A stretch of DNA of 64,000 bases from Anoxybacteroides tepidamans. Lineage in GTDB: Bacteria; Bacillota; Bacilli; Bacillales; Anoxybacillaceae. Both the position numbers and the translations under genes were made by a program. Positions 1-64,000 of this stretch are shown one piece after another; positions within the stretch are counted from its first letter, which is position 1; the number at the start of each line of letters is the position of its first letter. The DNA is taken from the NCBI RefSeq assembly GCF_014201465.1, contig NZ_JACHEP010000001.1, forward strand, positions 352,833-416,832. Direction: 5' to 3'. Below the pieces are notes generated by a model that was not told where the DNA came from, searched no databases, and saw only the letters and a list, made by a program, of their open reading frames with translations.

Positions 1-781
1 CGATCCAGCGCATGGCATGTGTAATGCGCCCTGTGCCAAGCCTCAGCTGCGCTAGCTTAAACCCTTCTCCTCTCGGTCCGAGCAAGTTTTCTTTCGGAAC
101 TCGACAATTCGTGTACCGGACTTCACAATGTCCCCCTGTAAAATGGTCACCAATAACTGGAATTTCGCGAACAATTTCAAACCCAGGATTGTCGTGCTCC
201 ACTATAAACAAACTAAATTGCTGATGAGGTGGGGCATCCGGATCAGTTTTGGCCACTACGATCGAAAAACTGGAGCCAACAGCTCCTGTCGTAAACCATT
301 TATGGGCATTAATCACCCATTCATCCCCATCAAGCACTGCTGTCGCTTTTAAAAGCCGCGGATCAGAACCGGATACTTCAGGTTCGGTCATGGCAAAGCA
401 CGAGCGAATGTCCCCATTGACAAGCGGGTATAAATATTTCCGTTTTTGCTCTTCCGTCCCTGCGTGCCATAATATTTCACTATTCCCTGCGTCCGGAGCC
501 ATGAAACCAAAAACGTAAGGCCCTACAGGACTACGTCCCACCACTTCAGATAACAATGCCAAAGACACAAGACCTAATCCTGATCCCCCCGCTTCTTTCG
601 GCATGTGTGCAGCCCAAAGCCCCATATCTTTGACTTTTTGTTGAAGCGGTTTCAAAATTTCTTCAGGCAGTCCACGATGCGGCACCATATACTTTTCACT
701 CGGATATACATATTCCTTCATAAAAGCTGTCACTTTTTCAAGCATTTCCTTTTGTTCAAACGATGGGCTGAAACTATACAC
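1..781 (-). CDS. acyl-CoA dehydrogenase, partial (3' end beyond window)
   Basis: FAD-dependent acyl-CoA dehydrogenase that would introduce the alpha-beta double bond in an acyl-CoA during beta-oxidation. The reverse strand is open for about 260 codons from a GTG at 781-779, preceded by GAGGAG. Visible family features: the N-terminal helical domain, then an MTEPEVSGSDP segment (the flavin/substrate-binding TEP..GSD motif), then a WVINAHKWFTTGA segment typical of the middle beta domain. The reading frame runs off the window edge before the C-terminal domain. It is divergent from the sigma54 activator downstream on the plus strand, and a -24/-12 promoter lies 45-60 bp upstream, so it probably belongs to the same fatty-acid regulon as the plus-strand SDR, ligase and transporter. 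Substrate chain length cannot be read from the sequence. Confidence 0.88.
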   Translation of the reverse strand, partial: MYSFSPSFEQKEMLEKVTAFMKEYVYPSEKYMVPHRGLPEEILKPLQQKVKDMGLWAAHMPKEAGGSGLGLVSLALLSEVVGRSPVGPYVFGFMAPDAGNSEILWHAGTEEQKRKYLYPLVNGDIRSCFAMTEPEVSGSDPRLLKATAVLDGDEWVINAHKWFTTGAVGSSFSIVVAKTDPDAPPHQQFSLFIVEHDNPGFEIVREIPVIGDHFTGGHCEVRYTNCRVPKENLLGPRGEGFKLAQLRLGTGRITHAMRWI

Positions 782-825
782 AATCGATCACTCCTCAACC
801 TTTTTGTTATTCATAAAAGTTTACA

Positions 826-841
826 TGCATGTTTCATGCCA
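826..841 (-). promoter_or_regulatory. sigma54 (-24/-12) promoter for the acyl-CoA dehydrogenase
   Basis: On the minus strand the sequence reads TTGGCATGAAACATGCAT. The invariant GG and GC are exactly 12 bases apart, as sigma54-RNA polymerase requires. It lies about 45 bp upstream of the GTG start. A sigma54 activator is encoded next door, which supports function. Confidence 0.75.
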
Positions 842-949
842 AACAAAATGATCTAAACCATCCATTTTTCGCACCAAGAAATGATGAAAAAAGTAATCAA
901 AAACATATATATAAAAATAAAAAATATTCTGTTTTATGGAGGGATAGTT

Positions 950-2374
950 ATTAACCATTTACATTCGGAGAAACTCCAAAAACATGTTCAAGATCTAAAC
1001 GAAAAAATCAAGGAACTACAAGAAAAAATAAACTTGTACGAGAAAGTCATCAATGCTAGCTATGATCCGATCTTTATAGCGGACAAAGATGGGTACGGAA
1101 TCAAAATGAACGAAGCATACACCCGAGTGACAGGCATAACAGAGGATCAATTAATCGGCCGCCATCTGAAAGACGTCGTTAAAGATGGGATTATATCCGA
1201 ATCAGTTTCGCTGAAAGTTCTAAAAGAAAAAAAACAGGTGACGATCATCCAACATGTAAACGGAAAGGAACTATTAGTCACCGGTAATCCAATTTTTGAT
1301 GACAAGGGAAACGTGTCTCATATTGTTACCAACCTACGAAATATATCAGCTCTAAAAAGCTTAGAAGCGGAATTAAGCAGAACAAAAGAACTCGCAAATA
1401 AATATTTACAAGAAATCAAGATTTATCAAAAAAAAGAAGATATGATCAGTCATGAAGGAGTAATTGCTAACAGTAGACAAATGTTAAACGTTATTAATTT
1501 GGTTCAAAAAATAACACCTTTTAATTCCACAGTCTTGTTGCTCGGAGAGTCTGGGGTTGGAAAAGAAGTAATCGCCAATCTCATTCAAAAATGGAGCACC
1601 CGTTCAAACAAACCGTTTATTAAAGTAAACTGTGCAGCTATCCCGAAGGAACTAATTGAATCTGAACTATTTGGATATGAGAAAGGAGCCTTTACCGGCG
1701 CTGACAGCAGAGGACGTCCAGGCTTATTTGAACAAGCACATACAGGAACAATCTTTCTAGATGAAATCGGGGAAATGCCACTGCAGCTTCAAGGAAAACT
1801 GCTAAGAGTATTGCAAGAATTCGAAGTGACGAGAATCGGTGGTCGACGAACGATTAAAATTGACGTTCGCGTCATATCGGCCACAAATAAAGATTTGGAA
1901 TCTTTAGTCAAACGGGGTGAATTTCGCGAAGACCTTTACTATAGGTTGAACATTATTCCGATTAAAATTCCTCCGTTGCGTAAACGTCAAGAAGACATCC
2001 CTCTACTCGCCAATTACTTTTTAGATCAGGCAAATCAAAAATACCATCTTAACAAACAGCTAACAGACGATGCTTTGCTTGCAATGAAGGCGTATGCATG
2101 GCCTGGAAATGTCCGAGAAATGCAAAACTTGATTGAACGGCTTGTCATTACAACGGAAGCGGATGACATCACAGCTTCTCATTTGCCCTTTTCCAATCAA
2201 ACTGCATTTGTTCCACAGCCTATACAAAAAAAAATGAAAGAAGTGCTGCAAGATATAGAAAGAGAAATGATTTTGAAAGCGATTTCTGAATATAAAACGA
2301 CAAGAAAAGCAGCCGAAGTGCTTGGCATTAGCCAATCCGCCCTCGTCAAAAAAATGCAGCGGTTAGGTATATAA
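950..2374 (+). CDS. sigma54-dependent transcriptional activator (PAS-AAA+-Fis)
   Basis: Bacterial enhancer-binding protein that would remodel sigma54-RNA polymerase by ATP hydrolysis. The frame is open from an ATG at 881 (497 codons; numbering here is from that ATG). A PAS sensor spans about 50-155. The AAA+ domain has Walker A GESGVGKE at 222-229, the sigma54-contacting GAFTGA at 269-274 and a Walker B ending in FLDEIGE at about 291-299. A Fis-type helix-turn-helix (RKAAEVLGISQSALVKK) is C-terminal. The ATG at 881 has no ribosome binding site and is followed by a lysine/isoleucine-rich stretch. GGAGGG at 938-943 instead points to initiation near an ATT at 950 (NHLHSEKL...), which would be a rare start codon; I chose that. 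Divergent sigma54 promoters on both sides suggest it controls the acyl-CoA dehydrogenase and the SDR-ligase-AtoE operon. A longer paralogue lies at 28856-30541. The ligand is unknown. Confidence 0.88.
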   Translation: MNHLHSEKLQKHVQDLNEKIKELQEKINLYEKVINASYDPIFIADKDGYGIKMNEAYTRVTGITEDQLIGRHLKDVVKDGIISESVSLKVLKEKKQVTIIQHVNGKELLVTGNPIFDDKGNVSHIVTNLRNISALKSLEAELSRTKELANKYLQEIKIYQKKEDMISHEGVIANSRQMLNVINLVQKITPFNSTVLLLGESGVGKEVIANLIQKWSTRSNKPFIKVNCAAIPKELIESELFGYEKGAFTGADSRGRPGLFEQAHTGTIFLDEIGEMPLQLQGKLLRVLQEFEVTRIGGRRTIKIDVRVISATNKDLESLVKRGEFREDLYYRLNIIPIKIPPLRKRQEDIPLLANYFLDQANQKYHLNKQLTDDALLAMKAYAWPGNVREMQNLIERLVITTEADDITASHLPFSNQTAFVPQPIQKKMKEVLQDIEREMILKAISEYKTTRKAAEVLGISQSALVKKMQRLGI

Positions 2375-2400
2375 TTCGGCTGATTCATATTTTCATCTAT

Positions 2401-2416
2401 GATTCTTTTCGGAATC
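2401..2416. promoter_or_regulatory. candidate activator-binding inverted repeat (UAS)
   Basis: GATTC and GAATC form a 16-bp inverted repeat with 6 bases between the arms. Its centre is about 75 bp upstream of the -24 element, the usual range for enhancer-binding protein sites. The site at 28734-28749 near the second activator has the same geometry (5-N6-5). Function is inferred from position only. Confidence 0.4.
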
Positions 2417-2478
2417 ACTTTTTATCGCCGGAAATAGCATGTTTAACAACATTATGAACTTTTTTAAATAGTTTATCA

Positions 2479-2495
2479 TTGGCATACAAATTGCA
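2479..2495 (+). promoter_or_regulatory. sigma54 (-24/-12) promoter of the SDR-ligase-transporter operon
   Basis: TTGGCATACAAATTGCA has GG (2481-2482) and GC (2493-2494) 12 bases apart, a very good match to the sigma54 consensus. It lies in the 176-bp gap between the activator gene and the SDR start, about 55 bp before the ATG. Confidence 0.85.
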
Positions 2496-2550
2496 TTTAA
2501 ATTTGGATGAATTTACTTTTAATTTTTGAGTATTAAAAAGGAGGTAATTT

Positions 2551-3324
2551 ATGGATATCAGTCAATTTCCTTCTTTTCGGCTAGACAAAAAAATTGCACT
2601 TGTAACCGGTGGAAGCAAAGGCATCGGTCTAGCGATGGCATGCGCTTTAGGGTTACATGGGGCAAATGTCGTCATTGCCAGCCGAAATGTGGGCGATTTA
2701 AAAAAGGTGACAGAAGAAATGAGCAGAAAAGGATTATCGTTTTCATGGATCCAAGCGGATGTCACTGATAAGGAAAGCGTCCAGCTTATGATTGAGCAAA
2801 TCATTCAACAATACGGTCGTCTCGACATCTTAGTGAATAACGCTGGGATGAATATTAGAAAGCCGCTGGTCGAAATCGAGGAAGAAGAGTGGGATCAAGT
2901 CTTAAATACGAACCTAAAAGGCATCTTTCTCGTCGGTCAGGCAGTCGCCAAACAGATGATAAAACAAGGAAATGGAAAGATCATTAATATCTCTTCTATA
3001 TTCGGTGGGGTCGGAATGCCGTTTCAAACGAGCTACGCCGCCAGTAAGGGGGGCATCAATCAATTAACGAAAGTGTGGGCCAGTGAGCTCTCCCCTTATA
3101 ACATCAATGTGAACGCCATCGCTCCTGCCTATATTAAAACTCCAATGACCGGCGCTTGGCTTCAAGATGAAGAACGGTACCAAGAAATCGTTAAAAATAC
3201 GATGCTCAATCGTATTGGCGAGCCCGAAGATGTGGCCGGCCCGGTCGTCTTCCTTGCCTCTGATGCCGCAAATTATATAACAGGGCACATCTTGTATGTT
3301 GACGGCGGCTGGACAGCTAAATAA
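2551..3324 (+). CDS. SDR family NAD(P)-dependent oxidoreductase
   Basis: Classical short-chain dehydrogenase of 257 residues, oxidising or reducing an alcohol/ketone with NAD(P). The Rossmann motif TGGSKGIG is at 19-26, NNAG at 96-99, the catalytic serine in NISSI near 148-149 and the catalytic pair Y162-x3-K166 in SYAASK. The start is fixed by AAAGGAGG seven to eight bases upstream. It is the first gene after the sigma54 promoter and lies 26 bp before the acyl-CoA ligase, so they are probably co-transcribed. Overall it resembles gluconate-5-dehydrogenase / 3-oxoacyl reductase-like SDRs. In this context a 3-hydroxyacyl or hydroxy-fatty-acid substrate is plausible but is inference. Confidence 0.88.
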   Translation: MDISQFPSFRLDKKIALVTGGSKGIGLAMACALGLHGANVVIASRNVGDLKKVTEEMSRKGLSFSWIQADVTDKESVQLMIEQIIQQYGRLDILVNNAGMNIRKPLVEIEEEEWDQVLNTNLKGIFLVGQAVAKQMIKQGNGKIINISSIFGGVGMPFQTSYAASKGGINQLTKVWASELSPYNINVNAIAPAYIKTPMTGAWLQDEERYQEIVKNTMLNRIGEPEDVAGPVVFLASDAANYITGHILYVDGGWTAK

Positions 3325-3350
3325 CCATTATTAAAAAATGGAGGGATTCG

Positions 3351-4949
3351 ATGATTACGGAAGGGCGGTTATACGGGCGAACAGTAAAAATGTTTGCTGA
3401 AAGACCAGCGAATGTATACGAAATGCTGGCCCATTCGGCCGCAACATTTCCGACAAACGAAGCGTTGATCAAAGGAGAGACACGGCTCAATTATACAGAA
3501 CTAAAACAACTCACAGACACCTTGGCCAACAACTTAATGGAGAAACAAATCAAAAAAGGCGACCGCATCGCACTATTGCTTGGCAATGAAATAGAATTCG
3601 TACTGACCGTGCTGGCCTGTGCGAAAATTGGCGCCATTTTCGTGCCGCTGAATACGAAGCTCACAGCCAGCGAGTTAATATATATGATGACAAACGCCGG
3701 GACGAAGATGCTGATCACCAACAGCCTGCTTGTAAAACCGTTGGAAGACTGGCTCATACAAAGCCAATTCATCCAATATTGCTATTTAACTGACGATCAG
3801 CAGCCAGCAAAACGCATGTATTCATTTAAAGATGAACTGCTAAAAGAAACGCCGGGCAGTGAACACCCATATACGTCCCCATCTGAAACAGAGCCACTGT
3901 ACATTATGTACACTTCCGGAACAACCGGACTTCCAAAAGGGGCCGTCGGCAGCCATATTAACGCCATTCATAGCTGCCTGAGCTATAGACACGTTTTACA
4001 AACCGACCATACCGTACGCACTTTAGTCGCCATTCCGCTTTTCCATGTAACCGGCTTGATCGGTCAGCTTCTCCATATGATGTTAGTAGGCGGAACGGTC
4101 GTCCTGATGGAACGTTACCAGACCGAAACGGCCATTCGGTTAATCAATCAGGAAAAGATTACATTTTTATTTAACGTGCCGACCATCTATATCATGATGA
4201 TGTCACATCCGTTATTTAACGCGTTCTCCTATGATTTCGTGCGAATTGTTGCCTACGGCGGGGCCCCGATGTCTAAAGAAACAATCATCCAGTTAAAACG
4301 CTGCTTCCCGAACGCTTTCATGCATAACGCCTATGGCGCCACTGAAACAACTTCGCCGACAACGATCATGCCTAAACACTATTCTGAAGAAAAAACAAAT
4401 TCTGTCGGATTGCCTGTTCCAGTTGCCGACTTAAGAATCGTAAGTGAAGATGGCGCTGACTGCGGACCGGGCGAAATCGGCGAACTGTATATTAAGGGGC
4501 CGATGGTCATCAAAGAATATTGGAACAACAAAGAAGCAAACCTTTCTTCCTTTACCGAGGACGGCTATTGGAAATCTGGCGATATTTCCTGTATAGACCA
4601 AGATGGTTTTGTTTATATTATGGACCGAAAAAAAGACGTCATCAATCGCGGCGGTGAAAAAATTTATTCAATTGAGATTGAAAATATTTTATATGCCCAT
4701 CCGAAAATTCTCGAAGCTGCAGTAATAGGAGTTAAAGACCCTTTGTTTGGAGAAGAGATAAAAGCTTATATTGTTAAAAGACCAGGAGAAGAACTAACAG
4801 AGGAAGAGGTAATCATCTTTGCTCACAAGCACCTTCCAAAATTTAAAGTTCCGAAACAAATTGAATTTATTGAAGAACTTCCTCGAAATCCAGGAGGAAA
4901 AATTTTAAAAAAGAAACTGATTGAAATGTCTCCAGAAAATAACCAATAA
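3351..4949 (+). CDS. acyl-CoA synthetase (AMP-forming)
   Basis: Class I adenylate-forming ligase of 532 residues that activates a carboxylic acid to its acyl-CoA through an acyl-AMP. The P-loop YTSGTTGLPKG is at about 187-197, the A5-type YGATE motif is near 329-333, GYWKSGD marks the ATP ribose-binding region, DRKKDVINRGGEKI is the hinge, and the C-terminal PGGKILKK carries the catalytic lysine. The start has GGAGGG seven bases upstream. It lies between the SDR and an AtoE-type transporter, so it probably activates the imported fatty acid before beta-oxidation by the divergent acyl-CoA dehydrogenase. Chain-length preference cannot be read from the sequence. Confidence 0.9.
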   Translation: MITEGRLYGRTVKMFAERPANVYEMLAHSAATFPTNEALIKGETRLNYTELKQLTDTLANNLMEKQIKKGDRIALLLGNEIEFVLTVLACAKIGAIFVPLNTKLTASELIYMMTNAGTKMLITNSLLVKPLEDWLIQSQFIQYCYLTDDQQPAKRMYSFKDELLKETPGSEHPYTSPSETEPLYIMYTSGTTGLPKGAVGSHINAIHSCLSYRHVLQTDHTVRTLVAIPLFHVTGLIGQLLHMMLVGGTVVLMERYQTETAIRLINQEKITFLFNVPTIYIMMMSHPLFNAFSYDFVRIVAYGGAPMSKETIIQLKRCFPNAFMHNAYGATETTSPTTIMPKHYSEEKTNSVGLPVPVADLRIVSEDGADCGPGEIGELYIKGPMVIKEYWNNKEANLSSFTEDGYWKSGDISCIDQDGFVYIMDRKKDVINRGGEKIYSIEIENILYAHPKILEAAVIGVKDPLFGEEIKAYIVKRPGEELTEEEVIIFAHKHLPKFKVPKQIEFIEELPRNPGGKILKKKLIEMSPENNQ

Positions 4950-5031
4950 ATGGGATGATTATTGTTTCAAAGTTTTGAAAGCGTTATCAGTTCAAGGGAA
5001 AAATTTAATAAAACAAGGAGGTTTAAAAAAT

Positions 5032-6405
5032 ATGGAAATGAAAACACAGACAAGTATGCGAACAAACCATAAAGAAAATCATCCTCTTTCAAAATTAGCT
5101 CTCTTTTTTGCTAAAATCGCTGAGAAGTGGTTACCTGACGCATTTGTATTCGCTGTCGTTCTTACGATCATCACTTTTTTAGGCGGTATCATTATCAATA
5201 AAAAAAGTCCTATTGATATGGTTAGTTATTGGGGAGATGGTTTTTGGAGTTTATTAACATTCACAGCCCAGATCATCACTACTTTTGTGATGAGTTATGC
5301 TTTGGCATTAACCAAACCGGTTTCCCGCTTTCTCGAAAATATAGCCGGCAAATGCAAAACTCCCAACTCAGCCATATTGCTTGTAACATTTACTTCATTA
5401 GCTGCCTCATTAATTAGCTGGGCTTTCGGGCTGGTAGTTGCAGGAATTATTGCAAAGCTTGTTGCAAAAAAGGTTCGGGATATTGATTACCGTGTGCTTG
5501 TTGCTGCTGGCTATTCTGGGTTTGTTATATGGGAAGGAGGTCTTTCATCCTCCCCAGCCTTGTTTGTAGCTACAAAAAATCATGTATTTCAAGATCAAAT
5601 CGGTATTATTCCAACTTCAGAAACTATATTCTCTGCTCTTAATATAGCGATTGTAACGGTTATTTTCTTTACATTGCCTTTCATCATGAAATTCATACAT
5701 CCAGTAAGAAAAGAAGAACGCTTAATTATTGACACAACTTTATTAAATGATTCCGTTGATGACGAAGAACATAAACAGACGAATTTTGTTAATGATAAAT
5801 TAGAAAAAAGCCGCATCATTACAGCAATGGGCGGGATTCTAGGATTAGCCTATTTAATCATCCATTTTTCTAAAAACGGATTTTCGCTTGATTTAAATAC
5901 TGTAAACATGCTATTTTTAACATCTGTCCTTTTGCTGTTTGGAAATGTAAAGGAGCTCGGAAAAGGGTTAATTAAATCAAGTAATAGCGTTGGGCAATTT
6001 GTTTTGCAATATCCTTTTTATGCAGGGATTATGGGAATGATTTCTGCATCCGGTTTGGCAGAGTGGTTATCCAACTTATTTATAAAATTCTCGACTAGTT
6101 CAACACTTCCGTTATTTACGTTTTGGGCAGCAGGACTTTTGAACATGTTTATCCCATCTGGTGGTGGTCAATGGGCCGTACAAGCGCCTATTGCTATTCC
6201 AGCTGCGTTAGAAATGGGAACTGATCCTGCTAAAATAGTCATGGCAATCGCTTGGGGAGACGCATGGACTAATATGATTCAGCCTTTTTGGGCAATCCCT
6301 CTCCTTGCTATTGCAGGTCTTAGAATCAGAGACATCATGGGATTTACTACTATAACACTAATTTATACAGGTATAGTTATTTCTGTATTTATGCTGATTT
6401 TATAA
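5032..6405 (+). CDS. short-chain fatty acid transporter, AtoE family
   Basis: Integral membrane protein of 457 residues with about ten hydrophobic segments, matching the AtoE/short-chain fatty acid transporter family. The frame is open upstream into the ligase gene, but AAGGAGG followed by ATG at 5032 sets the start (MEMKTQTS). Hallmarks are the N-terminal WLPDAFVFAVVLTI helix and the PSGGGQWAVQAP and WGDAWTNMIQPFWAIP segments near the C-terminus. It is the third gene of the sigma54-driven operon. E. coli atoE is also in a sigma54-dependent operon controlled by an activator (AtoC), so the pairing of transporter and regulator type is conserved in logic. Confidence 0.88.
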   Translation: MEMKTQTSMRTNHKENHPLSKLALFFAKIAEKWLPDAFVFAVVLTIITFLGGIIINKKSPIDMVSYWGDGFWSLLTFTAQIITTFVMSYALALTKPVSRFLENIAGKCKTPNSAILLVTFTSLAASLISWAFGLVVAGIIAKLVAKKVRDIDYRVLVAAGYSGFVIWEGGLSSSPALFVATKNHVFQDQIGIIPTSETIFSALNIAIVTVIFFTLPFIMKFIHPVRKEERLIIDTTLLNDSVDDEEHKQTNFVNDKLEKSRIITAMGGILGLAYLIIHFSKNGFSLDLNTVNMLFLTSVLLLFGNVKELGKGLIKSSNSVGQFVLQYPFYAGIMGMISASGLAEWLSNLFIKFSTSSTLPLFTFWAAGLLNMFIPSGGGQWAVQAPIAIPAALEMGTDPAKIVMAIAWGDAWTNMIQPFWAIPLLAIAGLRIRDIMGFTTITLIYTGIVISVFMLIL

Positions 6406-6440
6406 TCAGGATGAACATCTAGTATTCAAATTTAAGGATC

Positions 6441-6470
6441 GCTACCCAAAAACGAGCGTTTTTGGGTAGC
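6441..6470 (+). terminator. perfect 14-bp hairpin after the transporter operon
   Basis: GCTACCCAAAAACG and its exact complement are separated by two bases, 36 bp after the transporter stop. A/T runs lie inside the stem rather than after it, so it is an atypical intrinsic terminator. It could instead be an mRNA 3'-end stabiliser or a mark left by the adjacent insertion sequence. Confidence 0.5.
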
Positions 6471-6548
6471 CGTAACCGTAAGCAAAAAACTATATAACTG
6501 TAGATGAGCAAATTTACTAACACAAATTTACAACCAAACAAAAAAGAA

Positions 6549-6616
6549 GACATGAACCCGATTCCTTGGTTAGAATAGATGTGCCACCAAACCATTCACA
6601 CAAGGAGGTTCATGTC
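6549..6616 (+). promoter_or_regulatory. inverted repeat masking the transposase RBS
   Basis: GACATGAACC at 6549-6558 pairs perfectly with GGTTCATGTC at 6607-6616. The right arm overlaps the end of the AAGGAGG ribosome binding site just before the ATG at 6619. Transcripts entering from outside would contain both arms and hide the RBS, the fold-back protection known from IS10 and IS50. Confidence 0.55.
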
Positions 6617-6618
6617 TC

Positions 6619-7799
6619 ATGAATAGATTAGCACATCATCAAGGAATCCACAAGTTTTTGACGATGTTGGGGTGGGCACTTTATTTCTCAAAACCTGTCA
6701 TGAAGCATCTCGTTCATCTTGTGGATGCGATGATAACCAAGGGATTTTCGGGAACACTGACCGATCTACATCATGGGAGTTTTCATCCGAACCATCGCAC
6801 AACACTCAGCCATTTTTTCACGAAAAGCCCGTGGGACGAAGAAATATTGCTTCGCAAACTCCAACACTGGGTGCTTCATCGTGTCGAATGCAGCGCGAAA
6901 CGAGAGAATCAACCCATTTTTGTTTCGATCGATGATACGATTTGCCAAAAAACAAAGCCCTCGTCACGGGCAACACACGCGATCCAAGGGTGTGATTGGC
7001 ATTATTCTCACGCGAATAAAAAGTCTGTCTGGGACATTCTCTCGTTTGGCTCATGGTTCATACGATGACTCAAGCGTTTCCTTTTGCCTTTCGCCTCTAT
7101 GACAAGAAGGCTGGGAAAAGCAAAGGGGAACTCGCGATGGAGATGCTTTCTTCTTTAGATATACGCCAACCCGTTTATGTGCTCATGGACTCTTGGTATC
7201 CATCGAAAGCCCTCGTGGGAGCCTGCTTGAAAAAAGGGTTCCACGTCATCGCGATGCTGAAGACGAATCGGATTCTCTATCCAAAAGGGACGGCAATCCA
7301 AGCAAAGGAATTTGCCAAATCTATCGAGTCACGGGATACCCGCCTCGTCACGGTGGGAGAAGAGCGTTATCGAGTGTATCGCTACGAAGGTGCTCTGAAC
7401 GGTCTCAAGGATGCAGTGATGCTCCTCGCTTGGAAAGCGGATCAACCGATGACATCGGAACATCTTCATTGCGTTTTGAGCACGGATCGCGAGCTGAGCG
7501 ATGAAGACATCCTGCGCTACTACGCTGAGCGTTGGTCGATCGAATGTTTTTTCCGTCAGGCAAAAGACCAACTGAAGCTCGATGGGTACCGCGTTCGTCA
7601 AGTTCGTGCGGTGAAACGGTATTGGATTTTGGTACAACTGACTTATGTATACAGCATGTTCGAGTCCAACAGCGATTTTTCGAATGGGCTCGACCTTCTC
7701 CGAACGAAGAAAGCCAACAGTATGGTCGAATTTATCTACAGCGCAGCAAAACAAAATATTCCCATTGATGCCGTGAAAAAACAGCTCCACGTGGCATAA
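6619..7799 (+). pseudogene. IS4/IS701-like transposase, frameshifted
   Basis: DDE transposase broken by one frameshift near 7031. The first frame runs to a stop at 7068 and the second continues to 7799. Adding one G to the GGG at about 7031 restores a continuous VWGHSLVWLMVHTMTQ reading. The catalytic residues are visible: D in FVSIDDT, D in VLMDSWY and E in WSIECFFRQAK, so the protein would otherwise be complete (about 393 residues). The start is fixed by AAGGAGG. The frameshift is in a G run, so it may be real inactivation or a sequencing error; programmed frameshifting is less likely because the site lacks an obvious slippery heptamer. Confidence 0.8.
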
Positions 7800-7874
7800 G
7801 GGGTACCCTGTTTGTCTCTTTTTATATGGTATTATTGTTATAAAAATTGCTCAACTACAGTAAATAATAAAAAT

Positions 7875-7936
7875 TCAGGGAATTCCGCTGTTTTGTTGTA
7901 TAATAAGGGCATGAAAACAACAGCGAAATTCCCTGA
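7875..7936 (+). promoter_or_regulatory. inverted repeat spanning promoter and start of the IS66 transposase
   Basis: TCAGGGAATTCCGCTGTT (7875-7892) pairs with AACAGCGAAATTCCCTGA (7919-7936) with one mismatch. TATAAT (7899-7904), AAGGG and the ATG at 7911 lie in the loop. The arrangement resembles the fold-back of the neighbouring element. Confidence 0.5.
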
Positions 7937-9522
7937 CTCAACCCTTACAACTGAAGATCTCCTCAGCGCTTGGAAATGCTTGAAAAGCAAAATGCAGAAT
8001 TAGAGGTGAAGCTAAAAAAGCAACAGGAGTTGGAAGCCAAATTAAAATGGTATGAAGAACAGCTTCGCCTTCTGCAGCATAAACGCTTTGGCGTTTCGAG
8101 CGAAAAAACCCTTCCTGGTCAATTGGAACTATTCAACGAAGTAGAAAACGAATCCAACCTTGAGTTGCCGGAACCTACTTTGGAGTCCATTCGTTATCAG
8201 CGCCGTCGGAAAACACGCGGTCACCGCGAAGCGATGCTTGAAAACCTGCCTGTGGAAACGGTCGAATACCGTTTATCCGATGAGGAACAGGTCTGTTCGT
8301 GTTGCGGTGGAGCTCTACATGAAATGAGTACGGAAGTACGCCAAGAACTTGTCTATATTCCTGCGGAATTAAAAGTAGTCAAACATGTGCAATATGTCTA
8401 CTCTTGTCGCCATTGTGAACATCATGAGATCGAAACACCGATCAAAACAGCGTCTAGGCCGAAATCCGTCATTCCGGGTAGTTTTGCCTCTCCTTCTATT
8501 TTGGCGCATATTATGACGCAAAAATATGTAGAGGGGCTCCCGTTATATCGCCAAGAGAAACAGTTTCTGCGAATGGGCATCCCTCTTTCCCGGCAAACAT
8601 TTGCCAATTGGATGGTAAAAGGAGCGGAACGGTGGCTGAGTGTGCTGTATCATCGGATGCATGAGCTTCTTCTGGAGATTGATATTATTCATGCCGATGA
8701 AACTACCCTTCAGGTTCTTCAGGAACCTGGAAGACCGGCTACTTCTACGTCCTATTTATGGCAGTATCAGACAGGAATAGAAGGACCGCCTATCATCCTT
8801 TATGATTATCAGGAAACGAGAGCTGGGGAAAACCCAAAGAATTTCCTAAACGGTTTTCAAGGCTATTTGCAGGTGGATGGATACGCAGGGTACCATCAAG
8901 TGCCAAATGTAACCTTGGTTGGTTGTTGGGCTCATGCGCGTAGAGGATTTACAGACGCACTAAGATCCATACCTGCCAATAGCGTGAAACCAGTAACCGC
9001 AACCGAAGGTCTGAATTTCTGTAATCAGCTGTTTGCGGTGGAACGTAAATTAAAAAATTAGATCCTAAAGATCGGTATGAAGAACGTCTAAAACAAAGCA
9101 AGCCTATCTTAGACGCTTTTTTGTCATGGCTTCAAAAGCAAGAACAGCACGTGTTGCCAAAGAGTGCGCTAGGAAAAGCCATTGCGTATTGTCTGAACCA
9201 ATGGGACAAATTAGTCGCCTTTTTAGAGGACGGGCGACTGGAGATCGATCATAATCGCAGCGAGCGCTCCATCAAATCGGTTGTCATCGGAAGGAAAAAT
9301 TGGCTTTTCGCCAATACACCGCAAGGTGCACGGGCAAGTGCCATCATCTACAGCATTGTGGAGACAGCGAAAGCGAATCAATTACATCCATATTACTACC
9401 TTCGCTATCTTTTTGAGCAGCTTCCCAATATGGATTTGTCAGACAAGAACGCATTGGACCAAATGCTTCCTTGGTCAACCACACTCCCCTGTTATATGTA
9501 TTGCTTTTCATCAGCTAACTAA
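7911..9522 (+). pseudogene. IS66-family transposase (TnpC/ISBst12 type), two frameshifts
   Basis: IS66-type DDE transposase split into three frames. The N-terminus (MKTTAKFPDSTLTTEDLLSA) runs from 7911. A missing T near 7967 shifts it into the frame of a leucine-rich coiled coil, then the zinc-finger region (CSCCGGAL...CRHCE), then the catalytic core with HADETTLQV and VDGYAGYH. A second slip in the AAAAAA run near 9052 leads into the C-terminal part with LEIDHNRSERSIK and RKNWLF. No orf1/orf2 helper genes (tnpA/tnpB) are seen, as in the single-gene ISBst12 branch. Both lesions lie in short homopolymers. Element ends could not be fixed. Confidence 0.82.
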
Positions 9523-9530
9523 ATAATACC

Positions 9531-9935
9531 TCAAGCCCCGGCCTTCAAAAAGGTGGGGGCTATTTGACGTTTACGTTCCTTTTCTGTACGTTGTGGTTCT
9601 GTTTTCTCCATAAACGACGTGGTTACCGCAAATAGTGGTTCTTCTGTTAGCACAATATGTTGTTTTTGCAACTCCTCGTTATTCAGCCGATACGATTTCG
9701 TTTGGTCGACTTTATTTTTGTTAAAGTTGCCCGACTCGATGTACCCAAGCCGTTCGAGCTTACGAACGACACGGCGGATCGTACTTGGCGACCAAAACGG
9801 AAGACGTTTTTGCCATTCCTCGTATGTCAACACTACCCGATCCCCACCCGTTTCTTGAAGCAGCTGATGAAGATCGCAAAGAACAATGCTTTCATTCAAC
9901 CCAATTTGGCAAGCAAGTTGATTGGAAATATACAT
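9531..9935 (-). CDS. winged-helix DNA-binding protein, possibly 3'-altered
   Basis: Protein of 134 residues beginning MYISNQLACQIGLNES, with GGGAGG 11 bases before the ATG. The middle (EEWQKRLPFWSPSTIRRVVRKLERLGYI) is a clear winged helix-turn-helix of the kind found at the N-terminus of phage and plasmid replication or primosome proteins. The C-terminus ends abruptly in a basic stretch followed by APTFLKAGA, over a GC-rich imperfect hairpin (9534-9561) that abuts the IS66 transposase. The original 3' end may therefore have been replaced. It stands alone, flanked by mobile DNA. Function beyond DNA binding is not known. Confidence 0.6.
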   Translation of the reverse strand: MYISNQLACQIGLNESIVLCDLHQLLQETGGDRVVLTYEEWQKRLPFWSPSTIRRVVRKLERLGYIESGNFNKNKVDQTKSYRLNNEELQKQHIVLTEEPLFAVTTSFMEKTEPQRTEKERKRQIAPTFLKAGA

Positions 9936-10043
9936 AATATCTCAACCTCCCATTTCGTCAACCGTAAAAATTGGCAAGTTTCCTCTTACTTCATCTATCG
10001 CTCCAAGACTATTGAAAGGATAGAGGATCACAAAATTTTTTTA

Positions 10044-10072
10044 AAAACACGAACAGCGTCTGTCGCTGTTCC
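10044..10072 (-). terminator. intrinsic terminator (minus strand)
   Basis: GAACAGCG-TCTGT-CGCTGTTC is followed on the minus strand by GTGTTTTT. It separates the SDR remnant from the winged-helix gene. Confidence 0.6.
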
Positions 10073-10118
10073 TAAAAAATCCATTGGGAAATCACCGCTA
10101 AAACTCGTGCACAGAAAA

Positions 10119-10148
10119 AAAAAGCAACCCCTTCAAGAGTTGCTTTTC
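10119..10148. terminator. intrinsic terminator after SDR remnant
   Basis: AAAAAGCAAC ... GTTGCTTTT forms a hairpin with A and T tracts on both sides, so it can work in either direction. It lies just past the stop of the SDR remnant. Confidence 0.65.
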
Positions 10149-10154
10149 ATCCGC

Positions 10155-10454
10155 TTATTTTTGCGCTGTCCAATTGGCAAACGGATAAATCGGATCGCGC
10201 AATTGAAACTCATACGTATAGCCATCGACAATTCCTACTACTTTGTCACTGTCATATAAAGCAAGCAAAAATTCCGCCATTTCTTTTGCCGTATGAAATT
10301 TCGGCACAGTAACATGGTAATCAAACTCATTTACATCAAATGCACGTTTAGCAAACTCGGTTTCGGTCGCTGCTGGCGCCAACACTTTTGCTTTCATTTT
10401 CGCTCCTTGTGCCGCCAACTCATGCGCTAATCCTTCCGTAAAAGCACTCACGTA
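10155..10454 (-). pseudogene. SDR oxidoreductase, 5'-truncated remnant
   Basis: Encodes about 98 residues matching only the C-terminal half of a short-chain dehydrogenase: SAFTEGLAHELAAQGAKMKA is the helix after the catalytic YxxxK, followed by a PAATETEFAKRA loop and the C-terminal region. The Rossmann fold and catalytic residues are absent, and the sequence upstream (10455-10524) has no matching frame. It sits between the LacI regulator and a terminator. Probably a deletion relic. Confidence 0.7.
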
Positions 10455-10524
10455 AACTTTTTCTATTTCAATGCTGAATAGTTACGCGTAATTTCTCATC
10501 GGTTAACCTTTCAACAGGATTTTC

Positions 10525-11553
10525 TCACGTAATGCCATATAGTCTATTGCTTCCGCAAGATTTGCGAATGATTAATTCTGGCTCAACCATTACTGCTTTT
10601 GGCTGAAATTGACGGTGTATAATATCCTTTAGCATATGTGCGGCAAGTCGTCCGATTTTCTCTTTATCTTGGCGAACGGAAGTTAAAGGAGGATCGGTAT
10701 AGTTGCACGCCTCGACATCATCGCATCCAACGATCGCAATATCCTCAGGCACTTTTAATCCTTGTTCCTTCATCGCTTTCATTGCCCCAAAGGCCATCAA
10801 ATCCGAAGCAGCAAATACAGCTTCAGGATGATGTGACGAGCTCAATATTTTTTTCATCGCCTCATAGCCGCTTTCCATGAAGAAATCCCCTTGTGCGAAC
10901 CATTCTTCATGGATGGTTAAACCAAACTCTTTCATCGTATTCCGAAATCCTTCTTCGCGAATTTTTGTCACTTGCGCCCCTGGCAAGCCACCAATGTAAC
11001 CGATATGTCGATAACCACACAAGTAAAAGTGCTCTACTACTTTAGCAGAGATTTTATAGTTATCTGTCATAATGTAAGCGGAACGATTCCCTTCAAGTGG
11101 GATATCGACCCCGATGCAAGGAATATCGCTCATGTCTAAACGGTAGATGGATGGTTGCACTTTTTCACCGCTAATGATGATTACCCCATCCACCTTGTAG
11201 CGCATCGCACGCTGGTAGTAATCTTCCTCTCCTTCTTCAAATCGCTCATTTGAAAAAAAGAGGAGGTCATAACCGAACGATCCCATTGTTTTTTTGAAGG
11301 AGTTCATGACCTCGATAAAAAACGGATGGTTGAAATCCGCATTAATTTCTCCCGCATAAATGACGCCTACAAGCCTTGACTTATGGGTCGTATCCTTTTG
11401 AATTCGGGCAGCGACATACCCGGTTTGCTCCATAATTTCCAACACTCTTTTTTTCGTTTCTTCACCAACATCATGATAGTTATTTAACACTTTTGATACC
11501 GTACCTGGTGACACACCCGCTAATTTTGCTATTTCTTTAATGGTGATTTTCAT
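10525..11553 (-). CDS. LacI-family transcriptional regulator of the GH1/ABC sugar locus
   Basis: Repressor-type regulator of 342 residues. The N-terminal helix-turn-helix (ITIKEIAKLAGVSPGTVSKVLNN) is the standard LacI/GalR headpiece, followed by a periplasmic-binding-protein-like effector domain ending IIRKSCGS. The frame is open 15 codons further upstream, but AAGGG before the ATG at 11553 marks the start. TATAAT on the minus strand (11587-11592) suggests its own promoter. It is the last gene of the glucosidase-transporter cluster and is the likely repressor acting on the perfect palindrome in front of the glucosidase gene. The effector sugar is unknown. Confidence 0.85.
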   Translation of the reverse strand: MKITIKEIAKLAGVSPGTVSKVLNNYHDVGEETKKRVLEIMEQTGYVAARIQKDTTHKSRLVGVIYAGEINADFNHPFFIEVMNSFKKTMGSFGYDLLFFSNERFEEGEEDYYQRAMRYKVDGVIIISGEKVQPSIYRLDMSDIPCIGVDIPLEGNRSAYIMTDNYKISAKVVEHFYLCGYRHIGYIGGLPGAQVTKIREEGFRNTMKEFGLTIHEEWFAQGDFFMESGYEAMKKILSSSHHPEAVFAASDLMAFGAMKAMKEQGLKVPEDIAIVGCDDVEACNYTDPPLTSVRQDKEKIGRLAAHMLKDIIHRQFQPKAVMVEPELIIRKSCGSNRLYGIT

Positions 11554-11643
11554 AGGATCCCTTCTCAACTTCATAATCTTACCTTCATTATAGCACAAAT
11601 TTTCCCGATAAAAACAAACACACTTTGCTAGACGGCTGTGTCA

Positions 11644-12483
11644 CTATTGTTTCACGGATCCTTGCATCAAACTTGAAATGAACAATTTATTAAAGATTAA
11701 GAACACGACAATTAACGGTAATGTTGCCCAAAATGTTCCCGATAAAATCATGCCGTAATCTCTTACGTATGCATCTTGAAGTGCCCGGATGGCAATTTGA
11801 ATCGTGTAGCTTGACTCGTCTCTTAATACAGTTAACGGCCATAAGAAATCGTTCCATACGAACATGAATGTCAAAATGCCGAGCGTCGCAAAAGCTGGCA
11901 AAATCGATGGAACGACGATGTTCCAATAAATGCGGAATATGCTACATCCATCGATTTTCGCCGCTTCAATTAATTCGTCTGGAATCGCATCTTTAATATA
12001 TTGACGCATCCAGAAAATACCGAAAGCGTTCATTAAGCCTAGAACGATAATTGCTTTTAAATCGTTAAGCCAACCTAATTTCGTAATAATGAAGTATTGT
12101 GGAATTAATCCTAATTGCGGCGGAATCATCATCGTAATCAAAATGACGGTAAACAGCTTCTCTCGCCCTTTAAACTGCAACTTTGCAAAAGCAAAACCTG
12201 CTAAAGAACAGAAAAACAAAACACCAATTGTTGTAACGCTGGCGACAACGAAAGAGTTCCACATCGCGCCGAAAAAGTCGATGTTTGCTAATACATTTTG
12301 AAAGTTTTCCGTTAGCTTATCCCCTGGTACAACAGCTGGCGGCAATTTATTAATGACATGATTCGGTTGCGTCGCCATCACAAACATCCAGTACAGAGGA
12401 AAAACGGATAATAGCGCACCGATAATTAAAAGAACGTGGATCGTTACTTTATTCACAAATCCTTTTTTACGTAGCGTGGCCAT
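11644..12483 (-). CDS. carbohydrate ABC transporter permease (MalG type)
   Basis: Inner-membrane permease of 279 residues with six predicted membrane segments. The EAA loop that contacts the ATPase is visible as EAAKIDGCSIFRIYWNIVVPSILPA-like sequence around residues 195-220. GGGGGTG precedes the ATG. It lies 20 bp after the MalF-type permease and would form a heterodimer with it. No ATPase gene is present in the locus, so a shared MsmX-type ATPase encoded elsewhere is likely, as is usual for Firmicutes sugar importers of this family. Confidence 0.9.
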   Translation of the reverse strand: MATLRKKGFVNKVTIHVLLIIGALLSVFPLYWMFVMATQPNHVINKLPPAVVPGDKLTENFQNVLANIDFFGAMWNSFVVASVTTIGVLFFCSLAGFAFAKLQFKGREKLFTVILITMMIPPQLGLIPQYFIITKLGWLNDLKAIIVLGLMNAFGIFWMRQYIKDAIPDELIEAAKIDGCSIFRIYWNIVVPSILPAFATLGILTFMFVWNDFLWPLTVLRDESSYTIQIAIRALQDAYVRDYGMILSGTFWATLPLIVVFLIFNKLFISSLMQGSVKQ

Positions 12484-12503
12484 CTTTATTCACCCCCATG
12501 CTT

Positions 12504-13430
12504 TTACTTACCCGATTTATCTAAACGATTGGACGCGAAAAAGTTAATCGTCGTGAACACAATAATAAGTAAAAATAGCGAGACGGCTGTCGCGGATGCT
12601 GTACCGAACGCGTTATTTGAAAACGCTTCTCTCCATAAATACAGAACGATTGTCATGCTTTCTTCCCTAAAGCCACTTCCAAAAATAAGAGGTTCTGCAA
12701 AAATTTGAAGCGAGCCGATCGTTGCCGTAAATACGACGAACACAATAATCGGTTTCAACATCGGTACGGTAATGAAAAGAAACTGTTGCCATTTTTTCGC
12801 TCCGTCAATTTCAGCTGCTTCATAAAGATCTTTCGGAATGCTTTGCAACCCCGCTAGAAAAATAATCGAGTTATATCCAACCCATCTCCAAAAAATCATC
12901 GTCGCAATCGCAATTTTCGCTCCCCATTCAGACGTTTGCCAGCTGACTGGTGAAATTCCAAACAATCCAAGTGTTGCATTGACTAACCCTGCTTCTTGTT
13001 CGCTAAATAAAACGGTAAAAACAATCGCAACCGCTACAATCGATGTAACGTTTGGCACGAAGTAAGCGACACGAAATACACTTTTGAACTTCACGATTGC
13101 TGAGTTTAAAGCAACCGCTAAAATTAAAGCTGCGACTAACTGTGGACCTGTCCCTAGAAGACCGATTACAAGCGTGTTATAAATTGATTTCCAAAATAGT
13201 GGATCGGTAAAAATAAGTGAAAAATTTTTGAATCCGACAAACGTCATTTCGCCAAACCCATTCCATTTTTGAAACGCTAAATAAAAGCTAAACAGCATCG
13301 GAAATGCGCCGAATACAGCAAATAAAAGGAAAAATGGAGAAATAAACAAATAACCAGCTAATGCTGTTTTTTTCTTGTCACTCAATCCTTTTGGACGGAC
13401 GGTTGTATTCGTATGATTATGGGATACCAT
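12504..13430 (-). CDS. carbohydrate ABC transporter permease (MalF type)
   Basis: Permease of 308 residues with six hydrophobic segments and an EAAEIDGAKKWQQFLFITVPML EAA loop near residues 200-220. An upstream extension of the frame exists, but GGAGGG seven bases before the ATG at 13430 sets the start (MVSHNHTN). The frame therefore begins just after the substrate-binding protein gene ends. Partner of the MalG-type permease downstream. Confidence 0.9.
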   Translation of the reverse strand: MVSHNHTNTTVRPKGLSDKKKTALAGYLFISPFFLLFAVFGAFPMLFSFYLAFQKWNGFGEMTFVGFKNFSLIFTDPLFWKSIYNTLVIGLLGTGPQLVAALILAVALNSAIVKFKSVFRVAYFVPNVTSIVAVAIVFTVLFSEQEAGLVNATLGLFGISPVSWQTSEWGAKIAIATMIFWRWVGYNSIIFLAGLQSIPKDLYEAAEIDGAKKWQQFLFITVPMLKPIIVFVVFTATIGSLQIFAEPLIFGSGFREESMTIVLYLWREAFSNNAFGTASATAVSLFLLIIVFTTINFFASNRLDKSGK

Positions 13431-13488
13431 TGTATTTCCCTCCAAAAAATCATGATGGAGGAAGGAATACATCCCTTCCTCATGCCTT

Positions 13489-14775
13489 TTATTGACGTTC
13501 AAGTTGACGCTTAATGCGTTTGATTGCTTCTTTCCATTCTTTTTCTGGATCTGCTTTTTTCTTCTGCACGTTTGTCAATGCTTTTAAAATTTCTGATTGA
13601 ACGACTGTGTAGTTTTTACCCATATAAACTGTTTTTACTTTTTGAGCTGCTTCTGCGAATACTTGAGCTGTATTCACCCCACCGAAGTACTCATCTTTGT
13701 AATCTTTAAACTCAGGTGCATCATACACAGAAGGAGTGGATGGGAATAAGCCCATGTCTTTGAATGATTTTAACTGTTGCTCAGGAGCAACAAGCCATTG
13801 AATAAATTCATATGCTTCTTTCGGATGTTTCGACTCTTTTGGAATTGTTAAATACGAACCACCCCAGTTGCCTGCTCCACCTGGCATATTTGTAATTAAC
13901 CATTTACCAGCTGAATTCGGCGCATTTCCTTTTACAACCCCTTGCATCCACGCAGGCGCAAGCAATGTCGCATAGTTTCCTTTTTCCATTGCATTCCCCC
14001 ATTCAGGAGTCCACAATCCGTTGCTGCCAAGATAGCCTTTTTGAATTAAACCAACTGTGTAATCATACGCTTGTTTAATGTACGGCTCTTTTTCAATAAG
14101 CAATTCTTCCTTCTCATTGAAATATTGTACAGGCGCTTGATCACGTAATGCGTTGTATACAAGCTCGATATTATCTGCAATCGGTTTGCCTGTTTTTTCT
14201 TTAATCGTTGCGGCAACTTGTGCATATGCATTCCAGTCTGAAATTAATTTCGCAACCTCTGCTGGATCTGTCGGAAGTCCTGCTGCTTCAAACACGTCAG
14301 CACGATAAAACATCGCCGTCGGACCGATATCTGTTGGAAGTCCGAACAAAAAGCTACCATCTGCACTTTCACCAATACGCCATTTCCAATCTAAATATTG
14401 ATCTTTAATATCTTTTGCACCAAAATCGTATAAGTTATAAAAACGATCTTGCGCTTCACGGTAACGTTCAATGTTGTTTACTTCAATCATCGCGATATCC
14501 GGCGCACCACTTCCAGCTGATAAAGCTGTAAATAGTGCGTTATGATGGTCCTCGAACTGTTTCGATTGGATTTTAATTTCAACGTTCGGATGATCTTTCA
14601 TATATTCTTCTGCTAATTTTTCATAGCCTGTGCTTCCAAATACCCACATATTTAGCTTTACTTTTTCACTTGAGCTATTTTCTTTCGAATCGTTTCCACT
14701 TTGAGACTGATTGCTGCACGCAGTTGCAAACATGAACACGAACACCAATAACAACATGAGAGCTCGCTTTTTCAT
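13489..14775 (-). CDS. sugar ABC transporter substrate-binding lipoprotein
   Basis: Extracellular solute-binding protein of 428 residues (family 1). It has a lipoprotein signal peptide, MKKRALMLLLVFVFMFATAC, with Cys20 as the lipid-modified residue, then a serine/asparagine-rich linker and the two-lobed binding fold (LNMWVFGSTGYEKLAEEY, GGAGNWGGSYLTIPKESKHP). The RBS is GGGGGAAAG. It is the second gene after the GH1 glycosidase. The ligand is probably an oligo- or disaccharide beta-glucoside hydrolysed by the linked enzyme, but this is inference. Confidence 0.9.
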   Translation of the reverse strand: MKKRALMLLLVFVFMFATACSNQSQSGNDSKENSSSEKVKLNMWVFGSTGYEKLAEEYMKDHPNVEIKIQSKQFEDHHNALFTALSAGSGAPDIAMIEVNNIERYREAQDRFYNLYDFGAKDIKDQYLDWKWRIGESADGSFLFGLPTDIGPTAMFYRADVFEAAGLPTDPAEVAKLISDWNAYAQVAATIKEKTGKPIADNIELVYNALRDQAPVQYFNEKEELLIEKEPYIKQAYDYTVGLIQKGYLGSNGLWTPEWGNAMEKGNYATLLAPAWMQGVVKGNAPNSAGKWLITNMPGGAGNWGGSYLTIPKESKHPKEAYEFIQWLVAPEQQLKSFKDMGLFPSTPSVYDAPEFKDYKDEYFGGVNTAQVFAEAAQKVKTVYMGKNYTVVQSEILKALTNVQKKKADPEKEWKEAIKRIKRQLERQ

Positions 14776-14892
14776 TTTCTTTCCCCCTCGTTTTCCACAA
14801 AATTTTTGACGCTGTCAACCACATACGACCTGCCCGTTTCATTTGCCCATTTGACGTTTTCACGTTATAATTCTCATAGTTTTTAGTTTTCT

Positions 14893-14933
14893 TTGTAATA
14901 GCGGTCAACCCCCAAAACTTCGCGCTATTACAA
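14893..14933 (-). promoter_or_regulatory. hairpin between glycosidase and binding-protein genes
   Basis: TTGTAATAGCG (14893-14903) and CGCTATTACAA (14923-14933) are perfect 11-bp arms with a 19-base loop and no following T run. A processing or mRNA-stability element that sets different expression of glycosidase and binding protein is possible. The rest of the 190-bp gap holds nothing else recognisable. Confidence 0.4.
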
Positions 14934-14965
14934 GGAAAACTTTTTTCTTTCTCCCATCACCTCCT

Positions 14966-16327
14966 TTATCGATTTTCTTCTGCTTGAAATCCGTTGTTTA
15001 TAATTGTTTCTTTATACCATAATGCGCTCTTTTTCGGAATTCGCTCTAACGTTTCATAGTCAACGTATACAATGCCGAAGCGCTTATCATAGCCAAACGC
15101 CCACTCAAAGTTATCAAACAACGACCATACGTAATATCCTTTCAAATTTACTCCTTGTTCAATTGCGCGGTGACAAGAGATTAAATGTTGTTGTATATAA
15201 GCAACTCGCTCATCGTCTTCAACTTCACCTTGTTCATTAATGCGATCTTTGTATGCGGCACCGTTTTCAGTAATGTATAGCGGAATATCGCCATAATCTT
15301 TTTTCAATCGCACCATCAAATCAAACAGACCGTTCGGATTGACTTCCCAACCCATATCCGTCACTGGTCTTCCTGTACTTACGTGCTCGAATACAATTGG
15401 CTCTCGCTCACCCCTTTTCCAATCTTTTAATGTCGCCGTCGAATAGTAGTTAAATCCGAAAAAGTCAATTGGCTGCTGAATCGTTTGTAAATCCCCTTCT
15501 TGATAAACATTCGGTAAATAATCTTTATACACATCTAACATGTCTTGTGGATATTGTCCTTTAAAAATCGGATCTAAAAACCAACGATTCATAAAGCCAT
15601 CCCACTTTTGCGCTGCATCAACTGCTTTTTCATCTTGTGGATCCGCAGCACACGCAGGTGTCAAGTTCAACGTAATCCCAATTTCTCCATCTTTCGGGCC
15701 GATTGCTCGGAACGCTTTTACCGCTTCCCCATGAGAGAGAAGAACGTGATGAGCGGCTTTTAAAAACGACGTGAAATTTTGAATGCCTGGCGCATGTTCC
15801 CCATTACCATATCCTAAATACGTCACAACCCACGGTTCATTATGGGTGATCCATTTTTTCACGACATCCCCAAGGTTCTCATAAAGAAACGCGGCATATT
15901 CTTGAAAATAATCAACAATATCGCGATTTTCCCAGCCACCTTTCTCTTGAAGAGTCTGCGGCATATCCCAATGATAAATCGTCAACATCGGCTCGATACC
16001 GTTCTCTAACAATTCATGTACAAGCCGTTTATAAAAATCTAAACCGTTTTCGTTAAACTTGCCCGGCGTTTCGGAATAAAGTCTCGCCCAACTAGTCGAA
16101 AATCGATATGACTTCAAATGAAGCGCTTTCATTAATGCGACATCTTCAACATAACGATTGTAATGGTCGATCGCGATATCACCATTATCGCCATTCGCTA
16201 CTTTGCCAAGAATGCGCGAAAAGTGATCCCAAATGGAATAAACTTTGTCTTCACCAGTTGCTGTTCCCTCAATCTGATATGATGAAGTGGCAGCGCCCCA
16301 TATGAAATCCTTCGGAAACTGAAACAT
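14966..16327 (-). CDS. GH1 family beta-glucosidase / 6-phospho-beta-glucosidase-like
   Basis: Retaining glycoside hydrolase of family 1, 453 residues, full length. It starts FPKDFIWGAATSSYQIEG. The acid/base glutamate is in THNEPWV (about residue 167) and the nucleophile in ITENGA (about residue 355). There is no signal peptide, so it is cytoplasmic. The C-terminal GYDKRFGIVYVDYETLERIPKKSA segment is typical of non-phosphorylated bacterial beta-glucosidases (BglA/BglB of thermophiles), and an ABC importer rather than a PTS is linked, which argues for an unphosphorylated substrate. First gene of the operon, preceded by a LacI-type palindrome. Confidence 0.92.
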   Translation of the reverse strand: MFQFPKDFIWGAATSSYQIEGTATGEDKVYSIWDHFSRILGKVANGDNGDIAIDHYNRYVEDVALMKALHLKSYRFSTSWARLYSETPGKFNENGLDFYKRLVHELLENGIEPMLTIYHWDMPQTLQEKGGWENRDIVDYFQEYAAFLYENLGDVVKKWITHNEPWVVTYLGYGNGEHAPGIQNFTSFLKAAHHVLLSHGEAVKAFRAIGPKDGEIGITLNLTPACAADPQDEKAVDAAQKWDGFMNRWFLDPIFKGQYPQDMLDVYKDYLPNVYQEGDLQTIQQPIDFFGFNYYSTATLKDWKRGEREPIVFEHVSTGRPVTDMGWEVNPNGLFDLMVRLKKDYGDIPLYITENGAAYKDRINEQGEVEDDERVAYIQQHLISCHRAIEQGVNLKGYYVWSLFDNFEWAFGYDKRFGIVYVDYETLERIPKKSALWYKETIINNGFQAEENR

Positions 16328-16340
16328 GTTTCGAACCCCC

Positions 16341-16356
16341 TACGAAAATTTTCGTA
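16341..16356. promoter_or_regulatory. perfect 16-bp operator palindrome of the glucosidase operon
   Basis: TACGAAAATTTTCGTA lies 14 bp upstream of the glucosidase start. A related half-conserved copy (TACAAAAATTTTCGTT) lies at about 16491-16506, allowing two-site repression or looping. A second short palindrome, GAAACATGTTTC, overlaps the start codon (16321-16332). The linked LacI-family protein is the obvious binder, but this is inference. Confidence 0.6.
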
Positions 16357-16568
16357 AACAACAAATTAAAAAATCGCTTTCTTTCATTTGTTTCGTAATT
16401 TCATCATAACAAGAATACATAATTAAATCAATAAAAATCTTGTTAAAACTAAAAAAATTCACTTTACCCAAATTATTTATCTGTATTTTATACAAAAATT
16501 TTCGTTAAAATGAACAAATAACGAAAAACAACAAGAAACTTATACATCAAAAATTCTACATATAAATA

Positions 16569-16646
16569 AAAAAGCTGATCACCATAACGTGTGCTTGGCG
16601 TCTGAAAAAACTAAGCACAACTTTTGGTGAACAGCCCCTTTTTTGT
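16569..16646. terminator. nested hairpin with flanking A/T runs
   Basis: The outer arms GCTGATCACCA / TGGTGAACAGC enclose an inner GTGCTT ... AAGCAC pair, with AAAAAA before and TTTTTT after. It works as a terminator on paper in either direction, between the glucosidase promoter region and the small membrane protein gene. It is more elaborate than a simple terminator, so a small structured RNA cannot be excluded. Confidence 0.5.
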
Positions 16647-16718
16647 TTTTTAAGACCTTTTTTGTATCTCAACATGAACTGCTTTCATCATCAGCAAATT
16701 GGTTCTCCATTTCATATT

Positions 16719-17006
16719 TCACCGCTTCCCAACAACCAAACCGCTGCCCCAATCGCCGCTATTGTGCATAGCATAAACCTCACTTGCAGCTTCTCTCTCT
16801 CGATTATTACTAGCAAAAATGATATACTTTCTTATTCCCCATCCAGCTAGCCAAGCACCAACTATCACCGTCGCAAGACTAAACAAAAAACGCCCGTTCG
16901 GAAACTGATCCGCTGTGATGCTGCTAAAAAGGAGCGAACGAAACGAAAAATAAACTACCCCCGCTAATCCAATCGTATAAAACAACATGACTAACCACTT
17001 ACTCAT
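16719..17006 (-). CDS. small membrane protein, unknown function
   Basis: 95 residues from ATG 17006 (an in-frame GTG lies four codons upstream); GGTGAGG precedes it. Two hydrophobic segments, about residues 4-25 (WLVMLFYTIGLAGVVYF) and 40-62 (FLFSLATVIVGAWLAGWGI), followed by a charged tail. I do not recognise a family. It overlaps the end of a 35-residue open frame upstream and is probably translationally coupled to it. Confidence 0.5.
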   Translation of the reverse strand: MSKWLVMLFYTIGLAGVVYFSFRSLLFSSITADQFPNGRFLFSLATVIVGAWLAGWGIRKYIIFASNNREREAASEVYAMHNSGDWGSGLVVGKR

Positions 17007-17106
17007 TTCTTCCCTCACCTTTCAACCACCCTCTTGAACGGGACACTTCCTTGCGTAACGGTGCAAGTTTTTCATTAATTCGCGCCGTTAATTGTTGACC
17101 TTTCAT
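16999..17106 (-). CDS. small open frame, 35 residues, unknown
   Basis: ATG at 17106 with AGGGGA upstream, reading MKGQQLTARINEKLAPLRKE and ending at TAA (16999-17001), which overlaps the next gene's ATGAG. It is basic and helical, with no known family. The good RBS and the overlap make it more than a random frame, but it may equally be a truncated gene. Confidence 0.35.
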   Translation of the reverse strand: MKGQQLTARINEKLAPLRKEVSRSRGWLKGEGRNE

Positions 17107-17155
17107 TTTTTATGTTCCCCTAAGCTATCTTCTTCAGGAGCGACACGCGAAGTCT

Positions 17156-17356
17156 TTACACAAATTGGATAAAGAATCCCTTCTTCTGTCCACGCGTTTT
17201 CGTCACATAAAAAGTGTGTAAATGATCATCATCCCAGTCAAAAGCAATTTGTAGCACGCGGTGAAATTCAGCAAACGTCATATCACTAGGAACTTGCAGC
17301 CGTCTCCAGACAGATGGTCGTACACCTTTTAACTTAACTTTTAACTGATAAATCAT
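17156..17356 (-). pseudogene. pRiA4b ORF-3-like protein, N-terminal fragment
   Basis: 66 residues beginning MIYQLKVKLKGVRPSVWRRL, with the conserved HRVLQIAFDWDDDHLHTF segment. This is the start of the plasmid pRiA4b ORF-3-like domain, which is normally about 150-180 residues. The frame stops early after KKGFFIQFV, and the following bases do not continue the domain. Such domains are often linked or fused to SEC-C motif proteins, one of which is encoded immediately upstream on this strand. Probably a decayed gene. The 230 bp between it and the SEC-C gene hold nothing recognisable. Confidence 0.65.
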
Positions 17357-17588
17357 CTTTCTTCATTCCCCCATGGTAAATATTGCACCTGAATCCGTGA
17401 CAACTTCTTCTCATAAGTACCCAAAAATCCGGTCATATCAAAGTTTTAGCTCATTTTTGTATATTCACCTATTGGGTGAAGGGCAACAAGTACAATATTT
17501 GTTGATTTATTGCGCTTTCTCGGCAGTTTGCACGCGTTTTTATCACGGATTCAGGTATTGCAAAAAAATGAACAGAAATTTTTGTTTT

Positions 17589-18734
17589 TTACTTCCCACA
17601 ACATTTTTTATACTTCTTCCCGCTTCCGCACGGGCACGGATCGTTGCGCCCCACTTTCTTTTCCGCACGACGATGTGGAACGTTTTTATAGTTCAAGAGC
17701 TGTTGTAATAACTGTTGATAATGCGCCTCCTTTTCATGCGCAATGCGTTTCCATTCTTCTAATTGTGGATGAGTAAGTCCCATCACGGTATAAAAACTGT
17801 ACGCTACTTGTTCTACGTCAATGGCTGAAGAAAACTTCCCTTCCTCTAAATAACTTTCAATCTCCGGCAGCGCTTCTTCGGAAAGATGGTGGCAAAGCGA
17901 TTCAAAGAAAAAGGCACGGTCTTCGGCGGCCTTAATTTTCGGGAATGCTTGGCGCAACGCCTGTAAGGCGAGCGGTGTTTTAATATTAGCCAATACGTGT
18001 GCCGCAAAGATTGACGGGTCTTTCTCTTCCGCATACGGCGCAACGGCACGAACGACCGCATCCGATTGAAACGCAATCAACGTTCGCTCCACTTCTTGAA
18101 TTAAAATATCTTCCTCCGTTCTCCTTAACAGACTCGCAACGAACGGAATATACGCATCCAATTTCATCAGACCAATCGCATAAACGGCAAAAATACCTTC
18201 GTAGGAAAAATAATCTTGTTGTTCGTTCTTTTTCAACACGTCTTCGATGTATGATTCCATCATCCAGCCTTTTTGCACAAGCGCGCGCACCATTTGTTTA
18301 GCAGCTGTAAACAAAATGTTATCATAACCTGTTTTGTGCTCTAAGTATGCGATGAACAAGTAGTATTCATCCCAAATGTCCTCTGCTGTTCCATGCAGCA
18401 TCAGTTCATACATATGCCAGTCGTCTTCTGACAAATACTGCAATAACTCAGACTTATGTTTTGCTGCGATTTCTGGAGCTAATGTGAACAAAAAGTCCTC
18501 TTTTTTCATTTCCAGTAATAGCTGTACTGCTCGGTCGCTGAACGTATGGTTTGAAAGATGGCGCAAAATTTCTCTTTCTCGATCCGTCCCTTTATAACGC
18601 ATCGCTTCTTCTAAAAGACGTTCCGTCCATTCAACCGGCACGTGCGGATAATCTTCTAGCGCTTGCAAGACAAAACGTTGAATGATGATATCGTCGCTTA
18701 ACAAATACGGTTCAATTTTTTGTAAAAAATCCAT
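17589..18734 (-). CDS. HEAT-like repeat protein with C-terminal SEC-C zinc motif
   Basis: 381 residues, largely alpha-helical in repeated helix pairs ([20 protein letters not shown] and similar), suggesting HEAT/armadillo-like scaffolding. It ends in a textbook SEC-C motif, [19 protein letters not shown], which binds zinc through CxCx(8)CC as in the SecA C-terminus. There is no signal peptide. Specific function unknown; proteins of this make-up are common single-copy genes in Bacillaceae. Start at ATG 18734 with AGGAATGG-type RBS. Confidence 0.75.
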
Positions 18735-18768
18735 CTACTCCATTCCTTTCCTATCTCATATAACTAGT

Positions 18769-19013
18769 CAGGCGTGTTGATTAACCATTAAAAACCAGTT
18801 GACATCGCTCTATTCCTAGCTTTTCTGCCGTAGTCGGCTAAGCTCAGCTTGCCGACTGGGAGTATTAGCATGCCCTCCTCGAACAATGAACGCTTTGCGG
18901 GCAAATGACATTTGCCCGCCGGCGTTCTTGTTCGAGGGAAGAGGCAGAAAAGCTTGTGTTCAGTCATATGATTCTGTGTTTTTTAGTAAAATAATGGATA
19001 ATCAACACTCGTG
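18769..19013. repeat. hairpin-rich MITE, copy A (full)
   Basis: A 245-bp element with ends CAGGCGTGTTGATTAACCA and (opposite strand) CACGAGTGTTGATTATCCA. It is flanked by the exact 9-bp direct repeat ATAACTAGT (18760-18768, 19014-19022), so it transposed here. Internally CTTTTCTGCC ... GGCAGAAAAG closes several nested hairpins (AGTCGGC...GCCGACT; CTCGAACAA...TTGTTCGAG; GCGGGCAAAT...ATTTGCCCGC). Related copies: 32836, 39019 and 46134. No coding capacity. Confidence 0.85.
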
Positions 19014-19029
19014 ATAACTAGTTTTATTA

Positions 19030-19609
19030 TCATTCATCATCCCCTTGCTTGTCTATCCCTAACCCCTGCAAATATTGCTGTAAACTTTCTTCTACACAGT
19101 CTGCTACTAGTGTTACAAATGGTTCGATATCCCCTTCGATACTTGCCTTTTCTAAAGTTCCATAATAACGCAAACGATGTTCAGGGGCTGCCTTAATGAT
19201 CGCTGGCGGATAACCGTGTTGCATCAAAATTAAATTCATCACTAATCGAGCCGTTCTTCCGTTTCCATCGGCAAACGGATGAATATACACTAGACGAAAA
19301 TGAAAATGAGAAGCTAACGCGATTGGATGAAGCGAATCTTTATTTCTTTCATACCATTCAAACAGTTGATTAATTTGTTCTTGCATATTTAAAAATGCGG
19401 CGGTTGATGAGCACTCCCCGAAATTCTTACATTATATGTCCGATACTTTCCTGCATTTTCATGATCGATGTTTTTCAACACTACATAATGAATTTGTTTT
19501 AAGATTCGTTCCATCAAACTCTCTTTAGCAGAAACAAGCTCTTCCACAAAATCAATCGCTTCCGCATGATTGATTGCCTCAAGATGTTCTTTTAGCCGTT
19601 TTCCGTTAC
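19030..19609 (-). pseudogene. Fic-domain protein, 5'-truncated and frameshifted
   Basis: Fic proteins transfer AMP or related groups to target hydroxyls. The active-site motif HPFADGNGR is intact at about 19255 in the downstream frame (19030-19386). The upstream part (MERILKQIHYVVLKNIDHENAGKYRTYNVR) is in another frame. One missing T in the TTTTT at about 19394-19398 would join them as PPHFLNMQEQINQL. The 5' end is cut near 19610, where the TnpB element's right end begins, so the element probably inserted into this gene. Confidence 0.75.
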
Positions 19610-19611
19610 AG

Positions 19612-19769
19612 AAAACTTATAAGACTTTATAAGAAACTTATAAAGATCTACGTTTCCTTCCTTGTTCATCGCACCCGATTTCGCCGAAGCTACTTTCGTT
19701 TGGTATAGTGCTCCGAAGGCTTAAACTCCCCACTAACGGATGGGTACATATCCATGATCGCGTGTCGTA
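19612..19769 (-). ncRNA. putative TnpB omega RNA / IS605 right end
   Basis: The 158 bp after the tnpB stop are non-coding and structured. They end in the subterminal palindrome CTTATAAGTTTCTTATAAAG followed by TCTTATAAG. In IS200/IS605 elements this region, with the 3' end of tnpB, is the guide (omega) RNA scaffold, and the bases beyond the right end act as guide. Here those bases are fic sequence. The exact boundary was not determined. Confidence 0.5.
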
Positions 19770-20954
19770 CTAAACCATGGACTTAGCGTAGTTTTTCAAG
19801 TTGATGCTTGCGTTCAAGTCTCGATCCATTTCCATCCCACATGCTTCACAATAGTACGTCCGTTCGGATAAAGAAAGCTTCTCTTTCACATGACCGCAAC
19901 GGCTACACCTTTTGCTTGAAGGATAGAAACGATCCGCAACAACCAACTTGATTCCACGCCATGCACATTTGTACGTCATTTGTCTTTTGAACTCATGGAA
20001 TGTTTGTTCTTGAATCGCTTTCGATAGCTTGTTGTTTTTAAGCATTCCACTTGTATTTAAATGTTCCATCACAACATACGCTGGTTTGGCTTTCACCAAT
20101 GTTGCCGTGATTTGGTGGGTATAGTTTAAACGTATATTTTTGAGCCTTCTTCGCTTTTTCAGAACAAGGAGTTCTAGCTTCTTGATGTTTTTTGTTTTTC
20201 TGTAACGGTATTCACCTCCTTTGGTTTGGATTTTATTCATTTCATACTTTCGCGACAGCTTTCTTTGTAGTCGCTTGATGCTTTTTTCCAACTTTTTCAC
20301 TTTGGGCGTTTGGTTGATGTTTTTGAACGTCCTTCCATTGCTTACCGTTGCTAAGTTTTTTACGCCTAAATCAACACCCATGCCTTCGGTGTAGGCTTCA
20401 TACTTCACTTCGACTTCTTCTACACCGATCGTTAAAAACCAATTGAGTCCGTCAAACACGACTCTTGGATTCGTATATTTCACATGCTTCCCATGCGGAA
20501 TTTTTCCTTTTTCGGCTAACCGAATCCAATTCAGCTTTTGCTTATTTTTCTTTCTCGAAGTGGTGAGTTTTTCTAATTTCACATGTGTGTCGGTCATTTT
20601 GATTTTTGCCGTATCTTGATAAAAACTCGGTCGGCTTCGCTTTTTCGTTTTAAACTTCGGAAACTCGGCTCTCCCTTCAAAAAAGTTTTCGTAGGCGGTT
20701 GAGGCGTCTTTGATCGCTTGTTTCGTGATGTTGTTGGAATATTGATTCAGCCACGCAAATTCTTTCGTTTTTTTGAGTTGCGTCAACCGTTTTCGGATGT
20801 TTTCATCCCCTAAAAATGTACCGCCATTTTTATAATTTTCTTGTTCTTGCGCTAACGCAAAATTGTACGCCCATCTGGCAACACCTGCGCATTGAAAGAG
20901 CTTCGTCTTTTGCTTATTGTTGGGCAGAAGCATGACTTTGTAGGTTTTCATCAT
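19770..20954 (-). CDS. tnpB: RNA-guided endonuclease TnpB (IS200/IS605 family)
   Basis: 394 residues, full length for TnpB. The N-terminal domain starts KTYKVMLLPNNKQKTKLF. The RuvC-like core has the catalytic residues visible: D in MGVDLGVKN, E in YVVMEHLNTSGM and D in DRDLNASINL. A C4 zinc ribbon (CSRCG...CEACG) lies between the last two. GGGAG precedes ATGATG. There is no tnpA transposase nearby, so this is a TnpB-only (IS1341-like) element that would depend on TnpA in trans. It occupies the space just downstream of the germinant-receptor A gene, where a C subunit gene would be expected, and its other side lies in the broken fic gene. Confidence 0.92.
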   Translation of the reverse strand: MMKTYKVMLLPNNKQKTKLFQCAGVARWAYNFALAQEQENYKNGGTFLGDENIRKRLTQLKKTKEFAWLNQYSNNITKQAIKDASTAYENFFEGRAEFPKFKTKKRSRPSFYQDTAKIKMTDTHVKLEKLTTSRKKNKQKLNWIRLAEKGKIPHGKHVKYTNPRVVFDGLNWFLTIGVEEVEVKYEAYTEGMGVDLGVKNLATVSNGRTFKNINQTPKVKKLEKSIKRLQRKLSRKYEMNKIQTKGGEYRYRKTKNIKKLELLVLKKRRRLKNIRLNYTHQITATLVKAKPAYVVMEHLNTSGMLKNNKLSKAIQEQTFHEFKRQMTYKCAWRGIKLVVADRFYPSSKRCSRCGHVKEKLSLSERTYYCEACGMEMDRDLNASINLKNYAKSMV

Positions 20955-21048
20955 CTTCTCCCAGCTCCTTTAGCATCTTCTTGGCTTTGTTTTAATTATA
21001 AAATAATCATGAGGTTTTTATAAATATTTGTGCATTTATAACTAACAG

Positions 21049-22482
21049 TTAAAAGCCCCCCTTTTTCTTCGTTCGCAAAAACTTCGGTTTGCGGTCAGAC
21101 ACGTGCGACGTCGGCTGCAACAAAGAGCGGATCGCTTCGTTCCATGTCAAACCGTACGAACTTAACAACGCTAAATACGGAACGCCGAAAGAACGAAGCC
21201 GTGCCAAATAAATGATAATGATAAAAAATGAAGAGAAAAAACCGAACAGCCCTAACGAGGCGGATAAAAGCAAACAGCCCATACGCAACAACGTCACCGA
21301 TCCGCCAAGTGACTGGTTGCCAATCGTATAACTAGCTAACGTCGACAACGCGACAATGACTACGACTGACGGGGAAATAAACCCCGCTCGAATCGCGGCA
21401 TCCCCGATAATCAAGCCGCCAACGACCGTCAACGTTTGCCCAATCGAAGACGGCAAACGCGCCCCTGCCTCGCGAAATAATTCGAGCAACGTAAAAACAA
21501 CAATAATCTCCATCGGTGCTGGAAACGGCAGCCCGAGGCGCGCCATCGTGACCGTCGCTAAAAGTGGAAATGGAATTTGATCTTGATGGTATGAAATAAG
21601 CGCTGTCCAAAATCCTGGCAAAAACACGGCCGTCATTAACCCCATTAAACGGAAAAAGCGGCTGAATGACACGACATAATACGGAAAATGGAGATCTTCA
21701 GGCGATTTTAATAAAAAGGATAAATTGGCCGGTCCGACGATCACGGAAGGATTGCCATCGACCAAAATCGCAAATCTACCTTTCAATAAACATTCCACGA
21801 CAAAATCGGGCCGCGTGGAATCGGCGATCATCGGAACGATCGAAGCAGGCTCATCTTCGATTAAACTTTCAAGCTGCATCGTCGAATAAATTCCATCCAA
21901 TTCCACTTTCTTTAGGCGCCGGACCACTTCGTTTAACAGTTGTTCATTCATAACATCGTCAAGGTACAACAAAGCAACCGTCGTCTTCGTTTCTGAGCCA
22001 AGAATAAACTTTTGATAACACAAATGCGATGTTTTTAACCGTTTGCGCAAGAGAGCGATATTCGTTTCCAGATCTTCCACAAACCCTTCACGCGGCCCGC
22101 GAATCGCGATTTCCGATTTCGACTCTTCCACTGACCGTTTCGGTTTTTCCGCCGCATCAATGGCGATAAAATAGTTTTTTTCAAATAAACAAACAATAAG
22201 AAACCCATCCAATACTTTTTCTGCCGCTTCACGAAGCGTAATCGACTCTGGCAGCGGCTGGCATTTCAGTGATTCCATACAAAAAGGAAAATGAGACAAA
22301 CCTTGAGCAGCTTTTTGCAGTTTCGGATCCACGTATTCATTGAGCAGTTCTTTGCTCACGACCGATTCACAATACAGCATAACGAACGGGCCTATAAAAT
22401 AGAGCTTAACATCGCTATATTTTACAAAAAAGTGAATGATTTCATCACGGTTACATTGTTGTAACGGTGTGTCATACGGCAT
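21049..22482 (-). CDS. spore germinant receptor subunit A (GerA family)
   Basis: 477 residues with the GerA layout: an N-terminal soluble domain (about 1-270) then roughly five membrane segments (FRLMGLMTAVFLPGFWTALIS, ATVTMARLGLPFPAPMEII, VGGLIIGDAAIRAG, and GFFSSFFIIIIYLARL). Conserved signatures include RPDFVVECLLKGRFAILVDGNPS and LPFPAPMEIIVVFTLLELFREAGARLP. It would sit in the spore inner membrane and take part in the response to small-molecule germinants. It starts four bases after the permease subunit gene, in B-then-A order. A C-subunit lipoprotein gene is absent from the window. Confidence 0.92.
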   Translation of the reverse strand: MPYDTPLQQCNRDEIIHFFVKYSDVKLYFIGPFVMLYCESVVSKELLNEYVDPKLQKAAQGLSHFPFCMESLKCQPLPESITLREAAEKVLDGFLIVCLFEKNYFIAIDAAEKPKRSVEESKSEIAIRGPREGFVEDLETNIALLRKRLKTSHLCYQKFILGSETKTTVALLYLDDVMNEQLLNEVVRRLKKVELDGIYSTMQLESLIEDEPASIVPMIADSTRPDFVVECLLKGRFAILVDGNPSVIVGPANLSFLLKSPEDLHFPYYVVSFSRFFRLMGLMTAVFLPGFWTALISYHQDQIPFPLLATVTMARLGLPFPAPMEIIVVFTLLELFREAGARLPSSIGQTLTVVGGLIIGDAAIRAGFISPSVVVIVALSTLASYTIGNQSLGGSVTLLRMGCLLLSASLGLFGFFSSFFIIIIYLARLRSFGVPYLALLSSYGLTWNEAIRSLLQPTSHVSDRKPKFLRTKKKGGF

Positions 22483-22486
22483 TTTT

Positions 22487-23575
22487 TTATCCCCTTTTTA
22501 CTAAAATCAACATCCCTATGAATAGCGATAAACCAACAAAAAAGCATAAAGAAGCGGGAAAATAAACGTGTTTAATGAAAGCGTAGAGTTCGGCATCTCC
22601 AATCCGAAAAAGAGACGCCCCTACCAATAACAGAGAGAGAATTCTTAACAGCCATTTCCGATGCGGTGTTGGAAGCGGAAAAAGGTCGGCACTAAGATAT
22701 AACAAAATCGAGAGGCGAATTAACGTCCCGGACAGCCATTGGTAAATCGAGAAAAAATCGACGTGGGAAATATATTTGCCGATTTGCAAAAGCCGCCATT
22801 GCTCATAAGCGGGATAGCGCTGATGGCTCGCTTCCGACACACCGAAAATCGTAATACTTCCCATGAGTGGGCCAAGCGTTAAACCGACGAGAATGAATCC
22901 GAGCAACCACATGTTTTTCAGCGGGATCGTTGGATAAATGCGGTGCTGTAACAAGATAACTAAAGCTATTTCTGCCAAACCGCCGCCGCTGTAAATGATT
23001 CCGTGCAGCGCCGGTGAAAACCCTTTTTCGAAAATCGGAAATAATCTTGTGTAGTCTTTATACATAAAATTCGTCGTCATCACAAAAAATCCGAGAATGA
23101 CGACAAAAAATAAAATAACGGCGGCTGATATCGCTAGCGATTGAATGTTGGACGAAGCGCAAAAATACGCGATCGTCGCAAACAATAGCGCTAATATGAG
23201 AATTGGCGTTTGCGGAAAGTACGACGTAATCGTCCAAGTCAACGTATCCTTGAATGTAATAAACATCATTAAAAAAAGAAACATGGCAACCACCAGCGAT
23301 AACAGCGATGCTAACAATAAGCCGAACCGTTCGCGGATCCATTCAAAAAAAGGTTTTCCCTTCATGTTTTTCACAATCCAATAAAGAAAAACGATCCAAC
23401 CGGTATAAAGACTAGCGGTGACAAGCACGGAGACCCAAGCATCACGCCCCGATACTTCCAATAAAATCGGAATCGCCATTACGTGATTGACAAGCCCGGT
23501 ACTCAACATAAAAATAATAAGCACTTGTTTCGGCGCAATTTTATCATCATTCATTTTTAACCAATCCCGTTTCAT
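22487..23575 (-). CDS. spore germinant receptor subunit B (GerB-type permease)
   Basis: 362 residues, ten or more hydrophobic segments, belonging to the endospore germination permease (GerAB/YndE) branch of the APC superfamily. It starts KIAPKQVLIIFMLSTGLVNH and shows GISY-like helix-1 features and a YSGGGLAEIALVILLQ helix. It probably holds the germinant-binding pocket, as established for GerAB. First gene of the two-gene unit. The region 23580-23715 upstream should hold its promoter; a sporulation (sigmaG) promoter is expected but I could not assign one. Confidence 0.9.
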   Translation of the reverse strand: MKRDWLKMNDDKIAPKQVLIIFMLSTGLVNHVMAIPILLEVSGRDAWVSVLVTASLYTGWIVFLYWIVKNMKGKPFFEWIRERFGLLLASLLSLVVAMFLFLMMFITFKDTLTWTITSYFPQTPILILALLFATIAYFCASSNIQSLAISAAVILFFVVILGFFVMTTNFMYKDYTRLFPIFEKGFSPALHGIIYSGGGLAEIALVILLQHRIYPTIPLKNMWLLGFILVGLTLGPLMGSITIFGVSEASHQRYPAYEQWRLLQIGKYISHVDFFSIYQWLSGTLIRLSILLYLSADLFPLPTPHRKWLLRILSLLLVGASLFRIGDAELYAFIKHVYFPASLCFFVGLSLFIGMLILVKRG

Positions 23576-23715
23576 GATTTTCTTTTACTATTATTTTCGT
23601 AAAGATGGAAAAGTATACTGAGCCGAGAAGAATGTACATGTCGAGTCAAACCGTTTTTTTATATAATTTCAAAATTTAGTAAGGAAAGAGATAAAATAGG
23701 AGGGGATAAAATCGT

Positions 23716-23753
23716 AAAAACCCACAAAAAGCTTCATGCTTTCGTGGGTTTTT
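23716..23753. terminator. bidirectional intrinsic terminator
   Basis: AAAAACCCAC ... GTGGGTTTTT with an inner AAGC/GCTT pair. It separates the germinant-receptor unit from the calcium-binding-repeat gene; the latter reads into it. Confidence 0.75.
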
Positions 23754-23797
23754 GACAATCGGAAGGGCTTTTGGAACAGTGCCCCCCCTCTTCGTAT

Positions 23798-24664
23798 TTA
23801 TGGAGCAGGAGTTGTTTGCACTGGTTGTTGAGTAGTTGTCTCACTTGGTATTGTCGAGTCATCATCAACTTCACCATCATCGTGATTGCCAGAATCAGCA
23901 GGATTATAACCCGACTTCACTTCATCGCCGTTGGACAATCCGTCACCGTCTGCATCTTCGTTGACATCTGCTACACCGTCATGATCACTGTCAGACTCTT
24001 CAAGATTGTAGCCTAATTGAATTTCAGCACCATTGGATAATCCGTCGTTATCATAGTCTTCATCGATATCTGACACACCGTCGTGATCGCTATCAGAATC
24101 GTTAGGATTATATTTCAATTCGAATTCGACGTAGTTTGCGACTTTGTCACCATCTTTATCTTCTTCACCATCAGGTGTGCCATCTTTATCCGAGTCAGCA
24201 TTAATCGGATTTGTCCCAACAATAAACTCTTCTTTCGTTGTCAATTTGTCGGAATCATTGTCTTCATCCGAATCTTTGATGCCGTCTTTATCCGTATCAG
24301 CCGACACAGGGCTTAATTTCGCTTGGATGTCCTGAAGGTTTGTCAAACCGTCTTTATCGTTATCTTCTTGACCATCAGAAATCCCGTCTCTGTCTGTATC
24401 TTTCGTTTTTGGATTTAAATTCAATTGATATTCTTGAATATTGGTTAAACCGTCTTTATCGAAATCTTTCGTAGCGATCGATTTTCCCTGTCCTAAATGG
24501 TATTTCTTTTGCCAATCGTCAGGAATCCCGTTTTTATCGCTGTCCACTTGCGCAACTTTTTTGATCTTCGCTTTTTTTGTGTCTTTCCCTTTAGCATCAG
24601 CAACACCTAGCCCTTGGGAAAAAATCAATGAAGCAGCTAATGCTCCTACCGCTAATTTTTTCAT
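23798..24664 (-). CDS. secreted thrombospondin type 3 / dockerin-like calcium-binding repeat protein
   Basis: 288 residues. A Sec signal peptide (KKLAVGALAASLIFSQGLGVADA) is followed by a lysine-rich segment and then about nine acidic repeats of the type DxDxDGxxD (DSDKNGIPDDW, DFDKDGLTNIQEY, DTDRDGISDGQED, DSDHDGVSDIDED and so on), each a probable calcium site as in thrombospondin type 3 repeats. The C-terminus is a serine/threonine/proline-rich tail with no LPxTG anchor, so it is secreted or held non-covalently. The RBS (GAGGGGTG) fits ATG 24664 rather than the ATG two codons upstream. It lies directly behind a c-di-GMP riboswitch, which suggests a role in surface attachment or matrix, an inference. 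Confidence 0.82.
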   Translation of the reverse strand: MKKLAVGALAASLIFSQGLGVADAKGKDTKKAKIKKVAQVDSDKNGIPDDWQKKYHLGQGKSIATKDFDKDGLTNIQEYQLNLNPKTKDTDRDGISDGQEDNDKDGLTNLQDIQAKLSPVSADTDKDGIKDSDEDNDSDKLTTKEEFIVGTNPINADSDKDGTPDGEEDKDGDKVANYVEFELKYNPNDSDSDHDGVSDIDEDYDNDGLSNGAEIQLGYNLEESDSDHDGVADVNEDADGDGLSNGDEVKSGYNPADSGNHDDGEVDDDSTIPSETTTQQPVQTTPAP

Positions 24665-24689
24665 ATACATTCACCCCTCTATTTTTTTA

Positions 24690-24782
24690 CCTGTGAACGG
24701 CAGCTGGCTGGCATAACAGCGATTGCTATGTTAGCCCCTATAGCTTTGCGTCCCAAGTTTTCACATGGTTTGCCTTTAAATT
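24690..24782 (-). promoter_or_regulatory. cyclic di-GMP-I (GEMM) riboswitch
   Basis: On the minus strand the core reads AAAGGCAAACC, then GGGACGCAAAGC, TATAGGGGCTA, and finally a P3-type hairpin ending ATGCCAGCCAGCTGCCG. These are the conserved blocks of the GEMM-I aptamer: GGCAAACC, the GACGCAAAGCnAnAGGG core and the GCCnG tetraloop-receptor side. It ends about 25 bases upstream of the start codon of the calcium-repeat protein. There is no separate terminator between aptamer and RBS, so control is probably at translation initiation. Confidence 0.85.
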
Positions 24783-24783
24783 T

Positions 24784-24812
24784 ATTATAATTTTGTTGTC
24801 GAATCTTGTCAT
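24784..24812 (-). promoter_or_regulatory. sigmaA promoter ahead of the riboswitch
   Basis: On the minus strand ATGACA (24812-24807) and TATAAT (24789-24784) are 17 bases apart. Transcription would begin at the first bases of the aptamer, so the promoter and riboswitch support each other. Confidence 0.65.
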
Positions 24813-24835
24813 GAGTAGTTTGAACTAGTAAAGAA

Positions 24836-24870
24836 GAAAGCGATTCAAAAAATCGCTGAGAGTCGCTTTC
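24836..24870. other. inverted repeat with terminator-like arms; remaining gap to 25068
   Basis: GAAAGCGATTC and GAGTCGCTTTC pair with one mismatch. The arms resemble the terminators at 25069 and 30592. The surrounding region, 24813-25068, contains no convincing gene; the short open frames there have no RBS and no recognisable domain. Confidence 0.4.
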
Positions 24871-25068
24871 TCTTCTTAGTGCAATTTTCGCTATGCTCAT
24901 TTTCTGTTCTTCTAACAAACTTCAACCAAAGACATACGATCAAAACCCTCTCATTTGATCGACTGCTAGAACTTTTTCAACTTCTAACATGCGGCTCGAG
25001 CAGTGTTCGCATATCCCAACGCCCATAGCGGACTTTCACCGCCAAGTTGATAGACATGCCTTGTGCGC

Positions 25069-25100
25069 AAAAAAGCGACTCGAAATACGAGTCGCTTTTT
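25069..25100. terminator. intrinsic terminator of the GHB/lactone operon
   Basis: AAAAAAGCGACTCG ... CGAGTCGCTTTTT, 22 bp past the stop of the iron alcohol dehydrogenase gene. Nearly identical to the terminator at 30592-30623. Confidence 0.8.
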
Positions 25101-25122
25101 CTTTGCAATGCAAATAGAAGTG

Positions 25123-26304
25123 TTATTTCGGCTCGGTTATTATCCCAGAAAAGGCAGATTGGTAGATTGTTCTTATATCGTGTTCTTGCAACAGCAAAGG
25201 ACTGCGCGCGAGTAATCGCTTTTGTTTCACCGCATCTTCTGTTAAACTCTCCAGAGCAGTTTCTTGTATTCCAAATCCTCCTAACGTTTTCGGAATCCCT
25301 ACATCATCGACGAGACGTGTAAGTTCCTCAACACATCGATAAGAAGCTTCTTCTTCAGAAAGATAACTCGAATTTCCGCCTAAAGCATTCAAAATATCCG
25401 CCATACGTTTCGTGCAGCTTTTTCGAATATATCCCATTACATACGGAAGTAATACAGCATTTGATTCACCGTGTGGGATATGAAATTGTCCACCTAACGG
25501 ATAAGCCAATGCATGGACACTGGCGACGCCGGCGTTAAAAAAGGCTAATCCGGCTAAATAACTGCCATTGCTCATATCGATTCTCGCTTGCTTGTCTGTT
25601 CCGTTTTCTACCGCTTTTCGCAGTGAGCGGGCAATCAAACGAATCGCCTGCAGCGCCAAACCATCTGTCGTTGGACTTGCGTTAACAGAAATATATGCTT
25701 CTACCGCATGCGTCAGCGCGTCAATCCCCGTAGCAGCCGTGACACGCGGGGGAACGGAAATCGTTAACTCTGGATCGACAATTGCGACATCTGCTAAAAG
25801 ATGATCATGTGTGACAACGTCTTTCGTTGTATCTAAAGAAAGAACGGAAATGTTTGTGACTTCAGATCCTGTTCCTGATGTAGTCGGAATTAAAATTTTT
25901 GGCAATCCTTTTGTATTTACTTTTTTTGTTCCGGTTAGATTTAAATAATCAGCAACCTTTCCTTCATGCATCGCTAAAACTGCGGCCAGCTTCGCCAAAT
26001 CCATTGCACTTCCACCGCCGACGCCAATAACCATATCAAAGTTGCCGTGACGCGTGAAAGAAACTAAATTCTCTCCAGTTTCTAACGGCGGTTCTGGAAC
26101 AACATCTGTGTAAACTTGAACATCATATCCTTGTTTCATAAGGGGAGCAGTCACCCGTTGAACTAATCCGATTTGTTCAAGAACAGGGTCTGTTACTACT
26201 AATATTTTCTGTGGAGAAAAGCGTCCAACCTCGGGAAGCAAATGTTCTAATGCCCCCCAGCCAACATAGCTTAGGGGAGTAAATGTGATTCGCGAAACAG
26301 TCAT
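25123..26304 (-). CDS. iron-containing alcohol dehydrogenase (probable 4-hydroxybutyrate dehydrogenase)
   Basis: Group III alcohol dehydrogenase of 393 residues. The nucleotide-binding GVGGGSAMDLAK motif and PTTSGTGSEVT are present, as are metal ligands in GIDALTHAVEAY (D and H), VHALAYPLGG and HIPHGESNAVLLP. An upstream extension of the frame overlaps the lactonase gene, but GGAGGG before ATG 26304 fixes the start (MTVSRITF). Third gene of the operon ALDH-lactonase-ADH. The same three enzyme types make up Agrobacterium blcABC (attKLM), where this enzyme oxidises 4-hydroxybutyrate to succinic semialdehyde. That role here is inference from synteny. Confidence 0.85.
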   Translation of the reverse strand: MTVSRITFTPLSYVGWGALEHLLPEVGRFSPQKILVVTDPVLEQIGLVQRVTAPLMKQGYDVQVYTDVVPEPPLETGENLVSFTRHGNFDMVIGVGGGSAMDLAKLAAVLAMHEGKVADYLNLTGTKKVNTKGLPKILIPTTSGTGSEVTNISVLSLDTTKDVVTHDHLLADVAIVDPELTISVPPRVTAATGIDALTHAVEAYISVNASPTTDGLALQAIRLIARSLRKAVENGTDKQARIDMSNGSYLAGLAFFNAGVASVHALAYPLGGQFHIPHGESNAVLLPYVMGYIRKSCTKRMADILNALGGNSSYLSEEEASYRCVEELTRLVDDVGIPKTLGGFGIQETALESLTEDAVKQKRLLARSPLLLQEHDIRTIYQSAFSGIITEPK

Positions 26305-26317
26305 CCGCTCTCCCTCC

Positions 26318-27166
26318 TTATTCGTAATATCCTTCCGTCGATTTACGAAACTGCTTAAACTGTTCCGAATCATGCCCAAACCAAACTTGTGAATTCGTTT
26401 CTTTCGCAATTCGACGTATTCTTTCAACAGTATTCATATAACCGAGGGAGTCATAGATAATACCCGGCGGCTTAATCGGTGGCCCATAACTTTCCGCAGT
26501 GTAAATGGCGTCAGAAGCAAGAATAATTCCACCGGTTTCAGATAGTTCCACATGCAATCCAAGCATCCCCCATGCATGTCCGCTCCCAAAATTCAGAACT
26601 TTGATTCCATCCGCAAGTAACAGCTGATCTTCATGCCGCTTGACTGTCCGCCATTGAAGGTTATTTTTGATCCATGCATCAATATCCGCCCAAATATACG
26701 CACCTTCTTTTTGATTACGTGCATAACATTGAAGTGTGCCGTTTAATTCATCCTCATGTACAATAATCGTTGCATTTGTAAACATTTCTAAACAACCTGC
26801 ATGGTCTAAATGAAGATGCGAAGCAACGACATATTGAATATCTTCTGGTCTTACTCTTAACTGTTCTAGTCGATTGTGAAGGTAACACTCTTCGCTTGCC
26901 GTCCATGGAAACATTTGCTGCGTCGATTCTGCCCAGCGTCCTTGAGGTCCCATCGAGTTTGGATTGCAAGCCGTATCAAAAAGAATTTTTCCTTCTGGAT
27001 GATCAATTAAAACTGTATAAATTGGAAATTCTACAAATTCCGTTTGTGCATTCGGATTGTGAATCGTCGCTGGATTATGCATCGCGATCATCCAGTTTTT
27101 ATCCATTCTCATTCGTCCATTATCCATTACATAAAGTTTTGGACGTGGTTTAATAATATTTGACAT
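26318..27166 (-). CDS. metallo-beta-lactamase-fold lactonase (AttM/BlcC, AHL lactonase type)
   Basis: 282 residues of the N-acyl-homoserine-lactonase / gamma-lactonase family. The dinuclear zinc motif is SHLHLDHAG (H117, H119, D121, H122). Further ligands are in GSGHAWG (H near 199), ASDAIYT (D) and WFGHDSEQ (H near 266). There is no signal peptide. GAGGAGG precedes the ATG. It lies between the aldehyde and alcohol dehydrogenase genes. In the blc/att operon the homologous enzyme opens gamma-butyrolactone to 4-hydroxybutyrate and can also hydrolyse acyl-homoserine lactones. Substrate here is untested; catabolism is favoured over quorum quenching by the gene context. Confidence 0.85.
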   Translation of the reverse strand: MSNIIKPRPKLYVMDNGRMRMDKNWMIAMHNPATIHNPNAQTEFVEFPIYTVLIDHPEGKILFDTACNPNSMGPQGRWAESTQQMFPWTASEECYLHNRLEQLRVRPEDIQYVVASHLHLDHAGCLEMFTNATIIVHEDELNGTLQCYARNQKEGAYIWADIDAWIKNNLQWRTVKRHEDQLLLADGIKVLNFGSGHAWGMLGLHVELSETGGIILASDAIYTAESYGPPIKPPGIIYDSLGYMNTVERIRRIAKETNSQVWFGHDSEQFKQFRKSTEGYYE

Positions 27167-27188
27167 AAAAGCATCCTCCTCTTCCCTT

Positions 27189-28622
27189 TTAAAAGTCAGT
27201 TTTTATAGAAACTAGCTTTAACTCTGTCATTTCTTGGATAGCATACTTCACTCCTTCTCGTCCGTAACCGCTTTCTTTTACTCCTCCATAAGGCATATGA
27301 TCGACACGAAAAGTAGGAATATCATTCACAATGACTGCACCTGACTCAATGTGCCGTGCTGCATATAAAGCATGATGAATATTCGTTGTGTAAATGCCGA
27401 TATTTAGTCCATATAAAGAGTCATTGACCATTTCAATCGCTTCTTGCAATTCGCGATACGGAACAATTGAAACAACTGGAGCAAACACTTCTTGGCACGA
27501 AACGGCCATCTCTTTTTTTACATCGAGTAAAACTGTAGGAGCATACACTGACCCGTTTCGCACTCCGCCTAGTCCAATTTTCGCTCCTGCCCGAACGGCT
27601 TCAGCGATCCATGATTCAATCCTCTCTGCTTCTCTCTGATGAATCATTGCACTTATATCCGTATCTTCATCTAAAGGATCACCGACTTTTAGCTGGCTTG
27701 CGCGTTCAATAAAACGCTTACAAAATTCTTTATAAATGGTTTCATGTACGTAAATGCGTTGAAGCGAAATGCATACTTGTCCCGCGAACGAAAACGCTCC
27801 TTCAACGCAACGGGGTATAATTTTGTCTAGCGGTACGTCCGGCTCGACAATGAGCGCTGAGTTAGAACCGAGCTCCAACGTCACTTTTCGTAATCCCGCT
27901 TTTTGTTTAATGAGTTTTCCGACAGCGGCACTTCCGGTAAATGTTATTTTTTTCACTCTTTCATCGGTCAACAGAGCCTCACTCAACTCCCTGCCGCTTC
28001 CTGTTATAACCTGCAATGCTCCATCTGGAAGCCCTGCTTCTCGGAAAATTTCAGCGATTGCTAGTGCACTCAAAGGTGTTTGTTCAGCTGGTTTTAATAC
28101 GACTGTATTCCCGGCAGCAAAAGCCGGACCGAGTTTATGGGCAACCAAATTAAAAGGAAAATTAAACGGAGTAATCGCAACAACAACTCCTAGCGGTTCG
28201 CGCCATGTGATCCCAACCCTTCCTTCCCCACCTGGAGCAGCATCCATCGGGATCGTTTCTCCGTAAATCCGTTTCGCCTCTTCTGCTGAAAATTGATACG
28301 TAACAATTGTCCTTTCTAATTCCCCTCGGGCAGTACGAATCGGCTTTCCTGCTTCTTTAGCAACAATCCGTGCCAGCTCTTCCTTGCGTTCTTTCAATAA
28401 CTGTACGACACGAAATAAAATTTCCGAGCGTTGATGAGCAGTCAGCGTTTTCATCGTTTGAAAAGCCCGTTGCGCACCAAAAATCGCCTTCTCCACATCG
28501 TCTGCATCCGCCATACTGATATGCGCTATGAATTGGCCATCGTAAGGAGCGCGCAATTCATACGTTCGCTGCTTTTTTAACCACTTTCCATCAATCAATA
28601 ATCCTTTCGCTTCATTTTGCAA
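27189..28622 (-). CDS. NAD(P)-dependent aldehyde dehydrogenase (probable succinic semialdehyde dehydrogenase)
   Basis: 477 residues, normal for the ALDH family. TPFNFPFNLVAHKLGPAF and FTGSAAVGK (cofactor binding), TLELGSNSAL (catalytic glutamate) and FSFAGQVCISLQR (catalytic cysteine) are all present. The open frame extends 49 codons further upstream, but that stretch crosses the sigma54 promoter. AAAGGAGG ten bases before a TTG at 28622 gives the correct start (LQNEAKGLLIDG). First gene of the operon with the lactonase and the iron alcohol dehydrogenase, so it would oxidise succinic semialdehyde to succinate and feed the TCA cycle, by analogy to AttK/BlcA. Confidence 0.86.
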   Translation of the reverse strand: MQNEAKGLLIDGKWLKKQRTYELRAPYDGQFIAHISMADADDVEKAIFGAQRAFQTMKTLTAHQRSEILFRVVQLLKERKEELARIVAKEAGKPIRTARGELERTIVTYQFSAEEAKRIYGETIPMDAAPGGEGRVGITWREPLGVVVAITPFNFPFNLVAHKLGPAFAAGNTVVLKPAEQTPLSALAIAEIFREAGLPDGALQVITGSGRELSEALLTDERVKKITFTGSAAVGKLIKQKAGLRKVTLELGSNSALIVEPDVPLDKIIPRCVEGAFSFAGQVCISLQRIYVHETIYKEFCKRFIERASQLKVGDPLDEDTDISAMIHQREAERIESWIAEAVRAGAKIGLGGVRNGSVYAPTVLLDVKKEMAVSCQEVFAPVVSIVPYRELQEAIEMVNDSLYGLNIGIYTTNIHHALYAARHIESGAVIVNDIPTFRVDHMPYGGVKESGYGREGVKYAIQEMTELKLVSIKTDF

Positions 28623-28665
28623 TTTTCCGCTACCTCCTTTCTCGTTTAAATTCAACCTATTATAG

Positions 28666-28682
28666 TGCAAATACCGTGCCAA
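28666..28682 (-). promoter_or_regulatory. sigma54 promoter of the GHB/lactone operon
   Basis: On the minus strand TTGGCACGGTATTTGCA is essentially the full sigma54 consensus, with GG and GC 12 bases apart. It lies about 45 bp upstream of the TTG start of the aldehyde dehydrogenase. Confidence 0.92.
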
Positions 28683-28733
28683 TGGTAAAATCGCTATATA
28701 AAAAGGATTTTTTATACGTTCTTTACCGAAAAC

Positions 28734-28749
28734 GGTGAAAAAGGTCACC
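28734..28749. promoter_or_regulatory. candidate enhancer site for the divergent activator
   Basis: GGTGA-N6-TCACC is a 16-bp inverted repeat about 55-70 bp upstream of the -24 box of the operon. Additional TTCACCAT half-sites occur at about 28799 and 28821, and ACCGAAAACGGT (28725-28736) overlaps it. Clustering of GGTGA/TCACC in the divergent gap points to activator binding, an inference. Confidence 0.5.
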
Positions 28750-28855
28750 ATATGAAAGGAATTGCCCAATCAACGACGAATAAATAAGTGTTGAATAAAT
28801 TCACCATATTTTTGAATATTTTCACCATCATAAATAATGAGGGGGATTTTTTAAT

Positions 28856-30541
28856 ATGACGACTGCTTTCATTGATCCTGAAATATTAAAAAATATTTTT
28901 TCTTCCATCAGTAATGGTGTGGTCGTGATTGATCGGAGTAGAAATATTTTATTCATCAACTCATCAGCAAAAAAACTTCTTCAAATTGAACACGAGCGTT
29001 GGGAAGGAAGAGATATTCGCGAACTTATTCCTAACACACAACTTCCCTATGTATTAGAAAGTGGAGAAAGTTCCATTGGTGTAAAAATGAACATCGGAGG
29101 ACGTCAATGTCTCGTCAATCGAACTCCATTATATCGTGACGGGGAATTAATTGGAGCAATCGGTGTCCTACAAGATATATCAGAAATGGAACATTATCAT
29201 TCTCTTTTGAAACAAATGGAAACGATTATTGAATTCTCGACTGATGGCATTTATGTTGTCGATCAAAACGGTATTACACTAATGGTAAACTCTGCTTACG
29301 AAATGATGACGGGATTCCGGAGAGAAGAGCTAATTGGCAAGCATATGCAGAGTTTAGTCAATGAAGGATATTTTGATCAATCTGTTTCCCTCCTTGTTCT
29401 CAAACATAAAAAGCGCATTTCTATTTTACAAAAAATTGGTGGAAAAAAAGATGTAATTGTAACAGGGAACCCTGTCTTTAATCAACAAGGTGACATCGAA
29501 ATGGTCGTCACAAGTGTTCGAGACATCTCTCATCTTATTCAAATGAAAATCGAGCTAGAAAAAGCGAAAAGTTTCTCAGAAATGAGTCACCATCGTTATA
29601 CATTTTCTGTTGGTGATTCAGACGAAAAAATTGTATTTCGTAGTCACTCTATGAAACAAATCTTTGATAAAATGAAACAAATCGCTCCTTATCCAGCTAC
29701 AGTTTTACTAACTGGTCCATCTGGTGTAGGAAAAGAAGTCATTGCCAATTTTATTCACAATGTAAGTCCTCGAAAAGATCATCCATTTATTAAGGTAAAC
29801 TGCGGAGCTATTCCGGAAGCACTACTAGAATCTGAGCTATTTGGCTATGAAAAAGGGGCATTTACTGGAGCGCGGCAAGATGGAAAAATTGGTTTGTTGG
29901 AACTAGCGGACAAAGGAACGATCATGCTTGATGAAATTGGGGAAATGCCATTATCGCTACAAGTAAAGCTATTAAGAGTACTGCAAGAAAAACAAGTTCA
30001 ACGAATTGGAAGTCATAAAACAAAAAAACTAGATGTACGTATCATTGCAGCAACAAATCAAAATTTGAAAGAACTTATTTCTCAAGGAAAATTTCGTGAA
30101 GATCTATATTACAGACTGCAAGTCATTGAAATATATATCCCACCGTTATGTGAGCGCCCGGAGGATATCGAGCCATTACTTGATCACTATTTTTCATTTT
30201 ACTGTAAACTATACCGTATAAATAAACATCTATCCCCTAAAACAAAAGAAATTTTACAACGCTATCATTGGCCGGGAAATGTAAGAGAGTTAAAAAATCT
30301 TATGGAAAATATGGTCGTTTCTATTCCATCACAATTCATCGAACCTCGCGACCTTCCATTGCATATTCATGATCAAGTCACAACAACATATTCCCTCACC
30401 CTCAAACAACAGATTGAGCAATTTGAAAAACGAATCATTCAAGAAGCGATTCAAAAATACTCATCCGTGCGAAAAGCAGCTAAACAATTAGGAATTGATC
30501 ATTCTACATTAGTAAAAAAATTAAAAAAATGGAAAACATGA
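28856..30541 (+). CDS. sigma54-dependent activator with two PAS domains
   Basis: 561-residue enhancer-binding protein. PAS-1 is at about 10-108 and PAS-2 at about 120-228 (the second ending VTSVRDISHL). The AAA+ domain has Walker A GPSGVGKE at 287-294, GAFTGA at 334-339 and a DEIGEMPL Walker B region. A C-terminal Fis-type helix-turn-helix reads VRKAAKQLGIDHSTLVKKL. GAGGGGG precedes the ATG. It is divergent from the lactonase operon, which has a consensus sigma54 promoter, so it is the likely activator. It is a paralogue of the activator at 950-2374, with one more PAS domain. The PAS ligand is unknown; 4-hydroxybutyrate or a semialdehyde is possible. Confidence 0.92.
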   Translation: MTTAFIDPEILKNIFSSISNGVVVIDRSRNILFINSSAKKLLQIEHERWEGRDIRELIPNTQLPYVLESGESSIGVKMNIGGRQCLVNRTPLYRDGELIGAIGVLQDISEMEHYHSLLKQMETIIEFSTDGIYVVDQNGITLMVNSAYEMMTGFRREELIGKHMQSLVNEGYFDQSVSLLVLKHKKRISILQKIGGKKDVIVTGNPVFNQQGDIEMVVTSVRDISHLIQMKIELEKAKSFSEMSHHRYTFSVGDSDEKIVFRSHSMKQIFDKMKQIAPYPATVLLTGPSGVGKEVIANFIHNVSPRKDHPFIKVNCGAIPEALLESELFGYEKGAFTGARQDGKIGLLELADKGTIMLDEIGEMPLSLQVKLLRVLQEKQVQRIGSHKTKKLDVRIIAATNQNLKELISQGKFREDLYYRLQVIEIYIPPLCERPEDIEPLLDHYFSFYCKLYRINKHLSPKTKEILQRYHWPGNVRELKNLMENMVVSIPSQFIEPRDLPLHIHDQVTTTYSLTLKQQIEQFEKRIIQEAIQKYSSVRKAAKQLGIDHSTLVKKLKKWKT

Positions 30542-30591
30542 AACAAAAAATGAATGCGATAAATATTAAAGTAACGAATGTAGAATTTCGT

Positions 30592-30623
30592 AAAAAAGCG
30601 ACTCAACAAACGAGTCGCTTTTT
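30592..30623. terminator. bidirectional terminator between activator and antiporter genes
   Basis: AAAAAAGCGACTC ... GAGTCGCTTTTT between the converging activator and antiporter genes. Same stem as the terminator at 25069. Confidence 0.8.
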
Positions 30624-32458
30624 CACCTCCCATATTCAAGCAACTCCCTCAATTCCCATATATACTCTTCCGATCCGGTGACAATGAGCCGATCACCCAT
30701 GCGCAATTCCGTATCGCCATGTGGAGTGATCGATTCGCCGCTGCGGAAAATGCGGACGATAATGCAGTCGCCTAAAAACGGAAACTGGCGAAGCAGCACA
30801 CCGTGGTACGCTAAGTTGTTCATTTCGATTTCGTGAAGAGCCGCATCTTTGTTCGTCAACATATGCACAATGTTGGGAGATTCGATGAATGATTTTAGGA
30901 TGGCGGTTGTTGAAAGGAAAATGGATACAGCTTCAATTCCGTTTTCCTGCAATTCTTTGACGACATGCGGCGATTCAGCAAAAGCGATAACACGTGAAAT
31001 TCCTTGTTTCTTTCCCCACATCGCCACTTGGGTATTTGTTTCTTCATTTCCTGTCAACACGACCACAATATCGGCTTGAAATGCACCATATTTTTGCAAT
31101 GTTTCGAATGAATAATCTTCAATATCAACGATCGGAAATACGTGATCGACCGATGGAAGTTCAAGCTTTTCTTGCTTAATGTGATATACCGTTGTTTCAT
31201 ACATATGAGCATTTAAATCGCGAGCCGCGGCAAGCGTAAATTGATTTGTCCCGATCAGTTTTACGACTGTTTTCGGAACACCGCCTTTTTTTTCATACAG
31301 CTTTTTGAACATAATTGGCGAAACAATGCTCGTTAATACCGCGACTAAAATAAGCGCCCCTTTCATATTTGCATCGATCATGTTCATTCGCTCGGCAATC
31401 GTCGCTGTGGCAATGACGAGCGACAGTGTTGATACAAGTAAAAATCCTGAGGCAAGCGTCGTCTTCCGATCATACCAGATACGAAGCAAATAAACTGGCA
31501 CGACTTTTGAAATAACAAGCGCGATAAATAAAAGCGGAATTAATAATAAAATTTTCGGCTCTGTAAATAACGGGCGCAAATCTAAATTCACACCGACCAT
31601 GACGAAAAAGATCGGAATAAAAAAGCCGTAGCCAAATGAATCAAGCTTATGGACAAAATCTTGATTCGGTGCAAGAAGCGACACAAGAACACCGGCTAAA
31701 AACGCTCCTAAAATGTTTTCGGCTCCAAGTGTTTCCGATAGAGCCACAAGAACGATAATTAATGCAAAAACGGCGCGCGTACCGATTTGAATCGTTCCTT
31801 TTGCCATCGTATCAACAAACGAACGCTTCTTGAAATATTTCCCCGCAAAGTAAAAAACAATTCCGGCAACAAATAAACCAAGCAACAGCCATGTGCTTCC
31901 ACGGCTCGGATCATAACTTGAAACAAATATAGCTAATAAAATCATCGTCGCTAAATCCGCAATGACCGCAATGAGTAAAATCGTTTGGCCAACCGACGTT
32001 TTCATGAGTTGGGCATCTTTAAGCGTCGGGACGACGACACCAAGCGAAATGGTTGAAATGATGAGCGTCATTAAAAAGGCGCTATGAATATAACCTGCCC
32101 ATACAAACAAATAGGAAAGCCCAAGCGATAAAAAGAAAATGATCACAAACACAACCGAGGCAAGAACAAAGGCGTTCGGCCCTTTCGTTTCTTTTCCGTT
32201 TGATTTGCGTGCAAATGCAGAAAAATCGATTTCAAGTCCGCTCAAAAACATAAGAAACAAAAACCCAAGCGTCGATAGCGTTTCAAGCCACATATCTTGT
32301 TCGACGATATCTAGCCCTGTTTTTCCAATGAGAATCCCGATGACAATTTCAGCGACAACGACCGGAATCATATGAAGGCGAAAACGATGTAGCAAAAGCG
32401 GAGTGAAAAAGGCGGCAACCATGACAATAACTAACGATGTGATCGATGAATGCATCAT
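30623..32458 (-). CDS. CPA2 monovalent cation:proton antiporter with RCK domain
   Basis: 611 residues. About 12 membrane segments cover residues 1-390 (including EIVIGILIGKTGLDI, FLSGLEIDF and LGAENILGAFLAG), followed by a TrkA-N (RCK-N) domain from about 400 and a TrkA-C domain at the C-terminus (GDTELRMGDRLIVTGSEEYI). This is the KefB/KefC/KhtU type of K+ or Na+/H+ exchanger gated by a cytoplasmic regulatory domain. The RBS AAAGGGGG fits ATG 32458 better than the more upstream start. It stands alone, and ion specificity is not evident. Confidence 0.88.
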   Translation of the reverse strand: MMHSSITSLVIVMVAAFFTPLLLHRFRLHMIPVVVAEIVIGILIGKTGLDIVEQDMWLETLSTLGFLFLMFLSGLEIDFSAFARKSNGKETKGPNAFVLASVVFVIIFFLSLGLSYLFVWAGYIHSAFLMTLIISTISLGVVVPTLKDAQLMKTSVGQTILLIAVIADLATMILLAIFVSSYDPSRGSTWLLLGLFVAGIVFYFAGKYFKKRSFVDTMAKGTIQIGTRAVFALIIVLVALSETLGAENILGAFLAGVLVSLLAPNQDFVHKLDSFGYGFFIPIFFVMVGVNLDLRPLFTEPKILLLIPLLFIALVISKVVPVYLLRIWYDRKTTLASGFLLVSTLSLVIATATIAERMNMIDANMKGALILVAVLTSIVSPIMFKKLYEKKGGVPKTVVKLIGTNQFTLAAARDLNAHMYETTVYHIKQEKLELPSVDHVFPIVDIEDYSFETLQKYGAFQADIVVVLTGNEETNTQVAMWGKKQGISRVIAFAESPHVVKELQENGIEAVSIFLSTTAILKSFIESPNIVHMLTNKDAALHEIEMNNLAYHGVLLRQFPFLGDCIIVRIFRSGESITPHGDTELRMGDRLIVTGSEEYIWELRELLEYGR

Positions 32459-32568
32459 CGTTCCCCCTTTCATTCATTTCCATCATTATATAAGATTGTG
32501 CAAAACGTTACAATTTTTTTGCTCCTCATCAAAAATTTCTTTACATAAAATACAAGACTTCAGCAGCT

Positions 32569-32766
32569 ATATAGATGCAATTTGGAACTTTAACGTTTTC
32601 GTCTTTTATGGAATAATCGGTATGTTTCGACTGTCGGGTGACCGAACAATACCGCTTTCAGACAAATGCATTTGTCTATGAAGCGGTTGGTTGTTCGGTC
32701 TCTGTCACGCGAAGGCGTGACGAAGGCAAGTCACAGACTTGCCTCCGACAGTCGAAAAAATAAGGA
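32569..32766. repeat. second hairpin-rich repeat family, copy E
   Basis: About 200 bp. CGACTGTCGG (32629-32638) pairs with CCGACAGTCG (32745-32754) and encloses three hairpins: a long arm with ACCGAACAA/TTGTTCGGT, ACCGCTT/AAGCGGT and AGACAAATGCATTTGTCT at the tip; GTCACGC/GCGTGAC; and GGCAAGTC/GACTTGCC. The left 130 bp recur inverted at 60567-60698. Non-coding. Confidence 0.75.
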
Positions 32767-32835
32767 GTCTGCTTTTTCGCCAGTCATAAGTTATAAGTTA
32801 AACCTCCCAGTTGTATTTATAATATAAGTTGCAAC

Positions 32836-32944
32836 CAAGCATGTTGATTAACCAATAAAAATCAGTTGACATCACTCTATTCCTAGCTTTTCTGCCATAT
32901 GGTTCTATGTTTTTTAGTAAAATAACGGATAATCAACACCCGTG
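32836..32944. repeat. MITE family 1, short copy D
   Basis: 109 bp, keeping both ends (CAAGCATGTTGATTAACC / CACGGGTGTTGATTATCC) but lacking all internal hairpins. Flanked by an exact 9-bp direct repeat AGTTGCAAC (32827-32835, 32945-32953), which defines the target duplication length for the family. Confidence 0.85.
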
Positions 32945-33151
32945 AGTTGCAACCAAGATGCTCATATCTTTTTTTCTCCGTATTCATTGCACGCTGATAT
33001 TGTAGCGTGACGAGCGGACAGTTGGATGCAACTGCAACAACTTATGTAGTTTGGATGCGCAAAAAAAAAGTAGAACAAAAAGCAGTCGACGAAATGGCAA
33101 CTATGAATGAATGGATGAGATTTTTGTAGAAATCCATAATAAAACACCACC

Positions 33152-33946
33152 CTATAAGGTGATGTCGACAAACAAACAATGATACGTCGCTTGGATGTGC
33201 CCGTTTTCAGAAAAGCGCTGTTCATATTCTTTCATCATCGCTTTAAACACCGACGGGCGTTGGCAATAGCGGCCCGTTGTGCTGTTGGTCGCACCGATGT
33301 GGCGAAGCGATAAGAAAAAGTCGCGGACGGATGGAAAACGTTCTGTTTCGAACGTTTCGCTTCCGCGGACCGCAGCGCTTGTGGCGCGTCCGCAACAGGC
33401 AAGCCATTCCACCAGCGTCGGAAACGACGGGCCAATACGAAGCGCTTCCGTGATGTGTTGCTGCTTAAGAGCAGCCGCAAACGACGCATGCAGCTCATAA
33501 AACGTTTGCGCGCCAAACGTTGAAAAAAGAAGCTGTCCCCCTCTATTCAAGGCATCCGACAGGCGGGCAATCGTCCGCTCTGCATCGTTCAACCATTGAA
33601 ACGTCGCATTAGAAATGATCAAGTCATACCGGGCAAGTATGTCCATTTCTTCAATATCGGCACAGCGCCAGACGATGCGGTCATTGCCAAGGCGCTCTCT
33701 CGCCACTGCGATCATTCCTTCGGCGATATCGACCGCCATGATGTGCGCATCCGGAAACGCTTGGCGCAGTTTTTCCGTTAAATAGCCCGTACCGCAGCCA
33801 ATTTCAAGAATCGCCGTCGGACGAGCGGCGATGCGGCTGATGAGCGCATCGGCCATTTTTTTCTGCACGTTCGCAAATTGGTCATACGTTTTCGCCCGTT
33901 CGCTAAACCGCTTTTGTACAAGTTGTTTATCAATCATTCGTTTCAC
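33152..33946 (-). CDS. bioC: malonyl-ACP O-methyltransferase
   Basis: 264-residue SAM-dependent methyltransferase. It methylates malonyl-ACP to start pimelate synthesis for biotin. Motif I is ILEIGCGTGYLTEKL, followed by MAVDIAEGMI (motif II) and LIISNATFQWLND, a BioC signature. Starts with GTG AAA CGA ATG; either the GTG (33946) or the ATG (33937) could be used, and no good RBS is present. The sequence just upstream (LREFRETND then TGA) looks like the detached tail of bioH, so bioC was once translationally coupled to bioH before the IscB element separated them. Last gene of the bioF-bioH-bioC set. Confidence 0.9.
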   Translation of the reverse strand: MKRMIDKQLVQKRFSERAKTYDQFANVQKKMADALISRIAARPTAILEIGCGTGYLTEKLRQAFPDAHIMAVDIAEGMIAVARERLGNDRIVWRCADIEEMDILARYDLIISNATFQWLNDAERTIARLSDALNRGGQLLFSTFGAQTFYELHASFAAALKQQHITEALRIGPSFPTLVEWLACCGRATSAAVRGSETFETERFPSVRDFFLSLRHIGATNSTTGRYCQRPSVFKAMMKEYEQRFSENGHIQATYHCLFVDITL

Positions 33947-34002
33947 GAAACTCGCGCAAGGAAGCCCCTGCCGAAAGAATGAGAGGAATTGCGCCTTACG
34001 CC

Positions 34003-35283
34003 TTACGCAAGTTTCATTCCCTCCTTTCGATACGTGTACCCATCCAATCGTTGAATGAGACGAATATATTTGTAGTTGATGCCTTGTGCAATTCGTTTTC
34101 CATCTCTTCCTTTGATGTCAAAACTTCCGCTTTTTCTGCATGCTACTTCGCCAAACCACACGCCTTTATATTTTCCTTTTGGAACAGCCGCCTTGACCAT
34201 GTCTCCTGTTTGGAAGCCAAAGAAAAATTTTTGTCTTGCCAAGTATCCTCTCGGAAAGCCATACTTGTCAAGGTTTGTGCGTGAGCGACTGCCACGTCCT
34301 TTTGCCTTGATAAATAACACTTCTTTTGTTTTGAAATGCAAATGGTTCGGTGTGCTTTCCCCTACGCAACAAGCGTCAAAATAGTATGTTTTCGGTAACC
34401 CCAAACGAATACGGTTCATTTTTGTGCGTGCGCCTGTTCCGCACTCTACAACTAAGCCACTTTGTTTTAACACTTCATACACTTTCCATCTTGTCGTATT
34501 GACGATAGCTACGTCTTTCAATGGTTCTTTAACTTGCTTTTGAATATGTGGATAGCCGAATTCTTCTGCGGTTTGATTTCCCTTTTTTTGATTGCAATCA
34601 TGACAGGCAAGACAAAGATTGTCTACTCGGTCTGTCCCGCCTCTTGATTTTGGGATGATATGCTCCACTTCAAGCGGAACGTGTTCTTTTCCGCAATAAC
34701 AACACTTCCGTCCAAACTTTTCAAGCAAATATTCCCTTACTTCGTATCCTTGAAGTGTGCCTTGCTGATACTCCACACCGCTGATTTCAGGATTTCGCAT
34801 AAGCTGTGTGTCAAATTTAGCACTTTCGTATGATACATGCTCAATCGGACATACCTTCTTCAAACGATTGACCCATGTTTGAATATTTTGCACACGACTC
34901 GCTAATGATGATGGTAACCATCCTTCTTTTCGCTTGCGATTCAAAAAGCGTGCTTTTCTATATCTCATTTTTCGGTTTCTTCTCGATCGACGGAAGGCAC
35001 GTCTTTTATCTAATCGCTCCTTGATGTCTGTACGATGGTCAAGTTGTGCTAACCATAACACTTCTTTTCCTCGCACAATAGCGAGTCCTGTATGTCTACT
35101 TCCGTAATCGACTTTGAGCCGATATTCTGTCTTCGTTTCGGATGCATCCACCGCTTTTTTCAAGATGATGGTGAACGGAAATCGTTTGTAAATCGCTGCT
35201 TTCCCTTGTTTCAACAGCTTTCTTGCAACCGCTTCATGACAAGGAGCAAGCGGACGTTTGTTTGTGTCTAATACAAAAACCAC
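34003..35283 (-). CDS. iscB: RNA-guided nuclease IscB
   Basis: 426 residues from GTG 35283 (AAAGGAG eight bases upstream; the frame is open further but that part is the omega RNA). Domains in order: PLMP domain (VFVLDTNKRPLAPCHEAVARKLL), RuvC-I (LKVDYGSRHTGLAIV), arginine-rich bridge helix (RRAFRRSRRNRKMRYRKARFL), RuvC-II (VSYESAKFD), HNH nuclease (CCYCGKEHVPLEVEHIIPKSRGG...CHDCNQKKG), RuvC-III (YYFDACCVG) and a C-terminal TAM-interaction part. This is the Cas9-ancestor architecture. RuvC and HNH catalytic residues look intact. It lies inside a biotin operon in the same direction. Confidence 0.92.
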   Translation of the reverse strand: MVFVLDTNKRPLAPCHEAVARKLLKQGKAAIYKRFPFTIILKKAVDASETKTEYRLKVDYGSRHTGLAIVRGKEVLWLAQLDHRTDIKERLDKRRAFRRSRRNRKMRYRKARFLNRKRKEGWLPSSLASRVQNIQTWVNRLKKVCPIEHVSYESAKFDTQLMRNPEISGVEYQQGTLQGYEVREYLLEKFGRKCCYCGKEHVPLEVEHIIPKSRGGTDRVDNLCLACHDCNQKKGNQTAEEFGYPHIQKQVKEPLKDVAIVNTTRWKVYEVLKQSGLVVECGTGARTKMNRIRLGLPKTYYFDACCVGESTPNHLHFKTKEVLFIKAKGRGSRSRTNLDKYGFPRGYLARQKFFFGFQTGDMVKAAVPKGKYKGVWFGEVACRKSGSFDIKGRDGKRIAQGINYKYIRLIQRLDGYTYRKEGMKLA

Positions 35284-35510
35284 AGGATTTTCTCCTTTCC
35301 TCTGCATGGCGCAGGTCATGTTCTCCTCGACCATGTGATCGATGCTTGTTAGGTGCAAAACACTAGCGCTACCCACCACGCTTGTTTAATCTTGCACGAC
35401 AGAGGACGGGGCTGGAGAAGCACCCCGACGTGTCATGACATCGATAACGTAGACTATGTTTCAAGTCTTGGTCTGGTCAACATGGGGCGTTCAAGCCCAC
35501 GACTTGAGTC
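35284..35510 (-). ncRNA. putative IscB omega RNA
   Basis: About 220 bp of non-coding, GC-rich, hairpin-forming DNA directly upstream of iscB, beginning with the CAACGACTCAAGTCGTGGG hairpin and continuing through CGTCGGGGTGCTTCTCCAGCC. IscB guide RNAs are encoded just 5' of iscB, with the guide taken from beyond the element's left end, here bioH sequence. Boundaries approximate. Confidence 0.6.
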
Positions 35511-36197
35511 GTTGGGTTGTTGACCTACCCATGTTCGAATAAGATGCGCACACACACCGGTCTTTGTCACAAACGGAACATGTCCAGTGCCCGATAGAAA
35601 CACAAGTTCGGGATTCGGGACACGTTCTGCCATATAGCGCGAGGCATCCGGCGGGCAAATCGCATCTTGTTCGCCGTGAATAAGAAGCAGCGGGATGTGG
35701 ATCGACGGTAAAAACGGCCGGGCATCTGCCGCCAATAAATAATCAAGCCCAATAACGAGTTCATCCGTTCTGTCACGGTGAACGAAAGCGGAAATGTCCG
35801 CTGTTTCCCCTTGCGTCCATAACGATGCTAAAAATGCCTCAATCGTTTCATCTGGATGTCTTTGTAGCTGCTTTTTCATCCGTTCGACGATGCGCGGGTG
35901 CCATCCAGCTTCGTAGTCGTCATCGGTCACAAAACGGCTCGTTCCGCCGATTAGAACGAGCCCGGCCACACGCTTCGGATACATATGCGCCAATTCCAAC
36001 GCCACAAGTGCACCGAGCGACCAGCCGATGACAAGCGAGCGATCGCCAAGCATTTGCTCGGCTCGCTTTCGAAAGCAATGAACGGTTTTGATGCCTTCCC
36101 ATTCGACCACTGCGCTGCTGGCTGGCGATAACGCGCGCAAAAGCGGCATGAAAATTTCTCCTTTCATGCCCCAGCCCGGAATGCAAACGACGTTCAT
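35454..36197 (-). CDS. bioH: pimeloyl-ACP methyl ester esterase-like hydrolase, tail replaced
   Basis: Alpha/beta hydrolase of 247 residues. Nucleophile S in [10 protein letters not shown], acid D in [11 protein letters not shown] and base H in SGTGHVPF form the triad. In the biotin pathway it would release pimeloyl-ACP from its methyl ester after BioC-initiated chain extension. The gene overlaps the bioF stop by four bases. The last roughly 20 residues ([14 protein letters not shown]...) are encoded by the IscB element's end. The probable original tail (LREFRETND) is stranded next to bioC at about 33940-33966. The catalytic core is complete, so it may still be active. Confidence 0.82.
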
Positions 36198-37363
36198 TTG
36201 ATCACACCCATTTCTTTTCCGACTAAAGCGATTTGGTCAAGCGCCCAGTCAAGCTGCTCTTTCGTCATCGTTGCCATCAAAGAAAAGCGAATGCGGGATG
36301 TGCCTTCTGGAACCGTTGGCGGACGAATCGCCACCGCGGCAATGCCCCGTTCTTGCAGATGACGGCTGAACTGAACGGTTCGTTCGTTGTCGCCGATGAT
36401 GATTGGCACGATCTGCGTCGCGCTTGCGCCGATGTCAAAACCGAGCGACTGGAGCTTTGTACGAAAATAGACGCTCAGTTTGCGAAGCTGGTCGCGCCGT
36501 TCGTTTTCTTGTTGAACGACGGCAATCGCCGCTTGAATCGCTCCGAGTGCCGCCGGCGGAAGCGCCGTTGTAAAAATAAATGAACGCATATGGTTGATCA
36601 AATAATCAATGAGCACTTTTTTGCCTGTCACATACGCCCCGAACGCTCCTAATGCTTTGCTGAAGGTGCCCATATGGATATCGACCTGTTCGACAATGTC
36701 AAGATGGTGCGCAAGCCCTTCGCCTTTTTCGCCGTAAAGGCCGCTTGAGTGGGCTTCGTCAATCATAAGAAGCGCACCGTATGCTTCTTTCAGGCGGACG
36801 AGTTCGTACAATGGCGCAATGTCGCCATCCATGCTGAAAACGGTGTCAGTAACGATGATTTTCCGCTTCCGTCCGTCTGTTTTCTTCAAAAGCGACTCTA
36901 AATGATCGATGTCGTTATGGCGATACCGTTTCACTTCCGCACGGCTTAAAATCGCACCGTCGATGATGCTGGCGTGATTAAGCTTGTCGCTGAAAATGAC
37001 GTCATCCCGTCCGGCCAATGCGGAAATAATGCCGACGTTGGCGTTATAGCCGCTATTGATGATCAGCGCCGCTTCGCTTCCTTTCCATTGGGCGAGCGCT
37101 GCTTCCACCTCCTCATAAAGCGGGAAATTCCCGACAATGAGGCGGGAAGCAGTCGCACCCGCTCCATATTTCCTCGCTGCTTGAACGCTCGCTTCGATCA
37201 AGCGCTCATCGTTCGCAAGCCCTAAATAGTTGTTCGAGGCTAAATTGAACATCTTTTTTCCATCCATCCATACAAAACAGCCGTCCGGATTCGTCCATCT
37301 CAGTTTCCGCTTTTGCGCTTTTTCGTCTAACGCTTGCAGTTGCGCATGGAAATCTTGCCACAA
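36194..37363 (-). CDS. bioF: 8-amino-7-oxononanoate synthase
   Basis: 389-residue PLP enzyme that condenses pimeloyl-ACP (or -CoA) with alanine. [29 protein letters not shown], the PLP aspartate in [14 protein letters not shown] and the Schiff-base lysine in [14 protein letters not shown] are conserved. Starts with TTG at 37363, preceded by GGGGAGAGG. First gene after a BirA box, so it is biotin-repressed. The other biotin genes (bioA, bioD, bioB) are not in the window. Confidence 0.92.
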
Positions 37364-37378
37364 AAGTCCTCTCCCCTT

Positions 37379-37411
37379 TTGTTAACCTTATGTAACAATA
37401 AAGTTTACATT
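37379..37411. promoter_or_regulatory. BirA operator of the bioF operon
   Basis: On the minus strand AATGTAAAC, a 15-base spacer, then GGTTAACAA: the spaced dyad bound by biotinyl-AMP-charged BirA in Firmicutes. It ends 16 bp upstream of the bioF TTG. The region 37412-37549 beyond it holds no recognisable feature. Confidence 0.8.
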
Positions 37412-37552
37412 TATCGTATCATAGACGGCCGATGGCAACAACATTTTTTATCAGGCGCAGCCACCGTAAAATCCGTGTTTGCACTGATAAGTTTGTCCGT
37501 GTCTTTGGCGACTGTTCTTGCATTTACTAAAAGCAAGGAAAGGAGGAAGATG

Positions 37553-37834
37553 ATGATGGATTTTATGCAACAAGCCCGCCATTTAGTGGGGCACAACATA
37601 CGGGTCATTACCGTACATGGCACTTTCACAGGGACGTTGTTATCGGTAGGGAGCGACTTTCTGATCATGAGGGTACGGATCGCCGGAAGATTGCGGCGCA
37701 TTCTCATCCGCTTAGCGCTCATTATTGCCTTATTCCGCCTCTTAGGACCCATTTCGTCAGGATATGAACGTTCGCACACCTCATCCGCTGATGATGATGT
37801 TCTCGAACAATATTTGATGGATGAAGACGACTAG
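37553..37834 (+). CDS. small DUF2642 (YuzF-like) protein
   Basis: About 93 residues (start at the first, second or third of three consecutive ATGs; spacing from AAAGGAGG favours the second). The core HLVGHNIRVITVHGTFTGTLLSVGSDFLIMRVR is the Sm-like DUF2642 fold found in small Bacillus proteins, some linked to spores (YuzF). An acidic tail ends LMDEDD. Monocistronic, with its own terminator. Function unknown. Confidence 0.65.
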   Translation: MMDFMQQARHLVGHNIRVITVHGTFTGTLLSVGSDFLIMRVRIAGRLRRILIRLALIIALFRLLGPISSGYERSHTSSADDDVLEQYLMDEDD

Positions 37835-37841
37835 ACGCATG

Positions 37842-37873
37842 AAAAAGGGTTCACTCGTTTCGAGTGAGCCCTT
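37842..37873 (+). terminator. intrinsic terminator
   Basis: AAAGGGTTCACTCG-TTT-CGAGTGAGCCCTTT, directly after the DUF2642-like gene. The 310 bp that follow contain nothing recognisable before the next promoter (TATAAT at 38149). Confidence 0.8.
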
Positions 37874-38187
37874 TAGCCATCTTAAGCCCGTAATGAATCA
37901 ACCAAAGAGGCTTAAACTTTACTGATTGTTTGATGAAAGCACGAAAAAAGACCTCAAAATGACGAGGAATTATACTTTTTTACAAGCAACTTTTTCAATG
38001 ATCCCACATTTTTACTTCCTTTTTTCAAAAATGATGGACAAATCATACGTCGTTTTTAGACGGGAAATGTTGACAAATCAAAACGCCTTGCCGAATGGAG
38101 GAAAAACAGCGCTTAACAAAAATTCATGTTTCGATGACCGGATTATGGTATAATGGTAGAGATAATGAAAAGAAAGGAGCGTCCCTA

Positions 38188-38523
38188 ATGTCGAAAATTA
38201 CAAATGAAATGATTTGGCAGGCCATTAAAGAGCTGGCGGATCAACTAAAAAATCATATGGAAGAAACAAATCGCCGGTTTGAGCAAATTGACCAACGATT
38301 CGAACAAATTGACCAACGGTTCGAACAAATCGATCAGCAGTTTGAGCACACGAAGCAACAACTATCCGAAATGAATGAGCGGTTTGACCAATTCGGACAA
38401 AAGATCGCCCAAATGGATAAACAGCTCACCGATGTAGCGAACGGCCAAAAAATTCTCGTGGAAGAATTGTTTGACAACAAAAAAGAAATCAAGCGGGTTA
38501 AAAATGTGTTAAACATGTATTAA
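38188..38523 (+). CDS. small coiled-coil protein with heptad repeats
   Basis: 111 residues from ATG 38188 (AAAGGAG upstream; TATAAT at 38149-38154). Almost entirely one coiled coil. Residues about 30-50 contain three tandem RFEQIDQ heptads, encoded by near-identical 21-bp DNA repeats at about 38277-38340, so heptad number may vary between strains. There is no membrane segment. No family assigned; similar short coiled-coil proteins are common in Bacillaceae with unknown function. Confidence 0.6.
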   Translation: MSKITNEMIWQAIKELADQLKNHMEETNRRFEQIDQRFEQIDQRFEQIDQQFEHTKQQLSEMNERFDQFGQKIAQMDKQLTDVANGQKILVEELFDNKKEIKRVKNVLNMY

Positions 38524-38591
38524 TCGACATTTGGGATAAAACTCAATTCGCTTGCCAAACGGTCAGCAACGCTTGGAATCGGCTTTTCATT

Positions 38592-38786
38592 TTACGTCGG
38601 CACGCCGTTTTCTTCTAAATAGCGGCTCACTTCCTCGCTATTTTCCACTTCAAATACTAGTTGGCTTTTGCTGTTGTACCCGTCGCGCTTTTCCACACCG
38701 ATATGCAATTCGACGTCCCCTGTTTTGTACTAAAGACCGACATTTACCTCGAGCGCCTCGGGCTTTTCGATTTCCTTCCACGCCAT
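38592..38786 (-). pseudogene. decayed gene with possible VOC/glyoxalase-like C-terminus
   Basis: The frame begins MAWKEIEKPEALEV and carries an in-frame TAG after VNVGL. It then reads GDVELHIGVEK ... QLVFEVENSEEVSRYLEENGVPT and stops. The final part resembles the end of a vicinal-oxygen-chelate repeat. It starts at the stop of the SdpI-like remnant. Assignment is weak. Confidence 0.4.
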
Positions 38787-39018
38787 CAATCAAGTTCATG
38801 AATAATGACATACAAATAGCCGATCATCGTAATAATGATAAATAGGAGGAATTTTCATTTATCTTCCAAAAAAACATTGTCAGCATCAAGGCGAATCCTA
38901 TCAATACAAACACTTTTCCGCCCAACCGATGCGTTTTGTTCCAAACGGTGTTTCATTGGCAAGTGTCCAAGGTGTACGAATTCTGACGAAATAATTATGC
39001 TTAACTTTTGGCATATAA
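38786..39018 (-). pseudogene. SdpI-family membrane protein, decayed
   Basis: A conserved SdpI/immunity-protein segment, RIRTPWTLANET, is followed after a one-base shift by VWNKTHRLGGKVFVLIGFALML and, after another shift, by YLYVIIHELD. At least two frameshifts, and the 5' part is missing. It ends exactly at the left end of MITE copy B (39019). Confidence 0.7.
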
Positions 39019-39258
39019 CACGAGTGTTGATTATCCATTATTTTACTTAAAAATACAGAATCGTATGGCTGAACACAAGCTTTTCTGCCACATCCCTCGA
39101 ACAAGAACGCCAGCGGGCAAATGAATTTGCCCGCAAAGCGTTCATTGTTTGAGGAGGGCATGCGTACAGCATGCCCAGTCGGCAAGCTGAGCTTAGCCGA
39201 CTACGGCAGAAAAGCTAGGAATAGAGCGATGTCAACTTGTTTTTAATGGTTACGCCTG
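39019..39258. repeat. MITE family 1, copy B
   Basis: About 240 bp, inverted relative to copy A. Begins CACGAGTGTTGATTATCC. Contains GCGGGCAAATGAATTTGCCCGC, GGGCATGCGTACAGCATGCCC and GTCGGCAAGCTGAGCTTA...GCCGAC hairpins. The right terminus has lost about 7 bp (GGTTACGCCTG instead of GGTTAATCAACACGCCTG). No matching flanking repeat, so it is an old insertion or was rearranged. Confidence 0.8.
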
Positions 39259-39267
39259 AGCAACGAT

Positions 39268-39774
39268 TTATGAAACAGATGCAATGTGTCGACGCTGTCT
39301 TTTTTTCAAATATTTTCGAACACACGGGATCACCCAATGGTCAAGCCCAAATTTTCCGGCGTTGGCGCCAGCAACAACAATGAAAAAAGTCAACAAAACC
39401 ATTTGCGGATTCGTGCTTGTCGTTCCTGAAAACATAAAGGCAAAATTCATCACAGCCCCCATCAAAGCAGCGAATGTTGTGAATATACCAAGAAGCAACG
39501 CAATACCGACTAACGTTTCGCCCCATGGAACAAGGAAGTTAAAGAATCCAACATTCGGTAAAGCAACATTTTCAATAAATGAGGCCCACCAACGTTGTAC
39601 CGCCGGATGCTCTCCTGATGCTTGGGAAAGCGCTCCTTTCAAAAATCCTGTCGCGTCAAATCCGCCCGTCAATTTGCGCCATCCTGCTGTCAACCACTCA
39701 TACCCAAGATATAAACGGAACAACGTCAAAACGGCAGCAGCGCTAACATGTTCTCGCAACCATTTTACTACCAT
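39268..39774 (-). CDS. DoxX family membrane protein
   Basis: 168 residues with four hydrophobic segments. GYEWLTAGWRKLTGGFDATGFLKGAL and PNVGFFNFLVPWGETLVGIALLLGIFT match the DoxX/DoxD family (terminal quinol oxidase or thiosulfate:quinone oxidoreductase small subunit-like). AGGGGGAGATG precedes the ATG. Monocistronic; its stop lies 10 bp from MITE copy B. Function in Bacillaceae is not established; membrane redox or stress roles are proposed for the family. Confidence 0.8.
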   Translation of the reverse strand: MVVKWLREHVSAAAVLTLFRLYLGYEWLTAGWRKLTGGFDATGFLKGALSQASGEHPAVQRWWASFIENVALPNVGFFNFLVPWGETLVGIALLLGIFTTFAALMGAVMNFAFMFSGTTSTNPQMVLLTFFIVVAGANAGKFGLDHWVIPCVRKYLKKRQRRHIASVS

Positions 39775-39982
39775 GTTCCATCTCCCCCTTACTTTTTACT
39801 TTTTACACTTATATCATACCACTTTTTTCTAAATAACTTAGCGAGATTGATCATTATTTCACATTTTCTCAACAAAACTTTGACAAATCCTTGAACGAGA
39901 GGAAGATTTTTTTAACTTTTGCAGAAACGTTGCTCATAATAAATAATATAGAAAAAATTAAATTAGGTACGGAAGAGTTGCG

Positions 39983-40180
39983 TTGCAAGTATTAGACGAT
40001 CCGATTCACCATTATGATTATGTACAAATCGTCAGCCGCTATGTCACGATCAGTTTAGGAGTAGCAACGATGAAACCACATGTTTCTTCAGACATAAAAC
40101 AGCTCATCGCTCTTGCTGATGAAGCTCTATATAAAGCGAAACAAAATGGCCGAAACCGCATCGGCACATCGTTTCGGTAA
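39983..40180 (+). pseudogene. GGDEF (diguanylate cyclase) C-terminal fragment
   Basis: 65 residues corresponding to the end of a GGDEF domain: VTISLGVATMKPH, then LIALADEALYKAKQNGRNRIG, which are the conserved last helix and strand. The GG(D/E)EF active site and everything upstream are missing, and there is no RBS. A relic, but notable beside a c-di-GMP riboswitch elsewhere in the window. Confidence 0.75.
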
Positions 40181-40209
40181 CCGGCAAGGCACCGCTTGCC
40201 GGTTTTTTT
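40179..40209 (+). terminator. intrinsic terminator
   Basis: AACCGGCAAG-GCACCG-CTTGCCGGTT followed by T5, directly after the GGDEF fragment. Confidence 0.85.
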
Positions 40210-40309
40210 CATAAAGGCAATAAATCAATCAGTGATTCCTTTTTGTATTGATGCGATCACCAAATTATGAGAAAATACGAAACAGCAGAACGATGAGAAG
40301 GTGAATGAC

Positions 40310-40666
40310 GTGAGTGAATCAAAAAAGAAAGCCGTCCCTTGCGCTTCATCGAGCCTTTGTCCGAAATTTGAAGCAGCCATGAAACTTTTAAGCAAACGCT
40401 GGGTTGGGCTTATTATTAGCCAGCTATTAGAAGGAAAAACGCGGTTTTCAGAAATCGAATCATCGATTCCCATTAGCGGAAAGCTGTTATCAGAACGGTT
40501 AAAAGATTTAGAAGAAGCGGGGATTGTGGAACGAAACGTCTATCCGGAAACACCTGTACGTATTGAATATGTATTAACGGAAAAAGGACGAGCATTGAAG
40601 CCAGTGATCAAGGCAATCGAGCAATGGGCTCAAACATGGGCAGACGAAAAAGGGTTCTCCGACTAA
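40310..40666 (+). CDS. HxlR-family transcriptional regulator
   Basis: 118 residues from GTG 40310 (an ATG three codons upstream is only two bases from the RBS, so the GTG is preferred). Single winged-helix domain: LCPKFEAAMKLLSKRWVGLIISQLLEGKTRFSEIE, then ISGKLLSERLKDLEEAGIVERNVYPETPVRIEYVLTEKG, the HxlR signature. Family members often sense quinones, aldehydes or oxidants through a cysteine; here C residues occur at the N-terminus (PCASSSLC). The target is unknown. It may act on a neighbouring gene, but no operator was identified. Confidence 0.82.
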   Translation: MSESKKKAVPCASSSLCPKFEAAMKLLSKRWVGLIISQLLEGKTRFSEIESSIPISGKLLSERLKDLEEAGIVERNVYPETPVRIEYVLTEKGRALKPVIKAIEQWAQTWADEKGFSD

Positions 40667-40764
40667 TCCGGGCAACTCTTTTATTTTAAGTGCCATCGTT
40701 GTGTAGATCGTTCTATAATGATATGATCGTAAAGGATACACAGCAAGGATTAGGAGGAAGATAA

Positions 40765-42006
40765 ATGAGTCATTTTGAACAAAAGTTGGACAAATATGCG
40801 GCATTGACTGTTCATATGGGCGTTAATATCCAGGAAGGACAAACGCTCGTTGTCAATGCGCCGCTTGATGCAGCCATACTCGTTCGAAAAATCGCAAAAC
40901 AAGCATACGAAGCTGGCGCCAAACACGTATACGTCGAATGGAATGACGAAGTTCTTACATACATTAAATACAAACATGCCCCTGATGAAGCGTTTTCAGA
41001 ATATCCGATGTGGCGCGCACAAGGAATGGAGCAGCTCACACAAGAAGGCGCAGCGTTTTTATCGATTTATTCACCGAACCCTGATTTATTGAAAGATATC
41101 GATCCGAAACGAATTGCGACATTTTCGAAAACGTCCTCACAAGCGTTGAAAAACTATCGGAGCGCCTTAATGGCTGACCAAAACTGTTGGTCAATTATTT
41201 CTGTGCCAACCCCTGCGTGGGCAAAAAAAATCTTCCCGCATTTATCGGAACAGGAAGCGATCGACAAATTATGGGACGTCATTTTTGCGGTGACGCGCGT
41301 TCATGAAGACGATCCGATCGGTGCTTGGGAGGTACATAACAAGAGGCTTGCAAAAATGGTCAAGTATTTAAACAATAAGCAATATCGACAGCTCGTTTAC
41401 AAAGCGCCAGGAACGAACTTAACGATCGAGCTCGTCGACAATCACGTATGGCACGGCGGAGCAGCAGTCAGCCAAAGCGGAATACGCTTTAATCCGAACA
41501 TCCCGACTGAAGAAGTGTTTACGATGCCGCATAAAGACGGCGTAAACGGAACAGTGCGCAACACTAAGCCGCTCAACTACGGCGGCAATCTCATTGATGG
41601 GTTTACACTTACCTTTCAAGATGGAAAAGTTGTTGATTTTACAGCTGAAACAGGATATGAAACATTAAAACATTTGCTAGAGACGGACGAAGGTGCACGT
41701 CGTTTAGGAGAAGTTGCTCTCGTTCCACATCGCTCGCCGATTTCTGAATCGAATTTGATTTTTTACAATACGTTATTTGATGAAAACGCCGCTTGCCATC
41801 TTGCGCTCGGAAAAGCGTATCCGACGAATATTCGGGACGGCGCCTCGATGTCAAAAGAGGAGTTGGCTACATACGGCGTCAACGACAGCCTCATTCACGC
41901 AGACTTTATGATCGGCTCTAATGAGCTTAACATTGATGGCATCACAAAAGACGGAACACGCGAACCGATTTTCCGTAATGGGAATTGGGCGTTTGAATTA
42001 GATTGA
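40765..42006 (+). CDS. ampS: aminopeptidase, M29 family
   Basis: 413-residue cytoplasmic metalloaminopeptidase of the thermophilic M29 family (AmpS/AmpT), which removes N-terminal residues from peptides. The start has AGGAGG nine bases upstream. The metal-binding C-terminal half contains VALVPHRSPISESNLIFYNTLFDENAACHLALG and NDSLIHADFMIGS, with the E, H and D ligands known from the family. The full-length N-terminal domain (SHFEQKLDKYAALTVHMGVNIQEGQ) is present. Monocistronic, ended by the terminator at 42038. Confidence 0.92.
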   Translation: MSHFEQKLDKYAALTVHMGVNIQEGQTLVVNAPLDAAILVRKIAKQAYEAGAKHVYVEWNDEVLTYIKYKHAPDEAFSEYPMWRAQGMEQLTQEGAAFLSIYSPNPDLLKDIDPKRIATFSKTSSQALKNYRSALMADQNCWSIISVPTPAWAKKIFPHLSEQEAIDKLWDVIFAVTRVHEDDPIGAWEVHNKRLAKMVKYLNNKQYRQLVYKAPGTNLTIELVDNHVWHGGAAVSQSGIRFNPNIPTEEVFTMPHKDGVNGTVRNTKPLNYGGNLIDGFTLTFQDGKVVDFTAETGYETLKHLLETDEGARRLGEVALVPHRSPISESNLIFYNTLFDENAACHLALGKAYPTNIRDGASMSKEELATYGVNDSLIHADFMIGSNELNIDGITKDGTREPIFRNGNWAFELD

Positions 42007-42037
42007 CCGGCGTCCCCGCTTACAGCCGAAACCATAC

Positions 42038-42074
42038 AAAAAATCCTCTTTCCGGTTTTGGAAAGAGGATTTTT
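42038..42074. terminator. bidirectional terminator between ampS and tRNA cluster
   Basis: AAAAATCCTCTTTCC-GGTTTT-GGAAAGAGGATTTTT: a 15-bp stem usable by ampS (plus) and the tRNA operon (minus). Confidence 0.85.
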
Positions 42075-42083
42075 AGCGTCTAG

Positions 42084-42157
42084 CGTCCCAGGAGAGATTC
42101 GAACTCCCGACCGACGGCTTAGAAGGCCGCTGCTCTATCCAGCTGAGCTACTGGGAC
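42084..42157 (-). tRNA. tRNA-Arg (TCT)
   Basis: Cloverleaf with acceptor GTCCCAG/CTGGGAC, anticodon loop CTTCTAA and T-loop GTTCGAATC. CCA not encoded. Confidence 0.93.
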
Positions 42158-42192
42158 ATAATTTCGAAAAGTGTTGAAAACAGGCAACGGGA

Positions 42193-42263
42193 AGCGGGTG
42201 ATGGGAATCGAACCCACGACGCCAGCTTGGGAAGCTGGAGTTTTACCATTAAACTACACCCGC
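42193..42263 (-). tRNA. tRNA-Gly (TCC)
   Basis: Acceptor GCGGGTG/CACCCGC, anticodon stem CCAGC/GCTGG around TTCCCAA, T-loop GTTCGATTC. CCA not encoded. Confidence 0.92.
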
Positions 42264-42288
42264 ATATTAATGTTGTTTATGGGAATAA

Positions 42289-42359
<71 letters not shown>

Positions 42360-42365
42360 GTAAAA

Positions 42366-42437
42366 AGCGGAAGACGGGACTCGAACCCGCGACCCCCACC
42401 TTGGCAAGGTGGTGTTCTACCACTGAACTACTTCCGC
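42366..42437 (-). tRNA. tRNA-Gly (GCC)
   Basis: Acceptor GCGGAAG/CTTCCGC, anticodon loop TTGCCAA. A degenerate relative lies at 43558-43629. Confidence 0.93.
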
Positions 42438-42440
42438 ATA

Positions 42441-42515
42441 TGGCTGGGGTAGCTGGATTCGAACCAACGCATCACGGAGTCAAAGTCCGTTGCCTTACCG
42501 CTTGGCTATACCCCA
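42441..42515 (-). tRNA. tRNA-Gln (TTG), CCA encoded
   Basis: Acceptor TGGGGTA/TACCCCA followed by G and an encoded CCA; anticodon loop CTTTGAC. Confidence 0.92.
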
Positions 42516-42537
42516 ATATGTGTTTATAAGCAGCTTA

Positions 42538-42614
42538 TGGGGCGACTAGTGGGAATCGAACCCACGCATGCCAGAGCCACAATCTGGTGCGTTAACCACT
42601 TCGCCATAGCCGCC
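42538..42614 (-). tRNA. tRNA-His (GTG), CCA encoded
   Basis: Eight-bp acceptor including the extra 5' G (GGCGGCTA/TAGTCGCC), anticodon loop TTGTGGC, encoded CCA. The extra G is the histidine identity element. Confidence 0.92.
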
Positions 42615-42620
42615 ATGTGA

Positions 42621-42691
42621 CAGGGGCAGTAGGAATCGAACCCACACCGGAGGTTTTGGAGACCTCTGTTCTACCATTAAACTATGCCCCT
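42621..42691 (-). tRNA. tRNA-Trp (CCA)
   Basis: Acceptor AGGGGCA/TGCCCCT, anticodon loop CTCCAAA, discriminator G. Confidence 0.93.
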
Positions 42692-42700
42692 ATATAACGA

Positions 42701-42782
42701 TGGAGGGGGACGGATTCGAACCGCCGAACCCACTGGGAGCGGATTTACAGTCCGCCGCGTTTGGCCACTTCGCTACCCCTCC
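42701..42782 (-). tRNA. tRNA-Tyr (GTA)
   Basis: Class II tRNA with long variable arm; acceptor GGAGGGG/CCCCTCC-type pairing, anticodon loop CTGTAAA. Confidence 0.92.
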
Positions 42783-42790
42783 AAAAAAGA

Positions 42791-42863
42791 TGGCTCGAGA
42801 CGGAATCGAACCGCCGACACAAGGATTTTCAGTCCTTTGCTCTACCGACTGAGCTATCGAGCC
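42791..42863 (-). tRNA. tRNA-Phe (GAA)
   Basis: Acceptor GGCTCGA/TCGAGCC, anticodon loop CTGAAAA, discriminator A. Confidence 0.93.
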
Positions 42864-43245
42864 GTAATATTAACATATTCATCTTATTCAGCACCTGCTT
42901 CGCACAGTCCTTCGTCCCACTCTTAGCATGCCAATTCAAGCAGCGGCTCGAGCGGTACGCGGATGTTATTTCAAAGATGATTATTCGGATGTGTCCTTTC
43001 CTCTTCTATGCGTCGGGACAACTTGCTGCCCATTCATAGAAGCATTGCACGTTGCTCTGCCAACTGTGCCTCTTCTAGCCTATTCGAATATGACAGGTGT
43101 GTCAAGGCAACTTGCAACATATTCACAAATATTTCGCTCGTCACTATCGAACCGCAATATAATAATTGCCTAAATTTTGTCTTTTCTTCTAGGGCAATTA
43201 GTAGTTTTGTCGCTCATTTATGTACAAAAAGAAAATATATATGTA
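42864..43245. other. 382-bp gap splitting the tRNA cluster
   Basis: No tRNA, promoter or convincing gene is visible between tRNA-Phe and tRNA-Ser. The short open frames here have no RBS. It may be an insertion or a place where tRNA genes were lost; other gaps in the cluster are only 3-35 bp. Confidence 0.5.
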
Positions 43246-43338
43246 TGGCGGAGGAGGAGGGATTCGAACCCCCGCAGGCTGTTACACCCCTATCGGTTTT
43301 CGAAACCGACCCCTTCAGCCAGGCTTGGGTACTCCTCC
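43246..43338 (-). tRNA. tRNA-Ser (CGA), CCA encoded
   Basis: Class II tRNA; acceptor GGAGGAG/CTCCTCC, anticodon stem TCGGT/ACCGA around TTCGAAA, long variable arm, encoded GCCA. Confidence 0.9.
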
Positions 43339-43343
43339 GTAAA

Positions 43344-43416
43344 TGGAGCCTATCGGGATCGAACCGATGACCTCCTGCGTGCAAAGCAGGCGCTCTCCCA
43401 GCTGAGCTAAGGCCCC
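43344..43416 (-). tRNA. tRNA-Ala (TGC)
   Basis: Acceptor GGGGCCT/AGGCTCC with one G-T pair, anticodon loop TTTGCAC. Confidence 0.92.
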
Positions 43417-43432
43417 AAGAGATATTAAATGA

Positions 43433-43506
43433 TCGGGAAGACAGGATTTGAACCTGCGACCTCATGGACCCGAACCATGTGCTCTACCAAGCTGAGCTAC
43501 TTCCCG
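43433..43506 (-). tRNA. tRNA-Pro (CGG)
   Basis: Acceptor CGGGAAG/CTTCCCG, anticodon stem CATGG/CCATG around TTCGGGT. Confidence 0.92.
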
Positions 43507-43557
43507 ATTTTTTTAGATATGCTGGGACAACTCAACGCTGATTTTTATGATCTACGG

Positions 43558-43629
43558 AGCGAAAACTGGACTCGAAACCGCACCCCCCACTTTGGCAAAG
43601 TAGTGTTCTACCACATGAACTACTTCCGC
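43558..43629 (-). pseudogene. degenerate tRNA-Gly (GCC)-like sequence
   Basis: Keeps GCGGAAGTAGTTCA, a GCC-type anticodon loop (TTGCCAA) and a weak acceptor with several G-T pairs, but the T-stem is mismatched (GCGG/CCAG around TTTCGAG) and the D-loop is altered. It is first in the transcript. Either a pseudo-tRNA or an unusual tRNA, for example one used outside ribosomal translation such as cell-wall synthesis. Confidence 0.6.
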
Positions 43630-43655
43630 ATTCATAAAAATGGTGAGCAAGTATT

Positions 43656-43683
43656 ATTATAATGAATGGCGTCAAGTTGTCAA
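43656..43683 (-). promoter_or_regulatory. sigmaA promoter of the tRNA operon
   Basis: On the minus strand TTGACA (43683-43678) and TATAAT (43661-43656) are separated by 16 bases, about 30 bp upstream of the first tRNA-like sequence. All 12 tRNAs read away from it. Confidence 0.85.
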
Positions 43684-43908
43684 TATCGTTTTTTATGACG
43701 AATTGATCCTTTCATTCACTAACGACGCTTTAAATTTTATTTTATAATTATTATTTTGTCAATATATTTTTTATGGAAGTCTACTCTATTGCCTTAACTG
43801 TTCATCGTCACTCGTTTATTGCAATGTATATTATTTTTCCTTTCTCGATCAATCGACTATAATGACAATTTTATGCATTTTGGGCCGTGACAAAGAAGAG
43901 AAATTTTC

Positions 43909-44025
43909 GTGCTCACATTTGTTGAGCTGTTTGAAACGTATCGGTCACTATGGTCGAACCGGCCGCTGATCAAAGACGAAGCGTTTACAGAAGAAGCTGT
44001 AAATCGCTCCGTTATGGGGCAATAG
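43909..44025 (+). pseudogene. N-terminal duplicate of the 93-residue protein at 50792
   Basis: GTG-started frame reading LTFVELFETYRSLWSNRPL ... KDEAFTEEA, about 70% identical by eye to the start of the gene at 50792-51073, but stopping after 38 residues. Upstream bases (AATTTTCGTGCTCAC) also match that gene's leader, so it is a partial duplication. The following 44030-44329 holds nothing recognisable. Confidence 0.7.
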
Positions 44026-44329
44026 ATGTTCAACATATTGCCCGAAGCATTAATCCTCTAACAGAAGAAAATATTTCAAAACAAAAATTCTCTGGGAAAT
44101 GAATTTATAAAGCTAAAATTTTGATAAAAACGTAGTGACTTCAAGCAGATGCGATTTTAGTGTTCGGCTTTAAATAAAACCCCATCAAAATTCCGTAATC
44201 CGTATCATCGATCTGTTATTGCTCACATATCACGTAACGCACGAATAATCATCTCTTCACACCTTCATTTCCTAAAAGCTTCTCTTCATGATGATCAACG
44301 GACAACTGCACGAGGCGTTCAATCTATTG

Positions 44330-45469
44330 TTAGCGGAAGAGCACACGATGGTCTTCTCGATACACCGTCACAATGTCCTTTAAGGCGTTTTGCGCCGTTT
44401 TTTCGATTTGCGAAAAATACCCGTTAACTCGTTTGCCAAAGCGATTTTGCTCCTTTTCATTACTGAGCACATAAGCGATTTTCCGTTCATAATGCTCTAA
44501 TCCGGTTAAATTGTAAATCAGCCCATGTTTTTCGAGATAGCGTAAATTAATCTCCTCTTGACCAGGCAAATAGTCGATCGTAAAAATCGGTAAACGTTTA
44601 TGCAATACTTCGCTCACCGTTACCCCGCCCGGCTTCGTAATGATCGCATCGACTTCATTATATAGCCGATTCATTTCTTCAATATCGCATATATATCGAA
44701 AAGGGCGGATATTCGGGTGCTTCCAACCTGCGATTTCTTCATATAGTTTTTCATTCGTCCCGCATAAAACGGAATAGCGGAACGAGTAGGAATTTTCCAT
44801 TTTCCCAAAAAAATCAATCATATTGCCAAGTCCTTGATTTCCCCCTGCCAACAGCAAGTGAAACTGCTCGTGCTTTCCTTTCATTTCGTCCCCTTTTGAC
44901 ATGAACGTTTCATGGACGGGAATACCGGTGACGATAATTTGCTTCTCCTCTATGCAGTATCTCGCCACTAGCTCCTGCTTAGCCTCCGCGTGGGGAACAA
45001 AATGATAATCAATCCCCTGTTTTCCCCAAATCCCGTTCATAAAAAAATCGGTATATACGTTGATGACTGGAGTTTGAACTTCTTTTCGTTTTTTCAACCG
45101 TTGCAAAATACGCGATGGGAAAGAATGCGTACAAATAATCAGCTCTGGCTGCTCCTTTTCCACCATCTTTTTCATTTTATGCTCGAAATAAGGCAGCCAT
45201 AGCTCGAGGTGAACGAATTCTAACCGCTGAAAATCCGGATACATAAGCGCTTTATACACGCGATGATACGACGATGGATGGGAACGAATCCACCGTAAAT
45301 ACATTTCCGAAACGATTTTTTCAATATATTCGTTGCAATAGCTTAAAAAATCTATTTTTTTGCAAAACACGGTTGGGATTTGTGTTTGTAAAAAATCAAT
45401 CAATGCGTCAGCGACTTTATGATGGCCAGAGCTCATTTGAAACAATGGTAATAAAAGAATTCTCATCAT
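44330..45469 (-). CDS. UgtP/MGDG synthase-like glycosyltransferase
   Basis: 379 residues of the GT28/MGDG-synthase group, which transfers a sugar from a UDP-sugar to a lipid acceptor at the inner face of the membrane. N-terminal ILLLPLFQMSSGHHKVADALIDF contains the conserved SSGHHKVA motif. The C-terminal donor-binding part has LLAGGNQGLGN, ITKPGGVTVSEVLHKRLPIFTIDYLPGQEEIN. AAAGGAG precedes ATGATG. Related to B. subtilis UgtP but divergent. Acceptor (diacylglycerol or other) not determinable. Confidence 0.82.
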   Translation of the reverse strand: MMRILLLPLFQMSSGHHKVADALIDFLQTQIPTVFCKKIDFLSYCNEYIEKIVSEMYLRWIRSHPSSYHRVYKALMYPDFQRLEFVHLELWLPYFEHKMKKMVEKEQPELIICTHSFPSRILQRLKKRKEVQTPVINVYTDFFMNGIWGKQGIDYHFVPHAEAKQELVARYCIEEKQIIVTGIPVHETFMSKGDEMKGKHEQFHLLLAGGNQGLGNMIDFFGKMENSYSFRYSVLCGTNEKLYEEIAGWKHPNIRPFRYICDIEEMNRLYNEVDAIITKPGGVTVSEVLHKRLPIFTIDYLPGQEEINLRYLEKHGLIYNLTGLEHYERKIAYVLSNEKEQNRFGKRVNGYFSQIEKTAQNALKDIVTVYREDHRVLFR

Positions 45470-45556
45470 CGCTAACTCCTTTCAAAATGAAGGACTGACA
45501 TAAATGTAAAAATGTCAACAAAAAACTCTTCGTAAATATAGGATTTGTCCATACTT

Positions 45557-46369
45557 ACAGTTTCTTTCGCATGTTCTTCTTTTTATACAATGTAAACAAA
45601 ACGTATACGAAAGTTAAAAAGGCAGCAAACATCATAAAAGATTGAATATACGGTTTTGCTACTTCATTGATGTGTTACCACCGGTTTCCTAGTTGCATAC
45701 CGAGATACACAAGTAAGATGAACCAAAGGATTACGGCGAAAGTAGTGTACAATATAAATTTCATTAAAGACATTCTCGAAATTCCTGCCGGTATGGAAAT
45801 AGCATGACGATAGGAATAAAACGAGCTGTAAAAATGACTCCCGATCCGTATTGAGAGAACCACGCTTCGGACATATCAATATGCCGTTTCCGAATGAAAA
45901 AGTATTTTCCGTATTTCTGTAAAAAGGCCTCCCTCCGTAATACCCCATCCAATAAAGAAACAGTTGCGCAACTGTGCCGCCGATTGTTCCGGTAACGATC
46001 GCTCCAACAAAATTAATTTTTCCTTGCAAGACAAAGAATCCATCGTAAAACAACACGATTTCGCTTGGAATCACTTCGAGCATCAATCCAAGCGCAATGC
46101 CTAAGTCCCCTAAATTTGTTAGATTTGTTAACACATGAGTGTTGATTATCCATTATTTTACTAAAAACAGAGAATCGTATAGCTGAACACAAGCTTTTCT
46201 GCCACATCCCTCGAACAAGAACGCCGGGGCATGCGTACAGCATGCCCAGTCGGCAAACGGTACGTTTGCCGACAACGGCAGAAAAGCTAGGAATAGAGCG
46301 ATGACAACTGGTTTTTATTGGTTAATCAACACGCCTAGTTAACACTTCATAAACAAATTCTTTCATCAT
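45557..46369 (-). pseudogene. DedA-family membrane protein, split by a MITE and frameshifted
   Basis: Reading through MITE copy C restores the start MMKEFVYEVLTNLTNLGDLGI (ATGATG at 46369, GGGAGG upstream), joined at codon VLT. Downstream pieces lie in three frames: EVIPSEIVLFYDGFFVL, FIRKRHIDMSEAWFSQYG, GISRMSLMKFILYTTFAVILWF and finally QSFMMFAAFLTFVYVLF. DedA proteins are phospholipid flippase-like. It is inactivated both by the insertion and by several indels. Confidence 0.8.
46134..46337. repeat. MITE family 1, copy C, inside dedA
   Basis: About 204 bp, orientation as copy B. Both flanks carry GTTAACAC from the dedA coding sequence. Internal hairpins differ from the other copies: GGGGCATGCGTACAGCATGCCC and GTCGGCAAACGGTACGTTTGCCGAC are present, while the GCGGGCAAAT hairpin is missing. 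Confidence 0.85.
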
Positions 46370-46409
46370 TAAATTATCCTCCCACGCTACATTGCCACTC
46401 TATTCGTTT

Positions 46410-46774
46410 TTATTTAGAGAACACGAATCGTTTTTGACCAACATAATTGAGAACGGTATAAAGGGCGGTACCAAATAAAACAACCACATTGCCTGTATAC
46501 TAGTGGGGTACAATTGCAATAGTGTCCATCGCCCAATGTGTGCAAGTTGTTTTCTAAGGAAGTAAGAAACGAGTAGCACGCCATAATGACAATCACAAAA
46601 CGAACAGCGCTATTGGCAATCAGTATAGTTACGACTGACACCGATCGTATTGCCTGTTGACGTCGTTCACCAATGGAAAAAGTGGACCAGATAAAGAAGT
46701 GTATCCATCGAAGACAGCCCTACCGCCGTGTTGTTGAGTCCAATGAGCAATAAACAAAAGAAGGGGTGATTCAT
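46410..46774 (-). pseudogene. GtrA-family flippase, decayed
   Basis: Start FFCLLLIGLNNTAVGLSSMDTLLYL from ATG 46774. The end, LFGTALYTVLNYVGQKRFVFSK, is a GtrA hallmark, in a different frame with stops between. Its ATG overlaps the stop of the glycosyltransferase remnant (ATGA), the usual gtrB-gtrA arrangement. Confidence 0.7.
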
Positions 46775-46932
46775 GCGCTCACCCGTTCTTTCTGTTGCAT
46801 ATTGTCTACATTTTCTTCAATCGTATCGCTGTCTTGTCGTTGATTGACGAATTTTTTCAATATATCTCCAAAACCCATACTCATGAATAAAATTGTCCGA
46901 TCAACTAAACTGAGATCATCAACAATGGCCAT
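46771..46932 (-). pseudogene. C-terminal fragment of a GtrB-like glycosyltransferase
   Basis: About 53 residues (RMAIVDDLSLVDRTILFMSMGFGDILKKFV...) ending at TGA overlapping gtrA. No catalytic region. The assignment rests on its coupling to gtrA and is weak. The bases 46933-47260 hold only a possible MITE end (GGTTAATCAACA near 47177). Confidence 0.4.
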
Positions 46933-47263
46933 CCGTTCTTTTTTTCGAGATGTCAGTTGCCTTACAACACGTTACTCACCTCATGTATTTATAAAAAGAC
47001 CATAGTTTTTTGGAAAGTGCGCATTAATAAAAATAACCGCAAAAAAAGGTGTCCCAAAAGTGATGGAACCCTCTCCTATACCACCATAATATACAAAACA
47101 ATCGATAGTCTGTCGTCAAGTCACATTCTCCACTGTTAACTAAACCGGTTACTCAATATGATAACTTGTTTTGTTGGTTAATCAACAAGATATACGAGAA
47201 ACATTAATTTCTTGTGGCGAATCGTTCTTCCTCATTTTGAAGTGGATCTTCTTTTTCCCGCTC

Positions 47264-48643
47264 TCACTTCATAATAGGAAATGTCACGGTAACCGTCGTT
47301 CCTTGACCTTCTTTGCTTTCGATGGAAATCGTTCCGCCATATTTTTCGACGAGACGCTTTGCAATGGAAAGTCCGAGGCCGTTTCCACCTTGTTTTCTGC
47401 TACGAGCTTTGTCCACTCGATAAAATCGGTGAAAGACGTAAGGAAGATCCGCTTGTGGAATCCCGATTCCAAAATCTTTTATTTCTATTTTGGCCACATC
47501 GTCCTCTTGATACAAGGAAACATGGATTTCTTTCTTTGATTCTTGGCTATATTTCACCGCATTGTCCAATAAAATGACAAAAATTTGTTCTAAATGACGT
47601 GCAACAATACGAATATATGCTGGTTCGCTCCGCATTTGCCGAAATGTGTAATCAGCATATGCGCTTTCAAAATTTCGAATGACCGAATCCATAACCGAGC
47701 GCGCGTCAACCATCTCCCATTCTGTCATATTGGGCGCTTCCGATTCGGCACGTGATAGCTCTAACAGTTCCTGTACTAATTGATTGAGCCGTTCCACTTC
47801 TTTTAAACTGGACTGTAACGATTTGTTTAATACATCCGGATCATGCTTTCCCCAACGATTTAACATCGTTAAATGTCCTTTAATGATCGTTAATGGTGTT
47901 CTTAGCTCATGCGACGCATCTTCGACAAACTGCTTTTGTTGTAAAAACGATTGTTCTAAATCGTCCATTAGGTCATTAAAAAGCTTGCCGAGCTGTGCGA
48001 GTTCATCATTTGTGTCATTGACAGGCACGCGCTCATTCAATCCATTTTTTTTAATTCTTTGCACCGTATTCGTCATCGCTTGAACGTTGACAAGAAGTTG
48101 TTTGGCAATAATCGTTCCGCCTAAAAAGCTCAAAATCACAGCACCTGCACCCGTTGCTACCATCACAAAAAAAATCGTATCCCGAAAATCATCGAACGTT
48201 TCCATGTTACGAACAATTTCAATCGTCCCTGGAAACACAGTCATCGGAGAACGAAGAATCAATAACCGATCTTCGCGGTGATACACCATTTCATATTGTA
48301 AAGATGCCACTGTTTTCGGTTTGACCCAGCTGCTCGGGACGAAATGAGAAACTTCGAACACCGGCTTCCCTTTCATATCCAAAATCCGAATCAATTGGTT
48401 TTTTTCATTAATCGCGGCAAAATATTGGGCGTATCGTCGTAGCTCCAAAGGATCTCGTATCGACTTTTCCTTCAAAAATGCTTCGATTTCCGTCAGTTGA
48501 TGCTTACTGTTTTGCTTTTCGTAATTGATGCTCCACTTTTCAATGACTACATACTGCAAAATGTTATAGGATACAAACAACATGCACAATAGAACAGAAG
48601 ACCAAATTGTTAGCTTCCATTTGACCGGGAGTTTTTTGATCAT
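47264..48643 (-). CDS. sensor histidine kinase
   Basis: 459 residues. Two membrane segments (about 10-32 and 165-190) flank an extracellular sensor; HAMP spans about 190-245. The H-box is FVEDASHELRTPLTIIKGHL, and the ATPase region has N (LLDNAVKYS), G1 (DFGIGIP) and G2 (KQGGNGLGLSIAKRLVEKYGG). It overlaps the response regulator by four bases (ATGA), so they form a pair. Similar in layout to ArlS/CssS kinases. The signal is unknown, but the operon also encodes PepSY and membrane heme-like proteins. Confidence 0.92.
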   Translation of the reverse strand: MIKKLPVKWKLTIWSSVLLCMLFVSYNILQYVVIEKWSINYEKQNSKHQLTEIEAFLKEKSIRDPLELRRYAQYFAAINEKNQLIRILDMKGKPVFEVSHFVPSSWVKPKTVASLQYEMVYHREDRLLILRSPMTVFPGTIEIVRNMETFDDFRDTIFFVMVATGAGAVILSFLGGTIIAKQLLVNVQAMTNTVQRIKKNGLNERVPVNDTNDELAQLGKLFNDLMDDLEQSFLQQKQFVEDASHELRTPLTIIKGHLTMLNRWGKHDPDVLNKSLQSSLKEVERLNQLVQELLELSRAESEAPNMTEWEMVDARSVMDSVIRNFESAYADYTFRQMRSEPAYIRIVARHLEQIFVILLDNAVKYSQESKKEIHVSLYQEDDVAKIEIKDFGIGIPQADLPYVFHRFYRVDKARSRKQGGNGLGLSIAKRLVEKYGGTISIESKEGQGTTVTVTFPIMK

Positions 48644-49314
48644 TCTCTCATCACATATCCGACGCCGCGAACCGTCTGGATATATTGTTCTTTATCTTCT
48701 GCGTTCAGCTTATTTCGCAAATACCGAACGTACACGTCCACTACGTTCGTTTCGATGACAGAATCATATCCCCATACTTGATCTAACAGCACTTCACGAG
48801 TCAGCACACGATTAATGTTTTTCATAAACATTGAAAGAAGTTCAAACTCTTTGTTCGTTAGCTCGATCATATCGGTTCCACGTTTGAGCACCCGTGATTC
48901 CACATCCAATTCAAGATCTTTAAACGTTAAAACGAGCGGCCTTGTTTCCTTTTTTTCCTGTCGGCGAAGAATCACACGAATCCTCGCCAATAACTCTTCG
49001 ATCGCAAACGGTTTGACTACATAATCATCCGCTCCGCTATCTAGTCCCATGACGCGATCCATCACACTGTCTCTAGCAGTTAACATAATAATCGGCGTAT
49101 CTTTGACGTGCCGTACACGACGGCAAACTTCGACTCCATTCAACCCAAGCAACATCAAATCAAGTAAAATGACATGATAGTCTTGCTTCAACGCAAGTTC
49201 AAGCCCCTGCCTCCCATCATACGCTACATCCACTTCGTATCCTTCATATTTCAGTTCAAGCTCTAGAAATTCCGCTAATCCTTCTTCGTCTTCAATGATT
49301 AAAATGTGGTACAT
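48640..49314 (-). CDS. OmpR-family response regulator
   Basis: 224 residues. Receiver domain with acidic pair EDE, phospho-acceptor D in VILLDLMLLGLNG, T in IIMLTARD and K in YVVKPF. C-terminal winged helix (ELTNKEFELLSMFMKNINRVLTREVLLDQVWGYD...VVDVYVRYLRNKL). Cognate kinase gene overlaps. Closest in style to ArlR. Confidence 0.93.
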   Translation of the reverse strand: MYHILIIEDEEGLAEFLELELKYEGYEVDVAYDGRQGLELALKQDYHVILLDLMLLGLNGVEVCRRVRHVKDTPIIMLTARDSVMDRVMGLDSGADDYVVKPFAIEELLARIRVILRRQEKKETRPLVLTFKDLELDVESRVLKRGTDMIELTNKEFELLSMFMKNINRVLTREVLLDQVWGYDSVIETNVVDVYVRYLRNKLNAEDKEQYIQTVRGVGYVMRE

Positions 49315-49327
49315 ATTACCCCCTACC

Positions 49328-49858
49328 TTACATGAGCAAATGAATAACTAAGCTAATCCCGAATAAAAGCGCGACCCATTGGTGCATTTTTTTATAGCTT
49401 TTTCCGTTTTTCCCTTTTCCAAACCACTGCAAAACATATCCGAAGGCGACAACCAATATTAAACTGACGAACGCCCCGATTCCGCTATATACCCTTCCTA
49501 TTCTATCAAAACCGCTAAATAAAAAGTAAGTACCATGGCTCATCACAAGCAAAAACGTAATCCAACCGAATAGTGTATGATATTTTCTGAAAAACAAAAA
49601 CCATTCTTTTACGTGATGCTGCCACGTTATGTTTCGTTTTTTCAACTGGATGAAACCGTGGCGGATAAGCCATAAGCTCCCGCCGGCGATCGCACTAAAT
49701 TCCGCTAAACTGCCTAAAAATTTATATATTTCTTTATAAGCTTCGCTTTGCCCTGTTAACAGCACTAAAATAAACATCGTCACACTTAAAGCTACTAACA
49801 ACGCTCCAACTATTTTTATGAATAAATGAAACAGGTGATGTGAGAAAACAGCTCTCAT
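49328..49858 (-). CDS. four/five-helix membrane protein, cytochrome b-like
   Basis: 176 residues with about five hydrophobic segments. Histidines in or near helices (WLIRHGFIQL, FRKYHTLFGWITFLLVMSHGTYFLF, MHQWVALLFGISLVIHLLM) resemble heme-binding pairs of the DUF4405/ferric-reductase-like families. It lies between the PepSY gene and the two-component genes. A membrane redox partner is plausible; heme binding is not proven. Confidence 0.65.
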   Translation of the reverse strand: MRAVFSHHLFHLFIKIVGALLVALSVTMFILVLLTGQSEAYKEIYKFLGSLAEFSAIAGGSLWLIRHGFIQLKKRNITWQHHVKEWFLFFRKYHTLFGWITFLLVMSHGTYFLFSGFDRIGRVYSGIGAFVSLILVVAFGYVLQWFGKGKNGKSYKKMHQWVALLFGISLVIHLLM

Positions 49859-49937
49859 TTACTTTCACTCCCTTTTGGGCTTATCATACCGTACTTTCAT
49901 AAAGAGAAAAGGTAAAACAAATGAAATTTTTTTCATA

Positions 49938-49977
49938 AAATCAGCTCCTCCGAATGTCTCGAAGGAGCCGATTGAAT
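49938..49977 (-). terminator. hairpin after the PepSY gene
   Basis: GGCTCCTTCGAGACATTCGGAGGAGC-type stem (GGCTCCTTCGA / TCGGAGGAGC on the minus strand) directly after the PepSY stop, with a short T-rich tail. It would reduce read-through from PepSY into the membrane protein and two-component genes. Confidence 0.55.
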
Positions 49978-49978
49978 A

Positions 49979-50602
49979 TTAGTTTTGATCATCTGCTTCT
50001 ACTTTCAATACTTTTCCTGTTTCTGCATCAATTTTGACTTCTTGTTTTCCTTGTTTCGTTTGAATGGTTACGCTGTAAACCGCTTCATTGTTTTCCTTTT
50101 CTACATCCACTTCTTTGATCTCTCCGCTTACTTCATGTAAAGCGATGTTGGTGGCTTCTTCTTTCGTGATTTTTACCGAATCCGCTTCGCCGCCATTTTG
50201 ATCATCGTTTGTTTCCTTGTCGCTATATTCCCCCTCGTTTTTGTCTTGATCGTTTTGATCAATGTTCACAACAGCACCTGTTTGAGCATCAACTTTAACA
50301 TCGTACAACTTTCCTTGCTCACCTTTTACCTCTACCGCATATACGACAACACCATCTTCATTTTCAAGTTCTGTCCCATTTTCTTGTCCTTTTACATGTT
50401 GAAGCGCAATGGCGATCGCTTGCTTCTCCGTGATTTTCGCTGTTGCTTGCAATTGATCTTTCTCTTGTTGTTCAGACACTTCTTTGTTTGACGCTGGCGC
50501 TGTTTGGCTTGCCGCAAACGCATCATGTTTGAGAGCGGCGCCGATCATTCCACCTCCAACAATTGAAAGTGCTAATGCAGGGATTAAAAATTTTTTGTTC
50601 AT
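49979..50602 (-). CDS. secreted/anchored protein with two PepSY domains
   Basis: 207 residues with an N-terminal signal sequence (KKFLIPALALSIVGGGMIGAAL) and two PepSY domains at about 58-115 (ITEKQAIAIALQHVKG...DAQTGAVVNI) and 145-203 (ITKEEATNIALHEVSG...DAETGKVLKV), joined by an acidic linker. PepSY domains often act as inhibitors or modulators of proteases or sensors. Upstream of a two-component system and probably part of the same response. Confidence 0.82.
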   Translation of the reverse strand: MNKKFLIPALALSIVGGGMIGAALKHDAFAASQTAPASNKEVSEQQEKDQLQATAKITEKQAIAIALQHVKGQENGTELENEDGVVVYAVEVKGEQGKLYDVKVDAQTGAVVNIDQNDQDKNEGEYSDKETNDDQNGGEADSVKITKEEATNIALHEVSGEIKEVDVEKENNEAVYSVTIQTKQGKQEVKIDAETGKVLKVEADDQN

Positions 50603-50791
50603 GTCGTTTTCCTCCTCGTATTATAAAATCGTTTGACAGTAATGATCGTACCTTTCTTAAATGAGACGAACGAAAAACCGATATGAACAAGCGATAATAC
50701 TTTCATGAAAAATTTTTAACATTTTCTTTCTCTTCTTGTATCTTTTATAATTGTAATCGCGTATCTCAAGCATTGACAAAGGGGGATTTTC

Positions 50792-51073
50792 GTGCTCACG
50801 TTTGTTCAGTTATTCGCAGCCTACCGCTCGCTTTGGTCGAACCGGTCGCTGGCCAAAGACGAAGAGCTTACGGAGGAAAGCTGTAAATCACTTCTTTATG
50901 AGGCAATAGAAAAAGAACTGCGCGATGAAATGACTCATCCGCGCGTCCGGCAAGCTCCAGAAGTGAAATTCCATTACGCGGTGAAGCGAATCATGGCCGC
51001 ACCGTTAACGGAAACCGAAAAACTCGCTTTAATTGAGCGACATTTAGAAGTGATGGAATATATTGCTCTGTAA
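50792..51073 (+). CDS. conserved small protein, 93 residues, unknown
   Basis: GTG start with GGGGGA nine bases upstream. Helical and charged: LTFVQLFAAYRSLWSNRSL, then an acidic middle and MAAPLTETEKLALIERHLEVMEYIAL. No signal peptide or membrane segment. A truncated duplicate lies at 43909-44025. Own terminator. No domain recognised. Confidence 0.6.
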   Translation: MLTFVQLFAAYRSLWSNRSLAKDEELTEESCKSLLYEAIEKELRDEMTHPRVRQAPEVKFHYAVKRIMAAPLTETEKLALIERHLEVMEYIAL

Positions 51074-51101
51074 AAGGTAAGCGCAAACCGCTTACTTTTT
51101 T
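51074..51101 (+). terminator. intrinsic terminator
   Basis: AAAGGTAAGCG-CAAAC-CGCTTACTTTTTT directly after the stop. Confidence 0.85.
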
Positions 51102-51103
51102 CA

Positions 51104-51127
51104 TTCGTTTGTCATAAAACAAACGAA
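51104..51127. promoter_or_regulatory. inverted repeat upstream of hsp20
   Basis: TTCGTTTGT-CATAAA-ACAAACGAA, perfect 9-bp arms, 44 bp before the Hsp20 start. Not a CIRCE or CtsR box. It could be an operator or a thermosensitive leader structure; unproven. Confidence 0.4.
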
Positions 51128-51170
51128 GTTGAACAAACTATGTACCGACATCACGAAAGGAGGAGTTTAA

Positions 51171-51608
51171 ATGCCTTTAGTTCCTTATGATCCGTTTCGT
51201 CATTTCGAGGCGATGAGACGCGATTTAAACCGTTTTTTTACCACTGATTTTCCATCTCTTTTTCACGCTGATGAAATGCTCATGCCGCGCATCGATATGC
51301 ATGAAACAGAAAGCGAGTATATCGTTTCGTGCGATCTTCCGGGACTTGAGCGGAAAGAAGACGTTCATATTGACGTGCACAACAACGTGTTAACAATTAG
51401 CGGGACGATTCAGCGCAATGAAACGATTAAAGAAGAGCACATGCATCGCCGTGAGCGCTTTTTTGGCCGCTTCCAACGCTCGATTCCGCTACCGGCTAAC
51501 GCTTCCGCGGACCAAATTCATGCGACGTACAAAAACGGCGTACTCGACATTCGCATTCCAAAAATCGCGTCCGACCAGCGGAAAAAGATCGACATCCAAT
51601 TCCATTAA
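51171..51608 (+). CDS. small heat shock protein Hsp20
   Basis: 145-residue alpha-crystallin-domain chaperone that holds unfolding proteins. The domain covers about 40-140: PRIDMHETESEYIVSCDLPGLERKEDVHIDVHNNVLTISG, ERFFGRFQRSIPLP, and YKNGVLDIRIPK. AAAGGAGG precedes ATG. Monocistronic. Bacillaceae homologues are heat- or sporulation-induced (YocM, CotM/HspA types). Confidence 0.92.
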   Translation: MPLVPYDPFRHFEAMRRDLNRFFTTDFPSLFHADEMLMPRIDMHETESEYIVSCDLPGLERKEDVHIDVHNNVLTISGTIQRNETIKEEHMHRRERFFGRFQRSIPLPANASADQIHATYKNGVLDIRIPKIASDQRKKIDIQFH

Positions 51609-54172
<2,564 letters not shown>

Positions 54173-54174
54173 GG

Positions 54175-55161
54175 TCACACACCCCGATATCCGTTCGGGT
54201 TCGCTCGATGCCATTCCCAAGCGGAAGTAACAATTTCATCAATCGTTGTATACGTTGGCTCCCAGCCGAGTTTGCGCTTCGCTTTATCAGAAGAAGCAAC
54301 TAATCGTGCCGGATCGCCTGCGCGCCTTGGCACCACCCTAGCCGGAATGTCGTGGCCGGTCACACGGCGAGCCGCTTCGATCACTTCTTTGACCGTAAAT
54401 CCGTTGCCGTTACCGAGGTTAAACACATCGCTTTTCGCTCCGCTTCGCAACTTTTCGACGGCCAGCCAATGCGCGTCGACTAAATCAAGCACGTGAATAT
54501 AATCGCGGATACACGTTCCGTCATGGGTATCGTAGTCATCGCCAAAAATTTGGATTTCGCTTCGCTGTCCTAACGGAACTTTTAATATCAGCGGGATTAA
54601 ATGCGTTTCCGGATCATGATCTTCCCCTAAATGTGCCCCATAAGCACCAGCGACGTTAAAATAGCGCAAGGAAATATAACGAATGCCGTACGCTTGGTCG
54701 ACCCATTTCATCATTTTTTCCATCGCCAGTTTCGTTTCCCCGTACGTGTTCGTTGGTGCGGTCGGATCAGTTTCGATGATCGGAACTTGCTTCGGCTCTC
54801 CGTATACCGCAGCGGTTGAGGAGAAAACGATTTGCTTCACGCCGAATTCGTTCATCATTTCCAACAACACTTGCGTTCCGTATACATTGTTATCATAATA
54901 CTGAAGCGGCTTTTGCATACTTTCACCGACAAGCGAATTCGCCGCAAAATGAATGACCGTATCGATGTCGTATGTTTGAAACACTTCACGCAAAAAGTCA
55001 CGGTCACGAATGTCGCCTTGATAAAAGACAGCTTCTGGATGAACCGCCTCGCGATGCCCTGTCTGCAAATTATCAACGACAACGACTTTTTCTCCTTTTT
55101 CGATTAAGCGATGCACCGCATGGCTGCCGATGTAGCCGGCGCCGCCGCAAACAAGAATCAT
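54175..55161 (-). CDS. galE: UDP-glucose 4-epimerase
   Basis: 328-residue extended [17 protein letters not shown] at the N-terminus binds [12 protein letters not shown] and the catalytic Y-x3-K in [12 protein letters not shown] are present, and the [17 protein letters not shown] region is typical of GalE. It interconverts UDP-galactose and UDP-glucose. Its ATG overlaps the galK stop (ATGA type), indicating an operon. Confidence 0.94.
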
Positions 55162-56345
55162 AACATCATCTCCTCTTTTTCTGCTATTTCTTTTGCGCCA
55201 TCACCAATTTTCACGACGTAGAAACTGGCTTCATAGCCGATTTTTTGCGCATATTTCCGTCCGACTTGTTCGATGAAAGAAGGGATGTGTTCGTCTTTAA
55301 CGATGTTCACGGTGCAACCGCCAAAACCGGCCCCGGTCATGCGAGCCCCGATCGTCCCTTCATGTTCCCACGCTGCTTCCACCAACGTATCAAGCTCTGC
55401 TCCTGTCACTTCATAATCATCGCGCAGTGAAATGTGAGATTGTTTCATCAGTTCGCCAAAGCGCCATAAATCCCCGTTTTCCAACGCCTCAGCCGCCCGT
55501 ATCGTCCGTTCATTTTCCGTCACCGCATGACGGGCGCGCTTTTGTTCGATCGCAGAAAGAAGATGCTTATATTGTTCGAACTGTTCGCTCGTAAGATCTC
55601 CGAGTGACTGAATCGGAAGTTGCTGCTGTAACTTGGCAAGAGCCGCTTCACAAGTGGCACGTCGTTCGTTATACGCCGAATCAGCTAATCCACGCTGTTT
55701 GTTCGTATTGGCGATGACAATCGAGCAATCGCTCAGTACTAATGGCAAATAACGGTACGTCAACGTTTGGCAATTTAATAAAATCGCGTGGTTCTTCCTT
55801 CCCATCCCGACCGCGAATTGGTCCATAATGCCGCAATTAACACCGATATAGTTATTTTCTACGTTTTGGCTCATTTTTACAAGATCAAGCATGTCGAGAT
55901 TCGCATGAAATAGCTTGTTGACCATGACCGCTGTTACAAGTTCAATCGAAGCAGATGACGACAGCCCTGCCCCGTTTGGAATATTTCCGTAGTACAGAAC
56001 ATCAAAGCCGCTGTCAATGATAGCACCTGCCGCTTGAAACGCCGCTATAATTCCTTTCGGATAGTTCGCCCAGCCGTGCTCGCCGCTATATGATAAATCT
56101 GCTAGCGGAACCGTAATTACTCCTTTTTCTGGGAAGTTTTGCGAATAAAACCGAACGTTTGCGCTTTTCGTTTTTCTCACCAATGCATACGTACCGATTT
56201 GTAGCGCGCATGGCAATACATGCCCACCATTATAGTCCGTATGCTCACCGATTAAATTCACGCGGCCTGGGGAAAAGAACGTGCGAATTTCCTCTTCGAT
56301 CCCACCAAACCAAGCCATAAAATCAGCTTTTAACTGTTTGATCAT
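55158..56345 (-). CDS. galK: galactokinase
   Basis: 395-residue GHMP kinase that phosphorylates galactose. The galactokinase signature [15 protein letters not shown] is at about residues 28-42, the ATP-binding [15 protein letters not shown] near 118, and the C-terminal [14 protein letters not shown] motif is present. AGGAGG precedes the ATG. First gene of the operon. Upstream, TAGTAAATATTT and TAGTAAAAATTT (about 56375-56400, plus strand) form a direct repeat that may be part of the GalR site. Confidence 0.94.
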
Positions 56346-56501
56346 CCGTACGCCTCCTAAATTTTTTATATCTTATAGTAAATATTTTAGTAAAAATTTT
56401 ATTAAATAACAATACGATCTCGCCGGTTGAAACAATTTTTTTGTGACAAACGTATAACAAATAACAAATACATCCACGTTATGTATAAAGGGGGCTGTTT
56501 C

Positions 56502-57275
56502 ATGGAAACAAAACAATTTTTAGAACAGGAGTTAAAAAAAATCGAACAATGGGAACACGATCAAAAAGACTTATGGTTTTGGGAAAAGCTCGGACGGCTT
56601 CCGTTTAAAGTATTGGATAAGCTGACACCACCGATTGTACATAAAAAACTCGGACAGCTTTTCGACGAACTCGGCAGCTACATCCAAAGCGGCGGGCAAT
56701 ATCTTGTGAACGATGTAAAAATGCTTGAAAAATTTTCTGTAGCTTCCATTGAGCAAATTGCTCACCTACCGCTGGAAACGATGGACCGCGTTTGCGATGA
56801 ATTAGTCGAATCACGTATTACGTTCGCTCAATACCAAGGAGCGACAACCGGCGTGGGCGGACTGTTTACACTCGCGATCGATATCCCGGCCATGCTAGGC
56901 TTGGCGTTAAAAACATTACAAGAAATCGCCATTGCTTACGGCTATGACCCGAAAGAAAAAAAAGAACGCATTTTCATCGTAAAATGCCTTCAGTTTGTTT
57001 CAAGCGACATTGTCGGCAAAAAAGCGATTCTCGAGCAGCTCACCTCGTTTTCTAACGACCATCAGCAAGTATTTTCCCAGCTGCAAGGCTGGCGGGAAGT
57101 CATTATGACGTTCCGCGATCAATTCGGCTGGAAAAAACTCTTTCAAATTGTGCCAATCATTGGCATTATTTTCGGCGCGATGTTTAACAAAATGTTTATC
57201 GAAGACATTGCTGAAACCGGAAAAATGTTATACCGGAAGCGGCGGATTTTGGAAAAAATAAATTCCGTTGTCTAG
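56502..57275 (+). CDS. EcsC family protein
   Basis: 257 residues from ATG 56502 (GGGGG upstream; an earlier ATG in frame has no RBS). Signature TGVGGLFTLAIDIPAMLGLALKTLQEIAIAYGYDP and a hydrophobic C-terminal LFQIVPIIGIIFGAMFNKMFI match the EcsC/YvbG-type domain. Here it stands alone rather than with EcsAB. Peripheral membrane location likely. Function unclear. Confidence 0.85.
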   Translation: METKQFLEQELKKIEQWEHDQKDLWFWEKLGRLPFKVLDKLTPPIVHKKLGQLFDELGSYIQSGGQYLVNDVKMLEKFSVASIEQIAHLPLETMDRVCDELVESRITFAQYQGATTGVGGLFTLAIDIPAMLGLALKTLQEIAIAYGYDPKEKKERIFIVKCLQFVSSDIVGKKAILEQLTSFSNDHQQVFSQLQGWREVIMTFRDQFGWKKLFQIVPIIGIIFGAMFNKMFIEDIAETGKMLYRKRRILEKINSVV

Positions 57276-57293
57276 GTCCATCTAGACAACGGA
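57263..57293. terminator. hairpin between EcsC and glpD genes
   Basis: TTCCGTTGTCTAG-GTCCAT-CTAGACAACGGAA, perfect 13-bp arms between converging genes. No T tract follows directly, so termination strength is uncertain. Confidence 0.65.
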
Positions 57294-57311
57294 ACGGTTA
57301 CAAAACACAAT

Positions 57312-58964
57312 TTATTTGTAAGCAGGTGTTGTCCCCACCGCCTCTTTTATTGCTTTTTCCAGCTCTACAGTATATGCTCGTTTCTGTTCATCCGACCATT
57401 TCAAGTAATCCGCCATAAAGCGAGTGACGGCGTCTTTCCACGTTCGCACGGATGCGATGTTGAAAAAGAGCGCGCCGGTACGGCGGATGAAGTAGTCGGT
57501 TGGTCTGACGGCCATCTCTTCTTCGATCGCATATAGAAGCGTCGCAAACACCTCGCGCGAAAGACCAGAGTCAGCCTCATAATACTGGCTGAAGGCAAAT
57601 AAGCGGTCGACGTTCGTGCCGTATTGTTTCGCAAGGCGCATGCCCTCCTCTTTTGTAAAGCCATATCGCACTGCTTCTTCCACTTTTTGTGCGATAAAAG
57701 CAGGCAACGCATGAGAACCACCGACAGCGCCGCCGGAAATCGGCAAATGTTTCGTTTGGCAAGGACGGAATGTTAGTCCTTCTTCTTTTTCAAGCTGTTT
57801 GGCGACAAGATCGACAACCGTTTCTGCCATTTTGCGGTAACCAGTTAACTTCCCTCCTGCGATCGTAACAAGACCTGACGGCGATTGCCAAATTTCATCT
57901 TTCCGCGAAATTTCTGATGGGCTTTTTCCTTCTTCGTAAATGAGCGGCCTTACCCCTGCCCAGCTTGATTCGATGTCCTTGGCCGTAACGTGTACAGATG
58001 GAAACATATAATCAATCGCCTGCAACAAATAATCGCGATCATCTTCCGTCATCGTCGGGTTGGCAAGGTCCTCGTCGTAAAACGTATCGGTCGTGCCGAC
58101 GTACGTTTTTCCATCGCGCGGAATCGCAAATACCATCCGCCCGTCTGGCGTATCAAAATAAATCGCCTGCTTGAGCGGGAAGCGCGTCTGGTCGATGACG
58201 ATATGAACCCCTTTTGTAATTTTTAACATTTTTCCATTTTTCGAGCGATCTTTTTCCCGCAACGTATCGACCCAAGGACCCGCGGCGTTGATCACTTTTT
58301 TCGCATATAAATCGTACGTGTTGCCGCTCAGCACGTCGCGGCAACGCGCGCCGATGACGCGACCATTTTCGTATAAAAACTCTTCCATCTTCACATAATT
58401 GACCGCATCTGCGCCACATTGAACCGCTTTTTTCAATACTTCGATCGTCAAGCGGGCATCATCCGTGCGATACTCCACATAATAGCCGCCGCCAAGAAGC
58501 CCTTCCTTTTTTAAAAGCGGCTCTTTTTGAAGTGTTTCTTCTGCGCTTAACATCGTGCGGCGCTCGCTTTTTTTTACGCCTGCTAAATGGTCATACACCC
58601 ACAGACCGATCGATGTGCTCCATTTGCCGAACGTTCCGTCTTTATAAATCGGAAGCAGCATCCACTCCGGAGTCGTCACGTGTGGGCCGTTTTCATACAC
58701 GATCGCCCGCTCTTTCCCAACTTCAGCGACCATTTTCACTTCGAACTGTTTTAAATAGCGAAGCCCGCCATGCACAAGCTTTGTCGAGCGGCTCGATGTT
58801 CCGGCCGCAAAATCTTGCATCTCGACTAACGCCGTTTTCATTCCTCGCGTTACAGCATCTAGTGCAATGCCACAACCTGTAATTCCTCCCCCAATTACTA
58901 ACACATCATAACGTTTGCGGCTCATCTTTTCTAAATATTCTTGGCGCTTTGCAGTTGAAAACAT
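57312..58964 (-). CDS. glpD: aerobic glycerol-3-phosphate dehydrogenase
   Basis: 550-residue FAD enzyme at the membrane that oxidises glycerol-3-phosphate to DHAP and feeds the quinone pool. FAD motif [24 protein letters not shown], then [21 protein letters not shown], and a C-terminal helical domain ([30 protein letters not shown]). GGGGAGGAG fixes ATG 58964. Behind a leader terminator controlled by GlpP; glpP itself is at 63252. glpF and glpK are not between them, unlike in B. subtilis. Confidence 0.94.
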
Positions 58965-58987
58965 CGTTTCTCCTCCCCTTTCGGAAA

Positions 58988-59046
58988 ACAAAAAGAGACC
59001 ACACCAAACACGACAAGCCTTTGCTTATCATGTATGCATGGTCTCT
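58988..59046 (-). promoter_or_regulatory. GlpP-dependent leader terminator of glpD
   Basis: On the minus strand AGAGACCA ... TGGTCTCT closes a long imperfect hairpin (inner GATAAGC/GCTTGTC) followed by TTTTTG, just upstream of the glpD RBS. B. subtilis glpD has such a leader terminator, bypassed by GlpP with glycerol-3-phosphate, and glpP is encoded in this window. Confidence 0.75.
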
Positions 59047-59106
59047 CCTAATCTCCTGACATCTTATATTAACTTGATTTTTATTATAACGAAAACCGGC
59101 TCATTT

Positions 59107-60567
59107 GCCTAGTAAAAAATTTATTTTTGTTGTTGAGCTTGAGCGCATTGATGTTGATATTAGCGGGTTGCAGCGTTCCAACGATGGACCATTCGTGTAT
59201 GAATCATCCACCAACGGGTGAAACCGATACAGGTTGGACAGCAAAATGAAACGCACCCCATCCAAACATCTGAAGGAAAAGTGGTTATGAATTTGGAAAC
59301 AAAAGAAGTTCATTGTATGTTCAATGATGAGCTGATGGAGAATATATGGTGCTATAATGGGAGTTTGCTCGGACAAGAAATCCGTGTTCAAGAGGGGGGA
59401 TCATGTCGTTATTAATTTAACGAATACTCTTGATGTTCCCATCGCTTCACACCCCGCATGGACTCCCTGTTCCAAGTCAACTACCCCCACTTAGCTAACG
59501 CTTGAAGTGGGGGTCTCCTCGCCAATGGTGACGAAATGAATGACGTGCTAGGAGTGACACAAAATGCTATCATGCTTGGAGAAACATTTATCTATGAGTT
59601 TATAGCGAATACGCTAGGGACTTACTGGTATCATTCTCATCAGGACGGTGTTAACTAGGTGGGAATAGGGTTGTACGGCGCTCTCGTTGTTGAACCGAAA
59701 GATCAGCCGGATTATGATTTGGATAAAATAATCATGATTGATGAGTGGTCATCGCTGGGGATGGATCTCGCTAGAATGCACTAGGGAAACAAAAATGGCG
59801 CAATATGGTAATATGGATGACATGGATCGTGGTGATCATGGCAACATGAACAATGATGCAAGCGCTCCATCCCATGCTGAAATGATGAGCATGATGTATG
59901 ATACGTTAATCATCAATGGAAAAGCATCTCCCGCTATAGAGAACATTCAGATGTCTAAAGGAGATATAATTAAACTTCGATTTATTAATACGGGATTGTT
60001 CACACAAGTGATCGGGATCGCTAGACGTGAATTTAAGGTGATTCATTATGATGGGCAACCAATCAATAAGCCTGAGCTTATATCTATTGCGGCAATTAGA
60101 GCTGCACCGGCTGTTGAAATTCAGATTTTGGTGCAATTAAAAAGGAATTTGATATGGTATTGGGAACAGATGATGGTGGTGAGACATTCACGATTAACAG
60201 CAAACAAATGTCGGATAAAGACTTTCAAAGCATAAAATATACGAAATGGAAGAAGGAAATGTTGTGAAAGTCACTATTGTCCATGATACCGATGTTGATC
60301 ATCCGATGCATCTTCACGGACATTTCTTCTATATCCTGTCTAGGAATGGAGAACAAGTGACGTTTCCCCATTGTCAAAGAAACATTAAACGTCAGACCGA
60401 ATAAATCTTACGAGATTGTTTTTATCGCTGACAATCCGAAAAATTGGATATTTTACTGTCATGAGCTGCATCATGCGCGTGATGGCATGGTTTCAGAAGT
60501 AGTAAGATATTTTAGTTTTACGCCTGCCTTCACGCCAGATTCCAACATCCCCAACAAGCCCAAATAA
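59107..60567 (+). pseudogene. multicopper oxidase, decayed lipoprotein
   Basis: Pieces of one multicopper oxidase in several frames: a lipoprotein signal (LLLSLSALMLILAGCS), VVMNLETKEVHCMFNDEL, VINLTNTLDVPIASHP, GTYWYHSHQDGVN (copper site), YGALVVEPKDQPDYD, and C-terminal HPMHLHGHFF and FYCHELHH, the type 1/trinuclear ligands. At least five frameshifts or stops, and an IS605-type palindrome is inserted at 59477. Family members oxidise Cu(I) or Mn(II) or act as laccases. Not functional as it stands. Confidence 0.8.
59477..59521. repeat. IS605-type palindromic end (PATE-like) in the oxidase gene
   Basis: CCCCCACTT-AGCTAACGCT-TGAAGTGGGGG with TCAACTA before and TCTCCTC after. Such lone subterminal hairpins derive from IS200/IS605 elements. 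It interrupts the multicopper oxidase frame between TPCS and ANGDE. Confidence 0.6.
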
Positions 60568-60698
60568 CCAACCGCTTCACAGACAAATGCATTTGTCTGG
60601 AAGCGGTGTTGTTCGGTAATCCGACAGTTGAAAAATACCGATTACTCCATAAAAGACGAAAACGTTAAAGTTCGAAATTGCATTTATATAATTAAGTA
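60567..60698. repeat. second repeat family, copy F (truncated, inverted)
   Basis: Reverse complement matches the left 130 bp of copy E (TGCAATTT.GAACTTTAACG, ACTGTCGG, ACCGAACAA, AGACAAATGCATTTGTCT, AAGCGGTTGGTT). The GTCACGC and GGCAAGTC hairpins are missing. It begins at the stop of the multicopper oxidase remnant. Confidence 0.75.
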
Positions 60699-60823
60699 TA
60701 GCGGAAGAATGTGATGGAAATGTGAAGTAGTTCAATTGTCTGCTTTTCTTCATAGATTCTTCAAATCTGTGTGTTATGGTGATGATATCAACAATTTTAA
60801 TTTTGAAAAGGAGTGATAAAAGT

Positions 60824-62095
60824 ATGATACTCAATCTGCAAAACAAAAAAGCAATTTTTCTTCGCCATCTGTACGTAGCAGTGTTTTCCGCCCTGCTCGT
60901 CTATTTGTTTTATCTGTCATACTTCACTTGGGGGGTTGAACCCGCCCTGTGGCCCGACTGGGGTAACGACCATCCCTTTTGGCGGGCGTGGGCACACGCT
61001 GCGTTTGTTCTCCTTTTCCTCACACTGATATTATCACCAGCAGCCATACTGTGGCACCCCATTAAACGATTTCTCTCTTGGAGGAGAGAACTTGGAATAT
61101 GGTTTGCGGTGTTATCGTTTGGACACGGTTATGCTATCTGGGATCGTTGGGCAAGATGGGACGTTGCCAGACTATTTGGGTTTGAATATATCGAAGAATG
61201 GGGCAGTTATGTTCTCTTCAGGCCGGAGGTTGGAATCATGAACTTGATGGGCCTTGTAATGGCCCCTATGATCATCTTGCTTGCTGTCACTTCCTGTGAC
61301 AGGGCTGTGAAGTTTCTTGGAACATCTTCATGGAAATGGATTCATGGTACACTAGTCCCTGTCATTTTCTATATTGCTATGCTGCGCGGTACATTATATC
61401 TTTTTTATTTCTTTCAAGCTACGCCTCCTGACTGGAGGTTCTATCCTCGGATCTGGTTCTTGTATGTTTTTCTCGGCATGGGAATTCTTGCTGTCTTGCT
61501 TCAGGCAGCCGCTTTCACTAAGATTGTGCTTCGGCGGAGAAGTGAAAAACGGAAGAACAGTATATTTCAGGTCATCTGTTTGATTGGGGTAGCCGTCATG
61601 TTGGCCATGCCTATGGTACTGATGACAGGAATGGTAGCTTATTTTGACAGCAGGGTGATAAAAGAACCTCCTGCGTTTACCGAACAAACACAACCCCAGC
61701 AGAATTACGCGCCAAACTTTGAAATGGTTATCCGCAACGCAAATCAAAACATTCTGCTTTGGGCAAAGAATCTGGACAGTGAGCCGTACTATCGCCAAAC
61801 GATCGAAATCGCAGGAGAGCCCATCTCACATCAAATTTACCGGTATAGCGAGCGTACGTTGTATTTAACCGAGCTGGATACGAACATGGAGCTTGTGTGG
61901 AATAAGATTGAAAATGTGGAACCCGAAGATATCGGAATTTTGAAGGTGGCCATGGGGCCGGGCGTGTGGGCAAATCAGTATGGAACAGGAGATCACCAGA
62001 TCGGGGAGTTGCAGGTCACCATTCTGAGCGTAGGAGAAACCATTGCCGATGAGGTGTTTGAGATTCCTAGAAATGTGAAGCTGATCGAGCCATAA
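60824..62095 (+). CDS. ferric-reductase-like membrane protein
   Basis: 423 residues from ATG 60824 (AAGGAG nine bases upstream). About eight hydrophobic segments to residue 290, with FAVLSFGHGYAIW, SSWKWIHGTLVPVIFYIAMLRGTLYLF and other histidines that fit a heme-bearing YedZ/ferric-reductase-like domain. The C-terminal 130 residues are soluble, probably extracytoplasmic. It follows the oxidase remnant and may have been part of a copper or iron redox cluster. No close family name is evident. Confidence 0.65.
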   Translation: MILNLQNKKAIFLRHLYVAVFSALLVYLFYLSYFTWGVEPALWPDWGNDHPFWRAWAHAAFVLLFLTLILSPAAILWHPIKRFLSWRRELGIWFAVLSFGHGYAIWDRWARWDVARLFGFEYIEEWGSYVLFRPEVGIMNLMGLVMAPMIILLAVTSCDRAVKFLGTSSWKWIHGTLVPVIFYIAMLRGTLYLFYFFQATPPDWRFYPRIWFLYVFLGMGILAVLLQAAAFTKIVLRRRSEKRKNSIFQVICLIGVAVMLAMPMVLMTGMVAYFDSRVIKEPPAFTEQTQPQQNYAPNFEMVIRNANQNILLWAKNLDSEPYYRQTIEIAGEPISHQIYRYSERTLYLTELDTNMELVWNKIENVEPEDIGILKVAMGPGVWANQYGTGDHQIGELQVTILSVGETIADEVFEIPRNVKLIEP

Positions 62096-62309
62096 TTCAG
62101 AGAAACTTCATTGTTCAGCTGTTTTTAAATACAACAGGCTAAAGCTTATTTGAATTTTGTAACAGTGGACATAGTGGGGAAGTTGATCATATCTATAGTT
62201 ATAGATGATGACAGAAAAAAGTGGCATGCAAGATGTATGATCATATACCCTTGGCTAGTCTGTATAGCATCGTCGTTTTGTGAGTGGTCTGTTTTGCTTT
62301 TGTGTTTCA

Positions 62310-62595
62310 GTGTCACATTACAGGTATGGCCGATATGGTGGCTGCTATGGGGATTGGCATGACCGACGAGCTAGGTATAGGCATGGTTTTGGGCATCATC
62401 CAAGGAAATTATTTTTTTCAGGCAACGGTCTTAGTTAGGCATATTGGCTGGTATTATCTTCGGTTTTTTGTGAGGAATTTCATTTGGACTGGCGGCCATA
62501 GTGGATTGGGATCTCAGCTGGTGTTATCGGTGGAATGATGGGAGCGATGACTCGTGCCATGATCCCTGCTGAACATGACACTGTCTATGATTAAA
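62310..62595 (+). pseudogene. glycine-rich membrane protein, decayed
   Basis: Fragments GMADMVAAMGIGMTDELGIGMVLGIIQGN, a shifted hydrophobic part, and GVIGGMMGAMTRAMIPAEHDTVYD. The glycine-zipper pattern suggests a small multi-helix membrane protein. Several frameshifts. The downstream piece (62590-62845: MIKIIFVLSMGMYVIIYLLL and HSMVEEESL) is also broken. Often such genes lie beside multicopper oxidases. Unnamed. Confidence 0.45.
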
Positions 62596-62842
62596 ATTAT
62601 CTTTGTGTTGTCAATGGGTATGTATGTTATTATCTATTTGCTGCTTCACTAGGAAGCCGATCTCCATCAGAATAGATCAGAACATATGAGATGGATCAAA
62701 ATGATGTTGCCCAAATCTTCTCTGCTCTTTATCATTGTCTGTTTTTTTATTCATGTCTACCAACGCTGGAGCGAATAGGGGCAAAGAAAGAAGTAGATGA
62801 AGCACCACATCCTTCTCACAGCATGGTGGAAGAGGAAAGTCT

Positions 62843-63126
62843 ATAAAATTGCGTCGGATCTCCACCTCCCCAAAGATCGTCTGGATTCGTACCGTTCGTT
62901 TATCTTTTAGGTCATAGCGTTTTTTTTATCTCGTTGCTTGGCTTGCTCTTCATCCAGCCATTCCAATACCTGTTGTAGCATTTCTCCATACGTTTTTTGC
63001 AACATCGAAAACAATTCCGCTTCTAGCTCTTTTAATGTTTGCCCACCTGTGATAAACTGTTGCATAGGACTCTCTTCCCTCCTTTGTGGTTAGGTGGCAC
63101 TTATCACCATACAGGAAGAGAGTCCT
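62843..63126 (-). mobile_element. ISLre2-family (UPF0236) transposase fragment with 5' end
   Basis: Starts at ATG 63065: QQFITGGQTLKELEAELFSML ... QQVLEWLDEEQAKQRDKK. After a frameshift near 62915 it continues KDKRTVRIQTIFGEVEIRRN, then is cut off by unrelated DNA. These are the conserved first 70-80 residues of ISLre2 transposases. Perfect 13-bp arms AGGACTCTCTTCC (63066-63078) and GGAAGAGAGTCCT (63114-63126) flank the RBS (GGAGGG). Confidence 0.8.
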
Positions 63127-63251
63127 TTTTGCATCTTTTTTGCTCATCCTCCTTCTGTTCAAGAAACCTCCCCCTTGAACCATACGAAAGAGGACTTACC
63201 TTCCTCCGACTTTTACTCATACATTTATTTGTGCCGCGATATCTAGCATGG

Positions 63252-63815
63252 CTAGCGCGCGTTTTGATAATGTTCCCACAGCTCTTTTTTCGATGTTGTA
63301 ATCGCGCTCGCTCCAGCTGCTAGCGCGCGTTCAACATCATCGACCGTACGAACAAGCCCTCCAGCAAAAATCGGAACACCTGTCCGTTCCTTCACTTCCC
63401 GGATGACATGCGGCATCGCCCCCGGCATCACTTCAATAAAATCCGGCTTCGTCTTTTCAATGAGCTGATAGCTCTTTTCAAGCGCATGCGAGTCTAAAAG
63501 GAAAATGCGTTGGATCGCCAACACCTTTTTTTGCTTCGCCTTGACGATCACGCTTCCTCTTGTTGAAATCAACCCACACGGCTTGAATTCTTGACATAAA
63601 TATTCCGCCGCATACTCATCGTGACTCAATCCTTGGATTAAATCCGCATGGACGATCAAGCTTTTTCCGCATTGGCGCGCGTAATGGAACACGCTTTTCA
63701 GCTGCGAAAGATGTAGCTCTAACAACACCGCGAGTCCGTATGAACTAGTTAAAAACGTTTCAAAGTCTTTCATTGTTTTGATAGCAGGAATGATTTTTTG
63801 CTGATGAATCGTCAA
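63252..63815 (-). CDS. glpP: glycerol uptake operon antiterminator
   Basis: 187 residues, full length. With glycerol-3-phosphate it lets RNA polymerase pass leader terminators of glp genes. Conserved stretches: IPAIKTMKDFETFLTSSYG, VHADLIQGLSHDEYAAEYLCQ, GLISTRGSVIVKAKQKK, DFIEVMPGAMPHVI and IFAGGLVRTVDDVERALAAGASAITTSKKELW, a TIM-barrel-like phosphate site. The leader it probably acts on lies in front of glpD at 58988. Confidence 0.93.
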   Translation of the reverse strand: MTIHQQKIIPAIKTMKDFETFLTSSYGLAVLLELHLSQLKSVFHYARQCGKSLIVHADLIQGLSHDEYAAEYLCQEFKPCGLISTRGSVIVKAKQKKVLAIQRIFLLDSHALEKSYQLIEKTKPDFIEVMPGAMPHVIREVKERTGVPIFAGGLVRTVDDVERALAAGASAITTSKKELWEHYQNAR

Positions 63816-63827
63816 AAATATCTCTCC

Positions 63828-63992
63828 TCATCCATTATTCTTCACAACATCGACTGTTGCCAAACAAGACGGAGAGATCATCGCCCGCGGCTTGCACGCG
63901 CTTATTTTAATCCCTCGCTTTTGAAATTTCTCAATGACGTGCCGAATGTCCTTCTTTTGGCGATTCACTGCTCCGTGTAAATGGTCTTCCAT
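63828..63992 (-). CDS. small open frame upstream of glpP, unknown
   Basis: 54 residues reading EDHLHGAVNRQKKDIRHVIEKF ... VDVVKNNG, ending in TGA that overlaps the region of the glpP RBS (GAGGAGAG). Basic helical protein without a known domain. It may start further upstream, beyond the window edge. Confidence 0.35.
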   Translation of the reverse strand: MEDHLHGAVNRQKKDIRHVIEKFQKRGIKISACKPRAMISPSCLATVDVVKNNG

Positions 63993-64000
63993 GCCTCTTC

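Follow-up and report, generated by a model that had tools for sequence, protein, structure and literature searches.

A GcL-type lactonase in a putative sigma54-controlled operon for lactone catabolism in Anoxybacteroides tepidamans

Results

Anoxybacteroides tepidamans, a heat-loving soil bacterium, carries an operon that probably encodes an inducible, sigma54-controlled pathway leading from a small lactone via a hydroxyacid and a semialdehyde to succinate, a central metabolite. The operon lies in a stretch of 64,000 nucleotides that we analyzed as a whole (the window) and is most likely a Gram-positive variant of the Agrobacterium blc system. We base this reading on features established at the level of sequence, namely the gene order, the promoter, a dyad upstream of it, the pairing of activator and lactonase in the host's family and the exchange of the aldehyde dehydrogenase (ALDH) for a succinic semialdehyde dehydrogenase (SSADH) in related loci. 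From these we infer co-transcription, a substrate, a direction of flux, an inducer and the dyad as the activator's binding site. The GcL-type lactonase would open gamma-butyrolactone, the presumed substrate, or a close gamma- or delta-lactone to the omega-hydroxyacid. Oxidation by the iron alcohol dehydrogenase (Fe-ADH) would then yield the semialdehyde, and succinic semialdehyde (SSA) would be converted to succinate by the ALDH. The divergent double-PAS activator would bind GGTGA-N6-TCACC sites that lie upstream of the -24 element at distances of 60, 116 and 137 bp. By analogy with GabR, its PAS domain(s) may sense a pathway intermediate, either the semialdehyde or the hydroxyacid, upon which it would drive sigma54 RNA polymerase. 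The features of the locus are as follows.

25070-25100, no strand: hairpin with T-run 3' of the operon, likely terminator
25123-26304, minus strand: Fe-ADH (P0002), third operon gene, ATG start at 26304 most likely
26318-27166, minus strand: lactonase of the AhlS/GcL family (P0001), second operon gene
27189-28622, minus strand: ALDH (P0003), first operon gene, TTG start at 28622 most likely
28666-28681, minus strand: -24/-12 sigma54 promoter TGGCAC-N5-TTGCA, TGGCACGGTATTTGCA, exact match ahead of the operon
28734-28749, no strand: proximal candidate activator site, exact GGTGA-N6-TCACC dyad with its midpoint 60 bp ahead of the -24 element
28790-28805, no strand: distal candidate activator site, 1 mismatch, 116 bp upstream of the -24 element
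28811-28826, no strand: distal candidate site of the activator with 2 mismatches, 137 bp ahead of the -24 element, 21 bp from the site at 28790-28805
28856-30541, plus strand: double-PAS sigma54-dependent activator (P0004), divergent from the operon
30593-30623, no strand: hairpin with T-run 3' of the activator gene, stem identical to that of the hairpin at 25070

The three enzyme genes, which the initial annotation had placed in one operon, form a single row on one strand, in the order ALDH, lactonase, Fe-ADH and with intergenic gaps of 22 and 13 bases; they are presumably co-transcribed. A generic terminator scan listed no terminator-like site between them. Judged by reading the sequence, the likeliest starts are the TTG of the ALDH, preceded by AAAGGAGGTAGCG, and the ATG of the Fe-ADH, preceded by GGAGGGAG. 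Neither of the two hairpins listed above was reported by the generic scan. Their matching stems on both sides of the locus led us to consider a mobile cassette; none of the 26 relatives compared, in a search for perfect stems of at least 8 pairs, had such a pair flanking the locus.

The lactonase had been annotated as AttM/BlcC-type, which proved wrong. P0001 exceeds the cut-off of the NCBIfam AhlS model NF047976 (570 bits vs 475), falls below that of the AttM model NF045700 (136.6 vs 390 bits) and shares 28% identity with BlcC and 44% with AiiB. Its PDB match is GcL (6n9q, E 1e-191), and it is 94% identical to the lactonase of the GcL strain, which has the same residue as the crystallized GcL at each of 282 positions. 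The HxHxDH metal site is present as HLHLDH at residue 117. AaL, described as 89% similar to GcL (PMC11423328), is reported to hydrolyze gamma-butyrolactone with a kcat of 23.5/s and a kcat/KM of 1.4e5; its kcat/KM is about 3 times as high for delta-valerolactone (4.5e5) and about 9 times as high for C4-AHL (PMC6062542). The Planococcus lactonase AidP is reported to be inactive on gamma-butyrolactone (PMC6240239).

Neither dehydrogenase reached any NCBIfam cut-off. The ALDH (Pfam Aldedh) scored 405 bits in the classical SSADH/GabD model TIGR01780 (cut-off 646), and its best score, 553 for lactaldehyde dehydrogenase, lies below the cut-off of 650. Both classical carboxylate-binding Arg motifs of SSADH, which we take to be those numbered R213/R334 in the human enzyme, are absent from the window ALDH, which has NLVAHK and GAFSFAGQVC. 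By sequence, plant ALDH21 (5mz5) is the nearest of the solved structures. P0003 keeps the Arg residues 139 and 475 of the ALDH21 chain, presumably the SSA-binding residues, and the catalytic Cys and Glu as well as this aligned Arg pair are kept in 25 of 25 ALDH sequences in our alignment. With 36% identity to BlcA it is not a BlcA orthologue; we propose it as a putative SSADH of an ALDH21-like branch.

The Fe-ADH (Pfam Fe-ADH and ADH_Fe_C) contains D-x3-H and H-x13-H motifs, presumably the metal ligands. Its best NCBIfam score was for lactaldehyde reductase (312 bits, cut-off 523), and it scored 248 bits in the 4-hydroxybutyrate dehydrogenase model NF058672 (cut-off 500). Pairwise comparison hints weakly at a kinship with BlcB, at 41% identity and 272 bits versus 33-39% and 201-213 bits for E. 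coli FucO, YiaY and EutG. A tree was unusable for naming BlcB as the nearest relative: long branches meet, BlcB sits in an unresolved fork, and three of the genome's own paralogues had entered as fragments of 58-87 aa, so that pairwise scores were used instead. We propose that P0002 may act as a 4-hydroxybutyrate (omega-hydroxyacid) dehydrogenase.

The double-PAS sigma54 activator claimed for the divergent gene is indeed found there. Pfam assigns PAS in two stretches, Sigma54_activat, AAA_lid_14, HTH_50 and HTH_8, and the protein thus combines a Fis-type HTH with an AAA+ domain that carries the GAFTGA loop, at residue 334, and the Walker A GPSGVGK. The genome also encodes rpoN. The promoter match TGGCACGGTATTTGCA, which has GG at -24 and GC at -12 in the fixed spacing and adjoins the activator gene, is the sole exact -24/-12 match in the 64 kb window. 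Chance predicts 0.04 such matches, and at least one turned up in 3 of 100 shuffles of the window. Because matches with up to two mismatches were no commoner than chance in the window (32 observed vs 30.4), the weight of this promoter rests on its exactness, position and conservation.

Conservation was assessed in a survey of 80 loci, 38 with and 42 without the activator. Within 400 bases upstream, a -24/-12 site with at most one mismatch was present in 36 of the 38 activator loci versus none of 41 loci without activator (79 loci counted; L084, short of upstream sequence, was omitted). The Fisher p of about 2e-20 is overstated, because the loci are related. Locus L035, which has an ALDH remnant, was scored with two mismatches because only 400 bases were examined, and an exact site appeared when the search was extended; L038 has a site with two mismatches and lacks the dyad. 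The upstream promoter suggested by the initial annotation is thus borne out, and sigma54 control of the operon is strongly supported by these comparisons. An exact GGTGA-N6-TCACC dyad was present, at fixed distances, in 34 of the 39 upstream regions and in none of 30 shuffles; it is likely the site of the activator. Only two exact copies exist in the 3.39 Mb genome, one of them at 28734-28749. The other (C6:122907) was rejected as a regulon member: it lies inside an open frame, and a search of 2.3 kb there gave a single -24/-12 match with up to two mismatches, at a distance of about 850 bp.

A homologue search showed that the pairing of activator and lactonase is strict in the host's family, where the 11 genomes (of 41) with the lactonase are also those with the activator. 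The 38 activator loci carry 29 Fe-ADH and 7 zinc ADH genes, the remaining 2 ending at a contig edge; an ADH follows in all 36 that extend past the lactonase. In a separate sample drawn evenly from the order (window's locus excluded, 1.5 kb per side), all 22 lactonase loci contained a dehydrogenase (14 Fe-ADH, 5 zinc ADH, 3 ALDH only). Full-length ALDH is absent from 8 of the 38 activator loci, including GcL's own; an ALDH paralogue at 60% is found in 38 of the 41 family genomes (E up to 1e-150). A classical SSADH stands in place of the ALDH in 6 activator loci and 4 lactonase-FeADH loci. Both Arg motifs are present in 15 of 15 members of this replacement cluster, two of which were compared and are 54% identical to BlcA. 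Among the three of the 15 scanned with TIGR01780 (cut-off 646), one passes at 680 and two fall short at 639 and 613. The proposed pathway is supported because the same lactonase sits elsewhere with a BlcA-like SSADH and because the window ALDH is closest to ALDH21.

Other arrangements were also seen. Of the 42 activator-less loci, 21 lack an Fe-ADH and pair the lactonase with a divergent HxlR-like gene. A sigma54 gene adjoins the activator in 4 of the 80 loci, with Pfam sigma-54 domains in the one cluster member scanned. The lactonase is missing from one genome that has both activator and Fe-ADH; in G244 a frame without Pfam match takes the lactonase's place, and the ALDH fragment in this genome corresponds to the C-terminal part. 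On a lactonase tree built by a quick method, context labels clustered (21 changes vs a shuffled mean of 47.9), although L112, grouped with the Zn-ADH/SSADH type, has no SSADH in its locus. Activator presence needs 6 changes on this tree, readable as gains or losses alike because the outgroups are too distant to root it.

Discussion

The blc-like assignment of the initial annotation stands in its three-enzyme logic, given the ADH in the loci and the SSADH exchange, but not in the kinship of the lactonase, which is not AttM/BlcC-type, or of the ALDH, which is no BlcA orthologue. We count against the pathway the inactivity of AidP, the preference of AaL for C4-AHL and delta-valerolactone, the sub-cut-off scores of both dehydrogenases, the 8 of 38 activator loci without full-length ALDH, the 42 of 80 loci without activator and the one genome without lactonase.

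The same architecture could serve a C5 substrate, in which case delta-valerolactone would yield glutarate via 5-hydroxyvalerate and glutarate semialdehyde, or it could accept gamma- and delta-lactones broadly. The kinetics reported for AaL (4.5e5 for delta-valerolactone vs 1.4e5 for gamma-butyrolactone; PMC6062542) and the reported oxidation of glutarate semialdehyde by bacterial SSADHs (PMC11480449) would fit, but the enzymes are of the same kinds as those of blcABC, a system described as acting on gamma-butyrolactone (PMC5924552), and we consider a C5 route unlikely. We find it harder still to believe that quorum quenching is the native role of the lactonase and that the dehydrogenases clear aldehydes or alcohols of unrelated source. 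GcL is reported to be highly active on AHLs, and the authors of a recent study remark that quorum quenching may be what it does natively (PMC11423328); the 21 loci that pair the lactonase with an HxlR-like gene and lack the activator point the same way. A similar debate, quorum quenching versus lactone use, is described for Agrobacterium BlcC (PMC5924552). Against such a role speak the restriction of lactonase and activator to one shared set of 11 family genomes, the ADH that follows in all 36 activator loci reaching past the lactonase, and the exchange of the ALDH for SSADH in related loci.

Lactaldehyde or 1,2-diol metabolism, in which lactaldehyde would be the substrate of Fe-ADH and ALDH and some other lactone that of the lactonase, would fit the top NCBIfam scores, 312 for lactaldehyde reductase and 553 for lactaldehyde dehydrogenase. 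Both scores are under their cut-offs (523 and 650), however, an SSADH replaces the ALDH in related loci, and we know of no place for a lactonase in a lactaldehyde route; we regard this as highly improbable. The catabolism of a small lactone to succinate remains our preferred reading, and it suggests that silencing the signals of other bacteria is not the lactonase's main job. Whether this extends to the family seems to us evenly balanced: in scattered Bacillales carrying the dehydrogenases, GcL/AhlS lactonases would catalyze the first step of a lactone catabolism that is mostly under sigma54 control and evolved separately from blc, with another lactonase family, ALDH and regulator, and AHL hydrolysis would be a side activity. 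Lineages without activator and dehydrogenases, many Paenibacillus among them, may use the lactonase otherwise.

GcL is a much studied and much engineered quorum-quenching enzyme. As its own gene lies under a dedicated sigma54 activator and together with an ADH, the question of its native function becomes testable. The conserved dyad further suggests a ready inducible promoter, possibly with a single target, for thermophilic Bacillales. Among the titles and abstract openings listed in open-literature searches on GcL/AhlS lactonases, none reports such an operon, and the word lactonase is absent from the sigma54 regulon papers PMC4428206 and PMC12316311.

Several known systems resemble parts of the locus. 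Plant ALDH21, the top PDB sequence match of the window ALDH and sharing Arg 139/475 with it, is reported to be an NADP-dependent SSADH (PMC7823795), but is a cytosolic plant enzyme. GabR of Bacillus thuringiensis is described as a PAS-type sigma54 activator responding to GABA and SSA. Likened by description, it shares the PAS-AAA+-HTH build, the Bacillus background, the SSA signal and repeated upstream sites (PMC4279683), but serves gabT and the GABA shunt rather than a lactone and has one PAS domain where P0004 has two. The GcL locus of Parageobacillus caldoxylosilyticus (6n9q) has the same order of divergent activator, lactonase and Fe-ADH, a -24/-12 site with one mismatch and the dyads, but no ALDH; GcL and the Alicyclobacillus enzyme AaL (6cgy) have been studied as isolated quorum-quenching enzymes. 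Agrobacterium blcRABC (attJKLM) likewise has an ALDH, an Fe-ADH and a lactonase of metallo-beta-lactamase fold in a row beside a divergent regulator, its BlcB being 41% identical to the window Fe-ADH. It differs in gene order (ALDH-ADH-lactonase versus ALDH-lactonase-ADH here), in its regulator, the IclR-type BlcR in place of a sigma54 activator, in its lactonase, which belongs to another family model and shares 28% identity, and in its ALDH, which shares 36%.

An AhlS/GcL-type lactonase between two dehydrogenases

The four genes described in the initial annotation are all present as stated, namely a predicted operon of aldehyde dehydrogenase (ALDH), lactonase and iron alcohol dehydrogenase (Fe-ADH), and a divergent sigma54 activator with two PAS domains.

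25123-26304, minus strand: Fe-ADH
26318-27166, minus strand: lactonase
27189-28622, minus strand: ALDH, TTG start
28666-28681, minus strand: -24/-12 element TGGCACGGTATTTGCA, 43 bases ahead of the ALDH start
28856-30541, plus strand: activator, divergent from the operon

Gaps of 22 bases (ALDH/lactonase) and 13 bases (lactonase/Fe-ADH) separate the operon genes. The rpoN model hits the genome (3.39 Mb, 54 contigs) once. Two hairpins built on an identical stem (AAAGCGACTC-N7-GAGTCGCTTT) flank the whole locus at 25072-25098 and 30595-30621; these are the only exact copies of the stem in the genome, and no such flanking pair was seen among 26 relatives compared.

The lactonase had been labelled AttM/BlcC-type, which has to be withdrawn: it passed the model of the AhlS quorum-quenching lactonase (570 bits, cut-off 475) and stayed below the cut-off of the AttM (137/390), 4-pyridoxolactonase (114/325) and AiiA (104/375) models. 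Its best solved structure is GcL, an engineered quorum-quenching lactonase (PDB 6n9q). Parageobacillus caldoxylosilyticus NBRC 107762 has a lactonase that equals GcL at every residue over 282 positions and is 94% identical to that of the window. The locus of this GcL strain has no ALDH.

Neither of the two dehydrogenases exceeded any NCBIfam cut-off, and the best-scoring models of both carry lactaldehyde names. The top PDB match of the ALDH is plant ALDH21, in which two arginines (chain positions 139 and 475) reportedly bind the substrate carboxylate. All 25 full-length ALDHs compared, that of the window included, retain the aligned Arg pair, the NLVAHK His and both catalytic residues (Cys and Glu). 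ALDH21 is reported to be an NADP-dependent succinic semialdehyde (SSA) dehydrogenase (PMC7823795). Among the 13 matches of this genome to the SSA dehydrogenase (SSADH) model, none passed the cut-off; the operon ALDH scored highest but sub-cut-off, which is compatible with either an SSADH of non-classical type or an ALDH that is no SSADH.

Activator, promoter and lactonase occur together

The initial annotation proposed a homologue search for conserved pairing of activator and operon in Bacillaceae. In the family Anoxybacillaceae, activator and lactonase do pair: the lactonase was found in 11/41 genomes and the activator in the same 11. Across the order Bacillales, 23/397 genomes carry the lactonase (E up to 1e-60) and 11/397 a close activator (E up to 1e-180), in a search that scored three candidates per genome and missed more distant activators; 10 of these 11 have the lactonase too. 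The exception, genome G244 (locus L153, 5015-10815), retains activator, promoter and Fe-ADH. Its lactonase is missing, a 478-residue frame without Pfam match stands in that place ahead of Fe-ADH, and its ALDH is a piece of 277 residues lacking the N-terminal part.

TGGCACGGTATTTGCA is the sole exact -24/-12 match in the window (chance expectation 0.04). With 0 or 1 mismatch allowed in the 400 bases that precede the first gene, such an element was found at 36/38 activator loci (19 exact) versus 0/41 others. One of the two remaining activator loci, L035, carries an exact element farther upstream; the other, L038, lacks one. Exact copies of a dyad, GGTGA-N6-TCACC, lie upstream of the promoter in 34/39 regions (the window plus 38 loci), and none appeared in dinucleotide-shuffled regions across 30 rounds; the sites group at distances of about 60, 116 and 137 bp, measured from the -24 element. 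The L038 and L060 regions hold no site even at up to 2 mismatches. Of the three copies in the window, one is exact and two are degenerate. A genome search for exact copies returned a single second dyad, inside an open frame, so the operon may be the activator's sole target.

The window activator aligns over >90% of its length with 25/39 activators. Thirteen of the other 14 are shorter (frame of 457-494 residues) and match ~79-82% of it, which would fit absence of the first PAS domain; in five order genomes the match begins at residue 114-118. The fourteenth, L057_18, is the second and more distant of the activators at its locus.

Dehydrogenases exchange around the lactonase

We compared the best 80 of 151 relatives from one scan (lactonase identity at least 78%). 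The activator is near the lactonase in 38 loci and absent from 42, more than half. The 38 hold Fe-ADH (29) or zinc ADH (7), with a contig edge reached in 2, and carry a window-type ALDH (24), a classical SSADH (6) or no full-length ALDH (8). In L035, a close relative of the window, the ALDH is an 89-residue remnant. In genome G035 the gene after Fe-ADH is instead a 61% ALDH paralogue; 38/41 family genomes have such a paralogue.

Fe-ADH occurs in 9/42 loci without activator, followed by classical SSADH in four (L084, L104-L106), all Planococcaceae-like. The classical SSADH cluster numbers 15 genes, of which 5 lie in loci that lack both the activator and Fe-ADH. Both Arg motifs are kept in 15/15, two members compared with Agrobacterium BlcA are 54% identical to it, and of three scanned one exceeded the SSADH cut-off and two fell under by 7 and 34 bits. 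That SSADH stands in for the operon ALDH is the best evidence for succinic (or glutaric) semialdehyde as the aldehyde.

In an independent sample of 397 genomes drawn evenly across the order, a dehydrogenase lies within 1.5 kb either side of the lactonase in 22/22 loci, excluding the window's: 14 Fe-ADH, 5 zinc ADH and 3 ALDH only (lactonase 65-69% identical, ALDH 46-49% identical to the window's). This agrees with the neighbourhoods of the best 80.

Other arrangements were seen among the best 80 of 151. In 21 loci, mostly Paenibacillus and without activator or Fe-ADH (for example L070, L078, L110), the lactonase stands beside a divergent gene. These divergent genes belong to one cluster, whose single scanned member (L070) Pfam assigns to HxlR, and the arrangement suggests other regulation or another role of the lactonase there. 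In four Paenibacillus loci (L040, L049, L055, L061) the activator has a neighbouring gene, drawn each time from the same cluster; the one such gene scanned (L049) has all three Pfam sigma-54 factor domains. Four loci of Planococcus or close kin (L107, L109, L111, L114) have neither activator nor ADH, and their lactonase follows amino-acid-kinase (aspartokinase-like) and homoserine dehydrogenase genes (Pfam: L107).

A proposed pathway and its relation to blc

The lactonase would probably open a lactone to a hydroxyacid, which the ADH probably oxidises to a semialdehyde and the ALDH to an acid entering the TCA cycle. By analogy, the activator probably senses a pathway intermediate via PAS. Against this route stand the lactaldehyde names of the best dehydrogenase models, the GcL locus without ALDH, the lack of any ALDH above the SSADH cut-off in this genome, and the 42 of 80 loci without activator. 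These three enzyme types degrade gamma-butyrolactone in Agrobacterium, where the inducer is SSA and/or 4-hydroxybutyrate (PMC5924552), and GabR, a PAS-type sigma54 activator of B. thuringiensis, responds to GABA and SSA (PMC4279683). Of the lactonase relatives, Alicyclobacillus AaL turns over gamma-butyrolactone (kcat 23.5/s, KM 171 uM), with higher kcat/KM for C4-AHL and delta-valerolactone (PMC6062542), and Planococcus AidP is given as inactive on gamma-butyrolactone (PMC6240239). Our literature search, in the portions of text it returned, found no GcL kinetics on this substrate.

These results place a well-known quorum-quenching enzyme within a probable catabolic operon. The blc-like reading of the initial annotation holds in outline but not for the lactonase, whose family is AhlS/GcL. 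In contrast to Agrobacterium blc, the regulator, the lactonase family, the ALDH type and the gene order are all different here; the operon probably works like blc yet is no member of it.
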